Of a stretch of 64,000 bases of DNA, positions 1 to 64,000 are shown in pieces. The DNA comes from Thermogladius calderae 1633 (lineage in GTDB: Archaea > Thermoproteota > Thermoprotei_A > Sulfolobales > Desulfurococcaceae). The stretch covers positions 496,001-560,000 of the forward strand of contig NC_017954.1 in the NCBI RefSeq assembly GCF_000264495.1, written 5' to 3'. The number at the start of each line of letters is the position of its first letter. Position 1 is the first letter of the stretch. The notes below the pieces were generated by a model. It was given only the letters and a program-made list of their open reading frames with translations. It searched no databases and was not told the origin of the DNA. The position numbers were made by a program, and so were the translations under genes.

Positions 1-277
1 ACAGTATACCGGGGATATCAACGGTCAGCCTCGGGAAGAACTTCCTCAGAGGCTCGGTCACCTTCTTAAGAACGCTGGCCGGCACCATACTCGCGCCCAC
101 GTGCTGTGTGATTTCGCCTGGCTCTTTCTTGGCTACAGCAGTACCCCTGATCTTGTCCAGCAGGGTTGTTTTCCCGTGATCTACGTGTCCTAAAACAACT
201 ACTATGGGCTGCCTTATCCACTGCTCCGTGTCAGACCCCAACTCAGCATCACCTCCGCTGGATTCACCCGTTCTCAC
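1..277 (-). CDS. infB: Translation initiation factor aIF5B (IF-2 family), N-terminal part
   Basis: Translation GTPase that promotes subunit joining and initiator tRNA handling. The reverse strand encodes the IF2/eIF5B G-domain start: the G1 P-loop [16 protein letters not shown], followed by the switch I region with [12 protein letters not shown], then [17 protein letters not shown] running to the window edge, so the rest of the gene is outside. The start is taken as GTG at 277, giving [18 protein letters not shown] before the conserved [18 protein letters not shown]; a TTG at about 241 is an alternative. An AT-rich element near 300-312 (reverse-strand TTTAATTAAG) could be its TATA box. It is divergent from rps6e. 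Family assignment is certain from the motif; the exact start is not. Confidence 0.93.
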
Positions 278-411
278 ATTTTTACATTGTGAGGTTCACA
301 GCTTAATTAAATGTACGCCAGTACCCGATTCGGCGAGATTGCCTTATCCCTACGGGAAAATCTTAGCCAGCTCGAATTCGCACCGGTGGAGTCGGTCATA
401 TTAGAGAAGCG

Positions 412-419
412 TTTATAAA
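412..419 (+). promoter_or_regulatory. TATA box upstream of rps6e
   Basis: TTTATAAA lies about 50 nt before the rps6e ATG. With a start site about 25 nt downstream this leaves a short leader that holds the GGTGGAG ribosome-binding site at 458-464. It probably drives the long ribosomal/translation cluster. Confidence 0.6.
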
Positions 420-468
420 ACTGGCTTTCACATCTAAAACTAGTCCACCGGGCAACTGGTGGAGTCGT

Positions 469-1116
469 ATGCCTGACTTCAAGATCGTGGTAAGTGACCC
501 AGAGGCCCCTAAGAAGGAGGTCGTCTTAAAGGTTAAAGTAGTTGGAGACCCCGATGTGGAGTACACTGACAGGGTAAAAGAGAAATTCGAGTTGCCCAAG
601 ATCAAGCTTAACCCGGAGACCATCAACAGGCTTGGGGCTAGACACGGCGTTGTTACGATAAGAATGAGGAGGCCGGACACGGGCGACAAGGTGAAAATAA
701 CAGGAGTGGTCGTTCCCGACTCGACAGTACCCGAGGGGGAGGCTAGGGTCAACTCGGAGCAGATGATAAACCTTACGGGCGTTAACGAGCTCGAGGGTGA
801 GATTTTCAGGGCGAGGGCATGGCAGATCAGGATCAACGACGAGAGGACAAACTCGTTAATAGGCCTGAAAATAGGTGAGGAGATAGGCGGCGAGATAATT
901 GGTCTCAAGGGCGTCAAGCTGGTTATAACCGGTGGTAGTGACAACAGCGGGTTCCCGATGAGGTCCGACATTCACGGACCCGTTAAGAAGAGGGTTCTTT
1001 TATCGGGACCGCCCGGTTTTCATCCGGCCGAGAGTGGGGAGAGGAGGAAGAAGACTGTTCGCGGAGACACTATATCAGGTGACATAGTCCAGATAAACAC
1101 GATGATTAAATACTAG
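469..1116 (+). CDS. rps6e: 30S ribosomal protein S6e
   Basis: Component of the archaeal small ribosomal subunit. The 215-residue product carries the S6e core in its C-terminal part, with the family blocks GLKGVKLVITGGSDNSGFP and RSDIHGPVKKRVLLSGPPG followed by a basic stretch (ERRKKTVRG) and DTISGDIVQINTMI. The first ~85 residues form an extension; long S6e proteins of about 210 residues are known in crenarchaea, while many euryarchaeal ones are ~125-140. ATG at 469 is preceded by GGTGGAG at a good distance. It heads the cluster with aIF2-gamma, an order conserved in archaea. Confidence 0.95.
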   Translation: MPDFKIVVSDPEAPKKEVVLKVKVVGDPDVEYTDRVKEKFELPKIKLNPETINRLGARHGVVTIRMRRPDTGDKVKITGVVVPDSTVPEGEARVNSEQMINLTGVNELEGEIFRARAWQIRINDERTNSLIGLKIGEEIGGEIIGLKGVKLVITGGSDNSGFPMRSDIHGPVKKRVLLSGPPGFHPAESGERRKKTVRGDTISGDIVQINTMIKY

Positions 1117-1179
1117 GAAGGTGGTATTTCTTCACCGCTAAAACCTTGTGCTCGAGGTGAACGGTTTCTGCCCTGGGAG

Positions 1180-2424
1180 ATGAGGCAGCCCGAAGTAAAC
1201 ATAGGCGTCGTCGGCCACGTTGACCACGGGAAAACGACGCTAGTACAGGCTATAACAGGTATTTGGACCGCCAAGCACAGCGACGAAATAAAGAGGGGTA
1301 TGACGATTAAACTAGGCTACGCTGACGGGAACATTGCGTACTGCGACTCCTTGAACCCCCCCGAAGCTTACACCACGGAGCAGGTGTGCCCCGACGGTAG
1401 CGAGTCAAGGCTTCTCAGGCGGGTCAGTTTCATAGACGCCCCCGGTCACGAGGCACTTATGGCCACAATGCTGAGCGGCTCCTCTCTAATGGATGGAGCG
1501 ATACTCGTCATAGCGGCAAACGAGCCGTGCCCCCAGCCACAGACCCTAGAGCACTTCTCGGCTCTCAACATAATAGGAATCAAGAGGGTCGTCGTAGTCC
1601 AGAACAAAATCGACGTGGTGTCGAAAGAAAGAGCGCTGGAGAACTACCGCGAGATCAGGAGACTTTTACAGGGCTCTCAGATCGAGGACGCCCCTATAAT
1701 ACCGGTCTCCTCGCTCCATAAGGTAAACGTTGACGTAGTCTTAGAAGCGCTGTACGAGGAGATCCCTGTCCCCGAGAGAAACCTGGCGGGAGACCCGATA
1801 ATGCTTGTTGCGAGGAGCTTCGAGGTGAATAGGCCTGGAACCCCGTACAAAGATCTACTAGGTGGAGTTGTCGGGGGATCGTTAATACAGGGTGTTCTGA
1901 GAGTGGGTGACGAGATCGAGATCGTCCCTGGGGCTAAAGTACCTGTCGGAAAGACGTCCTATAAGTACCAGCCGCTCGTGAGCACTATTGAAGAGCTTAG
2001 GTTCGGAGACCTGAGGGTCAAAGAGGCTAGGCCGGGCGGACTACTGGCGATAGGTACCAACCTAGACCCCTCCCTCACCAAGGCGGATAGTCTCGTGGGC
2101 AACGTCGTTGGGAGGCCTGGTAGAACACCACCAGTTGTCGACTCTCTGACTATACAGTACAACGTACTAGAGAGAGTCGTTGGTCTGAAGGAGCTGAGTA
2201 AGATGCCTCCGTTGCAACAAAAAGAGATGATAGTCCTCACCATCGGTACGGCCGTGAGAGTGGGCACTATAACGAAGCTCAGCAAGGACCACATGGAGGT
2301 CGAGTTGAAGGAGCCTGTAGCTACGTGGCCTAACTTTAGGGTAGCTCTGAGCAGGAGGGTCCTCGGCAGGTGGAGGCTCTCGGGTTGGGGTATAATAGAG
2401 AGTGTGTCCAGCAAAGGAGCCTAG
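1180..2424 (+). CDS. eif2g: Translation initiation factor aIF2 subunit gamma
   Basis: GTP-binding core of the aIF2 heterotrimer, which brings initiator Met-tRNA to the small subunit. The 414-residue protein shows G1 GHVDHGKTT (residues ~12-20), G3 DAPGHE (~86-91), G4 NKID, and the family-specific switch I block KRGMTIKLGYAD, followed by EF-Tu-like domains II and III. Odd: the zinc-knuckle segment keeps Cys55 and Cys70, but their usual partners three residues on are Leu58 and Gly73, so the four-cysteine site is incomplete. The ATG at 1180 gives the canonical MRQPEVNIGVVGHVDHG start. A PIN-domain gene overlaps its 3' end. Confidence 0.96.
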   Translation: MRQPEVNIGVVGHVDHGKTTLVQAITGIWTAKHSDEIKRGMTIKLGYADGNIAYCDSLNPPEAYTTEQVCPDGSESRLLRRVSFIDAPGHEALMATMLSGSSLMDGAILVIAANEPCPQPQTLEHFSALNIIGIKRVVVVQNKIDVVSKERALENYREIRRLLQGSQIEDAPIIPVSSLHKVNVDVVLEALYEEIPVPERNLAGDPIMLVARSFEVNRPGTPYKDLLGGVVGGSLIQGVLRVGDEIEIVPGAKVPVGKTSYKYQPLVSTIEELRFGDLRVKEARPGGLLAIGTNLDPSLTKADSLVGNVVGRPGRTPPVVDSLTIQYNVLERVVGLKELSKMPPLQQKEMIVLTIGTAVRVGTITKLSKDHMEVELKEPVATWPNFRVALSRRVLGRWRLSGWGIIESVSSKGA

Positions 2425-2819
2425 AAATAGTCCTTGACACAAACTTTGTAGTCCTCTTGTCCGAGCACCCCCACCTAATATCCCAGCTGGACAGCATTAC
2501 CGAGTACCCCTCCAAGTGCGTGTTGCTGGGCGTGGTGCTTAGAGAGCTGGAGATCGTATCAAGACAGCTCGGGAGGACGAAGAGGAGGTTGCTAGAGAGT
2601 GTATTGGACCACCTTAAACACAGGTGTAGCGTCGTCGACATTGAAACGGCGCCCGACGCGGATCAGGCGATCATAGAGTACGCAAGCGGCAGGGGCTGTC
2701 TTGTGGCCGTAGCCACAAACGACAGAGAGCTCAGGAAGCGGTTGAGAGAAGCTGGGATTCCGTGTATATACTTCAGAGAGGAGTCGCGTAGGCTAGAGTA
2801 CGAGGGATTACTGCTTTGA
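2385..2819 (+). CDS. PIN-domain ribonuclease, Fcf1/VapC-like
   Basis: Predicted metal-dependent RNase of the PIN superfamily. The N-terminal strand and first acidic residue are visible in LEIVLDTNFVVLLSE, a middle acidic region in APDADQAIIEYA, and the C-terminal acid in VAVATNDRELRKRLREAGIP. The gene overlaps the end of the aIF2-gamma gene; possible starts are GTG 2370 or TTG 2385, and TTG 2385 lies 8-9 nt after a GGTGGAGG sequence. A PIN gene just after aIF2-gamma is recurrent in archaea, which favours an rRNA-processing (Fcf1-like) role over a toxin; no antitoxin gene is next to it. Specific substrate unknown. Confidence 0.8.
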   Translation: MGYNRECVQQRSLEIVLDTNFVVLLSEHPHLISQLDSITEYPSKCVLLGVVLRELEIVSRQLGRTKRRLLESVLDHLKHRCSVVDIETAPDADQAIIEYASGRGCLVAVATNDRELRKRLREAGIPCIYFREESRRLEYEGLLL

Positions 2820-2872
2820 TCGTGAAAACATTAAAAAGACCTTCTTTATACTATTAGGCTAAGGTGTGCTTA

Positions 2873-3400
2873 TTGTTCAAACTCATTAAAGTCAAAAGCG
2901 TAGTCAGAATACCTCCGGACAAGTTCGGTAGGCCTCTTGACGAGGTCTCGTGGGAAGAGCTAAGGAAGGAGTACGAGGGGGCATTGACGAGTAACGCGGG
3001 GCTGGTCGTGGCGATACTAGACGTGAAAGTCAGCGAGTATGGTAGGATTATACACGGTGACGGTGCCACATACCACGACGTAGAATTCACAGCCCTGACA
3101 TTCGACCCGTTCCTAAAGGAGGTAGTCGAGGGAGAAGTCCTCAACGTCACGGAGAGCGGTATCTTCATAGACTTGGGCCCCCTCGACGGCTTCATCTATA
3201 TAGGTCAAGTCTCCGACGAGCGGGCGGAGTACGACTCTTCTAGGCAGGCCCTCTTACTGAAGGGCGGGAAGAAGACTATCGAGAAAGGCGACGTAGTCAA
3301 GGCCAGGATTTACAACATTGGTCTCCAGCCGGGGAAGGGCCTGAGAATTCAGTTGACGATGAGGCAGGTCGGCTTAGGCAAGATTGAGAAGGAGGAGTAG
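2873..3400 (+). CDS. rpoE: RNA polymerase subunit E' (Rpb7 homologue)
   Basis: Stalk subunit of archaeal RNA polymerase that pairs with subunit F and helps open-complex formation and RNA binding. The N-terminal tip domain has the family block FKLIKVKSVVRIPPDKFG, and the C-terminal S1/OB domain covers roughly residues 80-165 (VVEGEVLNVTESGIFIDLGP). TTG at 2873 gives the usual MFKLI start; a GTG at 2864 would add only three residues. The AT-rich TTAAAAAG at about 2830 may be its TATA element. It is directly followed by spt4, the conserved archaeal rpoE-spt4 pair. Confidence 0.93.
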   Translation: MFKLIKVKSVVRIPPDKFGRPLDEVSWEELRKEYEGALTSNAGLVVAILDVKVSEYGRIIHGDGATYHDVEFTALTFDPFLKEVVEGEVLNVTESGIFIDLGPLDGFIYIGQVSDERAEYDSSRQALLLKGGKKTIEKGDVVKARIYNIGLQPGKGLRIQLTMRQVGLGKIEKEE

Positions 3401-3402
3401 CC

Positions 3403-3609
3403 GTGTCTACTCGTGGAAAGCCTTTCAAAGTTTGCCGGAAGTGTAAGACGCTGGTAGACAAAAAAGCTGAGGTATGCCCTGTCTGCGGCTCAAAAGACTT
3501 CTCAGAGGAGTGGGAAGGGGTCGTAGTAGTAATTGACCCCGCCAAGTCGTCTATATCCAAGGAACTGGAGCTCACAAAACCCGGCCGCTACGCTATAAAG
3601 GTAGTCTAA
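3403..3609 (+). CDS. spt4: Transcription elongation factor Spt4 (RpoE'')
   Basis: Small zinc protein that partners with Spt5 to aid RNA polymerase processivity. The 68-residue product has the expected four-cysteine zinc site (CRKCKTLVDKKAEVCPVCG) followed by a short beta domain with EEWEGVVVVIDPAKS and a hydrophobic end (GRYAIKVV). GTG at 3403 starts 2 nt after the rpoE stop codon, so the two are co-transcribed. Length matches archaeal Spt4. Confidence 0.93.
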   Translation: MSTRGKPFKVCRKCKTLVDKKAEVCPVCGSKDFSEEWEGVVVVIDPAKSSISKELELTKPGRYAIKVV

Positions 3610-3611
3610 CC

Positions 3612-4088
3612 TTGTTTCTACCCTCCCTGGTATTGAGGGAGGAGTTCAGAAGAAGTGCCAGCCTGCCACAGGGCACGCTCTACATTGCGTCCAAAGGAGG
3701 TACCGTTAGAGGGCTCGAGTTCACTGCCACAGTAGGGGATGTCGTGTCAGAGACTCTCGAGTCGTCAATAAAAGTCGTGGACGGTAAAACGAGAAGAGGC
3801 GACCACCGCTCTAGCGTCGTTGGCGTGGCGAGTATCGTCAACCCGCGGGGGGCGGTATCGCTCCACTCTCTCACGGTTCTCAGGGGGTGTAGAAGCGGCA
3901 CGTACGTCGTCATAGGAGAGGAGGACCTCTTGACGACGTCTCTTGCTTGGGTGTTGAGCCAGGGTACAGTAGCCTACGGGCAACCAGGAGTAGGTGTGGT
4001 CTCCGTGGAAGTCGACAAGGTCAGGTTAGCGAAGTTTATTAAAGTATTAAAACCTGCCATAATTCATATAACACCTGGTCGTGCTTAA
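3612..4088 (+). CDS. GTP-dependent dephospho-CoA kinase (DUF359 family)
   Basis: Archaeal enzyme for the last step of coenzyme A synthesis, phosphorylating dephospho-CoA with GTP; unrelated to bacterial CoaE. The 158-residue sequence follows the DUF359 pattern: GGTVRGLEFTATVGDVVSE early, DGKTRRGDH in the middle, then NPRGAVSLHSL and VVIGEEDLLTTSLAWVLSQG, ending in YGQPGVGVVSVEVD. TTG at 3612 lies 2 nt after the spt4 stop, so it is in the same transcription unit. The spt4-DUF359-S24e-S27ae order is conserved in archaea and supports the call. Confidence 0.88.
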   Translation: MFLPSLVLREEFRRSASLPQGTLYIASKGGTVRGLEFTATVGDVVSETLESSIKVVDGKTRRGDHRSSVVGVASIVNPRGAVSLHSLTVLRGCRSGTYVVIGEEDLLTTSLAWVLSQGTVAYGQPGVGVVSVEVDKVRLAKFIKVLKPAIIHITPGRA

Positions 4089-4099
4089 GGGGGTCAAGC

Positions 4100-4438
4100 A
4101 TGGGCAAGAACGTCCAGGTCGGGGAGTTCGCCGGCGAAGTTGTCGAGGAAAAGTACAACCCGCTCATAAGGCGTAGGGAAGTCGTCCTGAGGATAGGTCA
4201 CGTGGGTAAGGGTACGATTAGCAGGGGGCTTGTTCGAGCGGAGCTAGCAAGGCTGTACAACGTTTCCGTTGAGCACGTATACGTGAAGAAGATCGAGACG
4301 GAGTACGGCATGGGGGTCAGCGTAGTCAAAGCCCACATCTACGACTCGCCGGACAGGGCGAGGTACTTCGAGCCCGAGTACATTGTAAAGAGGAACGAGG
4401 AGGCTCTCCAGAAACTCCAACAGGCGCAGGGTGGCTAG
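4100..4438 (+). CDS. rps24e: 30S ribosomal protein S24e
   Basis: Small-subunit ribosomal protein of archaea and eukaryotes. The 112 residues show the S24e core: EEKYNPLIRRREVVLRIGH, then STISRG-like GTISRGLVRAELARLYNVS, then YGMGVSVVKAHIYDSPDRARYFEPEYIVKRN. ATG at 4100 is preceded by GGGGGTC. It is followed 4 nt later by S27ae, its usual neighbour. Confidence 0.95.
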   Translation: MGKNVQVGEFAGEVVEEKYNPLIRRREVVLRIGHVGKGTISRGLVRAELARLYNVSVEHVYVKKIETEYGMGVSVVKAHIYDSPDRARYFEPEYIVKRNEEALQKLQQAQGG

Positions 4439-4442
4439 GGAC

Positions 4443-4604
4443 ATGGCGCACGTCCACAAACTCTACGAGTTTGACCTAGAGAAGGGCTTCATAAAGCCGA
4501 AAAACAAGAAGTGCCCGAAGTGCGGCAGCTTTATGGCTTACCACAAACAACCTGTCCCGAGATGGCACTGTGGGAAGTGCGGTTACACAGAGTATGTCCG
4601 GTAA
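4443..4604 (+). CDS. rps27ae: 30S ribosomal protein S27ae
   Basis: A 53-residue zinc-ribbon ribosomal protein. Translation from ATG 4443 starts MAHVHKLYEFDLEKGFIK and contains the two CxxC pairs (CPKCGSF and CGKCGYTEYVR) that bind zinc; the usual YHKQPVPRWHCGKCGYTEY block is present. It ends TAA at 4602-4604. It begins 4 nt after the S24e stop and its last codons overlap the start of kae1 by 11 nt. Confidence 0.95.
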   Translation: MAHVHKLYEFDLEKGFIKPKNKKCPKCGSFMAYHKQPVPRWHCGKCGYTEYVR

Positions 4605-5673
4605 GGTCAAGTACAGGATACCCTTCACAGTCCCCCTTAGAGAGGACAGGAGCGTACTAGTCCTGGGCTTCGAATCCACAAGCCACACCTTTGGTGTCGG
4701 CCTGGTAGAGTTCAGGGAAGGCGCTGTTACCATACTGGCAAACGTCAACAAGAGGTACACTCCGTCCAAGGGTGGCATACACCCTAGAGAGGCCTCTTAC
4801 ACCCACCTTAGGAACTCGAAACAAGCCCTCGAGGAGGCACTAGACCAAGCGAGTGTAAAGTTGAAGGAGGTAGACGCGGTCGCGGTAGCCCTGGGACCCG
4901 GTCTAGGCCCTTGTATCAGGGTAGGCGCTACCTTGGCTAGGTTCATCGCATCGATGTTGAACAAGCCTCTAGTCCCGGTCAACCACGCGGTCGCACACGT
5001 CGAGATCGGTAAGCTGGTCTCGGGGCTGGCCGACCCGGTAGTGGTCTACGTCTCCGGCGGCAACACCACGGTCCTCGCAGGTAAGAACCGTACCTACAGG
5101 GTGTACGGGGAGACCCTCGATATACCCCTCGGGAACCTCTTCGACACGTTCACACGTGAGGTAGGAATTGCCCCACCTTACGTGGTCGATGGGAAGCACG
5201 CTATAGACGTGTGCTCCGAGTGGGGACGGGAGTTCATACCCCTACCCTACGTAGTAAAGGGTAACGACTTGAGCTTCTCTGGACTGTTAACGGCGGCTCT
5301 CCACCTGGCCAAGAGAGCGGGTAAGAGCGACAAGAGGAGACTAGGCGATGTTTGTTTGAGCCTTAGGGAGACCGCCTTCAACATGCTAGTAGAGGTCTCC
5401 GAGAGAGTCTTGCTTACCACTGAAAAGGACTCTGTCCTACTGGTGGGGGGTGTGGCGTCGAACGCCGAATTGAATAGAAAGTTCGAGCTGATGGCTTCAG
5501 AGCATAACGCCGTGTACCACTCAACACCACCCGAGTACTCGGGCGACAATGGAGCGATGATAGCTTACACTGGTCTGTTGAACTACCTCTATGGGGTCGT
5601 AGTAGACCCTGTGAAAGCCTACGTCAAACAGAGGTGGAGAGTGGACGAGGTGGAAGTCCCATGGGTTCCTTAG
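4594..5673 (+). CDS. kae1: KEOPS subunit Kae1, tRNA t6A37 threonylcarbamoyltransferase
   Basis: Catalytic subunit of the KEOPS complex, which transfers threonylcarbamoyl to A37 of ANN-decoding tRNAs. ASKHA fold: phosphate loop GFESTSHTFGVGLV, glycine-rich ALGPGLGPCIRVGA, metal-binding HAVAHVE (two His), VYVSGGNTT, and C-terminal VGGVASNAELNRKF with SGDNGAMIA. ATG 4594 gives MSGKVKYRIPF and overlaps the S27ae end; an upstream GTG at 4570 is less likely. It is separate from bud32 here, whereas some euryarchaea have a Kae1-Bud32 fusion. The downstream bud32 overlap supports the assignment. Confidence 0.96.
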   Translation: MSGKVKYRIPFTVPLREDRSVLVLGFESTSHTFGVGLVEFREGAVTILANVNKRYTPSKGGIHPREASYTHLRNSKQALEEALDQASVKLKEVDAVAVALGPGLGPCIRVGATLARFIASMLNKPLVPVNHAVAHVEIGKLVSGLADPVVVYVSGGNTTVLAGKNRTYRVYGETLDIPLGNLFDTFTREVGIAPPYVVDGKHAIDVCSEWGREFIPLPYVVKGNDLSFSGLLTAALHLAKRAGKSDKRRLGDVCLSLRETAFNMLVEVSERVLLTTEKDSVLLVGGVASNAELNRKFELMASEHNAVYHSTPPEYSGDNGAMIAYTGLLNYLYGVVVDPVKAYVKQRWRVDEVEVPWVP

Positions 5674-6344
5674 AGAGGCCTACGAGGCTTGCGGAGGGCG
5701 CGGAATCGATCGTCCTGCTTGGTAGCCTACTCGGGCAGGACGTTGTGGTCAAGGTAAGAGTCGGTAGGAGCTACAGACACCCCGACTACGACAGGGTCTT
5801 CAGGTTCTACAGGACAAAGACTGAGGCCAGGATCATGGCCGAACTACTCGAGAAAGGCTTGAAAGTGCCTCAACCACTCCTGGTGGACATGGAGAACTAC
5901 GTGATCGTGATGACACTCGTCAGGGGCCGCCGGCTTCTCCACGTGTTGAACAACTACGGAGTCGAGGAGCTGGAAAGGATATACAGGGAGGTCGGCCGAC
6001 AGGTGGGCGTCATGCACAACTCGGGGATCTACCACGGCGACCTAACAGTCTCCAACGTGATCGTAACTGAAAACGGCGAGGCTTACATAATAGACTTCGG
6101 CCTATCGGGGTACAGCAACGACGTCGAGGAGTACGCAATAGACCTCCATCTATTCGACAGAAGCACAAGGAACTTGGCACCGGACAAGGCTGACCGACTA
6201 TTCAAGTCTTTTATCGAGGGTTACAGCTCGACGTTCCCTAGGCACCAAGAAGTGGTTGAGAGGATGGTTGACATTAGGAGGAGGGGGAGGTATGTCGAGG
6301 AAAGGCTCAGAAGAAAGCTCAGGCGCGAAGCATACACCCAGTAG
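5661..6344 (+). CDS. bud32: KEOPS-associated atypical kinase/ATPase Bud32
   Basis: Small RIO-like protein kinase that acts as an ATPase in the KEOPS complex and regulates Kae1. The 227-residue product starts MGSLERPTRLAEGAESIV, has the lysine strand VVVKVRV, glutamate in the alpha-C region (TKTEARIMAELLEKG), catalytic YHGDLTVSNVIV and the DFG motif (IDFGLSGYS), ending with the basic RGRYVEERLRRKLRREA tail typical of Bud32. ATG 5661 overlaps the kae1 end by 13 nt, implying translational coupling. No Pcc1 or Cgi121 gene is in the window. Confidence 0.95.
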   Translation: MGSLERPTRLAEGAESIVLLGSLLGQDVVVKVRVGRSYRHPDYDRVFRFYRTKTEARIMAELLEKGLKVPQPLLVDMENYVIVMTLVRGRRLLHVLNNYGVEELERIYREVGRQVGVMHNSGIYHGDLTVSNVIVTENGEAYIIDFGLSGYSNDVEEYAIDLHLFDRSTRNLAPDKADRLFKSFIEGYSSTFPRHQEVVERMVDIRRRGRYVEERLRRKLRREAYTQ

Positions 6345-6942
6345 GCAAGAGCTACTCTTCGTGTCAGACAATATACACAAGTACGAGGAGGTGAGAGCTG
6401 TTGCCAGAGAACTAGGCTTCGACGTCCAACTAATGCCCGGCCTCAAGCTCGAGGTGCAGAGCGATAGTATAGAGGAGGTGTCGAGGAAATCGGCTATACT
6501 CGCGTACCTGCTTGTTGGCAGGCCACTTCTAGTCGAGGACGCGGGGTTGTATATCCAGGCACTAAGAGGGTTCCCAGGTCCGTATAGTAGCTTCGTGTAC
6601 AGGACAATAGGCATTCAAGGAGTGCTAAAGTTGTTGGAGGGCACGAGCGATAGAAGGGCGTGCTTCAAGTCGGTTACGACGGTGATATACGAGCCCTTCA
6701 TCATCGTTGAACGTGGAGAAGTATGTGGGTTCATAACCGACAGTCCGAGGGGTAGCCGGGGTTTCGGCTTCGACCCGATTTTCACGCCAGAAGGGTCGGA
6801 GAAGACCTTTGGCGAGATGAGCTTAGAGGAGAAGAACAGATATTCCCACAGGGCGAAGTCTGTTTATAGCGCTCTGAGCAAGCTGAAAAAGATGATGGAG
6901 CAGAGCGGGTGGGGGCCGGGTAATGTTTTAAAGCTTGGTTAA
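6292..6942 (+). CDS. Non-canonical purine NTP pyrophosphatase (RdgB/HAM1 family)
   Basis: House-cleaning enzyme hydrolysing ITP/XTP to the monophosphate. Family motifs: SDNIHKYEEV near the start (usual T/SxNxxKxxE), VEDAGLYI, FPGPYSS, GFGFDPIFTPEG and SHRAKSVYSALSKL. ATG 6292 follows a strong purine-rich site (GAGGGGGAGG) and is internal to the bud32 end, which it overlaps by 53 nt. The ~20-residue hydrophilic N-terminal lead before RQELLFVSDN is longer than usual. Confidence 0.92.
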   Translation: MSRKGSEESSGAKHTPSRQELLFVSDNIHKYEEVRAVARELGFDVQLMPGLKLEVQSDSIEEVSRKSAILAYLLVGRPLLVEDAGLYIQALRGFPGPYSSFVYRTIGIQGVLKLLEGTSDRRACFKSVTTVIYEPFIIVERGEVCGFITDSPRGSRGFGFDPIFTPEGSEKTFGEMSLEEKNRYSHRAKSVYSALSKLKKMMEQSGWGPGNVLKLG

Positions 6943-6979
6943 CAGTTTATCCCATTCTTAGACGTTAGGAGTGACCGGT

Positions 6980-7444
6980 ATGAACAAGAGGAGAGACAAG
7001 GGGCAGTCCCACTCGACGAGGCCCTCTCGAGCGGGGCCGCCTAGGTGGCTGAAGCTGGATATGACCCCCAGCGACGTGGAGTTGCTTGTGGTGGAGCTCG
7101 CCAAGAAGGGCTACTCCCCGTCCATGATCGGTATAATACTTAGAGACCAGTTCGGGATCCCACTGGTGAAGCAGGTCACTGGCAAAAAGGTCGTGGAGAT
7201 ACTCCGCGAGCACAACGTGGCGCCGCCTATTCCAGAAGACTTGTTCAACTTGATGAAGAGGGCGGTTAACTTAAGGAGGCACTTAGATGAACACCCCAAA
7301 GACTACCATAGCAAGAAGGGCTTGATCGAGATCGAGTCTAAGATACACCGGTTAGTCAAGTATTATAAGTCTAGGGGCATTCTACCGCCGGACTGGGAGT
7401 ACACGCCGGAGAAAGCCAAGCTAATAGTCTCGGGCGCCTACTAG
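6980..7444 (+). CDS. rps15: 30S ribosomal protein S15
   Basis: Small-subunit ribosomal protein that binds 16S rRNA. The 154-residue archaeal/eukaryotic-type S15 has an N-terminal extension ([17 protein letters not shown]), a middle helical domain ([19 protein letters not shown]) and the S15 core ([21 protein letters not shown], then [20 protein letters not shown]). ATG 6980 has AGGAG nine nt upstream; the GTG at 6971 would overlap that site. It is separated from the ITPase gene by 37 nt. Confidence 0.95.
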
Positions 7445-7503
7445 GTAGCAGTAGCTGTTCAGCGGGGACAGGCCTTTATAGCCCGAGTGTTATAATTCTA
7501 AAG

Positions 7504-7512
7504 AATATAAAT
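7504..7512 (+). promoter_or_regulatory. TATA box upstream of the 7550 gene
   Basis: AATATAAAT, about 38 nt before the ATG at 7550, in an AT-rich stretch between rps15 and the unknown gene. Position fits an archaeal promoter with a short leader. Confidence 0.5.
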
Positions 7513-7549
7513 TCAGTTTTCGTAGAGTAGTTAGTGTCGGGAACTAGAG

Positions 7550-8524
7550 ATGAGCAAAAGTAGCCTGCAGAAGGCTATTTACTCCCCCGGGAGGCAAAAA
7601 CAGGTCTACTCGAGTTTGTGGGATTTGAGGACCTTCTTTTCGAGGAACCCTCGAGTAGTGATCGTGCGGGGCGACAAGAACTACGTTGAGGCGGAGCTCT
7701 CGATCAGGACAGGTTTTAGGTCACTACAGAGAGAGTTTGTCAGGATGCGTAGCGAGGCCGTAGACGAGGAGAACTTGACAGTCCGAGGCGAGGGCGGGAA
7801 CATAAAGTTCACTATCAAGTACAGAGTTATCGGAATAGGTTTCGCGACCCACGTCAACGTCTATATGGACTGTGAAAGCACTATAAGAGACTTGTGTAGA
7901 CACTTTCTCGCAGATATGATGGACTACATCGAAGAGTACGTCAAGAAGCCTCCCAGTATAGAGGTCCAGATACCAATTCCGGCTAAGCGCGCAGAAACGC
8001 CTCCGGCACAGCCGCCGGCACCCACAGCTCCTACACCGCAGCCGGCCCCGCCTACTCAGCCACCGGTGGTTAGCCCTCCCCAGCCGGCCCAGCCTCCCGC
8101 AGTACCTACACAACCCGTTGTAGAGGAGCGTAGAGAGGTTGTAGCCAAAGCCCCCGCTCTCACGTTCGACAAAGTAAAGCATTTACTGGACTACACTACT
8201 CTAGCCACGCTCGTGATGAACGCGACCCTCATCGCGAGAGTCCAGATGCCGCAGCCTTGGGGTCTAGTAGAGGTGGAGAAGGCTATTAGAGAGAGAGCAG
8301 GCTTATTGCGGGACTACGCGGTGGTGGTGTTGAGCGTGAGGGGTGCTGGAGAGGCCTACATCATACTAGACAACCAAGGCAACTACATAGCTGGCCTAGC
8401 CGAGATCTCCGGTAACCTTGTTAGCGGGGGAAAGGACGTGGTCGAGAAGATCATCGGTCAACTGGGCAAACAACAGGCTGTGGTCAGGATATGGGGAGTC
8501 AAGGAGCTTCCAGCACAGGTTTAA
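7550..8524 (+). CDS. Unrecognised two-domain protein with a proline-rich linker
   Basis: I do not recognise a family. The 324-residue protein has an N-terminal alpha/beta domain (~1-145, with YSSLWDLRTFF and repeated strand-like stretches RVVIVRG, IKFTIKYRVIGIG), a linker of ~50 residues (about 155-205) made mostly of Pro, Ala, Gln and Thr (PPAQPPAPTAPTPQP), and a C-terminal domain (~210-324) with FDKVKHLLDYTTLATLV and YAVVVLSVRGAGEAYIILD. No signal peptide, membrane segment or catalytic motif is evident, so it is probably cytosolic. It has its own promoter and stands alone before tRNA-Trp. It is certainly coding: the reading frame is long, and the base composition matches the neighbouring genes. 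Confidence 0.85.
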   Translation: MSKSSLQKAIYSPGRQKQVYSSLWDLRTFFSRNPRVVIVRGDKNYVEAELSIRTGFRSLQREFVRMRSEAVDEENLTVRGEGGNIKFTIKYRVIGIGFATHVNVYMDCESTIRDLCRHFLADMMDYIEEYVKKPPSIEVQIPIPAKRAETPPAQPPAPTAPTPQPAPPTQPPVVSPPQPAQPPAVPTQPVVEERREVVAKAPALTFDKVKHLLDYTTLATLVMNATLIARVQMPQPWGLVEVEKAIRERAGLLRDYAVVVLSVRGAGEAYIILDNQGNYIAGLAEISGNLVSGGKDVVEKIIGQLGKQQAVVRIWGVKELPAQV

Positions 8525-8567
8525 ATAACCCCCGTCAGGAATAATTAATCACTTGATGACTGCTGAT

Positions 8568-8697
8568 GGGCCCGTAGCTCAGCCAGGCAGAGCGGCGGGC
8601 TCCAGATCCAAACTATGGGTCAGACGACCCCTCGGGGGATGAGTTAGATCTGGAGGGAGTGACCCGTAGGTCGGGGGTTCAAATCCCCCCGGGCCCA
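8568..8697 (+). tRNA. tRNA-Trp (CCA) with a 56-nt intron
   Basis: Acceptor GGGCCCG (8568-8574) pairs with CGGGCCC (8690-8696); A at 8697 is the discriminator and CCA is not encoded. D stem GCTC/GAGC, anticodon stem GCGGG (8595-8599) with CCCGT (8663-8667), T arm GGGGG-TTCAAAT-CCCCC. The anticodon is CCA at 8602-8604. The intron, 8606-8661, lies after position 37. CTCC (8600-8603) pairs with GGAG (8656-8659), leaving 3-nt bulges AGA (8604-8606) and TGA (8660-8662); cutting each after its second base is the standard bulge-helix-bulge splice. The intron holds a GGGTC/GACCC hairpin. Confidence 0.95.
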
Positions 8698-8764
8698 TCA
8701 GCGTAAGCTTCTATCACGTCTTCACGGTCTAAATTTAAAACCTCTCATAGGGTTAACTACTAGG

Positions 8765-8842
<78 letters not shown>

Positions 8843-9250
8843 CTGAAAACGCACGCTAACAGCACGAGGTATCTGTTGCGTACAGCCTGGACACCCTTCT
8901 TCTACTGGACGCCCTCACGTAGCTTAACTCCCCCTTGCGAGAGGGGGGTTACTTGGTGTGCTAGACCCGGTGGTCGGGGCACTCGTTTTCCAACACCCCC
9001 GGCTATACAACAAACCTGCTTTACAGGAGTCCGCCTACCGGAGCAATCTGGGGCCATCAGTGGAGCGGGCAGAGCTATGCGTTGTAAACGCTGGCGAGAG
9101 AGGATAGTAAGCAGTCGCTGCGAACGGTACAGAGACCGGTGCTAGGGGGTTAGGTGACCCGAGGGTATATGGTGGAGTCCCCCCGGTCTCCATTACGAGG
9201 TAACGTTATTATCTAATAGCAAGAATGACTTCATCAAGGGCCCGGTTTAG
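8843..9250. other. 408-bp stretch without a recognised gene
   Basis: No convincing protein: the one longer plus-strand frame (about 8876-9145) has a composition unlike its neighbours. The DNA is G+C-rich with strong local pairing: a hairpin AACTCCCCCTT (8926-8936) with AGGGGGGTT just after it, and GC-rich complementary tracts around 9140-9200. That looks more like a structured RNA or remnant than a plain spacer. I see no RNase P, SRP RNA or T-arm signature. The 3' end near 9205 (TTATTATCTAATAG) may be the promoter of the amylase gene. Confidence 0.5.
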
Positions 9251-11272
9251 GTGAAGTCGACGATGCCATCGCTGAAGAAAACGTTAGGGGCGGCTGTTCT
9301 CGTCTCTATCCTAGCCTTAATACTCGCAAACGAGTTGTGGGTTTTAACCCAGCAAGGGCGTGAACAGATTTCGACGCAGACCAAGACGTCTTCCCAGGTT
9401 TCGACTACAACAACCTACACCCCTAGTACTACGAGTTCCGCCTACACGACAACACCGGGTACTACGACCAGTCCGAATAGCGCTACGGCCTTCCCGGTGG
9501 AGGAATACCTAGGTAGCGGGGGATCGAGCGCTGTGTTCAACCCGGCCGACCCGGCGTTCCTCTCCGTGGCAGACGGTGGCGTAGTACTGAGATTGACGAC
9601 ACCCGCGGGGACCTACTCGAGCGTCTATGTCGTCGTCAATGGGACTTCGATAGAGATGAAGAGACAGCTCAAGTGGAGCGGGTACGAGATGTGGTACGCA
9701 AGGGTCGACGGTGTAGGCCCCTTCGAGTACTACTTTGTGCTCGCGACGAGTGAAGGTCGGAGAGTCTACCTGTACAACACCACTGAGAGGCCACTGTTCA
9801 ACTTCGACGGCGTTGACAGGTTCCCGCAGGTAAGGTGGGTGGTCGGCTCGGTCGGTTACCAGATCTTCCCCGACAGGTTCTATAATGGAGACCCAACGAA
9901 CGACCTCCTAGCGAACAGGACGGACGAGTTGTGCCTGAACGCTTTCTCCACGTCGAGACCCGCTTTCTCGAACTGGAGTGACCCTATAACGCCGCTGCAC
10001 TGCTGTCACCAGTACTTCGGCGGTGACTTGAAGGGCATCACCATGAAGCTAGGCTACTTAAAGAGCCTCGGGGTGGACATGATATACCTAAACCCCATCT
10101 TCCTCTCGGGTAGCGTCCACGGGTACGACACTTACGACTACCTGGTTGTAGACCCCAAGTACGGGACGCAGGAGGACCTCAGGAACTTGATAATAAGGGC
10201 ACACGACCTAGGCATACGGGTGATATTCGACTTCGTACCGGACCACGTCGGCATAGGCTTCTGGGCCTTCCTAGACGTCTACGAAAAGGGCCCCTCGAGC
10301 AAGTACTGGTACTGGTTCACGATCTACAAGTGGCCGTTCAAGCTCGGAGACTCATCGGCCTACAGGTGCTGGTGGGGCTTCGGAAGTCTACCACAGTTGA
10401 ACACCACTAACCCGGAAGTGCGGGACTACCTGCTGAACGTGGCGCTCTACTGGATGGACTTCGGCTTCGACGGGATGAGGATAGACACCCCGACAGACCT
10501 CCTCGGCGCGAAGGACTTCTTCAGGGAGTTGAGGGCTCTCGTTAAGAGCAAGTACCCCCAAGCCTACATCGTCGGCGAGATCTGGGACTTGGACCCCTCC
10601 TGGCTCAAAGGAGATTTATTCGACTCGCTTATGTTCTACTCGCTTGGCAGAGGGGTTCTCCTCGCGTTCAGTAGTGGTAAGATAACTGGTACCCAGGCAG
10701 CCGAGGCTCTTTCGGTCTTCTACGCCTCCATAGGTGCCAACGTAGCGGGTATGGGCTTCAACGTGGTCGACAGCCACGACACATCGCGCGTTTTGACTGA
10801 TCTCGGCGGGGGCAGACTGGGCGATAAGCCCAGTTACGAGTCTATACAGAGGCTCAAACTACTAACCGTGCTCCAGTTCACTATGCCGGGCATGCCCGTG
10901 ATATTCCAGGGCGACGAGAGAGGTGCTCTGGGCGACAAAAACCACTTCGACGAGCAGAGGTACCCCATCCAGTGGGATCAACTGATACCCGAGGTCTACA
11001 ACCACTACCTGTACTTAACGACCCTTAAGCACACTCTACCAGGGCTCAACACGAGTATCATACGTGTACTGTACTCGAGCGATGACTTACTAGTGTACAC
11101 TCGAGGATACAACGACGAAGTCCTAGTGATAGCGAATAACGGCCTAATAGACCACGAGGTTCAGCTACCCGAAGGGGCTTGGAGAGTGGTTTACCCGGCC
11201 GGTTATCAGGCTGTAGTCGTCAACAAGATCCGTGTCAGCCCGCTCTCTGCGCTGATCCTCGTGAAAGAGTAG
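9251..11272 (+). CDS. Membrane-anchored extracellular GH13 alpha-amylase/neopullulanase-type enzyme
   Basis: Predicted starch- or pullulan-degrading enzyme acting outside the cell. Residues ~11-33 form a signal-anchor, then a Ser/Thr-rich stalk (~40-80). A beta-sandwich like the CBM34 domain of neopullulanases follows (~95-180), then the GH13 barrel from VGYQIFPDRFYNGD. Catalytic regions: DFVPDH (327-332), GMRID with nucleophile Asp412, GEIWD with acid/base Glu443, and VVDSHDTSR with Asp510. The C-terminal ~80 residues form domain C. The order fits cyclomaltodextrinase/neopullulanase-like (GH13_20-type) enzymes; specificity cannot be fixed. GTG 9251 or ATG 9263 could be the start. Confidence 0.93.
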   Translation: MKSTMPSLKKTLGAAVLVSILALILANELWVLTQQGREQISTQTKTSSQVSTTTTYTPSTTSSAYTTTPGTTTSPNSATAFPVEEYLGSGGSSAVFNPADPAFLSVADGGVVLRLTTPAGTYSSVYVVVNGTSIEMKRQLKWSGYEMWYARVDGVGPFEYYFVLATSEGRRVYLYNTTERPLFNFDGVDRFPQVRWVVGSVGYQIFPDRFYNGDPTNDLLANRTDELCLNAFSTSRPAFSNWSDPITPLHCCHQYFGGDLKGITMKLGYLKSLGVDMIYLNPIFLSGSVHGYDTYDYLVVDPKYGTQEDLRNLIIRAHDLGIRVIFDFVPDHVGIGFWAFLDVYEKGPSSKYWYWFTIYKWPFKLGDSSAYRCWWGFGSLPQLNTTNPEVRDYLLNVALYWMDFGFDGMRIDTPTDLLGAKDFFRELRALVKSKYPQAYIVGEIWDLDPSWLKGDLFDSLMFYSLGRGVLLAFSSGKITGTQAAEALSVFYASIGANVAGMGFNVVDSHDTSRVLTDLGGGRLGDKPSYESIQRLKLLTVLQFTMPGMPVIFQGDERGALGDKNHFDEQRYPIQWDQLIPEVYNHYLYLTTLKHTLPGLNTSIIRVLYSSDDLLVYTRGYNDEVLVIANNGLIDHEVQLPEGAWRVVYPAGYQAVVVNKIRVSPLSALILVKE

Positions 11273-11293
11273 CGCGGTCGGCGACCGACACCA

Positions 11294-11305
11294 ATATATT
11301 TAAAT
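11294..11305 (+). promoter_or_regulatory. TATA box upstream of the NusA-like gene
   Basis: ATATATTTAAAT lies 43-54 nt before the ATG at 11348, a strong archaeal TATA element following the amylase stop codon. Confidence 0.6.
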
Positions 11306-11347
11306 CAATTAAAGAATCTCTCATTATGATTAAGCGTAGACCTGGTG

Positions 11348-11854
11348 ATGTTCCTAGTGAAGTACCCGCTAGACAGGATATGTGTTAAAAGCGGTGTGCT
11401 GTGCCCGAACTGCCAGCGCAAGGTGGAGTCGGGGGAGGTCGCAAGGGAAGAGATCCCTATAATGAAGGCGTTGATGGAGCTGGAGGAAGACCTCAAGGAG
11501 CTTAGGACAGGCAACTATATCAAGTCCTTTGATTTCGGGGACGAGGTCATAGTGATCTTGAAGGGCGACTGGGATAAGGCGAGTCTCGACAAGATAGCCA
11601 AGGAGCTATCTTCCAGGTTAGGGAAGAGCGCTAAAGTACTCTTGGAGGGCGAAGGCGTCAAGAAGCTGATGGAGCAACTGCTCTACCCCGCGACCATACT
11701 CGGGATCAACACGCTCTGGCTTCCTGACGGGAGCGAGCAGATGGTGGTAAGGATCCCGAGGAGGGACAGGAAGTACCTAAGGGGGAAGGAGGAGAAGTAC
11801 AGGAGGTTCATATCTACTATTCTAGGGAAGGACATAAAGATAACATTTGAATGA
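11348..11854 (+). CDS. NusA-like RNA-binding protein with N-terminal cysteine motif
   Basis: A 168-residue protein resembling the archaeal NusA-related family annotated as transcription elongation factor. It begins with a conserved cysteine block (YPLDRICVKSGVLCPNCQRK, three cysteines), followed by a helical stretch (PIMKALMELEEDLKEL) and a C-terminal KH-like region (LGKSAKVLLEGEGVKKLMEQ ... GSEQMVVRIPRRDRKYLRG). A role in transcription or ribosome assembly is inferred from the family, not shown here. ATG 11348 follows GGTG; a GTG at 11345 precedes it. Transcribed alone, convergent with truD. Confidence 0.6.
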   Translation: MFLVKYPLDRICVKSGVLCPNCQRKVESGEVAREEIPIMKALMELEEDLKELRTGNYIKSFDFGDEVIVILKGDWDKASLDKIAKELSSRLGKSAKVLLEGEGVKKLMEQLLYPATILGINTLWLPDGSEQMVVRIPRRDRKYLRGKEEKYRRFISTILGKDIKITFE

Positions 11855-11917
11855 CGGCCGCGAACCTGCTTTAAGCCAGGTCGCAGGCCTCGGGAGTTCT
11901 GGGCCGTAGAGGTGCTG

Positions 11918-13003
11918 TCACCGGATTTGCTGGACTAAGAAGTTCTCCTTGAAGAGCTCTCTAATGACAATGGTGGCGTAACCTGCTCTCGGGAGCGTGA
12001 AGGATATCTCGAGAGTGTTCCCCTCCCTACCCACTGAGGGGTCGGCAGGCCTAATAACGCTGTCTCTATACCAGCACTTGACTAACCCCCAGTTTCTCGG
12101 CTCGAGCTTCTCCTCCGACAAAAGCTGCTGGTAAGCCGTTCTATCGCAGCCCAGCGTCGGTATCTTGGTGTCGGGTAGGGAGCCCTTGTTCGAATCAATC
12201 AACCTCGTGAGTAACCTGTTGAAAAGGTAGGATACGTAAGCGTCTACGTAAAGGTTCCGCAACTTCTTATTGAGGGCGAGGCCGCAGTCCTCGAGAGGAG
12301 GCATTTCGTAACACATTTTTTCATACAGCAAGCTGTTGTCGAACTTCATGAGAGTTCTACTAAGCACGCTCTTCTCCGACTCTAACGGCGTAGTGTCGCT
12401 GAGTAGCATCTTCGCGAAGAACGCCGAGTCGGCTTCGAGGACGGCCTTGCCCAACAAGTGGGTCACAGGCCTCTTAACCCCGAACCTCTGGTAACCGTAG
12501 TAGTTAGGAAGGCCATGCTCTACCACGAGTCTCATTATCTCTTTCGCGAGTTGGTGGTCTGACTCGTGGGAGGTCTCGAACCTTATTTTGAACCGGTTCC
12601 CCAACAGCGCCGATTTGCCCGGCTTGCCCCTACTGAACCCTACGACTCTGGCCTCGACACCGCCCCTCTCCAAGCTGAAGTTCTCGGGGAGTAGGCTTCG
12701 TTTAACGAAGACGTACTGGACGCTGGTCGAGTCCTTGTCTTTCAATCCCAGGACGAGGAAGTTCTGTAGGGGGATATCCGCCTCTTTCGACATTATCCTC
12801 AAGGCTTCGTACGTGTCTAGCCCCCTCTTCCTCACCTCTAGAACAGCGTACTCCCCCCTCTCGGTCAGGACGCCTCTGTCGAGCACTTCTTGTACGTGGA
12901 AGGAGGAGGGGGTCTGGCAGTACTCGGCGTGTAGACCTTTCTCGGTGACCAAGTAGGCTATGTCAAGCACGAAGTCTAGTATGTTGACGTACCTCTTGAT
13001 CAA
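11918..13003 (-). CDS. truD: tRNA pseudouridine synthase, TruD/Pus7 family
   Basis: Forms pseudouridine 13 (and in archaea possibly 35) in tRNA. The 361-residue protein has the TruD catalytic loop GLKDKDS (usual GxKDxxA) and the second family block LPNYYGYQRFGVKRP, plus a late insertion domain (LRNLYVDAYVSYLFNRLLTR). The active-site loop has Ser where Ala is more common. The start ATG at 13003 overlaps the pth2 stop by 4 nt (ATGA), so both genes form one operon on this strand. Confidence 0.92.
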   Translation of the reverse strand: MIKRYVNILDFVLDIAYLVTEKGLHAEYCQTPSSFHVQEVLDRGVLTERGEYAVLEVRKRGLDTYEALRIMSKEADIPLQNFLVLGLKDKDSTSVQYVFVKRSLLPENFSLERGGVEARVVGFSRGKPGKSALLGNRFKIRFETSHESDHQLAKEIMRLVVEHGLPNYYGYQRFGVKRPVTHLLGKAVLEADSAFFAKMLLSDTTPLESEKSVLSRTLMKFDNSLLYEKMCYEMPPLEDCGLALNKKLRNLYVDAYVSYLFNRLLTRLIDSNKGSLPDTKIPTLGCDRTAYQQLLSEEKLEPRNWGLVKCWYRDSVIRPADPSVGREGNTLEISFTLPRAGYATIVIRELFKENFLVQQIR

Positions 13004-13362
13004 AGGAGTTTTAAGCCTCCTGTGAGCTCGTCTACTAGTTTACTTGGGCAAGGCCCGATAGCGACAGCTGTCAGCGTACCGGGCGGTAGCTCCGTTAAGC
13101 CAGCGTCTCTTACCAGAGACGCCGGCAACCCCCGCTGCCTAGCCTTCTCGTAGAGCTCGAGAAGCTCACCCTCACTACTCACCTTAACCACGACTTTCTT
13201 CTGCCCGCTCTCCCACCACGCCGTAAACCACTCTCTACGCTCTTTGTACGCCTCGAATGCGGCTATCAGGGAGGCGTGGGCTACCTGAACAGCTATCTTC
13301 CCCCTGCTCATGTTGAGGTCGCTTCTGACTATCACGACCTGCTTGTAATCTTCTCCCGCCAT
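13000..13362 (-). CDS. pth2: Peptidyl-tRNA hydrolase 2
   Basis: Releases tRNA from stalled peptidyl-tRNA. The 120-residue protein starts MAGEDYKQVVIVRSDLNMS and has the Pth2 blocks GKIAVQVAHASLIAAFEA, GQKKVVVKV and the C-terminal RDAGLTELPPGTLTAVAIGP. This ATG (13362) gives the family length; upstream in-frame residues are not conserved-looking. A reverse-strand GTTTAAAAAC (about 13385-13395) sits ~25-30 nt upstream, suggesting a leaderless mRNA. Confidence 0.95.
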   Translation of the reverse strand: MAGEDYKQVVIVRSDLNMSRGKIAVQVAHASLIAAFEAYKERREWFTAWWESGQKKVVVKVSSEGELLELYEKARQRGLPASLVRDAGLTELPPGTLTAVAIGPCPSKLVDELTGGLKLL

Positions 13363-13435
13363 GTCCCACAGTCCAGAGACAAGTATGTTTTTAAACTGTT
13401 TAAATGTTGATATGAATGGATTAGTGTGATACAAC

Positions 13436-13654
13436 ATGGCGTCAAAGTACATGCTTACATCGCTAAACATATCTATACACGAGCCAGCGACGACACCCGT
13501 GTGTAGCAGTTGTCACCGACCGATGCTGCCCCACGAGCACGGTGTGGAGTTCTTTTGCCCAAACTGCGGGAAGGCTATTATAAGGCGCTGTAAGCGTTGT
13601 CGCCAGCTGGGCATCCCTTACGAGTGCCCTAGTTGCGGCTTCAGGGGGCCTTAG
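13436..13654 (+). CDS. Small zinc-ribbon protein (COG2888-type), translation-linked
   Basis: A 72-residue protein with four CxxC pairs: CSSCHRPM, CPNCGKA, CKRCRQLG and CPSCGFRGP, the pattern of the small archaeal zinc-finger family found next to elongation factor 1-beta. The function is not established; an RNA or ribosome interaction is proposed for the family. The first ~18 residues are less typical, so ATG 13451 is possible. GTTTAAATG at ~13399 gives a promoter with almost no leader. It is followed 9 nt later by aEF1-beta. Confidence 0.82.
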   Translation: MASKYMLTSLNISIHEPATTPVCSSCHRPMLPHEHGVEFFCPNCGKAIIRRCKRCRQLGIPYECPSCGFRGP

Positions 13655-13663
13655 GTGGTGTAT

Positions 13664-13936
13664 ATGGCGAGGGTACTGGTCGTTCTAAAAGTGCTACCCG
13701 AGGATGTCGAGACTAAACCGGAGGAGCTGAAAGAGAGGATTGAGAAGGCGCTGCCCGAGGGCTACGAGCTCAAAGGGTACGATATCGAGCCAATCGCGTT
13801 CGGGTTGAACGCCCTACGGCTCTACATATTCATGCCCGAACAGACCGAGGGGGGCACCGAGAAGTTGGAGGAGACGGTGTCGGGCGTCCCGGGCGTCAGC
13901 CAGGTAGAAGTGGAGATCGTGCACAGAGTTAGCTGA
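13664..13936 (+). CDS. ef1b: Translation elongation factor 1-beta (aEF1B), nucleotide exchange factor
   Basis: Exchanges GDP for GTP on aEF1A. The 90-residue protein MARVLVVLKVLPEDVETKPE has the ferredoxin-like fold pattern and family blocks YDIEPIAFGLNALRLYIFMP and the C-terminal VSGVPGVSQVEVEIVHRV. ATG 13664 has GGTGGTG 4 nt upstream, and is better than the in-frame GTGs at 13655/13658. It is paired with the preceding zinc-ribbon gene. Confidence 0.94.
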   Translation: MARVLVVLKVLPEDVETKPEELKERIEKALPEGYELKGYDIEPIAFGLNALRLYIFMPEQTEGGTEKLEETVSGVPGVSQVEVEIVHRVS

Positions 13937-14047
13937 AGTGTCAAGTTAGCCTTCTAAGCGTGTCTTCCAGTGTATTCTAGTTTTTCCCACTGATGCACCT
14001 ATAAGGACCCTTCATCATAAAATCTCTCGAGAGGCGGTGCTACCTAA

Positions 14048-16237
14048 ATGTCGAGTGAGAGAGTCAAGCTTACACTGCGGGTTCTAGAGGCTGAGCCCAA
14101 AGACGTGGGAAAGGGTATTGGTAGAGTAGACCCGGAAGTACTCGAGAGAACAGGCCTGATGAACGGGGACATCGTGGTCATCGAAGGAAAGAGGAGGACA
14201 GTGGTCAGGGTAATGGAGAGCAAGCCCCAGGACAGGGGGCTAGGAGTCATAAGGATAGACAACACAACTAGACAAAACGCTGGTGTGAAGATAGGAGACC
14301 TCGTAATTGTGGAGAAAACAGAGGCCGCGAACGCTGTCTCGATAAAACTGGCGCCAAGCAAGTACTACGCTCCACCAGACTCTCAACTAGCGGACTTCGT
14401 GAAGAACAAGCTGCTCAACCGCCCGCTCGTTGAAGAGGACATAGTGGTAGTGCCCGTCCTGGGGCAGACCATACCGTTCAAGGTGATATACACCAAACCC
14501 AAGGGGCCTGTCGTGGTGACGAAGGACACGATAGTAACGATCTCGGAGAAGCCGATGGAGACCTACAGGCTGCCGCGCGTTACCTACGAAGACATCGGGG
14601 GGATGAAGCATATCATACAGAGGGTCAGGGAACTTATCGAGCTACCCTTGAAGCACCCAGAGCTCTTCAGGAAGCTGGGGATCGAGCCCCCTAAGGGTAT
14701 CCTCTTGTACGGCCCTCCCGGCACCGGTAAGACCCTGCTGGCTAAGGCTGTAGCTAATGAGGCCGACGCGTACTTCATAGCGATAAACGGGCCCGAGATA
14801 ATGAGCAAGTACTATGGTGAGTCTGAGCAGAGGCTAAGGGATATCTTCGAACAGGCAAAGAAGAACGCCCCGGCGATCATATTCATAGACGAGATCGACG
14901 CGATAGCCCCCAAGAGAGACGAGGTCGTAGGAGAAGTCGAGAGGAGGGTAGTAGCCCAACTACTCGCCTTAATGGACGGGCTTGAGGCTAGGGGCGATGT
15001 TATCGTGATAGGCGCTACGAACAGGCCTAACGCTCTAGATCCGGCACTCAGGAGGCCCGGTAGGTTTGACAGAGAGATAGAGATACCGATGCCGGACAAG
15101 AACGCGAGGCTGGAGATACTACAGATACACACTAGGGGTGTACCGCTGGCCAAAGACGTTGACTTAAACAAACTAGCCGAGATCACGCACGGGTACACTG
15201 GGGCAGACCTCGCAGCCCTGGTCAGAGAGGCGGCTCTCCACGCCCTCAGGAGGTACCTGCCCGAGATCAACCTGGACAGCCCGAGTATACCCTTCGAGAT
15301 ACTCGAGAAGATGGAGGTTAGAATGGAGGACTTCATGGCGGCCTATAAGGAGATAGTCCCCAGCGGTTTGAGAGAGGTCTTCGTCGAGGTGCCAGAGGTT
15401 AAGTGGAGCGATATAGGTGGGCTGGAGAGCATAAAACAAGAGCTGAGGATGAGCATCGAGTGGCCCATAAAATACCCCGAGACGTTCAAGAGGATCGGGA
15501 TCAAGCCCCCTAAGGGTATCCTCTTGTACGGCCCTCCCGGCACCGGTAAGACCCTGCTGGCTAAGGCTGTGGCGACGGAGAGTGGTGCTAACTTCATCGC
15601 TATCAGAGGGCCCGAGGTACTCAGCAAGTGGGTAGGCGAGTCCGAGAGAGCGATAAGAGAGGTGTTCAGGAAGGCTAGGCTCTACGCGCCGGCGGTAATA
15701 TTCATGGACGAGATCGACGCGATAGCCCCTGTTAGGGGGTTCGCTTACGACTCGGGAGTCTCCGAGAGAGTTGTGAGCCAGCTCATCACTGAGATGGACG
15801 GGATCGAGAAGTTGGAGAACGTCGTAGTCATCGCGGCGACGAACAGGCCGGACATACTTGACCCAGCCCTACTAAGGCCGGGCAGGTTCGATAAGTTGAT
15901 CTACGTCCCTCCCCCAGACCCGTCTTCGAGGCTCGAGATATTCAAGATACACACCAGGAACATGCCTCTCGCGGACGACGTCGACCTATACGAGCTGGCG
16001 AAACAGACGGAGGGGTATAGCGGGGCAGATATCGAGGCCCTCGTTAGAGAGGCTGCCCTGATAGCGATCAGGGAGGATTTGACGATCGACAGGGTCTACA
16101 TGAGGCACTTCAATGAGGCCTTGAACAAGGTGAAGCCGTCTATAACCCAGGAGATGATCAAGTTCTACATCGAGTGGGGCGAGAAGGCCAAGCAGAAGTT
16201 ACCCAAGGAGCATCTAAGACCGCAAGTGTACACGTGA
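14048..16237 (+). CDS. cdc48: CDC48/VCP-type double AAA ATPase
   Basis: Hexameric unfoldase that extracts or unfolds proteins, probably feeding the proteasome. Order: N-terminal double-psi and 4-stranded domain (~1-180, [20 protein letters not shown]), D1 AAA module (Walker A GPPGTGKT, Walker [15 protein letters not shown]) and D2 AAA module (second [22 protein letters not shown]), each with an arginine-finger region ([40 protein letters not shown]). 729 residues, normal length. Odd: a 67-nt stretch over Walker A is identical in both modules (14685-14751 and 15504-15570). TATA-like ATCATAAAAT is at ~14011. Confidence 0.97.
14685..14751 (+). repeat. 67-bp direct repeat inside cdc48, copy 1 (D1 Walker A)
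   Basis: Identical at every base, including synonymous positions, to 15504-15570. It encodes the strand before Walker A, the P-loop and the following helix. The spacing is 819 bp, exactly 273 codons, so both copies are in the same frame. Confidence 0.95.
15504..15570 (+). repeat. 67-bp direct repeat inside cdc48, copy 2 (D2 Walker A)
   Basis: Second copy of 14685-14751, covering Walker A of the D2 module. Flanking codons on both sides diverge at once, as expected after local gene conversion between the modules. Confidence 0.95.
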
Positions 16238-16351
16238 GGCACACCTTGTCCTCACGATGATATAGTAATTAGGTTTATAACTCCGCGAAAACCTGTGTTA
16301 TGAAAGGTGCTTCTACATCGTCTTGAAAACTGTGGAGCGGTGTTTTACCCC

Positions 16352-16612
16352 ATGAGCAAAAGGACGCTGTGGCGCACGAGCCCACTGTTCAGGGTGGTCA
16401 TTGAAGAAGTGCTGGCAAAACCAGAGGGGATTCTAGAGAGCGAGTTATTAGAGATACTCAAAAAGAAGCACGACCTCGAGGTCTCCAAGCCTGAGCTGTA
16501 CCAGGCTTTGATTAAGCTGGAGCTCAACGGGTTTATCACGTCCGAGTTTATTGGTAAAGAACTGAAGATTAGGCCGTCTAAGACTCTCATGAGCCAGTTA
16601 ACCGGGTACTAG
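16352..16612 (+). CDS. Small winged-helix protein
   Basis: An 86-residue protein from ATG 16352 (MSKRTLWRTSPLFRVVIEEV). Its centre reads as a winged helix-turn-helix: ILESELLEILKKKHDL then SKPELYQALIKLELNGFITSE as recognition helix and wing. It could be a transcription regulator or chromatin-related DNA-binding protein; the target is unknown. A GTG at 16307 would add 15 residues of unlikely composition. TATA-like AGGTTTATAA lies at 16271-16280, leaving a leader. The FEN1 gene follows after 55 nt. Confidence 0.7.
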   Translation: MSKRTLWRTSPLFRVVIEEVLAKPEGILESELLEILKKKHDLEVSKPELYQALIKLELNGFITSEFIGKELKIRPSKTLMSQLTGY

Positions 16613-16667
16613 TGCGATCAAGTATTTTAAGGTAGCATGTTAATCAAAAAGATTGGGATGCTTCTAG

Positions 16668-17729
16668 ATGGGTGTCAACCTGAAAGACCTCATTCCACCC
16701 GAAGCAAAAGTCGTTTTAGACGATTTGAGGGTTCTCCGCGGAAAGATCGTTGTAGTAGACGGGTATAATGCTCTCTACCAGTTTTTGGCCGCCATAAGAG
16801 GCCCCGACGGCTCGCCATTGATGGACAGTAGCGGGCGTATTACGAGTCACTTGAGCGGGCTTTTCTACAGGACTATAAACTTGGTCGAGGAGGGTATAAA
16901 GCCGGTCTACGTGTTCGATGGCAACCCGCCGGAGCTTAAAATTAAAGAGCTAGAACGGAGGAAGGCGCTCAGAGAGGAGGCCGCTAAGAAGTACGAGGAG
17001 GCTGTGAAAGAGGGCGATCTGGAGGCTGCTAGGAGGTATGCGATGATGTCCTCGAAGCTTACCAGTGACATGGTCGAGGAGGCCAAGAGACTGCTGAAAG
17101 TAATGGGCATACCGTGGGTTCAAGCCCCCGCCGAGGGAGAGGCACAGGCCGCTTTCATGGTGAGAAGGGGTGACGCCTACGCGAGCGCGAGCCAGGACTA
17201 CGACAGCCTCTTATTCGGGTCTCCTAGGCTTGTGAGGAACCTCACTATCAGTGGTAAGAGGAAGTTGCCGAGAAAAGACGCATACGTGGAGGTGAAGCCC
17301 GAGGTCATAGAGCTCAGCAAGCTCACGGAAAAACTCGGTATTACTAGGGAGCAGCTGATAGACATAGGCATCCTCCTCGGGACGGACTACAACCCGGAGG
17401 GCTTCGAGGGTATAGGGCCGAAGACAGCGCTAACGCTCATCAGGACGTACGGGTCGATCGAGAAGATCCCCAAAGGCTACCTCAGAACACGCGAGGAGGT
17501 CGACGTGGTCAAGATCAAGAACTACTTCCTCCACCCTCCTGTAACCGCCGAGTACAAGCTAGAGTGGATAGAGCCCGACCAGAAGGGGATAGTCGAGGTG
17601 CTCGTTAAGGACCACGACTTCAACGAGGAGAGGGTTAAGAACGCGGTGGAGAGACTTAGCAAGGCCTACAAGGAGTTCCTCAAGGGGAGACAGCTAGGAC
17701 TTGATCAGTGGTTTAAGAAAAGTAGCTGA
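16668..17729 (+). CDS. fen1: Flap endonuclease 1
   Basis: Structure-specific nuclease that removes 5' flaps in Okazaki fragment maturation and base excision repair. N-region: MGVNLKDLIPPEAKVVLDDL, then KIVVVDGYNALYQFLAAIRG and VYVFDGNPPELK; I-region acids in PAEGEAQAAFMVRRGDAYASA and SQDYDSLLFGSP; helix-hairpin-helix LGTDYNPEGFEGIGPKTAL. The C-terminus QLGLDQWFKK is a PCNA-binding (PIP) box. 353 residues, normal. Confidence 0.97.
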   Translation: MGVNLKDLIPPEAKVVLDDLRVLRGKIVVVDGYNALYQFLAAIRGPDGSPLMDSSGRITSHLSGLFYRTINLVEEGIKPVYVFDGNPPELKIKELERRKALREEAAKKYEEAVKEGDLEAARRYAMMSSKLTSDMVEEAKRLLKVMGIPWVQAPAEGEAQAAFMVRRGDAYASASQDYDSLLFGSPRLVRNLTISGKRKLPRKDAYVEVKPEVIELSKLTEKLGITREQLIDIGILLGTDYNPEGFEGIGPKTALTLIRTYGSIEKIPKGYLRTREEVDVVKIKNYFLHPPVTAEYKLEWIEPDQKGIVEVLVKDHDFNEERVKNAVERLSKAYKEFLKGRQLGLDQWFKKSS

Positions 17730-17731
17730 AG

Positions 17732-18418
17732 TCACTCCTCTCGCCACCCGTACTCTCCGATCAAGGGGACGAAGACGCAGTCAATCCCCCACTTCATGGA
17801 CAGCTCTCCACTAGCCTTCTTCTCGACGATCAAGAGTCTTTGTATGAATCTATCGCCGACAGGTATAACGAGTTTGCCGTGTACGTCTAGCTGGTCTATG
17901 AGAGGCTTGGGTACGCTGGGAGCGCCGGCTGTCACTATAATTCTGTCGTAGGGTGCCCCCTCTGGGTAACCCTTAGAACCGTCGCCCACAACAACTGTCA
18001 CGTAGTCCTTGTACCCCGCTCTCTCGAGGTTACGCTTAGCGAACTCGGCGAGCTCTGGTACCCTCTCGACCGTGTAGACGTGTCCCCTGTGGCTCGGGTC
18101 CATTTTGGCCACGATCTCGGCCAGGACTGCGGCTTGGTAGCCAGACCCGGTACCGACCTCCAGTACTTTCATCCCCGGTAGTGGATCCAAGGCCTCTGTC
18201 ATGATGGCCACCATGTGTATAGCGCTAATGGTCTGCCCGTAGCCTATTGGAAGCGGTGTGTCGTAGTAAGCGTACTTCCTCAGGTTCTCCGGAACGAACA
18301 TCTCGCGTGGAACCGATAACAGAGCCCTCTTCACGATACCGCTCTTCAAGTACCCCTCTCTCTCCAGCATTTCTATTACTCTCTCCCTGCTGACTCTGAA
18401 CATGTTGTCCTCGGACAA
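17732..18418 (-). CDS. pcm: Protein-L-isoaspartate O-methyltransferase
   Basis: Repairs isoaspartyl damage in proteins with SAM as methyl donor, important at high temperature. The 228-residue protein has the Pcm substrate block [26 protein letters not shown], the SAM loop [16 protein letters not shown], and [20 protein letters not shown]. It starts ATG 18418 and ends 2 nt from the convergent fen1 stop. Confidence 0.95.
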
Positions 18419-18440
18419 ACGCCTACCCGTTGAAATTTCA

Positions 18441-18450
18441 ATTAAATTAC
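18441..18450 (+). promoter_or_regulatory. TATA element for the DUF371 gene
   Basis: AATTAAATTA lies 23-32 nt before ATG 18473, the spacing expected for a leaderless archaeal transcript. Confidence 0.5.
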
Positions 18451-18472
18451 CTTAATTATCTTTCATAGTAGA

Positions 18473-18961
18473 ATGGTCTGGCTGAGAGTAGCCATGAGAG
18501 CAAGAGAGGTGGTACATGCGAGGGGGCACTACAACGTGAGAGCGATCCATAGGACTACTATCGAGATCACTAAAGACGAGTACTTGACTGCAAGGGGGGA
18601 CTGTATAGTTGGGGTCGCGGCCGATAAGTCCGCAAGCGACCTCAGCGAGGAGTTCAAGACGCTAGTAAAAAGGCCGGATAGTGTCGTCTTCGCCCGATTC
18701 ACAGCCGGAGGAGTGAGTGACGTTCTAGTGGCACAGGGGCATCCCGGGCTCGTACTGAGCGATAATAAGAAGATCATTATAAGGAGGAGCGAGTATCTCG
18801 AACCGGCCACGGTAGGCGTGAGGGCCAACAAGGCGGCGCGCGACCTCAGGAGAGACCTCGTCGACGCCCTGCGTAGAGGAGCCGAGCTCGTAGTTGAACT
18901 AGTCGTGTTAACGCTTGACGAGGTCTACTCTGAACACGCCGGCTCTAGGGCTGTGCTCTAG
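18473..18961 (+). CDS. DUF371-family protein
   Basis: Conserved archaeal protein of unknown function. The 162 residues follow the DUF371 pattern: VVHARGHYNVRAIHRTTIEI, then EYLTARGDCIVGVAADKSAS, FTAGGVSDVLVAQGHPGL, and a C-terminal EVYSEHAG. A TATA element 27 nt upstream supports ATG 18473; ATG 18494 would shorten it by 7. Its last 54 nt overlap the convergent trm5 gene in antisense. Confidence 0.85.
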   Translation: MVWLRVAMRAREVVHARGHYNVRAIHRTTIEITKDEYLTARGDCIVGVAADKSASDLSEEFKTLVKRPDSVVFARFTAGGVSDVLVAQGHPGLVLSDNKKIIIRRSEYLEPATVGVRANKAARDLRRDLVDALRRGAELVVELVVLTLDEVYSEHAGSRAVL

Positions 18962-19888
18962 GACGAGCCTGTGCCCCTCGATCGAAAAGCCGGCGAGTTT
19001 CTCGCTTATGACGTCGTACGTCGTCATGATGTCGTGTGACAAGATGTAGAGGTGTAGAACCCCGCCGCTCCTCAGCAAGCGGCCGTAGAAGGGCGCGAAG
19101 TCCAGGCTCCTAGTTGGCAAGTTTGCTATGACCCTGTCAAACACCTCCCTCTCTAAGGCGTTTACCAGGTCGGCGGCGTCGTAGTTGAGTGGGTAAACCA
19201 CGCCCTTTAACTTCTTGTAGTTTAGCCTCACGTTTACTATTATGTGCTTATAGGCCTCGGGGTTTTTGTCATTAGCGACAACGAAGGCGTCTCGTAGGGA
19301 GGCGATGTGTAGGGCGAACCCGCCTATACCGCTGAACATGTCCAGCACGACCTCGCCGTCCTCCACAGACTCTGCAACCCTGTGGTGCTCTTCGGCTAGT
19401 CTCGGGTTGTAGTAGGCCCTTCCCAGCGGGACGCGGAAAACTAGCCCGTACTCCCTGGCCTCGGCGTAGCCCCTATTCTCGCCCCACAACAGCCTGAGAC
19501 TCGGCACCCTGTACTCCCCGGTGGTCTCCTCGACTACGTAGATGCTCTTGAGCCTCGGGTGTATCGAGGTCAAAGCAGAGACGACCTCGTACTCGCCGAG
19601 CGACTCGAGGACTCTCGCCCTCACTATGGCCACGTCGCCTATCAGGTCGTACGCCGGGATAGTCGGGGGAGCAGTCCTACTGACAAGGGGAGGGTGGCAG
19701 TCGACCACAGCAAACTCTAGACCTCTCAACGCCTCTTCTATTTCTTCTAACTTGGACTCGTCGACAGGCAGTAGAACACGCGGACCCTGTCTAGTGACCC
19801 TCAGGTCTCCCCTCAACGCCTTGATGCGCCTCAGTATGGAGAGAGCCCTACTAGCGACTATTTTATCGACACTAACACATAGAGGCAA
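18908..19888 (-). CDS. trm5: tRNA (guanine-N1)-methyltransferase, Trm5 family
   Basis: Methylates G37 of tRNA (m1G37; some archaeal Trm5 types also act in wyosine synthesis). N-terminal substrate domain (~1-90), linker YDLIGDVAIVRA (D2 start), LKSIYVVEETTGEYR, RVPLGRAYYNPRLAEEHHR, SAM-binding VLDMFSGIGGFALHIA, and the catalytic region VIANLPTRSLDFAPFY. 326 residues. TTG 19888 is the start, with GAGGTCGG upstream and AT-rich elements at 19912-19921 and 19935-19944. The 3' end overlaps the DUF371 gene by 54 nt. Confidence 0.92.
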   Translation of the reverse strand: MPLCVSVDKIVASRALSILRRIKALRGDLRVTRQGPRVLLPVDESKLEEIEEALRGLEFAVVDCHPPLVSRTAPPTIPAYDLIGDVAIVRARVLESLGEYEVVSALTSIHPRLKSIYVVEETTGEYRVPSLRLLWGENRGYAEAREYGLVFRVPLGRAYYNPRLAEEHHRVAESVEDGEVVLDMFSGIGGFALHIASLRDAFVVANDKNPEAYKHIIVNVRLNYKKLKGVVYPLNYDAADLVNALEREVFDRVIANLPTRSLDFAPFYGRLLRSGGVLHLYILSHDIMTTYDVISEKLAGFSIEGHRLVLEHSPRAGVFRVDLVKR

Positions 19889-20196
19889 GAAACCGACCTC
19901 TATACCGGGCCAGATAAAATCTTCTCTGACCCAGGCTTATAATAGTGTGAAGATTGACAGCCAAGCTATCTTGTGATACCCTGCACTCTATCCTAGGATT
20001 CGCGGATTCGAGGAAGCAAACCATGGTAAAAGAGGTGACCGCAAGACCCTAGATTACTACAGTGAAAACCGTGGATCCCATTAGCGAACCTACACTCCAC
20101 AACGCTTATTCTCTGCGTTAATCATAGTAGTGCTAGAAGCGTGAGGGGGCCCCAACCGTCGGAGCATGGAAGATTCGTGTCGAGTGGTGGCTTCTA
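19889..20196. other. 308-bp intergenic region between trm5 and nadK
   Basis: Divergent region. The left part carries the putative trm5 promoter (reverse-strand GATTTTATCT at 19912-19921 and CTATTATAAG at 19935-19944). The rest contains no frame that looks coding and no RNA signature I can name; GGGGGCCCC at about 20144-20152 is a small palindrome. Confidence 0.5.
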
Positions 20197-21018
20197 GTGG
20201 AAACTCCCGTGTTCACGAGTGCACTAGTAATCTTCAAGCCGAGCTGGAGCTGTATCGAGGTCGCTAAAAAGTTGACAGACCACTTACGGCGTCGTGGGAT
20301 TGAGGTTGAGAGTGCGTGGGTCGACGACCTCTACAGAATAGAGGGTAAGGAGTTCTCCCTCATAGCCCTCGTAGGGGGAGATGGGACCTTCCTCAGGTTC
20401 TCGAGGCTTGCTGGAAAGATCCTCGGCCCCATCTTCCCAGTCCCGTGTGGTAGGAGGACAGCCTTCTACGAGGAAATAAATCCAGAGGAGCTAGGTTCTT
20501 TCGTCGACAGGCTTTTCAGCGGCGACTTCTTCATCGAGTACCTGCCGAGAGCAAGGGTGGTTATCGAGAACAGGGAGTACAATGCTTTGAACGAGGTTAT
20601 GGTAGTCAACGTCGACCAGGGGAGGGTAGGTAGCTTCAAGTTGACGATAAAGACGCCATCGGTCAGCACGGAGTTAGAGGTCGAGAGCGACGGGGTCATC
20701 GTAGGGCCTAGTCCGGGCTCCTCTGCCTACAATCTCTCTGCCCGCGGGCCATTAATGGACTTCTCCTACCTAGGACTTTTCGTGAACTTCCTCAACCCCC
20801 TGCAGCTCAACTTGACCCCGATAGTACTGCCTTTCACAAGCAAGGTGGTCGTAGAGCCGGAGGTAGTGTCGTCGGTGTATGTCGATGGCGAGAAAGTGTC
20901 ATCTGTCTACAACACCCCTGTTGAAGCCACTGGCTCCTGGGAGTGGCTGAGAGTGGTTAGGTTTAGAGCCCCACGGGGCTGGATACTCGATGTACTCGCT
21001 AAGAGAGCACTCAACTAA
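20197..21018 (+). CDS. nadK: NAD kinase
   Basis: Phosphorylates NAD to NADP. The 273-residue protein has the NAD/diacylglycerol kinase signature GGDGTFLRFS, NALNEVMVVNVDQG (usual NE/D motif), and the second conserved block SDGVIVGPSPGSSAYNLSARGP. GTG 20197 is taken as start; another GTG lies at 20209. Its stop overlaps the downstream nob1 gene by 29 nt, so the two are probably co-expressed. Confidence 0.93.
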   Translation: METPVFTSALVIFKPSWSCIEVAKKLTDHLRRRGIEVESAWVDDLYRIEGKEFSLIALVGGDGTFLRFSRLAGKILGPIFPVPCGRRTAFYEEINPEELGSFVDRLFSGDFFIEYLPRARVVIENREYNALNEVMVVNVDQGRVGSFKLTIKTPSVSTELEVESDGVIVGPSPGSSAYNLSARGPLMDFSYLGLFVNFLNPLQLNLTPIVLPFTSKVVVEPEVVSSVYVDGEKVSSVYNTPVEATGSWEWLRVVRFRAPRGWILDVLAKRALN

Positions 21019-21520
21019 CAAGGTTGCCATTGTAGGCGATACTGGGGCTTTGCTTGCACGGATCTACTACATGCTCCCCTCCTACCGTTTCGACTTTTAC
21101 ACCACGAGCATTTGTGTCGGTGAGGTTAAAGACCAGGAAAACCGGGAGGCCCTTCTTAAGGCCGTAGACTTGGGCCTGGTAAAGGTCGTTGAGCCGGGGA
21201 GCGAGTACCTCCGTAAAGCTACCGACGCGGCGAGGATCGTTGGAGAGCTAAGTAAGGTCTCCGAGGCCGACTTGAGCGTGATAGCACTGGCATTAAAGCT
21301 CTCGCAGGAGACCCGCGTTGTCGTGCTCACGGACGACTACAGTGTCCAGAACGTTCTCTACCAGCTAGGGATCGGCTTTAAGCCCGTGAGAACCAGCGGT
21401 ATTAAGTCGGCTTTCAAATACAGGGAATACTGCCCGACGTGCGGGTATGTACCGGGGAGACCTGGCGAGAAGGTCTGCCCTGTGTGCGGTTCCCCTATAG
21501 TGCGGGTCAGGGTTTCCTGA
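20990..21520 (+). CDS. nob1: Endonuclease Nob1 (PIN domain plus zinc ribbon)
   Basis: Predicted nuclease that cuts the 3' end of pre-16S rRNA. PIN domain ~12-135 with acids in VGDTGALLARI, TSICVGEVKDQE, SEADLSVIALAL and LTDDYSVQN; C-terminal zinc ribbon with CPTCGYVPG and CPVCGSPIV. 176 residues, normal for archaeal Nob1. ATG 20990 lies inside the nadK end. Convergent with the NSUN6-like methyltransferase gene, overlapping it by 14 nt. Confidence 0.92.
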   Translation: MYSLREHSTNKVAIVGDTGALLARIYYMLPSYRFDFYTTSICVGEVKDQENREALLKAVDLGLVKVVEPGSEYLRKATDAARIVGELSKVSEADLSVIALALKLSQETRVVVLTDDYSVQNVLYQLGIGFKPVRTSGIKSAFKYREYCPTCGYVPGRPGEKVCPVCGSPIVRVRVS

Positions 21521-22685
21521 AAACAGCTATGAAGAACCCTGGCATATCGTCTTTCAACGGGTGAAACCGGTAGGCGGCAGTCTCGTCTAAGTAGACCTTG
21601 TCCGCTCTGGGCACCCAGCCTAGGTCTAACGGCTCTAGTCCAAGAGACCTCGTAGCGTACAAGACGTTCTCCTCGTTCTCTACTCGAGTGAGTGTACAAG
21701 TGGAGTAGACTAGGACTCCCCCCGGTCTCAGGAGACGCCCGGCTACTTTCATGAACTGCCTCTGGTAATCGGCCAGGTTAATCGCGTCCCTGAGAGTCTT
21801 CTTGAACGAGAGCTTCGGCCTCACGCCCAAATTGGTGCATGGCGGGTCTATTAGGACTTTGTCTACTCTGTTCTCCAGCAGAGTAACAAGGTCTAGGAAC
21901 CTCGAGTCGAACGGTAGAGGGAGCACATTTGATGTCAGGCCCAGCCTAGCCAGGTTCTCGACGAGCTTCTCTACTTTCCCAACGCTCCTGTCAACGGCTA
22001 AGACGAGGGCCTTTCCCCTCGAGAGCTGGACTATATGCCCAGTCTTTCCACCAGGGCTCGCGTTCATGTCCACCACTAGCTCGGAGCCTGGGAAGACAAG
22101 TCTGCCGGCGACCATTGACGGGAAGCTCTGGGGGTAGACCAGGCCCTCCTTGAACTCCGGTAACTCGGCGATCGGGGGAGCCTTATAGACAGACCTAGTG
22201 TTGACGGCTACCAACCCCTTCCTCATACTCTTGAGCTGGTCCGATGAAACCGACGCCTCCAGCTCTGCTACTACAAACCCGTTTTTCGTGACAGCCGTCA
22301 GAACGTCCCCTCTCTTAAACATGTCGTAGGCGACTACGCCTGGCCGGTACAGGTTAGCACCCATCATTAGAGACTCCGCGGCGATGTCGTCCACGACTAT
22401 CCGCCTACCGTGATCTCTCACCTGGTAGGGCCCCTCTAACTCTATGTAGATAGCCTCCTCCAGGAGATCGTCTGGCCTGACCTCCACCCCTCTCCTTCTG
22501 AGGGACTCTACCACCTCCTCCCGCCGTGTTCTCAGAGTATTCACCCTCAAGTACAACCTTTTAGGAGGGTAGGTGAGCATCTCGAGCAGTCTATCCGTCA
22601 GGCTCCCGTAAACCCCCCTCAACTCCATGTATAGCCCGTGGTCTATTCGAGTAGCCTGCACCTCGTCGCCCTCGTACTTGTGCAA
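21507..22685 (-). CDS. RNA (cytosine-5)-methyltransferase, NSUN6-like with PUA domain
   Basis: SAM-dependent m5C methyltransferase of the NOL1/NOP2/Sun family, probably acting on tRNA. The N-terminal part (YPPKRLYLRVNTLRTRREEV) is interrupted by a PUA domain (~95-165, FKRGDVLTAVTKNGFVVAE), the architecture of archaeal/human NSUN6. Catalytic core: VDMNASPGGKTGHIVQ (motif I), LIDPPCTNLGVRP (Cys of motif IV) and YSTCTLTRVENEE (nucleophile Cys of motif VI). TTG 22685 is forced because TAG precedes it in frame. Confidence 0.92.
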   Translation of the reverse strand: MHKYEGDEVQATRIDHGLYMELRGVYGSLTDRLLEMLTYPPKRLYLRVNTLRTRREEVVESLRRRGVEVRPDDLLEEAIYIELEGPYQVRDHGRRIVVDDIAAESLMMGANLYRPGVVAYDMFKRGDVLTAVTKNGFVVAELEASVSSDQLKSMRKGLVAVNTRSVYKAPPIAELPEFKEGLVYPQSFPSMVAGRLVFPGSELVVDMNASPGGKTGHIVQLSRGKALVLAVDRSVGKVEKLVENLARLGLTSNVLPLPFDSRFLDLVTLLENRVDKVLIDPPCTNLGVRPKLSFKKTLRDAINLADYQRQFMKVAGRLLRPGGVLVYSTCTLTRVENEENVLYATRSLGLEPLDLGWVPRADKVYLDETAAYRFHPLKDDMPGFFIAVFRKP

Positions 22686-22740
22686 CTAGGTTCATTTTTA
22701 TTATCCAATCTATCCATTCAATAATCACGAGGTGATTGGA

Positions 22741-23055
22741 GTGAGCACTACTAGAGTCACGGACGAAGACCTCAAGAAGGCACTGCTCGAGAAGGAGAAG
22801 AAGCCCGGCGACGAGAAGCAGCGGTGGGTGCAGAGAATGATCAAGAAGGCCAAACAGTACCACAAGATATGCCCCTACTTCGACAAGAGAACTAAGATGT
22901 GCTTCCTGACCCTCGGGCAGAAGTGCGACAGGGAGGGCAAGTTCGACGTGTGCCCGGTGTTCAAGTCATTCCTCGAGAAGAAGTACGACGAGTTCAAGGC
23001 CAAAAACCTCCCACTACCACTAGACTTCGCCGACCTAGTGGCCTCGCCGTTGTAG
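22741..23055 (+). CDS. Small cysteine-containing hypothetical protein
   Basis: Not recognised. The 104-residue charged protein (N-terminal EDLKKALLEKEKKPGDEKQ) has a compact four-cysteine segment, CPYFDKRTKMC then CDREGKFDVCP, that could bind zinc or an iron-sulfur cluster, followed by FLEKKYDEFKAKNLPLPL. GTG 22741 follows GAGGTGAT, a near-perfect anti-16S match; GTG 22732 lies inside that site. It is followed 14 nt later by a DUF2283 gene, so the two may be co-expressed. Confidence 0.75.
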   Translation: MSTTRVTDEDLKKALLEKEKKPGDEKQRWVQRMIKKAKQYHKICPYFDKRTKMCFLTLGQKCDREGKFDVCPVFKSFLEKKYDEFKAKNLPLPLDFADLVASPL

Positions 23056-23069
23056 GCGGTGTTGAGCGC

Positions 23070-23291
23070 ATGTCTGTCAAAGAGTACAGGGTGAGAGACC
23101 TAGACAAGGTGTGGTTTGAGTACGACAAACAGAACGACATACTCTACATAAACTTCGGCGACTCCACCGAGGAGGCTGACGAGGAGTTTCTAAGCGAAAA
23201 CGGCGACGTCGCGTTCAGGATCAAGGAGGGTCGCATCATATCCATAATGATAATCGGCCTGAGCACCAAAGCAGGTTTCACTGTTCTTTAG
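23070..23291 (+). CDS. DUF2283-family small protein
   Basis: A 73-residue protein with the DUF2283 pattern: VWFEYDKQNDILYINFGDS, then an acidic stretch (EEADEEFLSENGDVAF) and RIKEGRIISIMIIGLS. Function unknown. ATG 23070 is 14 nt after the stop of the cysteine-rich protein gene. Confidence 0.82.
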   Translation: MSVKEYRVRDLDKVWFEYDKQNDILYINFGDSTEEADEEFLSENGDVAFRIKEGRIISIMIIGLSTKAGFTVL

Positions 23292-23322
23292 CCCGAGGGT
23301 GTCAGGCCTCTAGTTAAGGACG

Positions 23323-23817
23323 CTACTCGGGTACAGCTTTCTCGCTCACCTCAGGTGGGCGGAGTTTTTCGTCGAACACTACCTTTAACAGGCCCAGCTT
23401 TTTCAAGACCAAGTTTACGTAGTCGGTGATCACGTTCCTGTCAAACCCCATTTTTTCAGCCCTATTCAAGACTATGTTCTCCACGACGCTGTACTTACCG
23501 TACTTCTCGTTCAGGTCTTTCCAGGGTATACCGGTCATAGCCTTGATTACCTCGTTGTCCACCGGTAGAATGCCCTTCACCATCATGAAGGCTATGATGG
23601 GGTAGCCCACGTACCCTTTGAACACAGTACCGTTGTCGTTGCTGTAGACCCTGTACGAGTTCTCTCCGTCCTTGACTACGACCACTATGTACTCCTTTTC
23701 GCCCCTGCTCGATGTGATCTTGGCCGTGTTCTCGTCTACGAGCTTTATTCTCGCGTCACCTATACTCCCAGCAGCCTCTAACACCTTAATCCTAGGGGGC
23801 CTAGTCAGGACCTTCAA
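23323..23817 (-). CDS. Conserved hypothetical protein
   Basis: Not recognised. 164 residues, starting MKVLTRPPRIKVLEAAGSIG. The first half looks beta-rich (ARIKLVDENTAKITSSRGEK, EYIVVVVKDG), the second half helical (WKDLNEKYGKYSVVENIVLN, VNLVLKKLGLLKVVF). No signal peptide, membrane segment or obvious catalytic motif. It follows the next gene upstream by 16 nt and probably shares its promoter. Confidence 0.75.
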   Translation of the reverse strand: MKVLTRPPRIKVLEAAGSIGDARIKLVDENTAKITSSRGEKEYIVVVVKDGENSYRVYSNDNGTVFKGYVGYPIIAFMMVKGILPVDNEVIKAMTGIPWKDLNEKYGKYSVVENIVLNRAEKMGFDRNVITDYVNLVLKKLGLLKVVFDEKLRPPEVSEKAVPE

Positions 23818-23833
23818 GCCTAGACAAACCCCG

Positions 23834-24049
23834 CTAGTCCAGTCTTAGAACAAGAGGAGAATCAGACACCTTGATGGCTTCGCCCTCAATCCTCTGCCCT
23901 ATACCGAGCCTTAACAGTTCGTTGAACTTGTCCTCCGATACAACGAGCGTGAACTCCGCCGGCGCCCCCTCAATACTCCCGTAAACCTGTACCCGCCTCT
24001 CGTCCATAGACTCGAACGAGACTATAACACCTTCAAACCTGACTTTCAT
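23834..24049 (-). CDS. Small hypothetical beta-rich protein
   Basis: A 71-residue protein MKVRFEGVIVSFESMDERRV... with alternating hydrophobic strands (RRVQVYGSIEGAPAEFTLVV, LGIGQRIEGEAIKV), suggesting a small OB-like or SH3-like barrel; no family recognised. A reverse-strand TTTTTATA at 24085-24092 is a plausible TATA box about 40 nt upstream. First gene of a two-gene unit with the 164-residue protein. Confidence 0.7.
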   Translation of the reverse strand: MKVRFEGVIVSFESMDERRVQVYGSIEGAPAEFTLVVSEDKFNELLRLGIGQRIEGEAIKVSDSPLVLRLD

Positions 24050-24084
24050 CTGTTTTTCAACCCAAAAAATAGGTTGTCTCTAGG

Positions 24085-24092
24085 TATAAAAA
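24085..24092 (-). promoter_or_regulatory. TATA box for the 24049/23817 gene pair
   Basis: Reverse-strand TTTTTATA, 36-43 nt before the ATG at 24049, in an AT-rich spacer downstream of the tldE stop. Confidence 0.5.
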
Positions 24093-24107
24093 TACTTTAT
24101 GACCTGA

Positions 24108-25454
24108 TCAAACGAAGTGTTTCGTAATATTCACATTCCTGATCAGTGCGTATGGGGCTCTTGTCGGGATCCTTACCTCCCACCACATTATGTCGTAGGT
24201 GTCTCTGGTTAGCCCAGCGACGTTCTTGAGGATGTTGGGGAGTTTGTCCGCTATCCTCAGCCTCTCCAGGGGCTTCACAATCCTACCCGACTCGACTAGG
24301 AATATAGCGTCTCTAGCGATCGTGGAGAACACGCCCTCAACGTAGTTCTGTAGCCTGGTGTACCAGTTGTTGGTGATGAAGACCCCCCTCTTCACTTCTG
24401 AGACTAGCTCGTCGAACTTGTAATCACCGCCCTCGACCACTAGGTTCCAGGCGCGTGGAGAGACCCAGCCGGCGTTACCCGTGGGTTTCGCGTTCAGTTT
24501 GGCAGCTGTCTTCGAGTTGTGGAGGATGTTCTTGAGAACCCCCTTCTCTATTATCGGCTTGTTGTACGTCTCGAGTGCTTCGTCGTCGAAGCCGGTAGAG
24601 TGAGGCAGTTTTTCGTCCCTCGGGGCGTCCCAGACCGTTAAGAGCGGCGATGCCACTTGCTCCCCGGGTCTCTTGTCCGCGAAGATAGAGGTGCCCGTCA
24701 AGACCGAGAGCCCTGTCGACATCCAGGCAACGACGTTTAGCAGTTGAGAGAAGACTAGCGGCGAGAGGATCACGTCGTAGACGCCCGGTTCAACGGGGCT
24801 CCTACCCCGGCTCTCGTGGGCTAGCTCCGACGCCTTTAAAGCGGTCTCCTCGATCTTCTTCTCGTCGAGACTCCTCGAGGAGAACCCCCACTGCCCGCTA
24901 CCGTCCTCTTTAAAGCTCCTGACGTACACTTCTACGCCAGTAGACTCCTCTTCAAGCAGGGCCCCTGTAGACGTCGCCAAGTGCTTTCTCCTCAACCACA
25001 AGTCGACTTTCCCAGCAGTGAAGTCTACCTTGTGCTCCCTCGCAGAGGCCTCTAGAACGAGCTCGGCGAGTCTAGACGGGTCTTTCATCGACTCGACGAC
25101 CCTGGTATCGACGAACGAGAATCCTCCGGCCTTCTTACCCGGCTCTGGTAAAGGCGCGTAGAGCTCGCTCTCGGACACCCTGTCTACGACGTAGCTTATC
25201 TCGTGGAGTAGTTTGTCGAGGTCTCTCAGCCTATCCAGTACAACCGACCCGGTGTAAAGCCTCTTATTCTTGCTCAGGTACAAGCTTGCTACCGAGATGT
25301 CCCATCTCTGGACTACACTGGGCTGCGAGTTGGCGAACTTCACCATAACCCTGCTTACGTCTTCCACTAGGACGGCAACGTCGCTGAAGCCCATTTCGAG
25401 GGCTTTCGAGACGAACCGCGAGGCAAGCTCGCTACCACTCAAAGCCGCCATCAC
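24108..25454 (-). CDS. tldE: TldE/PmbA-family protein (metalloprotease partner)
   Basis: Non-catalytic partner of the TldD/TldE protease, a heterodimer that degrades unfolded peptides. 448 residues with the PmbA pattern: N-terminal SDVAVLVEDVSRVMVKFANS, LATSTGALLEEESTGVEVYV, GVYDVILSPLVFSQLLNVVA, and the C-terminal NAGWVSPRAWNLVVEGGDY and LPNILKNVAGLTRDTY. It lacks the HExxxH motif, as expected. Its start overlaps the tldD stop by 4 nt. Confidence 0.93.
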   Translation of the reverse strand: MMAALSGSELASRFVSKALEMGFSDVAVLVEDVSRVMVKFANSQPSVVQRWDISVASLYLSKNKRLYTGSVVLDRLRDLDKLLHEISYVVDRVSESELYAPLPEPGKKAGGFSFVDTRVVESMKDPSRLAELVLEASAREHKVDFTAGKVDLWLRRKHLATSTGALLEEESTGVEVYVRSFKEDGSGQWGFSSRSLDEKKIEETALKASELAHESRGRSPVEPGVYDVILSPLVFSQLLNVVAWMSTGLSVLTGTSIFADKRPGEQVASPLLTVWDAPRDEKLPHSTGFDDEALETYNKPIIEKGVLKNILHNSKTAAKLNAKPTGNAGWVSPRAWNLVVEGGDYKFDELVSEVKRGVFITNNWYTRLQNYVEGVFSTIARDAIFLVESGRIVKPLERLRIADKLPNILKNVAGLTRDTYDIMWWEVRIPTRAPYALIRNVNITKHFV

Positions 25455-26893
25455 CCCGGGGCAACTCCTAACCTTATCTTAGACAGCTTTACGTCCGGAC
25501 CGCCGAACCAAACCGGCACACCCTGGCTGGGCTCGCCCTTTCCACACGTGCCAGCGTAGAACCTCAGGTCCTTTGACTTGGCGACTATACTGCTGTAGAA
25601 CGTCTTGGTCGTGAGCTCTAGCACAGGGTTTCTCACGAACCCCTTCAGCTCGCCCTTCTCTATCAAGTAGGCCTCTAGGCCCACGTACCTCTGGCTCCAC
25701 CTCTCGTCGTCTATGTTCCACTCCATGTACGACTTGATGTACACGCCGTACTCTATGTCCTCGATGAGCTCCTCGAAGGTGTAGTCGCCCGGTGTTACAT
25801 AGGTGTTGGACATCCTTATGATGGGTTCGCTGGCGTAGTTCATAGCCCTAGCCGAGCCGTTGGACTCCGTGTTGTACTCGGCTGCAGTGAACCTGTTGTG
25901 GAGGTGCTCGTACACCTCGCCCTCCCTGTAAAGGTATTTGGGTCTCGCAGACACACCCTCGTCGTCGTAGAGGAAGAAGCCGTAGCTACCAGGTATAGTC
26001 GGGTCGTCCACGACAGTGGCGTTCTCGTTGCCTACCTTGAACCCTCTCATACCTTTCTTTATGAAGCTCATACCTGCCTGAGCGGCCTCCCTGCCGAGGA
26101 TCCTATCAGCCTCGCTGGGGTGCCCAGCGGACTCGTGTGCCATCAGGCCTACTATCTCGCTCCCCACCAAAACCTCCACGGGCTCGGATGGAGGCGCGCG
26201 GGCCTCGAGTAAGACCCTCGCGAGCGTCCCCGCCTCTTCAACAATAGTGCCCACGACCCTCCACTTCTCAACCAGCTCGAAACCGCCGCTTCCACCAAAC
26301 TCGCGCCACCTCTGAACCACTCCTTTCTGAGGGTGCGAGATCACCATGTTGTAACCGAAGTACAGCCTCGGTATAGTGCTCCTCACGTAGGCGCCCTCGC
26401 TAGTTAGTATCACCTTCTCCTCGATGCTCTCCACGTACTCGTTAAACATAACCTTCAGAGAGGCCTCCTTAACGACCTCTCTGCCCCGGCTCCAGAGTTC
26501 TCTGAACAGGCCTATCTTCTCGTCTAGCGGCGTGTTCTCGAAGCTTTTGACCACGGGGACCTCGTACTTGACCCTGCCTGTCCTACCAGGGCCTAGCCTG
26601 AGGGGGCTCTTCATAAGCCCGCTTAATCTCTTCGCGGTAGCAACCGCCCTCCTAACGGCTTCCAAGATGCCCTCATTGCTAAGGGTACTAGTCGAGGCGA
26701 AGCCTAGAGACCCGTCCACGAGTACTCTAACGCCCACCCCTTCTTCAACTTCACGGGACGAGTCGATCAAGTTTCCATTACGTGCTCTCAACGTGAAGTA
26801 GTCGTTCTTGTGGTACCTGGCCTCAACGTAAGTAGCGCCCATAGAGGAGGCTTCGGCGATCGCCTTCTGTAGAAGGTCTTCCAAGCTGGTCAC
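25451..26893 (-). CDS. tldD: TldD-family zinc metalloprotease
   Basis: Catalytic subunit of the TldD/TldE peptidase. The 480-residue protein starts by TYVEARYHKNDYFTLRARNG and has the metal-binding motif GLMAHESAGHPSEADR (HExxxH), GFFLYDDEGVSA, and the C-terminal MSNTYVTPGDYTFEELIEDI and YAGTCGKGEPSQGVPVWFGG, the last with a conserved Cys. Start GTG 26893. Forms an ATGA-overlap operon with tldE. Confidence 0.95.
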   Translation of the reverse strand: MTSLEDLLQKAIAEASSMGATYVEARYHKNDYFTLRARNGNLIDSSREVEEGVGVRVLVDGSLGFASTSTLSNEGILEAVRRAVATAKRLSGLMKSPLRLGPGRTGRVKYEVPVVKSFENTPLDEKIGLFRELWSRGREVVKEASLKVMFNEYVESIEEKVILTSEGAYVRSTIPRLYFGYNMVISHPQKGVVQRWREFGGSGGFELVEKWRVVGTIVEEAGTLARVLLEARAPPSEPVEVLVGSEIVGLMAHESAGHPSEADRILGREAAQAGMSFIKKGMRGFKVGNENATVVDDPTIPGSYGFFLYDDEGVSARPKYLYREGEVYEHLHNRFTAAEYNTESNGSARAMNYASEPIIRMSNTYVTPGDYTFEELIEDIEYGVYIKSYMEWNIDDERWSQRYVGLEAYLIEKGELKGFVRNPVLELTTKTFYSSIVAKSKDLRFYAGTCGKGEPSQGVPVWFGGPDVKLSKIRLGVAPG

Positions 26894-26956
26894 ACCTCAG
26901 AAATATTTAACTATTGCGTCCACTAAATAAAATATGATGCAATTATCGAGGATGAG

Positions 26957-27751
26957 ATGATGTCGACCGAGAACGTCCAAGAATTTACCTTGAGCACAGG
27001 GCTAGTGATCGCTGGAGCGTATGCCCAGAAGGTTAGGAGGACGCTGTTTGCACAATTGAAGGATTTGACGAAGAACGATAAGGAGATGGCTAAAGAAGCT
27101 GCGAGAGCCACAGCCGAGTTGAACAGGCTGCTCTACTACCTCATAGTAGACGAGCTGAAGAGCGACAAGGGCGATGCTGTTAGGATCAGGGTAAAGTACA
27201 AGGTCCACCCCGAGAAGAAAACAATCGAGTGGGACTACAGCAGTCTGGTAGTAGAGTTCTTCAAGAGGGTCAGCGACGAGGAAGTCTCTAAACTTCTCGA
27301 AAAGGTGATGAACGAGAAGCTTAAGGAGGTTCAAGAGGCCTTCGGGAGAAGGCCCGGTGGGGAGGAGGCCCCTACAATAGAAACGGAGGAGAAGCATCTC
27401 GAGAGGGTTGAGACAGAGGTTGTAGGGCCGGCTACAGCTATTGAGATGATAGTAGACCTGTACGAGATAGGCGAGACCACCATGGGGACTAGACTGCTGA
27501 AGATCGAGGGGCCCGGAGGCGAGTCCTTAGGAGTAGTGGAACTCAACGAGAGGGAGGGGAAAGTACTGGGCGAGGTACTCCTGGTAGACGGCGGCGAAGG
27601 CTATAGGGCGGTAATATCGTTGCCGGGGAGTATTGAGAAGCTACTGGAGGAGAAGACTAAGGTAATCGAGGAGATCAAGAAGGCAAAGTACGAGAAGATA
27701 GGTAAGGAGGAGGCTCAGCATCTTCTTAGAGAGAAAATGAGCATGTTGTGA
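26957..27751 (+). CDS. DUF2258-family protein, possibly ThermoDBP-related single-strand DNA-binding protein
   Basis: 264 residues. The N-terminal block FTLSTGLVIAGAYAQKVRRT and LFAQLKDLTKN are typical of a crenarchaeal family (DUF2258), which I recall being linked to ThermoDBP-related nucleic-acid-binding proteins; this link is from memory and should be checked. Central part: VRIRVKYKVHPEKKTIEW and a charged linker (EEAPTIETEEKHLERVETEV); C-terminal beta domain (GTRLLKIEGPGGESLGVVEL) and a lysine-rich coiled coil (LEEKTKVIEEIKKAKYEKIG). ATG 26957 or 26960 after GAGGATGAG. Confidence 0.7.
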   Translation: MMSTENVQEFTLSTGLVIAGAYAQKVRRTLFAQLKDLTKNDKEMAKEAARATAELNRLLYYLIVDELKSDKGDAVRIRVKYKVHPEKKTIEWDYSSLVVEFFKRVSDEEVSKLLEKVMNEKLKEVQEAFGRRPGGEEAPTIETEEKHLERVETEVVGPATAIEMIVDLYEIGETTMGTRLLKIEGPGGESLGVVELNEREGKVLGEVLLVDGGEGYRAVISLPGSIEKLLEEKTKVIEEIKKAKYEKIGKEEAQHLLREKMSML

Positions 27752-27755
27752 GACT

Positions 27756-28712
27756 CTACCTCGTGAAGTCCCTGTACAACGAGTTGATTTTTTCCACGAA
27801 GGTTTCAAAGAGGCTAGCAGGAACTCTAGCGCCAGCCGCGAAGGGGTGTCCCCCTCCTTGGACATCAATGGTTTTACTGATCGCCCTCAACAACCTGTTT
27901 AGATCGACCCTGTCGCTTCTCAGGCTCATAACTAGTAAGTGACCGCGGGTCTCGTACGCCAGCCCGATTAGACCACCACCGTATATCTTTGCGTAGTTCG
28001 CAGCACGACCCACGCTACCCGGCGGGTTCTCGACGATAGAGACCACGCCCCTAGTGTAAACAGACATCTTGACTTTTAGCCTAAGCTCCTCGTCCAGCCT
28101 GCTCTGCTTCAATGCTCTCTCGTAGAGCTCGGCTATAGAGCTCGGTAGCTGATTCTGGCTTAAGGCGTGAAGCACCTGCCTTTTAAAGTCGTACTGCCTA
28201 CCCGTGCCCTCTAGACCCTGGATCAAGACCCCCGCCTCGTAATAGACAAACCTCTTGTCCCATCTCGCCAAATGCTCACGAACCCATGGCGTTTCGTCTA
28301 TATAGTCGCCTATAGCCCCGTACAACCCTACCCTGGAGTAGTCCGGGTCGAGGTATTTCTCGACGTACCTATAAGTCAGCTCTGACGCTGAGCAGCAAGT
28401 GTCGTGGATGAACTCAACGTTGTTCACTCCCTTGAACTCCTCTGGCAAGGGGTGGTGGTCTATGTAGACCACTTTTCCCGCCTCGCCCCGCTTCTCCAGT
28501 AGTTCGACCACCTGCCTGAACGTCTTCTCGTCTAGTGCTATATCGGCTATGTAAATGTGGTCCCCCTGGCTCGTGAACTCGGTGAGGTCTTTCAAGATGC
28601 CAGCAGGGTGTGTGAAGTAGACTGAGACCTCTCCTTTCTTTTCCAAGTAGGCCTTCAGGAGAGCGCCGCTACAGACTCCGTCGCTATCCCCGTGGACTAA
28701 GATCTTGATCAA
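27756..28712 (-). CDS. DHH/DHHA1 phosphoesterase (NrnA/RecJ-like)
   Basis: Predicted nuclease or oligonucleotide phosphodiesterase. 318 residues: motif I ILVHGDSDGVCSGALL, motif II YIADIAL, motif III VYIDHHPLP (DHH), motif IV region GAIGDYID, and the DHHA1 signature VQGGGHPFAAGARVP near the C-terminus. ATG 28712 opens the gene. A cytosolic nanoRNase or DNA-repair exonuclease role is consistent; the substrate is undetermined. Convergent with the DUF2258 gene, with 4 nt between them. Confidence 0.9.
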   Translation of the reverse strand: MIKILVHGDSDGVCSGALLKAYLEKKGEVSVYFTHPAGILKDLTEFTSQGDHIYIADIALDEKTFRQVVELLEKRGEAGKVVYIDHHPLPEEFKGVNNVEFIHDTCCSASELTYRYVEKYLDPDYSRVGLYGAIGDYIDETPWVREHLARWDKRFVYYEAGVLIQGLEGTGRQYDFKRQVLHALSQNQLPSSIAELYERALKQSRLDEELRLKVKMSVYTRGVVSIVENPPGSVGRAANYAKIYGGGLIGLAYETRGHLLVMSLRSDRVDLNRLLRAISKTIDVQGGGHPFAAGARVPASLFETFVEKINSLYRDFTR

Positions 28713-28881
28713 CCCTATTCACCCCGTGAAAAGTAAGACAGGGTGTCAGCCCCGCGCGGATACTTCACTACTCAGACCTGCCACGTTTCTTCATCCAAGT
28801 AGGGAATTATAGAAGGAGGCGCACCTATTAACCTAACCCGGTCTCTTAAAACTGGTCCTCCCCGATTTCAGTAGGGGGAGA

Positions 28882-29892
28882 ATGCCGGCCGGGATCGACG
28901 TAGGTAAGGCTTCAGACGACATACTGGGGCTCCCGAACGAAGACATCGTTCAGGAGTTTCTAGCAGTACTCGAGGCGTCGGGTGCGAGCCAGGAGACGGT
29001 GAAGGCTTATAGGGCGGCCCTCACGGACTTCCTGTCGTTCATTGGTAACAAGCCCCTGAGAGAGGTTACTTTAAGGGATATCGTGGCCTGGAGGAACGAC
29101 AGGTTGAGGAACGGGTTCAAGGGGAGGAAGACCGAAGAGAAGGACTCTTGGTTGACAACGCTTCACTACTACACGATTTACTTGAAGAAGTTCTTCAAGT
29201 GGCTGGGGCTCCCGGTTACGATCCCCTCGGTCAAGAAGCCTCCCAGGAGAGTAGAGGCCTTGAGCGACGAGGAGGTTAACAGGCTCCTGTCAGCGGCTAG
29301 CAAGGTAGAGGAGAAGGTCGTCCTGAAGATCCTGCTGGACACGGGTTTGAGAAGCAGAGAGTTGTTGTCGCTCAGGGTCTCGGACGTAAACTTCGACGAG
29401 AGAGTGATCAGGGTCAGGGAGGCAAAGTACGGCAGGGAGAGGTACGTCACGGCCACTCAGGATACATTCGAGGCGATCAAGGCGTACGTCAAGCTGAAAA
29501 ATCTGGGGCCGGGCGACAAGTTGTTCGATTACACGTATTCAGGGCTTTACAAGATGCTCAAGAGGCTGGCGAGGAAAGCAGGACTCGACGAGTCTAAAGT
29601 CAGGCCGCACGTTCTCAGGCACACCTTCGCGACAAGAGCTCTCAGGATGGGACTGAGCCTCAACGCTCTTCAGCGAATACTGGGCCACAGCGATATCAAG
29701 ACAACGCAGGTCTACCTGCACTTGACAATAGAAGACCTGAAATACGAGTACGCTCAGAAGATGGACTCCACCAGCAGAGGGGTGAAGAGGTGTGTTAGTT
29801 GCGGGAGGCCTATACCCCTCGACGCTTTGTTTTGCCCGTACTGTGGGGCTAGGCAGGGCACGCCCGGCGAGCAAGCGAGCATGACGGTCTAG
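28882..29892 (+). CDS. xerA: Tyrosine recombinase XerA-like, with C-terminal zinc ribbon
   Basis: Site-specific recombinase of the Xer type, expected to resolve chromosome dimers. N-terminal SAM-like core-binding domain (~20-112), catalytic domain (~122-298) with TGLRSRELL (Arg157), RPHVLRHTFATRAL (His243, Arg246), LGHSD (His269) and the tyrosine nucleophile in TTQVYLHL (Tyr278). Unusual: after the normal end, a ~35-residue tail carries two CxxC pairs (Cys304/Cys307 and Cys318/Cys321: RCVSCGRPI, FCPYCGARQ), a zinc ribbon. ATG 28882 follows GGGGGAGA. No neighbouring phage genes, so it looks like the host enzyme. Confidence 0.9.
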   Translation: MPAGIDVGKASDDILGLPNEDIVQEFLAVLEASGASQETVKAYRAALTDFLSFIGNKPLREVTLRDIVAWRNDRLRNGFKGRKTEEKDSWLTTLHYYTIYLKKFFKWLGLPVTIPSVKKPPRRVEALSDEEVNRLLSAASKVEEKVVLKILLDTGLRSRELLSLRVSDVNFDERVIRVREAKYGRERYVTATQDTFEAIKAYVKLKNLGPGDKLFDYTYSGLYKMLKRLARKAGLDESKVRPHVLRHTFATRALRMGLSLNALQRILGHSDIKTTQVYLHLTIEDLKYEYAQKMDSTSRGVKRCVSCGRPIPLDALFCPYCGARQGTPGEQASMTV

Positions 29893-30350
29893 GCTAGCTC
29901 GTCCAAGAGTCTCGCGACAAGTAACTTCACGGTGTTCTGGTACTGGGGATTTCTACGGTGGTACTCGTCAACGAGCGATTCGCCGTCGGCCACAGGGTAC
30001 TCGTCGCTGTAACCCCCAAGCGCCTCTATAAGTTCTTCGCTCAGCGCGACTACGGCGACGTCGTCGACAGGTATTCTCCATTTCTCTTCGCTATACTTGA
30101 CCTCTAGGAGAGCCCTCAGGTACTCCTTGTCGTCCTGTAGCCCTCGTAGCTCAACACGATAGTAGGGGGTTATGAAGTGTATTACTGCGTAGCCTTGTAG
30201 AACCCCCTCCCTCTCTATCTTGACCGACACGACCTCGCTCTGGTCTACGAGAACTGTGTGAGGGCCTTCTTCGACCTCGTAGCCTCGGGCCCTCAGGTAC
30301 TCGATAAACCTGTCTACGTCCTTAACGGGAACTCTTACTACCCTGAGCAT
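29889..30350 (-). CDS. Hypothetical protein
   Basis: Not recognised. 153 residues starting MLRVVRVPVKDVDRFIEYLR, with GYEVEEGPHTVLVDQSEVVS, GYAVIHFITPYYRVELRGL and VAVVALSEELIEALGGYSDE. Predicted alpha/beta, cytosolic; no active-site motif seen. It converges on xerA, overlapping it by 4 nt. Divergent from the M28-like gene, with a shared 66-bp promoter region. Confidence 0.75.
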   Translation of the reverse strand: MLRVVRVPVKDVDRFIEYLRARGYEVEEGPHTVLVDQSEVVSVKIEREGVLQGYAVIHFITPYYRVELRGLQDDKEYLRALLEVKYSEEKWRIPVDDVAVVALSEELIEALGGYSDEYPVADGESLVDEYHRRNPQYQNTVKLLVARLLDELA

Positions 30351-30416
30351 TTTACGACCTCGACGGACTTAATTACGGTATACGGTCTCTTAACATTATA
30401 ATGCTGCGGTGTCTGA

Positions 30417-32000
30417 ATGGGGCTTCGCGTCTTTAGAGGACCTTTTGCAGAGGAGGTTGTAACAGGCTCCACTACCGAGCAGGTAGTTGTGCGCGGTCTT
30501 GAAGAGCTGTTTGTCGAAGTAGCAGACTGGGTCAAGGTCTTCGATACCCCAGTCGTCTCGTGGGTGGAGGAGAGCTGCCGAGTAGTAGCCGGGGACACCG
30601 TTGTGGAGTGCCGTGTTATGCCGCCTGTAACCGATTTCGAGGTAGAAGGCAGACTGGTAGTTTCTCAAACCCCCATGGATATGCCCGACCGGGCACCCGA
30701 GGGCTCAATACTACTCGCCGGCTACACGGGTAGCGCTCTAGGACTGAGCCAGATGGTACAGGAGGCAGTCTCAAGGGGGTTTAGCGGTGTGATCACCTAC
30801 GACCCGACTAGGGACTCTTTCAAGAGAGAAGTAGTGTCGGGCTCGGCTAGGATATCGCTGGAGGCAGGCTCGCCACCCGCGGTCCCGGTAGTCTCCATTA
30901 AAGCAGAAGACGCGAGGAGACTGGCCAAGCTCTCTGGTACAAGGATAGGGCTGTCGGGTAAGGCTAAACTCGTGAGAGGCGCCGTAGGGAAAACAGTCGT
31001 AGCGGGCCTCAACGGTAGAGGGGAACTGGAGGTCCACGTCACCGCACACCACGACCACTGGCTGAGCGGGTACTACGATGACCTCGCTGGGCTAGAGACC
31101 CTCCTACAGGTTGCTCGCCTCCTGAGACAAATAAGCCGTGCAGTCAATGTGGTTCTCGTCAGCTTTACGGCGAAAGAGTTCGGATCGCCGGGGCTAACGA
31201 CGTGGTATTGGTCGTGGGGGAGTAGGTACTTCCTCGAGGCACTGGCTTCTAGGGGGAAGGACGAGGGAGTCATAGCCAGTATAACAGTGGACAACCTCAG
31301 CGGAGAGAGCGTGAGGGTTTCCTCTCACCCCTTACTGGACGGCTGTGCTGAGAAAGCTGCGCTTGGAGTACAGGCTTACTTCGATGGGTCGCGATACCTA
31401 CCCTACCTCGACTCCTACAGCTACCTACTACACTCAATACCTTCCGTGGCAGTACACGACCAGCCACGCCACTTGTCAAGGGGGCACGTCGAGGAGGCTG
31501 TAGAAGAGCAGCGGTTGAGACGCCTCGTCGAGAGGCTTGCGGAGCTGACAGCCAACATCGCCGTGTGCCTGTCGACTCAGGAGACCGACCTCGGACAACG
31601 CCGTCCAGAAGACCTCTTTCCTTACGGGGACTCGGAGCTTAGATACCTTGCTGGCAAAATCGCGATGATATTGGACAGCGCTGGCAGTCTCAAGGAGAAA
31701 GCCAAGGTTCTGAAGGAGTTTCACGCAACGGTAGCCTACTACGAACCGTGGCTCGAGGTGAGCTACGGGCTTCTCGAGGACGTCGTCGCCGTTAAAAGAG
31801 TCATGGAGGAGGTCGAGAAGGGCGTGGGCGGCAGGTTTGCTGTCGAGGCCCTCGACAACGGGCTGTTAATAGAGCTCCTCGTGAACGACTTCAACAGGAG
31901 TGTCGCGGCTTTGGCATTAGCCGAGGTCTACAGGAGGAGGGTGAGACGGTACCTGGAGAAGTCGAACAACATCGTTGCGAGGATGAAGGGAGTAGTCTGA
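30417..32000 (+). CDS. M28-family metallopeptidase-like protein
   Basis: Predicted zinc aminopeptidase-like hydrolase, 527 residues. The centre resembles M28 with a PA-like insertion before it (SGVITYDPT, PPAVPVVSIKAEDARRL). Metal-site candidates: VTAHHDHW (His and Asp), GYYDDLAGLETLLQVARLL (Asp), FTAKEFGSPGLTTWY (Glu; the usual EE is KE), SITVDNLSG, and a late His in VAVHDQPRHLSRG. The C-terminal ~140 residues are helical. No signal peptide, so it is likely intracellular. ATG 30417 with an AT-rich element near 30388-30400. Confidence 0.78.
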   Translation: MGLRVFRGPFAEEVVTGSTTEQVVVRGLEELFVEVADWVKVFDTPVVSWVEESCRVVAGDTVVECRVMPPVTDFEVEGRLVVSQTPMDMPDRAPEGSILLAGYTGSALGLSQMVQEAVSRGFSGVITYDPTRDSFKREVVSGSARISLEAGSPPAVPVVSIKAEDARRLAKLSGTRIGLSGKAKLVRGAVGKTVVAGLNGRGELEVHVTAHHDHWLSGYYDDLAGLETLLQVARLLRQISRAVNVVLVSFTAKEFGSPGLTTWYWSWGSRYFLEALASRGKDEGVIASITVDNLSGESVRVSSHPLLDGCAEKAALGVQAYFDGSRYLPYLDSYSYLLHSIPSVAVHDQPRHLSRGHVEEAVEEQRLRRLVERLAELTANIAVCLSTQETDLGQRRPEDLFPYGDSELRYLAGKIAMILDSAGSLKEKAKVLKEFHATVAYYEPWLEVSYGLLEDVVAVKRVMEEVEKGVGGRFAVEALDNGLLIELLVNDFNRSVAALALAEVYRRRVRRYLEKSNNIVARMKGVV

Positions 32001-32007
32001 TCGCGCC

Positions 32008-32018
32008 TTATTTAAAAG
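32008..32018 (+). promoter_or_regulatory. TATA box upstream of proS
   Basis: TTATTTAAAAG, 40-50 nt before GTG 32058, just after the M28-like gene stop codon. Confidence 0.55.
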
Positions 32019-32057
32019 TTATTTTGGGTATCTCAACTCAATAAGGTTAGAGTCAAG

Positions 32058-33488
32058 GTGCCTGTATTGTCGAAGATCGATAAATTCAGTAACTTCCCAG
32101 AGTGGTACCACGACATACTACGCGACGCGGACATAGTAGACATAAGGTACCCAGTCAAGGGTATGATAGTATGGAGGCCATACGGCCTCAAAGCGCTTAG
32201 GCTCGCTCAAGGCATCCTGATAAGGCTCCTCGAGGAGACAGGCCACCAGGAGGCGTATTTCCCGACTTTTATCCCCGAGTCTGTGTTCTCGAAGGAGAAG
32301 GACTTTCTCGAAGGCTTCGGTGGCGAGACTTTCGTCGTAGAAGGCACTATGAGCAAGAAGTTCAACGAGAGATTGCTCGTTAGGCCCACTAGCGAGACGG
32401 TAATGTACTACATGTGGAACCTTTGGATCAAGGGTAGAAAAGACCTGCCTCTCAAAATGTACCAGATGGTTAACGTCTTTAGGTACGAGACTAAGATGAC
32501 CCACCCCATCCTGAGAGTACGAGAGATAATGGGCTTCATAGAGGCCCACACGGCGCACGCCACAATGCAGGAGGCCGAGGAGCAGATCAAAGAGGCAATA
32601 TCAATTTACAAGCAGTTCTTCGACTCACTCCTCCTCCCCTACTTCATAGTCAAAACACCGCCCTGGGACACCTTCGCTGGTGCTGAGTACAACTACGACT
32701 TCGTAACTGCCGCACCGGACGGGAAGGGGCTCGAACTAGGGAGTGTAATAAACCTGGGTCAGAGGTTTGCCAAGGCGTTCGACCTGAGGTTCCTCGACAG
32801 CGATGGGCAGTACAAGTTCGTGTACCAGACGTGCTACGGGGTTAGCGAGAGAGTCCTAGGAGCCGTAATAGCAGTCCATGGGGACGAGAGGGGCCTCTTC
32901 TTCCCCCCTGTCGTAGCGCCCATCCAGGTAGTCATAGTACCTATATTCAGAGAAGGCGAGGAAGACGTCGTTGACTACGCAAGGAAAGTACTGAAAGTAC
33001 TAAAGGAGAGCGGCGTGAGGGCCCACCTAGACTTAGACACAGAGCACTCGCCAGGCTGGAAGTACTACTACTGGGAGCTGAAGGGGGTCCCCACGAGAGT
33101 AGAGATCGGGAGAAGAGAGACGTCGTCGAACACGGTCACAATAGTCAGGCGCGATAACCTGGAGAAGAAGACGGTACCTCTCGAAAAGCTCGTAGACACG
33201 CTCAAAGAAACATGGCTCCAGATCGAGACCCACCTGAAGAGCAGGGCTCTTGATTACCTCAAGAAGCTGACCATTATTCCTCACAGGCAACCCCAAACGG
33301 AGAAGGGCCTCATAGTGGCGGCCTGGGACGGGACTAAGGCGTGTGCCGAGAGACTCGAGCAGGTGTACGGTAAGAATGTACTGGGGGAGATCGTCGAGTC
33401 GCCCATAGAGCTACCGCCTCTGAGCGAGTTTGAGAACTTGTGCGAGAAGCAGCCGGATAGGTACGCTCTCCTGGGTGTGACGTACTAG
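32058..33488 (+). CDS. proS: Prolyl-tRNA synthetase (archaeal/eukaryotic type)
   Basis: Charges tRNA-Pro. 476 residues with class II motifs: motif 1 region RPYGLKALRLAQGILIRLLE, motif 2 LLVRPTSETVMYYMWNLWI and FRYETKMTHPILRVREIMGF, TFAGAEYNYDFVTAAPDGK, motif 3 CYGVSERVLGAVIAVHGDERG, then the anticodon-binding domain (APIQVVIVPI) and a C-terminal zinc-like domain ending CEKQPDRYALLGVTY. Start GTG 32058. Length normal for archaeal ProRS. Confidence 0.97.
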   Translation: MPVLSKIDKFSNFPEWYHDILRDADIVDIRYPVKGMIVWRPYGLKALRLAQGILIRLLEETGHQEAYFPTFIPESVFSKEKDFLEGFGGETFVVEGTMSKKFNERLLVRPTSETVMYYMWNLWIKGRKDLPLKMYQMVNVFRYETKMTHPILRVREIMGFIEAHTAHATMQEAEEQIKEAISIYKQFFDSLLLPYFIVKTPPWDTFAGAEYNYDFVTAAPDGKGLELGSVINLGQRFAKAFDLRFLDSDGQYKFVYQTCYGVSERVLGAVIAVHGDERGLFFPPVVAPIQVVIVPIFREGEEDVVDYARKVLKVLKESGVRAHLDLDTEHSPGWKYYYWELKGVPTRVEIGRRETSSNTVTIVRRDNLEKKTVPLEKLVDTLKETWLQIETHLKSRALDYLKKLTIIPHRQPQTEKGLIVAAWDGTKACAERLEQVYGKNVLGEIVESPIELPPLSEFENLCEKQPDRYALLGVTY

Positions 33489-33497
33489 ATCGAGACA

Positions 33498-33505
33498 TTT
33501 ATAAG
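33498..33505 (+). promoter_or_regulatory. TATA box upstream of the 33545 gene
   Basis: TTTATAAG, about 40 nt before ATG 33545; a GGGTGG ribosome-binding site lies at 33535-33540. Confidence 0.5.
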
Positions 33506-33544
33506 GACTCTAAAGTTTTCAATATCCTACGACAGGGTGGTTAG

Positions 33545-33790
33545 ATGAGCGAGTACATAAAACAATTCAAGATACAACTTGCTAGTAAAGTTCGCGGCGT
33601 GACATTCCAGGACAGGGGTGCCAACGTCACGTCCGTCCTCATGGGAGGGAGCGTTAGGGCGGTCGTGAAAGACGAGGGCGACTACGTGGTGGTTACCATA
33701 GACAACAAGGACTTCAAATACGACAAGTGGTACACTAAGCCCCAACACTTGGCTGATACAATAGCGGTCTACCTCAGCACCAAGAAGTGA
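33545..33790 (+). CDS. Small hypothetical protein
   Basis: 81 residues (MSEYIKQFKIQLASKVRGVT...), predicted small alpha/beta domain: VTSVLMGGSVRAVVKDEGDY, VVVTIDNKDFKYDKWYTKPQ. No family recognised. It has its own TATA box and ribosome-binding site, and its 3' end overlaps the convergent Dph6-like gene by 17 nt. Confidence 0.75.
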   Translation: MSEYIKQFKIQLASKVRGVTFQDRGANVTSVLMGGSVRAVVKDEGDYVVVTIDNKDFKYDKWYTKPQHLADTIAVYLSTKK

Positions 33791-34472
33791 CCTGTGGCGT
33801 CCAGGCGTTTTTAGGAGCAAGAGCGACTCTCTTTATTTCGAGGTATCCCTCGTACTCGGTCACAGACCTCACCACGCCGTCTACGTTCAGCCTGTACCTG
33901 AAGAGCGGCATGTCGACGACAAGGGTCTCTGCTTCACCGCCCTCGAACGACGGGTTAAAGCCGTACTTCTTCGAGAGCCTGATTATAGAGTCCACGTCTT
34001 CCCTGGTGATCTCCTTTCCTATTAAGCTATGTGGCAGCCCCATTGTCGAGACCCGGACTATTATGAACTTAACCCCCATGTCCAGGATTTTGTACAAGTA
34101 CTCTTCCTCGTTTACCCCCCACCAGGGAGCGTAGACTTCGAGCCCCACTCTACCGGCCACCTCCTCGAAGACCCTCTTCTGGAACCTGCTGTACAGCCCA
34201 CCTGTTATGAGCGACTCGACTCCGTACTTCTTTTTCACGCGGTCTAGCGCCTTCTCCAGCACGTCTCTCTCCTTGCTCTCGTTAGAAACGCTTACGGTCT
34301 CAAGAGGTACACCGAGAGAATAGCTCTGTAGGCTTAGTGCTTGGAAGTGTGGTCTGTGGTATAAGTAGGAGTAGTCGTAATGGGGGATCACCGAGACGAG
34401 AACGGCTATCTTGTACCCTTTCATCGAAGCCTTTAGCAAGGCCGAGGAGGAGTCCTTGCCGCCGGTAAACAT
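33774..34472 (-). CDS. dph6: Diphthine-ammonia ligase-like PP-loop ATPase (Dph6)
   Basis: Catalyses the last amidation step of diphthamide on elongation factor 2. 232 residues. The PP-loop FTGGKDSSSALLKA is at the very N-terminus; further blocks are LVSVIPHYDYSYLYHRPHFQ, LITGGLYSRFQKRVFEEVAG, YAPWWGVNEEEYLYK and FNPSFEGGEAETLVVDMPLF. The ATG at 34472 starts only two residues before the loop. No in-frame ATG/GTG/TTG lies just upstream and a reverse-strand ATATAAAG sits ~25 nt away, so a leaderless start is likely and the protein is slightly short at the N-terminus. Confidence 0.88.
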   Translation of the reverse strand: MFTGGKDSSSALLKASMKGYKIAVLVSVIPHYDYSYLYHRPHFQALSLQSYSLGVPLETVSVSNESKERDVLEKALDRVKKKYGVESLITGGLYSRFQKRVFEEVAGRVGLEVYAPWWGVNEEEYLYKILDMGVKFIIVRVSTMGLPHSLIGKEITREDVDSIIRLSKKYGFNPSFEGGEAETLVVDMPLFRYRLNVDGVVRSVTEYEGYLEIKRVALAPKNAWTPQVTSWC

Positions 34473-34540
34473 GACAGCCGCGCTGGTTATATCTCTTCAC
34501 CCGCTTTATATGAGTATGTCTACTAGACAGGAGTTTAATC

Positions 34541-35248
34541 ATGCGCGTTTACGTTCTAGTGGGTGGTGCCCCCAGGAAGGGCTTTGAACAGAAGAGGGGC
34601 CTATCAATCGGTGTGGAGTATAAGGGGCTGTACATAGTCTTCGACGCAGGCCCCGACGCCTACGTAATAGCAAACAACGCGGGCTTGTCAGGCTTCCCAC
34701 TGGACTTAGTAGACCACGTGGTGATATCTCACGCCCACTCGCCTCACATAGGCGGCTTGGAAGCCATAGGGTGGGAGGCGCCCTTCGCCAAACTTTACCT
34801 CCCCTACGCCTCCATGGAGACGCTCGGTAGGCAAGCCCAGAAATGGCAGCTGAGCCCAGTAGAGGTCGTGAAGGAGACGAGGGTTGTCGATGGCGTTGTG
34901 ATCTCGAGGCCTTTCCACGGCCCTCCATGGGAGCACTTCATGTTGGTCGAACTCGAGAGTGGTAGAGGGGAGTACGCCCTGTTCACGGGCTGCTTCCACC
35001 CCGCTGTCAGGGGGGTGTTAGCGGACATTTCGAACAGGTACAGGGTAACCACGGTGATAGGAGGCTTCCACCTTGAGACGGCGCCGCCAGAGACTGTGAG
35101 AGGGTTTGCCGAGGACATAGCCTTGAGGCTACGTGCCGAGCGGGTGTTTCCTCTTCACTGTAGCGGGGGCTTGGTCGGTGAGTTACTATCGGAGAGATTT
35201 AAGCTGGACGTGAGGTATCTGAGAACAGGTGACGTAGTTGACCTTTAG
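34541..35248 (+). CDS. MBL-fold protein with an altered metal motif
   Basis: Metallo-beta-lactamase fold of the COG1237 type (related to the pterin-linked beta-ribofuranosylaminobenzene phosphate synthase-like group). 235 residues: YIVFDAGPDAYVIANNAG, then VVISHAHSPHIGGLE, in which the usual HxHxDH reads HAHSPH, so the aspartate ligand is replaced by proline; ALFTGCFHPAV, VIGGFHLETAP and VFPLHCSGG supply later His/Cys positions. Compare the second MBL gene at 52830-53693, which has the canonical HRHWDH. Its 3' end overlaps the aldolase gene by 11 nt. Confidence 0.82.
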   Translation: MRVYVLVGGAPRKGFEQKRGLSIGVEYKGLYIVFDAGPDAYVIANNAGLSGFPLDLVDHVVISHAHSPHIGGLEAIGWEAPFAKLYLPYASMETLGRQAQKWQLSPVEVVKETRVVDGVVISRPFHGPPWEHFMLVELESGRGEYALFTGCFHPAVRGVLADISNRYRVTTVIGGFHLETAPPETVRGFAEDIALRLRAERVFPLHCSGGLVGELLSERFKLDVRYLRTGDVVDL

Positions 35249-35840
35249 CGAGGAGGGCGAGCTGGGAAAACTAGTACTCGCTATGCGCGAGCTTTTCCAG
35301 CTAGGACTAATAAACCCTAGAGGAGGGAACGGCAGTGTCCTCCTGGACGAGAGGCACATAGCCATCACGCCATCAGGTGTCGCTAAGCAGTGGCTCAAGG
35401 TTGAAGACCTGGTAATTTACGACATGGAAAAAGGCGAGTCTCGAGGGAGGTTCAAGCCCTCGATCGAGGTCAACGCCCATGTCTTGACATACAAAAAGGT
35501 CAAGGATGCGAAAGCAGTACTCCACGCTCACCCCCCGTTAGTTCTTGCTTTAACGGAACGCTTCACGAAGTCCAGGTCGCGGAGAAGGTGGTGGGAGACA
35601 GGTCTAGTGGAAGTGGAGTACAGCATCGGCAAAGCAGAGGTCGCCGAGCCGTTCCAGCCCGGGAGCATGGAGTTGGCAGAGGAAGTCTCGAGCAAGCTTG
35701 CCTCTGGGGCGCGGGTCGTTATCGTCCCTAAGCACGGCGTCTTTGCGTGGGGGCGGACAGTCGAAGAGGCGATGGACGCCATAGTGGCCTTGGAGCTCGT
35801 AGCCAAGTATACTCTCGCGTGGCTCTTCTTAGTAAAGTAG
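35238..35840 (+). CDS. Class II aldolase/adducin-family protein
   Basis: Zinc-dependent aldolase-like enzyme (fuculose-phosphate aldolase or MtnB-type dehydratase possible). 200 residues: LINPRGGNGSVLLDERHIAI, ITPSGVAKQWLKVEDLVIYD, zinc ligands in AVLHAHPPLVLAL, and the third His in VIVPKHGVFAWGRTVEEAM. TTG 35238 overlaps the upstream MBL gene, implying an operon. The substrate cannot be read from the sequence. Confidence 0.87.
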   Translation: MTFSEEGELGKLVLAMRELFQLGLINPRGGNGSVLLDERHIAITPSGVAKQWLKVEDLVIYDMEKGESRGRFKPSIEVNAHVLTYKKVKDAKAVLHAHPPLVLALTERFTKSRSRRRWWETGLVEVEYSIGKAEVAEPFQPGSMELAEEVSSKLASGARVVIVPKHGVFAWGRTVEEAMDAIVALELVAKYTLAWLFLVK

Positions 35841-36395
35841 CTACCTAAGCCCTAGTAGCCCGCGCCTGTAACCTGCCAGTAGGACTCCTATCACCGTCTT
35901 TGCGTCCCTTATCTCGCCTCCCAAGACCTTCAAGAGTACCTCCCTGAAGGGTACTCTGGTCACTTCTATTAGCTCGTGAGGTTCGGGCTTTGCCCCCTTG
36001 AACTCTAGACCCTCCGCCTCGAAGATGTGCATTACCTCTGTGCTATAACCGGGCACAGGGTAGACTGTCGCTAGTCTTGTCAGCTTACGCGGGTAGAACC
36101 CCGTCTCCTCGACCAGCTCTCTCCTAGCGGCATCTTCGGGGCTTTCCCCCTTGTCTAGGACGCCTGCTGGAACCTCGACAATGTACTCGCCCATAGGGGC
36201 TCGGAACTGCCTTATAACGATGATCTCGTTGTCGTTGACGAACGGGACTACTACAGAGCTCTCGGGGAAGACCACTACGTCTCTGGCGAACCTCCGCGAC
36301 CCGTACTCGTAGTGCCTACGTATCACGTCAAACCTCAAGCCCCTGAACAATACCTGCTCCTCTAGAACCTTGGGAACGTCCCCCGTACACCACAC
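35841..36395 (-). CDS. Nudix hydrolase, ADP-ribose pyrophosphatase type
   Basis: Hydrolyses ADP-ribose or a related nucleotide sugar. 184 residues with VVPFVNDNEIIVIRQFRAPM, EYIVEVPAGVLDKGE and the Nudix box centred on ARRELVEETGF, then the ADPRase proline-rich YPVPGYSTEVMHIFEAEGL. The start GTG at 36395 is less certain. Its stop abuts the convergent aldolase gene. Confidence 0.92.
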   Translation of the reverse strand: MWCTGDVPKVLEEQVLFRGLRFDVIRRHYEYGSRRFARDVVVFPESSVVVPFVNDNEIIVIRQFRAPMGEYIVEVPAGVLDKGESPEDAARRELVEETGFYPRKLTRLATVYPVPGYSTEVMHIFEAEGLEFKGAKPEPHELIEVTRVPFREVLLKVLGGEIRDAKTVIGVLLAGYRRGLLGLR

Positions 36396-36451
36396 CCCTC
36401 GACACCATTTAAACCATCTTTAACGCAAATAAAAGAGTCAGGGGTCGAGTT

Positions 36452-37348
36452 TTGAGATTCAGGTTCGGACCTGCAGGCAAGCCCTTTTCGATGAAGTCTA
36501 CCGACATTCTAAAGGCCCCGGCTTTCCTGAGAGACCTGGGCTTGAACGCCATGGAGTACGAGGCCGTCAGGGGGGTGAACATCACAGAGGGGAAGGCAAG
36601 GGCGTTCGGCGAGGAGGCGGCGAAAAACAATATTCTTCTGAGCCTTCATGCCCCCTACTTCATAAACCTGTCGAGCAAGAACGCCAAGACCGTAGAGGCG
36701 AGCATTGAGCGGCTGAAGCAGAGCGTTCTGGCGTCTTACTGGATGGGGGCGTACGTTGTGGTATTCCACCCCGGCTACTACAAGGACATGCCGAGTCCCA
36801 AAGAAGCTCTGAAAGCTGTCATAGAAAATTTGAATGTTGTTGCCGACTACAGGGACTCGATCGGGGCGAAGAACGTGTGGCTGGGCCCCGAGACCACAGG
36901 CAAGACGTCACAAGTCGGCGACTTGGATGAGACCATAGAGATATCCAGCAGGGTTCCTGGTACGAGGCCTGTAGTGGACTGGGCCCACCTCTATGCCAGG
37001 TACGAGGGGAGGTTCATAGTATCCAAAGACGACGTCATTTGGGTGGTGGACAAGATCGAGAAGAACCTGGGTAGCTGGGCTCTCAAACCCCTCCACATGC
37101 ACTTTTCCAGGATCGAGTACGGGCGTGGCGGGGAGAGGGAACACCACATGCTCAACGAGTTAGGGTACGGCCCGGACTTCGAGATCGTGTGTAGCGCTCT
37201 CGCAGAAGTCGGCGTAGAGGGTGTTTTTATAAGCGAGAGCCCCGTTCTTGAACATGACGCCATCATAATGAAGAACATCTGTGCCAAGGTCTGCGGTGAA
37301 GCTTGTGTTGGGGAAGCTGAGAAAGAGGTTGGGGGCGAAGGTAGATGA
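36452..37348 (+). CDS. nfo: Endonuclease IV-type AP endonuclease
   Basis: Cuts at abasic sites in base excision repair. TIM-barrel protein of 298 residues: FGPAGKPFSMKSTDILKA, LSLHAPYFINLSSK (first metal His), VVFHPGYYKDM, VWLGPETTGKTSQVGDL (Glu), RPVVDWAHLYAR (Asp, His), LHMHFSRIEYG and VFISESPVLEHDAI (Glu, His). Start TTG 36452. The cysteine-rich C-terminal tail (NICAKVCGEACVG) is an addition. Its 3' end overlaps the following CDP-alcohol phosphotransferase. Confidence 0.93.
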   Translation: MRFRFGPAGKPFSMKSTDILKAPAFLRDLGLNAMEYEAVRGVNITEGKARAFGEEAAKNNILLSLHAPYFINLSSKNAKTVEASIERLKQSVLASYWMGAYVVVFHPGYYKDMPSPKEALKAVIENLNVVADYRDSIGAKNVWLGPETTGKTSQVGDLDETIEISSRVPGTRPVVDWAHLYARYEGRFIVSKDDVIWVVDKIEKNLGSWALKPLHMHFSRIEYGRGGEREHHMLNELGYGPDFEIVCSALAEVGVEGVFISESPVLEHDAIIMKNICAKVCGEACVGEAEKEVGGEGR

Positions 37349-37880
37349 ACTAGGAGGAAAACTAGGAAGACTGGGAGTTAGACCCGTTCACTTGACCTTG
37401 GCAGGCCTGGTTTTCTCGACTCTCGCCCTCCTGCTGTCCTTCAAGGGGGACATACCCGCTTATACCGCCCTCCTTGCGCTGTCAGGGCTTATGGACATGT
37501 TGGACGGCCCTGTGGCTAGGGCGACTGGCCGTGCTACACCGCTAGGGGCCTTCCTAGACTCGTTCATGGACAGAGTCTCCGACGTGTTCTTGATCGTCTC
37601 CTTCGTAAACTTCGGAGTGGACTGGGGCATGGTCACCGCCCTGGTGGTAGTATCCCTCCTAATCAGCTACACTAGGGCGAGGGCTGAGAGCCTCGGGGTC
37701 CCGCTCGAAGGAGTAGGGTTGATAGAGAGAGGCGAGAGAGTGGTCGCGCTGTTCATTTCGGCAGTATTATTGGCTTTAAACCGGGTAGCTGGTTATATGG
37801 TGCTGTCCCTGCTACTGGCGTTATCGGTTGAGACGGTCGTCCACAGGGTTGTCCACGTGATATACCGGATGAAACGCTAG
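37296..37880 (+). CDS. CDP-alcohol phosphatidyltransferase, archaetidylinositol-phosphate synthase type
   Basis: Membrane enzyme of archaeal phospholipid synthesis. It has the CDP-alcohol motif in MDMLDGPVARATGRATPLG then AFLDSFMDRVSD, matching DGxxAR...GxxxDxxxD, and about five to six membrane segments (LTLAGLVFSTLALLL, TALLALSGL, MVTALVVVSLLISY, VALFISAVLLALN, MVLSLLLAL). The start is uncertain: GTG 37281, GTG 37296 or TTG 37308, all inside the end of nfo. The alcohol substrate is inferred from archaeal family members; archaetidylglycerol- or serine-type are alternatives. Confidence 0.87.
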   Translation: MKLVLGKLRKRLGAKVDELGGKLGRLGVRPVHLTLAGLVFSTLALLLSFKGDIPAYTALLALSGLMDMLDGPVARATGRATPLGAFLDSFMDRVSDVFLIVSFVNFGVDWGMVTALVVVSLLISYTRARAESLGVPLEGVGLIERGERVVALFISAVLLALNRVAGYMVLSLLLALSVETVVHRVVHVIYRMKR

Positions 37881-39889
37881 ACCTTGGACAAGTCGTAGTG
37901 CCCCGCGATAGTGAGAGGTGTCCTGAACGACACGTAGCCTAGCCTGAGCACGTGGCTCTTGAGCACCCCCACTCTGTCACCACAGCGAGTCACAAAGTCC
38001 TTGTACTCGGGAGGTAGGTCGAGCGAGGAGACGTGGGTCTTGTCCATTCGTAGCACTATCTTCGTGTTCGCCAGTTGGAGGATTATGTCGTGGACGTCGT
38101 CTGGGCTGTGAGTGCTGAAGACGAGCCCGAGTCCTCTGCTACGTCCCAGCCTCGCGATCCTGTCTATCATGCCACTCACGTGCTCTATAAACTCCTCGGT
38201 CCCCCCTCCCTTAGAGGGGAAGAACCTGTGCGCCTCGTCGACGAATATTACAACGGGCTGCGTCCTCATCCGCTCTCTGCTCTTTGCCAGCTTCCATTCA
38301 AAGACCCTGTTGAGGATTCTGTAGGCTGCTATGCCTATCACTTTTTCGGGGTCCGCCGGCGAGTACTCCTGGAGGAAGTCGAGGTCGACTACTATAGGGA
38401 GGTCAGAGAACACGGTCTTGTGCTTCTCGAGGATGTCGGAGATCGGTGGCTCCACGAGGTAGTCCTCTCCACCCCCCACGCCTATATCGAAGACGCCCGT
38501 GTCGATCAGCGAGCCTAGCTGTCTCAAGATGTTTTCCAGGGTGCTCTTGTGGACTGCAAGGTCTTCTACGACTTCCACCAGCTCTCTCCACCTTCCAGTT
38601 GGCGTGCCGCCTTTGTGCTCCATGTAGTACCTTGCGACGCGGAGTAGGTCGTAGAGCTCGTTGAGGGTCTTAATAGGGCTGCCTAGGTCTTCCAGCCTCT
38701 TCATTAGCCTGGAGAGGGTGTCCTTGGCCTGCCTAGTGAAGTAGGGGTTTAAGACAATGAACTCTCTAGGCGAGAAGTCGCTGAACCTGAAGCTGTAGGG
38801 GATAATGTAGAGGGTGAAGGACTCCTCCTCTGGGTACTTGACTGTCACGACTATCTTCACGAACCTCAACGGGCTACGGCCCGGCTCCTCGTGTACGACG
38901 AGCTCTCTTATGCTCCAAGCCCAGTTAAACCTCTCGAAGAAGGGCCCGTAGGTGTCCGAGACGTAGGCCTCGCTTATGTCCTTCAGCGCTTTAGCCCAGG
39001 TCTGCGAGCCTCTAGCGTACTGCTCAACGACCAGGTTTGTAATGGGGAGGACTACGACAAGCCCGTCCGGCCTCCTGGCCTTCTTCGAGAAGTACTCGAC
39101 TAGCGCCCTCTCGCTGTATGGTACGTCCTCGGGGAAGACAGGCCTCAGCGGTAGAGAGACGTAGTCCTTGTTCGGGTCTAGGATTATGATAGTAACGTCA
39201 TGTGAAGTAGTTATGTCATACTTACTATAAATCGACGTGACGATGTTCTTCAGCAGGGTGGTCTTCCCGCTTCCTGTAGTGCCCAGGACGAGTACGTGTT
39301 GGTAAAACGTGTTCACCGGGAGGAAGAGGGGTACTTGTGCGTCGAATATGGGCCTGTCCCCTGTGGTGACGAAACCTACGAACACGCCGGTCGTGGGTAG
39401 TCCCAGCATGAACTGTGCTGTGGACGCCTCGCGGGGTCTGATGACGGGGCTCTGGGGCTCCACCACGTAGTTCGCTATGCTCACGGTCGAGGTTTCGGGG
39501 TCGTAGGACAGGAGAGGCTTAGCCTTAACGCGAGTCCTAGTCAGTAGACCTGTGACCTCAGGGCTGAGAGCGGGAGTGTAGACCTCGGGGATCGACAACT
39601 CGGCTAGGATGTCCCTCCTCTCAACCGATATCACGCGTAGGCTGATCACGTGACCTGTCTTCAAATCCACGACGGCAAGAAAGCTCCCGGCAGAGGCCAC
39701 GTCGACAAACTTGTCGAAGTAGATGACCGGGTCTACATCGAATACTACGAGACCCCCCTCCTCGTCTATTAAGGAAGGGCTAGTCCGCGAGACGAAACCT
39801 ATTACCTCCCCGAGCTTATTCGCTGTCTCGACGGCCTTACTAGCCCTAGAGCTCAACTCTCTGATAATACTTTCACTCATGTAGAGCAT
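37877..39889 (-). CDS. herA: HerA-family DNA translocase ATPase
   Basis: Hexameric DNA-pumping ATPase that works with NurA in end resection. 670 residues, longer than the ~500-580 of typical HerA. N-terminal beta-barrel (HAS) domain ~25-150, Walker A VLGTTGSGKTTLLKN (~202-212), Walker B PVVIFVDEAHRFFPSKGG, and RIARLGRSRGLGLVFSTHSP (sensor and arginine region). A central helical insertion (~260-450, e.g. LSRLMKRLEDLGSPIKTLNE) explains the length. ATG 39889 or 39880. It follows nurA by 20 nt; mre11 and rad50 are absent from the window. Confidence 0.92.
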   Translation of the reverse strand: MLYMSESIIRELSSRASKAVETANKLGEVIGFVSRTSPSLIDEEGGLVVFDVDPVIYFDKFVDVASAGSFLAVVDLKTGHVISLRVISVERRDILAELSIPEVYTPALSPEVTGLLTRTRVKAKPLLSYDPETSTVSIANYVVEPQSPVIRPREASTAQFMLGLPTTGVFVGFVTTGDRPIFDAQVPLFLPVNTFYQHVLVLGTTGSGKTTLLKNIVTSIYSKYDITTSHDVTIIILDPNKDYVSLPLRPVFPEDVPYSERALVEYFSKKARRPDGLVVVLPITNLVVEQYARGSQTWAKALKDISEAYVSDTYGPFFERFNWAWSIRELVVHEEPGRSPLRFVKIVVTVKYPEEESFTLYIIPYSFRFSDFSPREFIVLNPYFTRQAKDTLSRLMKRLEDLGSPIKTLNELYDLLRVARYYMEHKGGTPTGRWRELVEVVEDLAVHKSTLENILRQLGSLIDTGVFDIGVGGGEDYLVEPPISDILEKHKTVFSDLPIVVDLDFLQEYSPADPEKVIGIAAYRILNRVFEWKLAKSRERMRTQPVVIFVDEAHRFFPSKGGGTEEFIEHVSGMIDRIARLGRSRGLGLVFSTHSPDDVHDIILQLANTKIVLRMDKTHVSSLDLPPEYKDFVTRCGDRVGVLKSHVLRLGYVSFRTPLTIAGHYDLSKV

Positions 39890-39909
39890 CCATCGATATA
39901 ATGTTCGAT

Positions 39910-41040
39910 CTATGGACTTAAATACTGGAGGGTCGACTCGCGGTCTACGCCGACGGCTAGCATTACATTCCTCGCGATTGCCTCACTGAGCCTCTTAGCC
40001 CTCTGGTCGGCGATGACAATACTTAGCGGGATGCCCGCACCAGTGCAGACGGAGTCGAAGAGAACAGGCTGGATGTCCCTTAGGTTACTCGCGTTGCCGA
40101 GCGTCTCGACCCTGAAAAAGACGTAGCTCCCTGTTTCACCCCCAACGAACCTCCTAGGCACGCATATATACCACATGCTCCTATCCACTTTTCTCCCGTC
40201 GATCTCGCTCCTGACGTGGATCGGCCCTAGGGCGAAGGGGGACGCCTTCTTTCCAACGAACATCCTCTCAGACAAGATCGACAAGTACGCGTGGTCGCTG
40301 ACCTTCTCGACCCCAAGTTTAAACGGGTCGTCGCGCGACAGGATGTGAGTGTACTGTAACCTCTTGACGATGCCGAAGACCCTAGTGGTGGAGTCGATCT
40401 TTTCGACGATCTCGAGCCTCCTTCTCATCAGTAGACTCCAGTTCTCCTTGTATACATCTATGAGACGGCTTCTTCCACGTGCCTCTGTAACCGGGTGTGT
40501 GGGGAGGAAGAGGGGGCCGTCTAGGAACACTAGCTCGCCCCAGCCCAACACGTTCTCGAGTACCTTGTTCTCGAGCTCTACGCGGTGCTCCTCGAGGGCT
40601 AGAGCCTTGTTGTACTCGGGCGGGTACGGGCGTGATGAGGGGTCTCTATACTCGACTCCCAGCTCCGCCAGCACGTTGTAGTTGAACGGCTCCACTTCTG
40701 GTATAACTAGTATGTACTTGTGGTCGCCTTGTGTCAATATCGAGGAGGGAGCTGGTATATCGAACGCTCTGAGGCCTAGCCTGCTGATCCCTGTTGCTGA
40801 GCCCACGGCTATGAACATGTACGGAGTGTCCACGACGCGGCTACTGCTGTCCACGCCTACGATACCCTTCGGCATCGCCTGTGTGCAGTATTCGCGGCCC
40901 AGCTCGTAGACCCCGACCCCCGACCCTTCCACGTCCCCGCTCTCGACGGTCACGGTATACTGCCTAGACTCCTCTACCCTGACGACCCGGCCCGAGCTTC
41001 TGCTTATCTCGTATAGTGCGCTAATTATGCTGAACGCCAA
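39910..41040 (-). CDS. nurA: NurA-type nuclease
   Basis: 5'-3' nuclease partner of HerA. 376 residues with the NurA RNase H-like core: KGIVGVDSSSRVVDTPYMFI (first metal Asp), WGELVFLDGPLFLPTHPVTE (second Asp), and the C-terminal GAGIPLSIVIADQRAKRLSE with a late Asp. The N-terminus is FSIISALYEISRSSGRVVRV. It precedes herA in the same direction, forming a two-gene unit; the reverse-strand AT-rich tract at ~41065-41095 is the likely promoter region, shared with the divergent DHH gene. Confidence 0.88.
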   Translation of the reverse strand: MAFSIISALYEISRSSGRVVRVEESRQYTVTVESGDVEGSGVGVYELGREYCTQAMPKGIVGVDSSSRVVDTPYMFIAVGSATGISRLGLRAFDIPAPSSILTQGDHKYILVIPEVEPFNYNVLAELGVEYRDPSSRPYPPEYNKALALEEHRVELENKVLENVLGWGELVFLDGPLFLPTHPVTEARGRSRLIDVYKENWSLLMRRRLEIVEKIDSTTRVFGIVKRLQYTHILSRDDPFKLGVEKVSDHAYLSILSERMFVGKKASPFALGPIHVRSEIDGRKVDRSMWYICVPRRFVGGETGSYVFFRVETLGNASNLRDIQPVLFDSVCTGAGIPLSIVIADQRAKRLSEAIARNVMLAVGVDRESTLQYLSP

Positions 41041-41066
41041 ACGTGTTTACCGAGTATTAATGTATC

Positions 41067-41074
41067 CTTTAAAA
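41067..41074 (+). promoter_or_regulatory. TATA box for the 41128 DHH gene
   Basis: CTTTAAAA, 54-61 nt before ATG 41128, within the AT-rich divergent spacer between nurA and the DHH gene. Confidence 0.45.
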
Positions 41075-41127
41075 TTGGTTTAATTATGTCTCTATAGCTT
41101 AGGCTGAGCCCGTTAGTGTGTCGACCC

Positions 41128-42144
41128 ATGGAGAAGCCCAAGAGAGTACTGGTCGCCGGCGACTGGGATGCCGACGGTATCGTCTCGGCCGCCCTGCTGG
41201 TCTACACACAGGAGAAGCTGTCCCTCTACCCGCTCAAAAGCGTGAGCATAGTAGACAGGGTCCCCGTCGACCCCGATAGGTTGAGGTACATGCTCAACAG
41301 CATCTCGACACACTACGACCTGGTGGTCTTCCTAGATCTCCCATACGTCCCGTTCACCGGCAACGTGCTGAAGATGATGAAACAGCACTTTGGAGTAGGG
41401 AAGATAATGTACGTAGACCACCACTTGTCGACACTGCAGCACGAGGAGGAGCTTAGGCAGATAGTAGACGTCCTCCTCGTAGACCACAGGCAACCAACGG
41501 TGGGCCTTCTAATGGACGAGCTCTCGAAGAACGGCATTAGAGTACACAAGCGGCTCGAGAGCTTCGCAATGGCGGTCAGGTACATGGACGCCGGTAAAAG
41601 GGTGCCACCCGAGTACATGAAGATATTCGAGATAACGAAGACGATCTCGAAGGCTTTGACAGCGGTCAGAGACGACGAGTTGTGGGTCAAGATCGTGAAC
41701 TGGCTGGCAGACCCCACGCCGCTACCGATGCCTCTTGACGAGCAGGTCATGGACAAGGTCAAGGAGGTGATCGATAAGAGAGACAGCGAGCTGAGAGAGG
41801 TGGCCATGTCCCTCGCGATCGAGGCGGTCAAGGTCGGGGATCTAAGGTTTATAGACGCGAGGAAGAAGTGGAAGAAGCGCGGAGCCACGGCACTGGCCTC
41901 CAAACTCGCGAGCATACTTAGGGCTCCTGTGGCCCTGCTAGTCGATACGAACAAGAACCACAGTCTCCTGGTTATAAAGGCCTCGCGGGGTAGAGCTTAC
42001 AGGATAGCAAAGTACCTGGTGGGAGAAGGCGTGGCATACGACATCGCGGGACACCCGAATCTCGCGATCGTCAGAGTAGAGAAGGAGATCGACAAGAAAG
42101 TGATACTGGACGCCCTCCAGCAGGCCCTTTTCTACACTGCTTGA
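41128..42144 (+). CDS. DHH-superfamily phosphohydrolase
   Basis: 338 residues from ATG 41128 (GTG 41116 would add four). Motif I VAGDWDADGIVSAALL, motif II VVFLDLPYVP, motif III MYVDHHLSTLQHEEE (DHH), and a late GHP (YDIAGHPNLAIVRV) in place of the GGGH of DHHA1. Such two-lobed DHH proteins act as nucleases or oligonucleotide phosphodiesterases; in archaea some are replication-associated (RecJ/Cdc45-like), but no GINS gene is here. Function inferred at fold level only. Confidence 0.82.
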   Translation: MEKPKRVLVAGDWDADGIVSAALLVYTQEKLSLYPLKSVSIVDRVPVDPDRLRYMLNSISTHYDLVVFLDLPYVPFTGNVLKMMKQHFGVGKIMYVDHHLSTLQHEEELRQIVDVLLVDHRQPTVGLLMDELSKNGIRVHKRLESFAMAVRYMDAGKRVPPEYMKIFEITKTISKALTAVRDDELWVKIVNWLADPTPLPMPLDEQVMDKVKEVIDKRDSELREVAMSLAIEAVKVGDLRFIDARKKWKKRGATALASKLASILRAPVALLVDTNKNHSLLVIKASRGRAYRIAKYLVGEGVAYDIAGHPNLAIVRVEKEIDKKVILDALQQALFYTA

Positions 42145-42201
42145 GCTCTGTAAGGGTATTAAAGCCCTGGGAACCTACCTACACTTCTGAGGCAATGTGT
42201 T

Positions 42202-49827: not shown

Positions 49828-50198
49828 TAGCCTTAACGGGGAGAGTAGTCTCCGGTCTCGGCGAGGGGGCTCTCTACGTAGACTTGTACAGGGTGTTTTT
49901 TATCAAGTATCTAGAGATAGACCCTTTCCCCGGCACCCTCAACATCGAGGTCGACAACCCCGTCTACGTAAGCGAAGTTCTCGGGATGATCAACCCCGTG
50001 AGAATACCACCGCCTAGACCGGGCCTCGGCGGCGTGTTGGCGTACCCGGGTCTAATTCACAACCTCCGCGTCTATGTTGTGAGACCCGAGAAGACGAATC
50101 ACCCACCGAGGATAGTAGAGATCGTCTCCGAGAGGTATCTGAGAGGCTACCTCAGGCTGAAAGACGGGGACCCTGTCACGGTTGTTTTACTAGCGTGA
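49824..50198 (+). CDS. ribK: CTP-dependent riboflavin kinase (DUF120 family)
   Basis: Makes FMN from riboflavin with CTP. 124 residues: LTGRVVSGLGEGALYVDLYR, FPGTLNIEVDNP (TLN signature), PPPRPGLGGVLAYPGLIHNL, and C-terminal VEIVSERYLRGYLRLKDGDP. It is the stand-alone catalytic domain; some archaea fuse it to a winged helix. ATGA overlap with the AOR gene implies translational coupling. Confidence 0.93.
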   Translation: MIALTGRVVSGLGEGALYVDLYRVFFIKYLEIDPFPGTLNIEVDNPVYVSEVLGMINPVRIPPPRPGLGGVLAYPGLIHNLRVYVVRPEKTNHPPRIVEIVSERYLRGYLRLKDGDPVTVVLLA

Positions 50199-50255
50199 GA
50201 TGGCACGAGTCGCTATTATTGTTTAAAATAGGTTTCACGATATTAGTTAAGAGTG

Positions 50256-50269
50256 TCTCGTTAACGAGA
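50256..50269. promoter_or_regulatory. 14-bp perfect palindrome upstream of the ABC exporter operon
   Basis: TCTCGTTAACGAGA is a perfect palindrome 28 nt before the ATG at 50297. A TATA-like TTGTTTAAAATAGG lies at ~50219-50229, so the palindrome would overlap or just follow the transcription start, the position expected for a repressor operator. Confidence 0.5.
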
Positions 50270-50296
50270 GAGACTTGACTCTTTAAGGCGCTTACT

Positions 50297-51250
50297 ATGT
50301 CAAGCAAGACCTCAGCTGTTAGGATTGTGAACTTCACTAAGCGCTTCGGGAGCTTTACTGCCGTGGACAACTTGAACTTGGAGATATACGACAGGGAGAT
50401 CTTCGGCTTTCTAGGCCCAAACGGCTCCGGTAAGACGACGACCTTGCTCACGATAGCGACAGTTTACAAGCCGACTAGTGGCGACATATACGTGTACGGA
50501 CACAGCGTGACGAAGGAGGACTACGAGGTAAGGAAGCTTGTCGGGATAGCGTTCCAGGACCCAAAGGCGCTGTGGATAGACAAAGTACAGGACTTGTTAG
50601 AGTGGCATGCTAGAGTGGTCGGGCTCAGCAGAGTGGAGGCCAAGAACGTTGTTAAAGAGGTTCTGGAGACTCTCGAGCTGTGGGATCACAGGAACAAGTA
50701 CTTCTACCAGCTAAGCGGGGGCACGCGCAAGAAAGTCGAGTTGGCCAAGGTACTCATCCAGCGGCCGCGGCTGGCTATACTGGACGAGCCCACGGCCCAA
50801 GTAGACGTGCCCACGAAGCACAAGCTCTGGGATATCATTAAGATGATGAGAGACGAAGGCTCGACTATAATAATCGCCACGAACGACATGTTCGAGGCCG
50901 AGAAAGTCTGCGAGCGGATCGGGATCATATACAAGGGTAGGCTGGTCACGGTCGACACTATTAGCGGCCTAAAGGACAAGATACCCAAGGGCGACGTAAT
51001 AGAGGTCACGATCGAGGGCGACGGGTTAAGGGACAGGTTATTGAGCATGTTGAGCGAGATAGGTAGGGTCGACTACAGCGGCAACGTCATAAGGGTCTTC
51101 GTCGAGAGAGCCGAGGAGAAGGCCTTGTTCGTCGCGGACATGTTGAGGTCTGCCGGAGTTAAGGTAAAGTCGCTGATGATCAAAGAGCCCACGCTAGACG
51201 ACGTCTTCATGTACTTTACGGGGGCGAGGCTCATTGAGAGCAGTCAGTAG
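50297..51250 (+). CDS. ABC transporter ATP-binding protein (ABC-2 exporter type)
   Basis: 317 residues: Walker A FLGPNGSGKTTTL, Q-loop GIAFQDPKAL, signature QLSGGTRKKVELAKVL (LSGG), Walker B RLAILDEPTAQVDVPTK and switch His replaced by Asn in IIIATNDMFEAEK (usual H-loop His is N). The C-terminal ~80 residues (VIEVTIEGDGLRDRLLSMLS) resemble the accessory domain of drug or antibiotic ABC-2 exporters. It precedes two permease genes, forming a complete exporter; the substrate is unknown. Confidence 0.93.
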   Translation: MSSKTSAVRIVNFTKRFGSFTAVDNLNLEIYDREIFGFLGPNGSGKTTTLLTIATVYKPTSGDIYVYGHSVTKEDYEVRKLVGIAFQDPKALWIDKVQDLLEWHARVVGLSRVEAKNVVKEVLETLELWDHRNKYFYQLSGGTRKKVELAKVLIQRPRLAILDEPTAQVDVPTKHKLWDIIKMMRDEGSTIIIATNDMFEAEKVCERIGIIYKGRLVTVDTISGLKDKIPKGDVIEVTIEGDGLRDRLLSMLSEIGRVDYSGNVIRVFVERAEEKALFVADMLRSAGVKVKSLMIKEPTLDDVFMYFTGARLIESSQ

Positions 51251-52034
51251 CCGAGACCTCGTAGACCTCCTCCACGTAATAGAGTGGGACGTTAGGAAGC
51301 TCAGACGCCAGACTCTTTTCGTGGCTATGAGGACAACGTGGTTCATACTACAGGTCATAGTATTCGGTACGAGCATCTCCCTGCTCGTCAGGTCCTTCCC
51401 GGGTCTCAACTACTACGACTTCTACCTCCTCGGCGTCTTCACGACGCTTGTCTACTCTGTCAGCATAGCTCGGGGTTACGAGATCGCAGACGAGTTCGAC
51501 GAAGGTATTGTAGAGTACCACCTGGCGCTCCCGGTAAAGAGGAGCACGCTAGCCCTGGGGCGCGTCCTGGGAGGGTCGGTGGCCTCGTTCCTCTTCACCC
51601 TCCCAATGTACGCCTTCATAATGTTCATGATCAGGCCGGACAACGTCTTCTACGTCCTCGTATCTCTCGTAGCTATATACTTGTTCTCGGCGGGAGTAGT
51701 AGGTTTGGTAATAACGGTAGTCCTGAGCGTCAAGTCAACTGATGCCACAGACATCTTAATGGGGGTTATCGACGCCCTCCTCGTCAGGCTCAGCACGGTG
51801 TTCTACCCAGCACCGATAATAGCGAAGGTGCTACCCTACTACTACGCGTCTCTCGCCAACCCTATATCGAGCGTCTCCGACTTCCTAAGGGTTTTGTTCC
51901 TACCCGAGTACGCGGTCTACGCTAGCCTCCCACCCCAGGGCCAGGTAGCCTACATCGTGGGGCTCGCAGTGGGCTTCTCGTACTTGGCGATATACGTCAT
52001 TTCGCATAAACTCGAGGCGGGTGGCTGGAGGTAA
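51234..52034 (+). CDS. ABC-2 family permease subunit 1
   Basis: 266 residues with about six membrane segments (TWFILQVIVFGTSISLLV, VASFLFTLPMYAFIMFMI, VLVSLVAIYLFSAGVVGLVI, GLAVGFSYLAIYVIS). DEFDEGIVEYHLALPVKRST is the conserved cytosolic loop of ABC-2 permeases. TTG 51234 overlaps the ATPase gene by 17 nt. Confidence 0.88.
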   Translation: MRAVSSRDLVDLLHVIEWDVRKLRRQTLFVAMRTTWFILQVIVFGTSISLLVRSFPGLNYYDFYLLGVFTTLVYSVSIARGYEIADEFDEGIVEYHLALPVKRSTLALGRVLGGSVASFLFTLPMYAFIMFMIRPDNVFYVLVSLVAIYLFSAGVVGLVITVVLSVKSTDATDILMGVIDALLVRLSTVFYPAPIIAKVLPYYYASLANPISSVSDFLRVLFLPEYAVYASLPPQGQVAYIVGLAVGFSYLAIYVISHKLEAGGWR

Positions 52035-52042
52035 GGTCTGAA

Positions 52043-52804
52043 ATGAAGAGCGTACTCGTCATAGCCACTAGGGACTTGAAGAGGTTCTGGAGTTACAGGT
52101 TCTGGCTAGCTGGGCAAATAGTGATGAACGTCGCGGACATAGTGATCTTCGGCCTGTTGTTCAACAACATGATCAACAGGAGCCTTATACCCGACTACAT
52201 CAAGTTCGTCACGCCTGGCATACTCTCCCTAGCGCTGTTCATATCCAGCTTCAGTATAGGGAGGGAGGTGGGCGTGGAGCTCAGGCGGGAGGTGTCGGAC
52301 TACCTATTGTCGCTACCTGTGTCGAGGGTAGAGCTCGTACTGGGCAGGTTCACTGGCGGCGCCTTGAGGGGCCTCATATACCAGTCCGGGTTCGTCGTAT
52401 TGGCGATGCTGCTCGTCGGCGTCCCCAGAGGGTACGCGTGGTTAGTGGTGATCTACACTTCGATAACCCTCTCCTTTGCGATGTCGGGTCTCTCAATAGC
52501 TCTGTCGACAGTGACAAGGGACTTCAACCTGCAGGCCACAATAAGGTCGGTGGTCTACTACGTCTTGTTCTTCTTCTCCAATATCTTCTACCCCCCACGG
52601 GTTATTGCCGCGAGATTCGGGGGGTTCGCCGACGCAGTCTCGTACTCACCTCTATCTATCGCTACCTCGCTGTATAGGTGGGCTTTCGGTTATACACCAG
52701 AAGTAGACGTCGTTATCGACAGTTTGCTGCTGGCCGCTTGGACAGCAGTACTGCTGCTCGCGTCTTACTTCCTCTACTTGTGGAACTTGACGAAAAAAGG
52801 TTGA
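52043..52804 (+). CDS. ABC-2 family permease subunit 2
   Basis: 253 residues with about six membrane segments (FWLAGQIVMNVADIVIFGLL, GILSLALFISSFSI, FVVLAMLLVGV, WLVVIYTSITLSFAMSGL, LLLAAWTAVLLLASYFLYL). The loop VGVELRREVSDYLLSLPVSR is typical of ABC-2 permeases and parallels that of the first permease, so the two probably form a heterodimer. ATG 52043 is 8 nt after the previous stop. Confidence 0.9.
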   Translation: MKSVLVIATRDLKRFWSYRFWLAGQIVMNVADIVIFGLLFNNMINRSLIPDYIKFVTPGILSLALFISSFSIGREVGVELRREVSDYLLSLPVSRVELVLGRFTGGALRGLIYQSGFVVLAMLLVGVPRGYAWLVVIYTSITLSFAMSGLSIALSTVTRDFNLQATIRSVVYYVLFFFSNIFYPPRVIAARFGGFADAVSYSPLSIATSLYRWAFGYTPEVDVVIDSLLLAAWTAVLLLASYFLYLWNLTKKG

Positions 52805-52829
52805 TTGCCTTTAACACGTCCCAAAGCGC

Positions 52830-53693
52830 TTACTTAGCTTCTGCGGTAATTGTAAAACCGCTGTGGATTTTCCTCATCCTGTCGCCGTATACTTTCAGCA
52901 ACTCGGCTTCGCCTCTTAAACCGGTGCAGTGGCCTGCGTAGACCTCCTCAACGCCCTCGTTCTCGAGCTCGCTTACGACTCTACTAACAGTCTCAGCGTC
53001 CGCGTTAGCGAGGTGAAGGCCGCCCAGGACTACAAGCTCGTCCCCACCCGCGACCATCCTAGCTTTTCTCGCAATGTTTGAAATACCGCTATGCGAGCAA
53101 CCAGCTAGGACGAGCGTTGTACTGCCTAGTCTGATAGCCATGCCGGTGTCGTCGAGTACAGAGTCGTCGACGAGCTCACCCTCTCTCAGCTTCTTAAAGC
53201 CTTTCACAGCGTACCTGTTGTCATAGTACCTCTCGACCTCCCCGAGGAACCATGTGCCTGGTGCTAACTCGAACGCGCTTTTCGTGAGTAGGGTCCTAAA
53301 CCTCTCCAGGGCACCCCTAGACTCATCCGTGAGCCCTATATACCTTAGGCCTTGCTCTCCGATGGAGTAGGCCGGCTCCAAGATCCCCGGGTGGGCTATC
53401 ACTGTCGCCTTTTGGTTGACCTTTGCTACTCCAGGAATGCCGCCTGTGTGGTCCCAGTGCCTGTGCGAAACAACTACATAGTCTACGAGCCCCAAGTCCA
53501 GGCCAAGCCTTCTCGCGTTGAACAGTAGGACCCTACTCGTGGCGCCGGTGTCGAACAAGACCCTCTTTACCAGCCCGTCACTGTACCTCAACTCGACTAA
53601 GGTGCTGAACCCGTGCTCGCCGAGCAGCCCCTCGGTGAACCCGGCGTAGTCGTCCACTAAGACGACGAGCCTTATCGAGGACAGCTCTCTCAT
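52830..53693 (-). CDS. MBL-fold metallohydrolase, COG1237 type
   Basis: 287 residues. Canonical metal site VVVSHRHWDHTGGIPGV (HxHxDH), upstream RVLFDTGATSRVLLFNARRL, then ATVIAHPGILEPAY, LVLAGCSHSGISNIARKA (Cys-Ser-His) and the late VVLGGLHLANADAETV and VYAGHCTG. The group is related to the pterin-linked phosphate synthase of methanogenesis cofactor synthesis, but the substrate is not known here. ATG 53693 is chosen; upstream in-frame sequence runs into tRNA-Glu. Confidence 0.88.
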   Translation of the reverse strand: MRELSSIRLVVLVDDYAGFTEGLLGEHGFSTLVELRYSDGLVKRVLFDTGATSRVLLFNARRLGLDLGLVDYVVVSHRHWDHTGGIPGVAKVNQKATVIAHPGILEPAYSIGEQGLRYIGLTDESRGALERFRTLLTKSAFELAPGTWFLGEVERYYDNRYAVKGFKKLREGELVDDSVLDDTGMAIRLGSTTLVLAGCSHSGISNIARKARMVAGGDELVVLGGLHLANADAETVSRVVSELENEGVEEVYAGHCTGLRGEAELLKVYGDRMRKIHSGFTITAEAK

Positions 53694-53759
53694 AGTAACC
53701 CCTAAGAACGAGACTGGATTTACACTGTTAAATAATCGCCTAACGCAGGGGAGAGCATG

Positions 53760-53834
53760 TGCCGCCGCCGGGATTTGAACCCGGGTCACGGGCTCGAAAG
53801 GCCCGCATACTTGACCGGGCTATACTACGGCGGC
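53760..53834 (-). tRNA. tRNA-Glu (TTC)
   Basis: Reverse strand: acceptor GCCGCCG pairs with CGGCGGC, anticodon stem CGGGC/GCCCG encloses CTTTCGA (anticodon TTC), T arm CCGGG-TTCAAAT-CCCGG, discriminator A at 53760. No intron, no encoded CCA. Confidence 0.94.
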
Positions 53835-53927
53835 CAATCTATGCTATTCATCGAACGGGGTTAAATCCCTTCAGGCCCTAGTCTGCCGGAATTGGATATA
53901 AACTCCTGACAATAAGATAGAGAGTAG

Positions 53928-54003
53928 GCGGCGGTCGTCTAGCCTGGACTAGGACGCCGGCCTTCCAAGCCGGAAATCCCGGGTTCAAATCCCGGCCGCC
54001 GCA
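53928..54003 (+). tRNA. tRNA-Gly (TCC)
   Basis: Acceptor GCGGCGG pairs with CCGCCGC (53996-54002), discriminator A 54003. Anticodon stem CCGGC/GCCGG encloses CTTCCAA (anticodon TCC). T arm CCGGG-TTCAAAT-CCCGG. Divergent from tRNA-Glu. Confidence 0.94.
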
Positions 54004-54332
54004 CTCCGAACACTTTTCGTCATGGGAGCTCAACAGCAAACCCCTTAGCTAAGCAGGCGTAGCGCGCCAGGACGCAATCACGGACACCCTCAACACCGAG
54101 ACCGGGAGATCGGTCGTCATTTCTTTCCCGCGGAGCCTTGGGGTCACAATAGTGCGGGTCGGATGAAGGTACTCACCTAGACTAGGATGGTGTTCTACGG
54201 CTTCGAGAGACCGTACGTTCCTGGTTCTCTTATAAGGAGTTGTACATAACTGTGTAACACGTCTTTTATACAGTTAATTAAACCAAAATTTTAAATTTTG
54301 GACGCGCTAGTATACGGTAGGGCTTACAAACG
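54004..54332. other. 329-bp region between tRNA-Gly and the membrane complex operon
   Basis: No coding frame. The right end is strongly AT-rich (54250-54300) and contains the 19-bp inverted repeat and likely promoter of the operon. The left part is G+C-rich and unexplained. Confidence 0.55.
54283..54301. promoter_or_regulatory. Inverted repeat with TATA-like centre before the membrane complex operon
   Basis: CCAAAATTTTAAATTTTGG: two perfect 9-nt arms around a single T. It is 32-50 nt before the first GTG (54333), and its centre TTTTAAAT can serve as the TATA box. A regulator bound here would block TBP access, so this may be an operator/promoter overlap. Confidence 0.55.
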
Positions 54333-55862
54333 GTGTTTAAATTGCTGGGCGTTGATTTGTACCCGCCTCTCATACCGTACGCTTTGATCGGCTTCGCATT
54401 TCTCCTCCCGTTACTGAGAGTTTTGGGTGTTAAGAGGTCGGTATCGAGGGACCTGGCTCTAATAGCCACTCTCGCGGCTTTGTACGGCTCTCTTGAGGTC
54501 TACAGGTCTGCCTCCAGTGGCGTCCTTGTGTACACTATAGGAGGCTTTCCGATCCCTGTCGGCATAGCCTACGTTGTCGACGGCTTCTCGGCCCTGTTTG
54601 GTCTACTGATAGCAACGCTGTTCGCCGTGCTAACCCCTGTCTCACCCGTCTTCGTGGAGGACAACGAGTACTTCTACTCTGCTCTACTCGGCCTGGAGGC
54701 CGGCCTACTAGGAGTCGTATACACGGGTGACGTGTTCAACATGTTCGTTATGCTAGAGGTGTTCACTATTTCGGCTTTCGTTCTTATATCCGCGTCCAAG
54801 ACGAGAGGTGCTTACAGGGCAACGATCACGTACGCCATAGTCGGCATGGTCGCGGGCACGCTGTTCTTTTTCGCGGCAGTACTAATCTACTACGTCGCGG
54901 GCTCCCTGAACATAGGGCACGTCGCGGCCATGGTCTCAGGGATCGCCCCGCCTGCGGGAAGGACTAGTCTGGTGCAGCTAGCCATACTAATGCCCCTCTT
55001 CATAATCACGTGGTCAATGCTGGCCGAGTCCGCGATCTCCCCCCTCCACTTCTGGCTGCCCGAGGCCTACACTCACGCGCCGCCCGTGGTGTCCTCCCTC
55101 TTGAGCGGCCTGGCCGAGGGCGTGGCCTTCTACGTTATAGCCCGGGTCTACTACACGATATACTCCGGCATCCCGCCTTACATCCAGTTGATGCTGTCGA
55201 TCCTGGGAGGGCTCACGGTAGGGGTAGCTGGTGCCGGGTTACTTGCGTCGAAGGACCTGTTGAAGGTGGCAGGCTACACCGTGATACTGGACTCGGGCTT
55301 CATGGCCTTAGCCCTGTCAATGGGTGCGAGAGGGTTACCGGTCTTAATAGCGTACGCAATAGCACACGCCTTCGTCAAGCCCATCATCTTCCTAGTTGGC
55401 GGCTACGCGACGAGGTTGAGAGTCGGCGTTTTGAGGAAGAGCTGGCCCTTAGCGGCCTCTTTCATGATCGGGGTGCTCAACATCGTCGGCGTGCCGCCCA
55501 CAGCGCTGTTCATGGCAAAGTTGCAGCTATACCAGGTAGCACTAGAGTCCCTCGGGTCGAACAGCGTGCCGGCGCTCATAACCCTGGTCAGCCTACCCGT
55601 GGGCTCCGTAATGGCTTTAATAGGGTTCATGAAGGTACTACCGCCCCTTGTGGCAACGGAAACTAGAGAGGCAGCAGAAAAACCGCCGAGGTACTTGATG
55701 GCTCTCGTGCTCTACCTTGCCCTGGCTAGTTTGCTTCTCGGAATTCTCTATAACCAGGTACAAGCCGTCGTATCCTCCTCTGTCGAATCCATGCTGAACA
55801 GGCTCTCATACATTGGTTCGGCCTTGGGGAAGACAACGGAGGTGGTGTACTCCTATGGCTAG
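54333..55862 (+). CDS. Mbh/Mbx H-like subunit (MrpD/NuoN-family antiporter-like)
   Basis: Membrane ion-translocating subunit, 509 residues, ~14 hydrophobic segments. NuoN/MrpD core features: GLEAGLLGVVYTGDVFNMFV (Glu in TM5), SAISPLHFWLPEAYTHAPPV with VVSSLLSG (discontinuous TM7 and loop), AYAIAHAFVKPIIFLVGG (His/Lys region). First gene of the operon, GTG 54333. It is the only full antiporter-like subunit present. Its end overlaps the next gene by 8 nt. Confidence 0.92.
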   Translation: MFKLLGVDLYPPLIPYALIGFAFLLPLLRVLGVKRSVSRDLALIATLAALYGSLEVYRSASSGVLVYTIGGFPIPVGIAYVVDGFSALFGLLIATLFAVLTPVSPVFVEDNEYFYSALLGLEAGLLGVVYTGDVFNMFVMLEVFTISAFVLISASKTRGAYRATITYAIVGMVAGTLFFFAAVLIYYVAGSLNIGHVAAMVSGIAPPAGRTSLVQLAILMPLFIITWSMLAESAISPLHFWLPEAYTHAPPVVSSLLSGLAEGVAFYVIARVYYTIYSGIPPYIQLMLSILGGLTVGVAGAGLLASKDLLKVAGYTVILDSGFMALALSMGARGLPVLIAYAIAHAFVKPIIFLVGGYATRLRVGVLRKSWPLAASFMIGVLNIVGVPPTALFMAKLQLYQVALESLGSNSVPALITLVSLPVGSVMALIGFMKVLPPLVATETREAAEKPPRYLMALVLYLALASLLLGILYNQVQAVVSSSVESMLNRLSYIGSALGKTTEVVYSYG

Positions 55863-56853
55863 CTTGCTAGGGAGGCTCGTAGACTGGGCTAGGTCGAGGA
55901 GCCCCTGGATGATACACTACTGCGCGGCCTGCGGGGCAGTGGAGTTCCCGCCCCTAGTGATGTCCCCGCTGGACTGGGAGCGCTACGGCTACATGCCCGT
56001 CCCGTCGCCTAGGCAGGCAGACTTCGTAGCTGGAATGGGCTACTTGACAAGGAAGACAGTGAAGCTGATGATAAACCTCTTCAGGCAGACCCCGAACCCG
56101 AAGTTCGTGGTGGCTGGTTGCAACTGTACCGCCACTGGAGGCCTCTACTGGGATTCGTACGCGACTTACAAGAGGCTGGACGACTTCTTCACGGTCTCCG
56201 GCTGGGTCCCCGGTTGCATGCCAATGCCGGACGACTGGACGGCCCTGATCACAGACCTCAGGAGGCAGATCTACGAGGGCTTGAAGGGAGACAAGCTAAA
56301 GGACGCCGAGGAGTTTATCGCGAGGGTCGAGGAGGGCGAGAGGAGGTGGCGGGAGGAGTACTTTGCCAAGCCCCAGCCCCCGGTCAACTACGCATTCAAG
56401 GAGACCTACCCTGAGTGCGAGGAGATGTACGAGAGGGCCAAGCTCTGCGTGACCAGCGTGAGAAGAGAGAGGCTTAAGACAGCCCTATCGGAGCTCAAGG
56501 AGAAGGGCTTCGTGCTACTCTCCAACATCGACGCAGTCGACTACCCCAAGAACGGCGTCATAGAGCTGTACTACTTCGTAGAAAACAAGGACGACTCGTC
56601 CCAGGTTGCTTTGAAGACCTTCGTGCCGAGGTCCGAGCCTGAGATTGAAAGCGTTCACGACCTCTACCCCAACGCCCTGTTCATCGAGAGAGAAGTCTAC
56701 GAGATGATGGGGGTCGTTTTCAAGGGCCACCCGGAGCTCAGGAAGTGGATACTCGACGGCAACTGGGAGGGACCTCCCCCACTGAGGAAGGACGTGGACA
56801 CAGCTACCTACGTCGTCAAAACGTTCTACGGGGGTGACAAGTATGGCAGGTAG
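55855..56853 (+). CDS. Fused NuoB-like and NuoC-like subunit (MbhJ-MbhK equivalent)
   Basis: 332 residues. Residues ~1-150 are the small electron-transfer subunit with a proximal [4Fe-4S] site: IHYCAACGAVEFPP (Cys23, Cys26), VVAGCNCTATGG (Cys89/91) and WVPGCMPMPDDW (Cys121). After a charged helical linker (~150-200) comes a NuoC-like domain, with ALFIEREVYEMMGVVFKGHP (signature) and PPLRKD. In Pyrococcus Mbh and Mbx these are separate J and K genes, so this is a fusion. No stop or frameshift separates the parts. ATG 55855. Confidence 0.92.
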   Translation: MASLLGRLVDWARSRSPWMIHYCAACGAVEFPPLVMSPLDWERYGYMPVPSPRQADFVAGMGYLTRKTVKLMINLFRQTPNPKFVVAGCNCTATGGLYWDSYATYKRLDDFFTVSGWVPGCMPMPDDWTALITDLRRQIYEGLKGDKLKDAEEFIARVEEGERRWREEYFAKPQPPVNYAFKETYPECEEMYERAKLCVTSVRRERLKTALSELKEKGFVLLSNIDAVDYPKNGVIELYYFVENKDDSSQVALKTFVPRSEPEIESVHDLYPNALFIEREVYEMMGVVFKGHPELRKWILDGNWEGPPPLRKDVDTATYVVKTFYGGDKYGR

Positions 56854-57940
56854 ATACATGCTGTACTTCGGGCCGCAGCACCCGGGAGCGCCGGGGAACG
56901 TAGGGTTCAGGCTAGAAATGGAGGGGGAGAGGGTAGTACGGGCCGAGCTAATACCCGGCTTCCTCCACCGCGGCTTCGAGAAGATGATGGAGAACAGGAA
57001 GTGGGAGAACAGCTACGTCCTGTCCTACAGGTTCTGCGTCGAGGACCCCGACCCGTTCGAGGTCGCCTACGCAGAGGCGCTTGACATGGTGTTCAAGGTG
57101 GACCCGCCCCCTAAGGCCAAGTACTTCAGAATGATACAGGCCGAGTTCTCTAGGATAGCGTCTCACATGTTCTGGACCCACTTCATGCTGGGATCTGTCG
57201 GCTTGAGGACACCGGCTTACTGGGCCCTCGCAGCTAGGGAAGAGATACTGAAGTGGTTTGCCTGGGTCACCGGTCACAGGATATACCACAACTTCAGCGT
57301 CCCCGGGGGTATCAGGAGCGACGTGCCGCAGGACTTTCAGAGTAGAACACTTGACCTGACCTACCGCGTCGAGGACCTTGTCAAGGACGTGGAGAAGGCG
57401 GCGCTGGGGAACAGGGTCTTCAAGAGGAGGACGAGAGGGATCGGTGTGGTCAAGGGCGAGACGGCCCTCAGGCTCGGTGCCACAGGCCCGGTCGTAAGAG
57501 GGGGCGGGCTAGCCTACGACGTGAGGAAGCTCGCACCCTACGAGCGCTACGACAGCGTCAACTTCGAGGTACCGGTTGGAGAGGTCGGTGACGCGTACGA
57601 CAGGGCTCTCGTGAGGTTCAGGGAAGTCCATGAGAGCCTTAAGATCATAAGGCAGGCGACCATGGAAGTGAGACCAGGCGGCCCATATAGGGTAAAAATA
57701 CCCCTTACAGCACCTCCTGGGAGAGGGTATGCGAGAGTCGAGTCGGCGAGGGGCGAGTATACTGTTCACGTCACGAGCGTTGGCGGGAGGTCGCCGTACA
57801 GGGTGAGGTTCAAGAGCCCCTCGATGCCACTGCTCACGACGGTGTTGGACTACATCATAAAGAACGAAGAGGTAACAATAGCAGACCTCCCAGTGATACT
57901 CGCCTCCCTAGATCCGTGCGCGCCCGATATAGACAGGTGA
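56843..57940 (+). CDS. NuoD/hydrogenase large subunit-like protein with CxxD/CxxD site (MbxL-type)
   Basis: 365 residues. Overall fold of the group 4 NiFe large subunit/NuoD: FGPQHPGAPGNVGFRLE, ELIPGFLHRGFEKMMENRKW, ARMIQAEFSRI-like block FRMIQAEFSRIASHMFWTHF, RLGATGPVVRGGG. The NiFe ligands are altered: N-terminal pair reads CVED (Cys65, Asp68), C-terminal pair reads DPCAPD (Cys359, Asp362). Two of four cysteines are thus replaced by Asp, as expected for Mbx/Mbs- or Ehr-type complexes and not for a working hydrogenase. ATG 56843 overlaps the previous gene by 11 nt. Confidence 0.93.
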   Translation: MAGRYMLYFGPQHPGAPGNVGFRLEMEGERVVRAELIPGFLHRGFEKMMENRKWENSYVLSYRFCVEDPDPFEVAYAEALDMVFKVDPPPKAKYFRMIQAEFSRIASHMFWTHFMLGSVGLRTPAYWALAAREEILKWFAWVTGHRIYHNFSVPGGIRSDVPQDFQSRTLDLTYRVEDLVKDVEKAALGNRVFKRRTRGIGVVKGETALRLGATGPVVRGGGLAYDVRKLAPYERYDSVNFEVPVGEVGDAYDRALVRFREVHESLKIIRQATMEVRPGGPYRVKIPLTAPPGRGYARVESARGEYTVHVTSVGGRSPYRVRFKSPSMPLLTTVLDYIIKNEEVTIADLPVILASLDPCAPDIDR

Positions 57941-57944
57941 TACC

Positions 57945-58394
57945 ATGGTACTCTCCACAATAGCCGAGGCGGTAAAGTACCTCTTCAAGAGGCCCTACAC
58001 GAGACTAGTCCCAGCCAAGACGGGGCCTTTCAAGGCTGACAAAATGAGAGGTGCTCACATACTCGACATGTCGAAATGCACGGGGTGCTCGATGTGCCAG
58101 CTGGTCTGCCCAGCGAACGCGATCGACATGGTCGAGGTCCCCGGCCAGTACCCCCAGAACCCCAGGAGGAGGTTCCCTAGGATAGACCTCCACAAGTGCA
58201 CTTTCTGCGCCCTCTGCGTCGAGTACTGCCCGTTTGACGCCCTCTACATGACGAGCGTGACGGGCTTCGAGCTCTACACTAGGGACAAGTCCACGACGCT
58301 CAAGAGCCCGGTCGAGCTCTCCAGAGGGGACTACACGCTCGTGACAGTAAAGAGGGATCTCTACGTGATTAAGGAGGTGAAGGCCAGTGGTTGA
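57945..58394 (+). CDS. NuoI-like 2[4Fe-4S] ferredoxin subunit (MbhN-type)
   Basis: 149 residues. Two complete ferredoxin motifs: CTGCSMCQLVCPANAI and CTFCALCVEYCPFDAL. It probably receives electrons from soluble ferredoxin and passes them to the NuoB-like cluster. Starts ATG 57945, 4 nt after the large-subunit stop. The C-terminal 45 residues (ELYTRDKSTTLKSP...) form a short extension. Confidence 0.94.
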   Translation: MVLSTIAEAVKYLFKRPYTRLVPAKTGPFKADKMRGAHILDMSKCTGCSMCQLVCPANAIDMVEVPGQYPQNPRRRFPRIDLHKCTFCALCVEYCPFDALYMTSVTGFELYTRDKSTTLKSPVELSRGDYTLVTVKRDLYVIKEVKASG

Positions 58395-58668
58395 CGCCTC
58401 GCTACTAAACTACGTGTTGCCGGTCGTACTGGGGGTCTACGGGCTCGCCTACTCCATCTACAGCATAGTCGTACTGAGGGGGCCGACGGTCCCAGACATG
58501 GTGTTAGCACTAGACGTCATGACCGTGGACCTGATCATTATCTACCTCTTGATAGCCTTGTTCTACGAGTCTCCAATGCTCGCGATCGGAGCGATCCCCC
58601 TGGCTTCGTGGATTCTGCTACTCGACTTCGTAGTCGCGAAGTACCTGTTGGAGGTGAGGAAGAAGTGA
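58387..58668 (+). CDS. MrpF-like subunit (MbhB-type)
   Basis: 93 residues, three hydrophobic segments: LPVVLGVYGLAYSIYSIVVL, LDVMTVDLIIIYLLIALFY, IPLASWILLLDFVVAKYLL. RGPTVPDMVLALDV matches the MrpF RGPTxxDR/M block. GTG 58387 overlaps the ferredoxin gene by 8 nt. Confidence 0.88.
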   Translation: MVDASLLNYVLPVVLGVYGLAYSIYSIVVLRGPTVPDMVLALDVMTVDLIIIYLLIALFYESPMLAIGAIPLASWILLLDFVVAKYLLEVRKK

Positions 58669-59030
58669 TCGACATACTGCTGTTCATACTAGGCTCCTCC
58701 CTGCTGGTCTTGAGCGCGGTACTCTCCCTGATCGGCGCGGTCGGCTTCCTGCGGTTCAGGAACTTCTTTCTTAGACTACACCCAGCCACGGTGGGGTCTA
58801 TAGGCGGCGGGGTCTACGGACTGATCGGCCTAGCACTGCTAACGCTCTCACTCGACGTACCCGGCTACTTGAAGTACTACATATTCGGCGTCGCGATTGT
58901 CTCGGCGGCTCTCGTGGTCTTTGCCTCCCCTACAGGCTCGCACATCCTCGCCAGAGCTGCCTACAGGTCAGGCGAGGCCGTACCCCGACCCCTGATTAGA
59001 GACAAACTAAAGGAGGCCGGCCTCGAATGA
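58665..59030 (+). CDS. MrpG-like subunit (MbhC-type)
   Basis: 121 residues, three membrane segments: ILLFILGSSLLVLSAVLSLI, GVYGLIGLALLTLSL, YIFGVAIVSAALVVFASPTG. AVGFLRFRNFFLRLHPATVG is the MrpG signature, and SPTGSHILARAAYRSG matches the family C-terminus. Start GTG 58665 overlaps the stop of the MrpF-like gene. Confidence 0.9.
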   Translation: MIDILLFILGSSLLVLSAVLSLIGAVGFLRFRNFFLRLHPATVGSIGGGVYGLIGLALLTLSLDVPGYLKYYIFGVAIVSAALVVFASPTGSHILARAAYRSGEAVPRPLIRDKLKEAGLE

Positions 59031-59281
59031 CCCCCGTCATCATCCTGCTCCTCAGCGCGTTCAGCGCGGTAATGGCTTTGATCGCCACGATAAAAATAGT
59101 CTACGAGAGAGACGTCTTGAAGACTATAATAATCTCAGGTGTCGAGTCGCTTTTCTACTCCATTATACTCGCCAGTTTCCTGGCCCCCGACCTGCTCATC
59201 GCGTATATAGCCGTAGGCCTAGGCCTCAACTCGGCGATCCTCCTGTACGCCCTGAGAGGGGGTGAGAGGTATGAGGAGTAG
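59027..59281 (+). CDS. MbhD-like subunit (MrpA C-terminal-type, DUF4040)
   Basis: 84 residues, three membrane helices: IILLLSAFSAVMALIATIKI, TIIISGVESLFYSIILASFL, LLIAYIAVGLGLNSAILLYA. DLLIAYIAVG resembles the DxxxTEAxVG region of MrpA/MbhD. ATGA overlap with the MrpG-like gene; overlaps the next gene by 11 nt. Confidence 0.85.
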   Translation: MTPVIILLLSAFSAVMALIATIKIVYERDVLKTIIISGVESLFYSIILASFLAPDLLIAYIAVGLGLNSAILLYALRGGERYEE

Positions 59282-60068
59282 GGGTACACTCGAGGACGTA
59301 GGACTGGTTTTGTCCATACTCTTAGGGGTTCTACTGACCTACTACCTGGTTAGAGCTGACGTGGTCTCTTTGACGTACGGGAACATCCCGTTGGCAAACC
59401 TCTACTTGAGAACCGTGCCCGACCCCAGCTCGCTGTTCACTAGTAGGAGCCCCGAGGTAGTTACCAGCGTTATATGGGACCAGAGGGGGTACGACACTTA
59501 CTTCGAGACCTCGGTGCTGTTCATTGCGATCATAGGGGTGCTCTACCTAGCCAGTTTAACAGGTGGACTTTATAAAAGCTCTGTCTCCACGGTGATACCC
59601 AGGGTGATTACGAAGATACTCTTCCCCGTTATAGTCGCCGTTTCTGTGTCTGTCGCGCTACACGGTCACCTCACACCTGGCGGAGGCTTTCAGGGAGGCT
59701 CCATTTTCGCGGTCGCCCCCTTCCTGTACCTCCTAGTGTTTGGACGGAGTTTGCTAGAGGGGAAGGGGTTCAGGTCCAACGCACTAATATTCGCGAGGTC
59801 GCTAGCCGTATTCTTAATTACGGTCGTCGGCTCAATAGTTCTGGTCATCGGCCTGCTCACCGGCGTCCCTGCTTTCCTCTTCCAGAACCAGCCGAAGCCG
59901 CAGCTCTCCCCAATAGGCTACCCGGCTTACGTAGTGTTACCATGGGGTAGCGTCCTCCTGTTCTCTGGTACCCTCATGATACTAAACGTTCTGGAGTTTA
60001 CCGCTGTCTCGACGGGCTTCACGTTAGCCTTAATTGTCATAGATACCGTGACAGGTGGTAGAGAGTGA
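59271..60068 (+). CDS. Fused MbhE-MbhF subunit (MrpB-like)
   Basis: 265 residues. The N-terminal ~105 residues match MbhE (membrane segment, then WDQRGYDTYFETSVLFIAII). The rest is MrpB-like: VSVSVALHGHLTPGGGFQGG (signature GGGFQGG), plus four or five membrane helices. In Pyrococcus, E and F are separate genes. ATG 59271 with GTGAGAGG just upstream; GTG 59262 is an alternative. Overlaps its neighbours. Confidence 0.88.
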   Translation: MRSRGTLEDVGLVLSILLGVLLTYYLVRADVVSLTYGNIPLANLYLRTVPDPSSLFTSRSPEVVTSVIWDQRGYDTYFETSVLFIAIIGVLYLASLTGGLYKSSVSTVIPRVITKILFPVIVAVSVSVALHGHLTPGGGFQGGSIFAVAPFLYLLVFGRSLLEGKGFRSNALIFARSLAVFLITVVGSIVLVIGLLTGVPAFLFQNQPKPQLSPIGYPAYVVLPWGSVLLFSGTLMILNVLEFTAVSTGFTLALIVIDTVTGGRE

Positions 60069-60469
60069 TCGAGGGGGTCCTGTTCTACCTAATAGTCTTC
60101 GCGGTGGGCGTAACGATCGGGGTGTCGATTTACGGGATCATTGTTAGGCCGCACATCGTTAAGAAACTAGTGTTGCTGACGATCTTGACCGACGCCGTCA
60201 ACGTCATGGCAGTGCTCTTCGGCTACTACTTAAGGGCAATCTCGCCGCCCGTCTATCCAGGAGGCTCCCTCGAGGACTTCACCTTCCCGTCGAGCGGTGA
60301 GCTGAAAGAATTCTCCTCTATAAGCGTCGACCCGATACCGCAAGTCCTCATCGTCACAGCGATAGTCATAGGATTAGCAGAGCTGATTTTCCTCTCCCTT
60401 GTCACATACAACATTGGCGTGAACTACAAGACATTGATGATTAACAAGCTGGAGGTGGAGGAGCAGTGA
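60065..60469 (+). CDS. MrpC/NuoK-like subunit (MbhG-type)
   Basis: 134 residues with three hydrophobic segments (LIVFAVGVTIGVSIYGIIV, LTILTDAVNVMAVLFGYYL, VLIVTAIVIGLAELIFLSL). A ~35-residue loop between segments 2 and 3 (SPPVYPGGSLEDFTFPSSGE) is longer than usual. DPIPQVLIVTAIVIG is the MrpC/NuoK signature (DPxPQALVLTAIVI). GTG 60065, 4-nt overlap. Confidence 0.9.
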   Translation: MIEGVLFYLIVFAVGVTIGVSIYGIIVRPHIVKKLVLLTILTDAVNVMAVLFGYYLRAISPPVYPGGSLEDFTFPSSGELKEFSSISVDPIPQVLIVTAIVIGLAELIFLSLVTYNIGVNYKTLMINKLEVEEQ

Positions 60470-60960
60470 AGAGGCTCCTGGTGGTGGGACTCTCTATAGC
60501 CCTCGTATACCTGGTGTACACTGGGACCCTTAGCATAGTCGAGGTCCTTATAGCGATCGGCATTGGGTTCGCTTTAAGTGGGATTATAGGGGTAGACCTA
60601 GTCAAAGACGAGAGCAAGCTCAATGCTAGGAGGTTCTTCGAGGCTGTTAAGTATACTTTTAAGTACTTCACGATCATAGAGTACCTCGCCCACTACTCGG
60701 TAGTTAAAGCAATACTGTCAAGGGACCCGGGGCTGAAGCCGGCTATTGTCGAGGTACCTTACTATGTGAACAGCGAGATAGCCATAGTAACGATCGCGAA
60801 CTCTATAACCAACACCCCGGGCACGGTCGTGGTAGACGTAGACGAAAAGAGGAAGAGGTTCTACGTACACTGGATCTTTGCCGAGGCGTTCGAGGGCGAG
60901 GAGGCGAGGAAAGGTGTCTCGGCGGAGTTCGAGGACTGGGCTAAGAAGATATTCGATTAG
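60466..60960 (+). CDS. MrpE-like subunit (MbhA-type)
   Basis: 164 residues: two N-terminal hydrophobic segments (LLVVGLSIALVYLVYTGTL, VLIAIGIGFALSGIIGV), a third weaker one around YTFKYFTIIEYLAHY, then a soluble C-terminal domain with NSITNTPGTVVVDVDEKR, the MrpE hallmark (SITLTPGT-like). GTG 60466, 4-nt overlap with the MrpC-like gene. Confidence 0.9.
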   Translation: MKRLLVVGLSIALVYLVYTGTLSIVEVLIAIGIGFALSGIIGVDLVKDESKLNARRFFEAVKYTFKYFTIIEYLAHYSVVKAILSRDPGLKPAIVEVPYYVNSEIAIVTIANSITNTPGTVVVDVDEKRKRFYVHWIFAEAFEGEEARKGVSAEFEDWAKKIFD

Positions 60961-60969
60961 GTGATGGCT

Positions 60970-61320
60970 ATGCTCCTAGACCTCTACACCCTGACAGCGG
61001 TAGTCGTGGCGACCGCCGCTCTCACGGGTCTTGTAGTGTACGTCGCCTTCTACTGGCTCTTCCAACAAGTGGCTGGTAGGAGGGAGACCGAGGAAGACGA
61101 GGTAAAGAGGAAGATCGTTTTCTCGGGCTTTATAGTGGACAAGCCCGAGTTCCCCAGCCTCGTTGAACTCGTTAAGGACATCTATTCAAGGGCTTTCAGG
61201 AAGGGCTTCAGGGTCATCGAGAGGACGTCGAGAGGCCTAGTCGTGGACTGGTACCTCGTCGGCTACTTACTCATGCTCGCCCTGCTTATAGCGGGTGTCG
61301 TGATATGGTTCACCAGGTAA
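60970..61320 (+). CDS. MbhI-like small membrane subunit
   Basis: 116 residues with one N-terminal helix (LTAVVVATAALTGLVVYVAF) and one C-terminal helix (YLVGYLLMLALLIAGVVIWF), joined by a charged cytosolic domain (ETEEDEVKRKIVFSGFIVDK). The layout and position just before the NuoH-like gene fit MbhI, which links the antiporter and hydrogenase-like modules. ATG 60970 follows AGGTGAT; GTG 60961 and ATG 60964 are alternatives. Confidence 0.7.
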   Translation: MLLDLYTLTAVVVATAALTGLVVYVAFYWLFQQVAGRRETEEDEVKRKIVFSGFIVDKPEFPSLVELVKDIYSRAFRKGFRVIERTSRGLVVDWYLVGYLLMLALLIAGVVIWFTR

Positions 61321-62276
61321 TCTGGTTCTTATTCGAGTCCCTTGTCTACCCCGGGCTCGTTTTCATAATCCTACTGATAATATTCACCCAGTGGCTCTAC
61401 AGGAAGCTGTCTGCTAGGATCCAGTATAGGAGGGGGCCTATACACTCAGGCCCATTCGGGATACTCCAGCCCCTCGCCGACTTAATAAAGCTGCTTGCTA
61501 AGGAGGACGTTTACAATGTCTTCGGCCTCAATATACCACCTCTAGTAGTGATCTCCCTCGCGATAGGTGCTCTCTCGAGCGTTACACTACTTACACCGCT
61601 GGCGCTGAAGCCCCTCTACGCGCCTTTCGACGCGGTACTAGTCCTCTACTTACTAGCGTTCGTACCTTTCGCGATAGCGTACCTGGCGCTCTCAAACCCC
61701 AACCCGTATACCTCCATAGGCGTTGCGAGGTACCTGGCCCTCCTAATAGCGGCTGAGCCCCCCTACATACTGTCGTTCCTAGCGCCCTTGATAATAGCAG
61801 CCAAGTATGAGGGTACAGAGTACTCAGTCTACCTAACGAGCAACTTCTCGTACAGGCTGTGGGCGGAGAACCCGGCGTCCATGGCACTAGCCGCGGCGTC
61901 TTCCTTCATAGCTGTCATGGCGTTGCTGATGGTTAAGCCCTTCGACTCTCCTGAGGCCGAGGCGGAAATCTACTGGGGCCTGTTCACCGAGTTGGGAGGT
62001 CCGAGACTTGCGTTGGGCATGTTCGCGAAGTTCGCTGAGAGGATAGTGTACCCCCTGTTCTTCGCCCTGCTCTTCCTCGGAGGCCCCTGGCCCTTCCAGG
62101 GTTCGGGCCTGCTACCAGTTACGGTGGTTCTACTGAAGTACCTCGTCGTATACGTGGTGCTCACGATATTAGACAACAGCCTGCCGAGGTATAGGCCGGA
62201 CCAGGCGGTCGAGTTCCTCATTAAGTACCTGTACCCAATGTCTATAATATCACTAGTTCTAGCGGTAGTGTTGTGA
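61305..62276 (+). CDS. NuoH-like membrane anchor subunit (MbhM-type)
   Basis: 323 residues, ~8 membrane helices. RIQYRRGPIHSGPFGILQPL and ADLIKLLAKEDV are the NuoH/complex I ND1 blocks, and KPFDSPEAEAEIYWGLFTEL the acidic loop that faces the large subunit. LDNSLPRYRPDQAVEFLIKY is the conserved C-terminal part. ATG 61305 overlaps the MbhI-like gene by 16 nt. Last gene of the operon. Confidence 0.94.
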   Translation: MVHQVIWFLFESLVYPGLVFIILLIIFTQWLYRKLSARIQYRRGPIHSGPFGILQPLADLIKLLAKEDVYNVFGLNIPPLVVISLAIGALSSVTLLTPLALKPLYAPFDAVLVLYLLAFVPFAIAYLALSNPNPYTSIGVARYLALLIAAEPPYILSFLAPLIIAAKYEGTEYSVYLTSNFSYRLWAENPASMALAAASSFIAVMALLMVKPFDSPEAEAEIYWGLFTELGGPRLALGMFAKFAERIVYPLFFALLFLGGPWPFQGSGLLPVTVVLLKYLVVYVVLTILDNSLPRYRPDQAVEFLIKYLYPMSIISLVLAVVL

Positions 62277-62326
62277 GCTCTGACCGTGTCCAGAACTAGT
62301 GGGTTGAATACCGGTCCCGACGCCTA

Positions 62327-62401
62327 TGGGGCCGCGGGGATTTGAACCCCGGGTCACGGGGGCCCAAGCCCCGCATCCTAGCCAGGCTAGACTACGGCCC
62401 C
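62327..62401 (-). tRNA. tRNA-Pro (TGG)
   Basis: Reverse strand: acceptor GGGGCCG pairs with CGGCCCC, anticodon stem CGGGG/CCCCG encloses CTTGGGC (anticodon TGG), T arm CGGGG-TTCAAAT-CCCCG, discriminator A at 62327. No intron, no encoded CCA. Confidence 0.93.
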
Positions 62402-62494
62402 TTGAATGATTATAATCGGCTGATTGATGTTTTAAACCTGTGCGGAGGATTTCATTTTTTAAGACCCCTGCGATAGGTTTCCTGGGGTGGAAGT

Positions 62495-63529
62495 GTGGAG
62501 GAGTTTATCCTAGGTGAGGTGAAGACTCTAGAAGTCAAGGAGAGGACCGTTCACCAGCTCCTCCTCGAGATGAGCGACGTCTCTTTCCAGGGTAGGGCGT
62601 TAGGGGAAGCGTACCGGGTACTCATAGACATGTTCGAGGACAGCGACAACACGATCTTCATGGGTCTAGCGGGGTCAATGAGCACGTCCGGGATGTGGAG
62701 GATAGTGAAGTGGTTTGTAGAGAACAGGTATGTCGACGTCCTCGTATCCACTGGAGCCAATATAAGCGAGGACATCGTAGAGGCCATGGGCTTCAAGTAC
62801 TACAAGACTTACCCGACGGTAGACGACGCTAAGCTACTCGAGCGGAAGTTCGACAGGTTCTACGACACCGTGGTCAACGAACTCGAGTACAGGCGGATGG
62901 AGGGCCTGATCGGAGAGTTCATCGAGACCCTCCCAGAGGGCGGCGTCTATTCGACGATGGAGTTCCTCTATTTGTTCGGCAAATTCCTGAACGAGAAGGG
63001 AATAGACTCGATAGTCTCCGCGGCCTATAGAGCAGGGGTACCAGTTTTCTCCCCGGCACTAGTAGACAGCGGCTACGGTATCGCCGCCGTCCTGAAGTAC
63101 AGGAGAGGGCACAGAATAGTCCTGGACATGGTGAAGGACTTCGCACAGTTAGTGGAGATAGGCCTTAGGAGCAAAAAGATCTCCGCGATCTACATCGGAG
63201 GCGGCGTCCCCAAGGACTACGTAAACCTCGTCGCAGTCGCCAACACTCTAGTCGCAGAGTACGAGCAAGGCGAACATGACTACTACAAGCCGCTCGAGTA
63301 CGTCGTCCAGTTCACTACCGACAGCCCTCAGTGGGGTGGGCTTAGCGGTGCAACACTCGAGGAGGCCGTGAGCTGGGGGAAAGTCTCGCCAAGGGCGAAA
63401 AAGAGGGTCGTCTATGTTGATGCCACTATAGCATTGCCTTTGATCTCCCACGGCCTGGTTAGCGGGGGTGTTAAGAGGAGGAGGACTGCTGACCTTAGCT
63501 GGCTCTTCAGCGAGTTGGAAAAGAGGTGA
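62495..63529 (+). CDS. dhs: Deoxyhypusine synthase
   Basis: Transfers the aminobutyl group of spermidine to a lysine of aIF5A (hypusine pathway). 344 residues: MGLAGSMSTSGMWRIVKWFV, VDVLVSTGANISEDIVEAMG, VSAAYRAGVPVFSPALVDSG, IYIGGGVPKDYVN, YVVQFTTDSPQWGGLSGATL, and the active-site lysine in EEAVSWGKVSP. GTG 62495. The ~120 bp upstream hold tRNA-Pro and an AT-rich promoter region (TTTCATTTTTTAAGAC). Confidence 0.95.
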   Translation: MEEFILGEVKTLEVKERTVHQLLLEMSDVSFQGRALGEAYRVLIDMFEDSDNTIFMGLAGSMSTSGMWRIVKWFVENRYVDVLVSTGANISEDIVEAMGFKYYKTYPTVDDAKLLERKFDRFYDTVVNELEYRRMEGLIGEFIETLPEGGVYSTMEFLYLFGKFLNEKGIDSIVSAAYRAGVPVFSPALVDSGYGIAAVLKYRRGHRIVLDMVKDFAQLVEIGLRSKKISAIYIGGGVPKDYVNLVAVANTLVAEYEQGEHDYYKPLEYVVQFTTDSPQWGGLSGATLEEAVSWGKVSPRAKKRVVYVDATIALPLISHGLVSGGVKRRRTADLSWLFSELEKR

Positions 63530-63533
63530 CGGT

Positions 63534-64000
63534 CTAAACGCCCGTGGATATACCAAAATGCCTACTTAGGGCAGCGCCTAGAAGGTAGCTCGCTAGAGCG
63601 ATGCCTAGGAGAAGGAAGAGGCTCTCTAGAAACTCCCTCTTAAAGTCTTTGTCCTCGACTATGCTAGAGTAGTAGGTGAAGACCCCCGTGAGAGACACGC
63701 TAGCAGCAACGCTTGTCGCGAAGGCGAAGGGCAGGCTCCTCATGGTGAAGAAGGGTGCTACGAGTAAGAGGACCGACAAGATGTAGGCCAGCCCCGTGAC
63801 CACAGCGCTCCTGGTAGGCGAGACCTTCTTTTCGTGTTTCGACTGGAGGTATGAGGCTCCCGCCATGGAGAGAGCGGCAGAGAAGCCCACTATTAAGCCC
63901 GCTAAGCCTACGATGACCGTGTTTTCGGTGGCCCCGAGGAATCCCGCGTTAACACCTGTTATCTCCACGATGGCGTCTGCCAGCCCGAGAGCCACGAACC
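63534..64000 (-). CDS. VIT1/CCC1-family transporter, C-terminal part (cut by the window edge)
   Basis: The frame continues past 64000, so the N-terminus is missing. Visible: LADAIVEITGVNAGFLGATE (first helix block, usual NDGxxxxxGxxxG), VIVGLAGLIVGFSAALSMAG with ASYLQSKHEKK, then helices LAYILSVLLLVAPFFTM, ATSVAASVSLTGVFTYY and ESLFLLLGIALASYLLGAAL. This is the five-helix plan of the vacuolar iron/manganese transporter family; the cytosolic metal-binding domain of eukaryotic members is absent. Convergent with dhs, 4 nt apart. Confidence 0.85.
   Translation of the reverse strand, partial: FVALGLADAIVEITGVNAGFLGATENTVIVGLAGLIVGFSAALSMAGASYLQSKHEKKVSPTRSAVVTGLAYILSVLLLVAPFFTMRSLPFAFATSVAASVSLTGVFTYYSSIVEDKDFKREFLESLFLLLGIALASYLLGAALSRHFGISTGV

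Follow-up and report, generated by a model that had tools for sequence, protein, structure and literature searches.

The window, a stretch of 64,000 nucleotides from Thermogladius calderae 1633 (NC_017954.1, positions 496,001 to 560,000), carries at positions 54333–62276 a hydrogenase-like gene cluster, with all genes on the plus strand. The cluster opens with H (54333–55862; PF00361), the MrpD/NuoN-like antiporter subunit, whose nearest PDB chains are 7qru_D, 6u8y_H, 6z16_D, and 6cfw_H, and which profile match and synteny identify as the sole subunit of this type in the cluster. It is followed by JK (55855–56853), a fusion of a NuoB-like and a NuoC-like protein (PF01058 and PF00329) that contains the proximal [4Fe-4S] subunit, by the NuoD/MbsL-like large subunit L (56843–57940; 365 aa; PF00346, 238 bits; 6u8y_L, 4.7e-83), and by the ferredoxin-like N (57945–58394), in which two intact [4Fe-4S] motifs (CTGCSMCQLVCP and CTFCALCVEYCP) are found in the translation and PF00037 matches twice.

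The remaining genes encode membrane subunits. These are an MrpF-like protein (58387–58668; PF04066), an MrpG-like protein (58665–59030; PF03334), a small subunit that matches COG1563 and the N-terminus of MrpB (59027–59281; assigned through synteny and table 4 of the Staphylothermus marinus genome paper), an MrpB-like protein (59262–60068; PF04039), an MrpC-like protein (60065–60469; synteny and profile match), an MrpE-like protein (60466–60960; PF01899), the 119-aa, two-helix protein I (60961–61320), and the NuoH-like anchor M (61305–62276; PF00146, 215 bits). The open reading frame of the MrpG-like gene begins at 58608, and a start near 58665 matches the length of its orthologues. The ferredoxin, NuoB-like, NuoH-like, and Mrp-like neighbors that the earlier note had listed are all present according to Pfam and translation. 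A 19-bp palindrome lies ahead of the operon, and the relatives have no conserved copy of it.

Protein I is a homolog of MbhI, a relationship visible only through a family profile, which matches the NuoH-adjacent gene in crenarchaeal operons for MBH, the membrane-bound, energy-converting NiFe hydrogenase (loci L146, 8.8e-9; L139, 2.4e-5; L141, 1.3e-4). The single sequence has no Pfam or NCBIfam match, pairwise BLASTP found no match to the MbhI of the same genome, phmmer returned nothing meaningful from the PDB, and Foldseek found no match for the AlphaFold model, which is weak (pLDDT 71, pTM 0.32). The S. marinus paper leaves the orthologue unassigned. This layout, with one H and an MbhI homolog, recurs in all complete syntenic MBX loci, whereas complete loci of the membrane-bound sulfane reductase (MBS) elsewhere have two antiporters. 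The one-antiporter, MbhI-containing membrane arm goes beyond what the earlier note described, as does the additional cysteine of J discussed below.

The large subunit and its CxxD/CxxD pairs

The earlier note had read the remnants of the two NiFe-binding pairs of L as Cys65-x-x-Asp68 and Cys359-x-x-Asp362, and the translation confirms this reading (SYRFC65VED68PDPFE, with C65-V-E-D68 at 57035–57046, and SLDPC359APD362IDR, with C359-A-P-D362 at 57917–57928). The protein has no C-terminal maturation extension beyond its final DIDR motif. We compared L with its orthologues (n = 23, comprising the window's own copy and 22 from other genomes, three of them from the same genus; 52–98% identity) and found CVED and C[ASTP]PD in 23/23. 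Chance and a sequencing error at the two pairs are both excluded by the agreement of the orthologues from the 22 other genomes.

The double aspartate, which the earlier note had regarded as special, turned out to belong to a family-wide pattern. The large-subunit survey yielded CxxD/CxxE 35 times, CxxD/CxxD 31 times, CxxE/CxxD 16 times, and CxxE/CxxE 10 times, with CxxC/CxxC in nine hydrogenase-type subunits; where archaeal and bacterial MBS-type homologs keep the first cysteine of each pair, the second position is almost always Asp or Glu. In the alignment, C65 and C359 occupy the columns of C85 and C385 of Pyrococcus furiosus MbsL (6u8y_L), which has CVPE and CPPD at the matching positions, and the aspartate of the second pair is also found in Nqo4 of complex I. 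The quinone residues H38 and Y87 of Nqo4 are replaced by Pro and Val in 23/23 orthologues, and the column of MbhL E21 holds Gly. CxxD/CxxD is a known mark of the MBS-type family and not an unusual feature, and L has lost its NiFe site in the MBS manner.

The earlier note had also proposed that electrons from ferredoxin reach a modified site at these pairs. This part of the proposal is not supported. P. furiosus MBS retains normal activity when C85A and C385A are combined, and the published work locates catalysis at the proximal [4Fe-4S] cluster of MbsJ, which has three Cys ligands (PMC7684303). Since mutants of both remaining MBS cysteines stay fully active, catalysis at a "modified NiFe site" is not to be expected, and the Cys/Asp remnants of L are presumably structural. 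A novel metal site formed by CxxD/CxxD was likewise rejected, given that the signature is family-wide and the cysteines are dispensable in the published MBS mutants.

The proximal-cluster subunit and its extra cysteine

The JK open reading frame begins at TTG 55813, and alignment with the same-genus orthologue favors ATG 55855 as the start. The best PDB match of the first half is 6u8y_J and that of the second half is 6u8y_K. The AlphaFold model of JK gives complex I- and MBS-type matches to NuoC and NuoB in Foldseek, and its pLDDT of 63 is too weak for cysteine geometry.

Alignments place the CAAC motif of J (C37 and C40, counted from the start of the 55813 frame; 55921–55932) at the spacing of MbsJ C25/C28, in a loop three residues shorter than that of MBH (IHYCAACGAVE, compared with VAFCTGCGGIE in MbsJ and VHFNTGACNGCDIE in the organism's own MbhJ). 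Further downstream, a GCNC motif contains C103-N-C105 (56119–56127). C105 corresponds to the MbsJ ligand C93, and C103 is an extra cysteine two residues ahead of it. J thus retains the three canonical ligands of the proximal cluster, with Cys103 beside them invariant across all MBX J sequences surveyed; apart from the MBX clade and most gammaproteobacterial MBS, almost every relative has Gly here.

The extra cysteine is likely to tune the proximal cluster or to serve as one of its ligands. It could be the fourth ligand that is missing in P. furiosus MBS, in which case it may shut the open iron site that underlies the MBS mechanism. A broader possibility, which we regard as tentative and rather improbable, is that the Desulfurococcaceae and, independently, many Gammaproteobacteria have re-closed or re-equipped the open iron of the MBS catalytic cluster through the extra cysteine of the CxC in J, and that they would reduce sulfur or another acceptor by a mechanism unlike the one that P. 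furiosus MBS uses at its site-differentiated cluster, in the present case with a one-pump arm.

Placement among related complexes

Several results support the earlier note's view of an MBX/MBS-like complex that is no hydrogenase. The top solved homolog of L is MbsL, at 282 bits compared with 132 bits for MbhL; the loop of J is short; and, in the tree of large subunits, a branch with 99% support sets L, together with MBS and NuoD, apart from every CxxC hydrogenase. Placing L in a clade with MBH large subunits, the outcome that the earlier note had named as refuting, was rejected (AU p = 0.0003). A position of MBX adjoining the hydrogenase branch gave AU p = 0.23, and its grouping with two-pump MBS had an SH-aLRT of 82, so that its exact placement within the non-hydrogenase side is tentative. 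The Mrp subunits of MBX lie with crenarchaeal MBH, and a 100%-supported branch separates them from MBS. Taken together, these sequence affinities indicate a catalytic arm of MBS type and a membrane arm of MBH type with one antiporter and an MbhI homolog.

Comparison with known systems follows the same division. As in P. furiosus MBS (formerly MBX; PDB 6U8Y), the first Cys of each L pair is kept and the second is acidic, the J loop is short and has CxxC, N carries two clusters, and the membrane arm is Mrp-derived with a NuoH anchor. Unlike P. furiosus MBS, which has H and H′, the window's complex has one antiporter, an MbhI homolog, a J-K fusion, a different gene order, and the invariant Cys before the equivalent of MbsJ C93. 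MBH (PDB 6CFW and the organism's own copy) shares the single antiporter, MbhI, the Mrp small subunits, and NuoH, but has CxxC/CxxC, the longer J loop, adjoining hyp genes, and a large subunit that is only about 34% identical. Complex I (NuoD/Nqo4) shares the Asp of the second pair and homologous NuoB/C/D/H/I-type subunits, but the window's complex lacks H38/Y87 and an NADH module and has CxxC in place of the CC motif. The locus had already been listed as mbx-related in S. marinus (Smar_0645-0657) and Thermosphaera aggregans (Tagg_1025-1036); these orthologous loci have the same gene order, one MnhD, and CxxD/CxxD, although Staphylothermus encodes J and K separately. The accessible descriptions make no mention of the MbhI homolog, the MBS-type catalytic signatures, or the extra Cys.

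Predicted function and its meaning

We interpret the cluster, with a probability of roughly 70%, as the Desulfurococcaceae MBX complex, a one-pump variant of MBS that would reduce polysulfide with electrons from ferredoxin and pump ions in the process. In this scheme, N would take electrons from reduced ferredoxin, and the electrons would travel over three [4Fe-4S] clusters to the proximal one in J, predicted to sit where a hydrophobic chamber enclosed by J, L, and M ends. Polysulfide would be cleaved there, without proton reduction, and the redox event would be relayed via loops of L, M, and I to the membrane arm, which would export Na+ (or H+) by means of a single proton pump, compared with two in P. 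furiosus MBS. The physiology of relatives bears on this reading. According to its genome paper, S. marinus depends on sulfur, produces H2S, and has none of the other known sulfur reductases, and among its three complexes only the orthologue of the window's complex is without CxxC. H2S is also made by T. aggregans and Desulfurococcus. Counted against the reading is a soluble four-subunit NiFe hydrogenase of sulfhydrogenase type in the window's genome, which is a possible alternative sulfur reductase. The possible closure of the open iron by the J cysteine, the tentative placement in the tree, and the presence of the complex in the sulfur-inhibited T. aggregans also weigh against it.

An acceptor other than sulfane sulfur, such as NADP+ via a partner or a small disulfide, with the cluster fully ligated by Cys103, is an unlikely alternative. 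It would account for the invariance of Cys103 in a clade whose relatives nearly all keep Gly, and for T. aggregans, which carries the complex yet is inhibited in growth by sulfur; an older proposal assigned NADPH production to the MBX of P. furiosus and T. aggregans. However, P. furiosus MBX later proved to be a polysulfide reductase, and no NAD(P)H-binding subunit is encoded in the cluster, whereas many bacterial homologs have N fused to an FAD/NAD(P) domain.

Two further explanations are far less probable. That a NiFe-type or other metal site persists between the Cys/Asp pairs, making the complex a modified hydrogenase, seems very improbable: every orthologue does keep two Cys and two carboxylates at the old NiFe-ligand positions, and the genome has maturation genes, but the equivalent two MbsL cysteines are dispensable, L ends without a maturation extension, and no hyp gene was recognized among the open reading frames at 50–64 kb of the window. 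Our check for hyp genes elsewhere in the genome, which the earlier note had proposed, placed hypC/E/F beside the true MBH (at about 1.21 Mb, with CGIC/CISC) and HypD at 783 kb. Equally hard to credit is a degenerate complex that has lost catalysis and serves mainly as an ion antiporter. The MBH and two further CxxC complexes of this genome could carry the electron flow; however, divergent genera retain all Fe-S cysteines and all 12–13 genes in syntenic order, which implies selection on the electron path.

What appears less ordinary about the polysulfide reductase proposed here is the combination of an MBS-type arm with a one-pump, hydrogenase-type base, and the unvarying Cys beside the catalytic cluster. 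The authors of the P. furiosus structure (PMC7684303) propose that the two pumps allow MBS to conserve about twice the energy of MBH, from which the MrpA-type pump would have been lost. Joining the catalytic arm of MBS to the membrane arm of MBH would separate these variables, with an equal reaction and one pump versus two, and a natural one-pump complex would make energy yield measurable as a function of pump number. The complex also allows the idea of modular evolution toward complex I to be put to the test, and its invariant J Cys would test the need for an open iron site in sulfane reduction. For S. marinus, the 2009 genome paper gives the sulfur role mainly to Smar_1057-1071, a cluster in which the large subunit retains CxxC/CxxC; the orthologue of the window's complex would be the best candidate for this organism's sulfur reductase.

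Large subunit and catalytic arm

The earlier note had read the large subunit (56843-57940) of the hydrogenase-like cluster at 54333-62276, which we call MBX together with its orthologues in Desulfurococcaceae, as carrying CxxD/CxxD in place of the NiFe-binding CxxC/CxxC. Translation bears this out: the 365-aa product, a Complex1_49kDa match of 238 bits (Pfam), has C65-V-E-D68 and, shortly before a terminal DIDR, C359-A-P-D362. As a special trait the motif did not hold up, since all 23 orthologues, and nearly all homologues of the type of the membrane-bound sulfane reductase (MBS) that keep the first Cys of each pair, have an acidic residue there. These 23 genes, including the window's own, came from a search of 61 genomes and share 52-100% identity, with a wide gap below them to full-length paralogues at no more than 39%; CVED and C[ASTP]PD occur in 23/23, both pairs being invariant in the alignment. 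Beyond this search, 80 additional loci came from scanning GTDB genomes. In about 95 large-subunit rows (including the 23), the first Cys of both pairs is kept and the second is lost, almost always to Asp or Glu, while NiFe-type large subunits have CxxC/CxxC in 9/9 rows. Pyrococcus furiosus MbsL has CVPE/CPPD, compared with CVED/CAPD in the window, and in P. furiosus MBS a C85A/C385A double mutant, altered in both retained cysteines, shows normal activity (PMC7684303). In substance, the CxxD/CxxD finding is already known.

In nine large subunits the first Cys is gone too; those of L091, L098, L101, L105, L107, L112, L113, L115, and L122 contain none of the four NiFe cysteines (N..E / V..E and similar). 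Most such homologues with a readable NuoB-like J subunit retain the MBS-type J loop, and they possibly represent a further step toward complex I. In the Asgard loci L097 and L122 (Heimdall-/Sigynarchaeota), a 671-aa fusion combines J- and L-type sequence.

The best solved match of the MBX large subunit is 6u8y_L of P. furiosus MBS (282 bits), versus 132 bits for MbhL (6cfw_L) of the membrane-bound NiFe hydrogenase (MBH), and the nearest solved J chain is 6u8y_J. In the large-subunit tree, 13 MBX rows form a single clade (100% support) that joins two-pump MBS (82%), and a 99% branch parts MBX, NuoD, and MBS from all CxxC hydrogenases. The alignment and tree proposed in the earlier note gave no clustering with MBH large subunits, a grouping that a constrained-tree test rejected (p=0.0003), and the complex is MBS-like. 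A position beside the whole hydrogenase side is compatible with the data (p=0.23), so that the exact depth given for MBX is provisional. The quinone columns H38 and Y87 of Nqo4 hold Pro and Val in 23/23 MBX orthologues, the MbhL E21 column holds Gly, and the J loop, IHYCAACGAVE, is the short MBS form. Judged from sequence, the catalytic arm of MBX is MBS-type.

The NuoB-NuoC fusion (JK) is a 346-aa ORF opening at 55813 (Pfam/NCBIfam), with its true start probably at ATG 55855, because the same-genus orthologue begins there; an AlphaFold model of JK was of poor quality. All MBX J sequences read carry G-C-N-C at the site of H-G-S-C in P. furiosus MbsJ and of M-G-A-C in complex I-type proteins. 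Of the two cysteines, the second is the canonical ligand (MbsJ C93); the first, whose thiol may reach the open iron, stands for a Gly otherwise nearly universal in the surveyed J and NuoB-type proteins. Most gammaproteobacterial MBS show the same Gly-to-Cys change as GICSC, which is not seen in Thiomargarita, Spirochaetes, or Thermococcus. On the large-subunit tree the extra cysteine requires two changes and was apparently gained separately in the MBX clade and in Gammaproteobacteria. Within loci L060-L099, many sulfur-oxidising Gammaproteobacteria carry GICSC in MBS-type J.

Membrane arm and operon surroundings

The remaining subunits are those that had been described from the sequence, and Pfam and NCBIfam matches refine that description. 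In every MBX locus read over its length the genes run H-J(K)-L-N-F-G-b-B-C-E-I-M with a single antiporter (H), whereas complete MBS-type loci (Thermococcus, many bacterial phyla) have E-F-G-b-B-C-H-H'-M-J-(K)-L-N with two, encoded by one 973-aa ORF in 2 loci. Among complete MBS-type loci, a single antiporter occurs only in a separate CVLE/CPAD group (L062, L095). The wider C[VI]LE/CPAD family (L055, L062, L083, L095, L106, L119; J motif FNWFNSCG) has one antiporter plus an MbhI-like gene where the locus is complete enough, and its hosts are Thermoplasmata, a Desulfurococcales MAG, and Desulfobacterota/Myxococcota MAGs.

The I subunit (60961-61320, 119 aa) lacks a Pfam or NCBIfam match; its family profile matches the gene adjoining NuoH in crenarchaeal MBH operons (best three, 8.8e-9, 2.4e-5, and 1.3e-4), which identifies the product, at profile level, as an MbhI homologue. 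It occupies the position of Smar_0656, left without assignment in the Staphylothermus marinus genome paper.

In a tree of six concatenated Mrp subunits, a 100% branch unites MBX with crenarchaeal MBH and an FHL-like complex versus two-pump MBS, and a clade of MBX with two-pump MBS was rejected (p=1e-8). The same picture comes from the NuoH tree (92% support; p=6e-5). Set against the large-subunit tree, these trees therefore indicate that the catalytic and membrane arms of MBX have different histories. Recombination of an antiporter cassette with divergent catalytic subunits has already been proposed for S. marinus; the present analysis adds which parts these are.

Upstream of the operon lie tRNA-Glu (-) and tRNA-Gly (+) at 53759-54004, and tRNA-Pro (-) follows directly downstream at 62327-62401. 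A palindrome with 9-bp arms, CCAAAATTTTAAATTTTGG (54283-54301), ends 31 bases 5' of the first gene; 4/1000 shuffles matched it, and no conservation was found in relatives.

Other redox systems and bacterial relatives

The Thermogladius calderae genome, a single contig of 1,356,318 bases in which the window spans 496001-560000, yielded no molybdopterin oxidoreductase (PF00384); among its pyridine-nucleotide oxidoreductase matches, the 3 read by sequence or context do not resemble a CoA-dependent sulfur reductase. It encodes a soluble, sulfhydrogenase-type NiFe hydrogenase with four subunits, which could be an additional sulfur reducer. Small as it is, the genome (L046, L044, L045, L047) also holds a true MBH and two further CxxC membrane complexes of the FHL/dehydrogenase-linked type; hyp genes lie beside the MBH.

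In many bacterial loci, L071:11101-12972 and L091:11080-12939 among them, the MBS-type N subunit is ~600 aa long and has gained Fer4_20 plus an FAD/NAD(P) oxidoreductase part, which suggests putative two-pump complexes linked to NAD(P)H. A paper on a Riftia symbiont lists a putative Mrp-Mbx complex, its direction given as unknown (PMC11636981).

Classification and proposed working

Compared with MBS, MBX shares the large-subunit motif, the short J loop, and the two-cluster N subunit of the catalytic arm and lacks the second pump; compared with MBH, it lacks the hydrogenase features and shares those of the membrane arm. Given this mixed match, we class MBX, on its gene content, as an MBS-related one-pump variant, set apart from MBS proper. 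The locus has already been published as mbx-related; the literature passages and searches covered yielded no description of the one-pump architecture or of the extra Cys at the catalytic cluster, and both are open to testing.

MBX has lost the NiFe ligands and kept all Fe-S ligands, and it combines the short J loop with an Mrp arm of one antiporter plus MbhI. In P. furiosus MBS, electrons pass from ferredoxin through N to the proximal cluster, where polysulfide is cleaved, and Na+/H+ transport is coupled through loops (PMC7684303). T. calderae MBX would carry out the same polysulfide reaction with a single proton pump. S. marinus needs sulfur and makes H2S while lacking sulfhydrogenase, NSR, and molybdo-type reductases, and the T. 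aggregans paper compares three species, each of which produces H2S. S. marinus has three complexes, of which the MBX orthologue alone is without CxxC; the other two have CGIC/CFSC and CGIC/CISC. This physiology fits a sulfur-reducing role of MBX.
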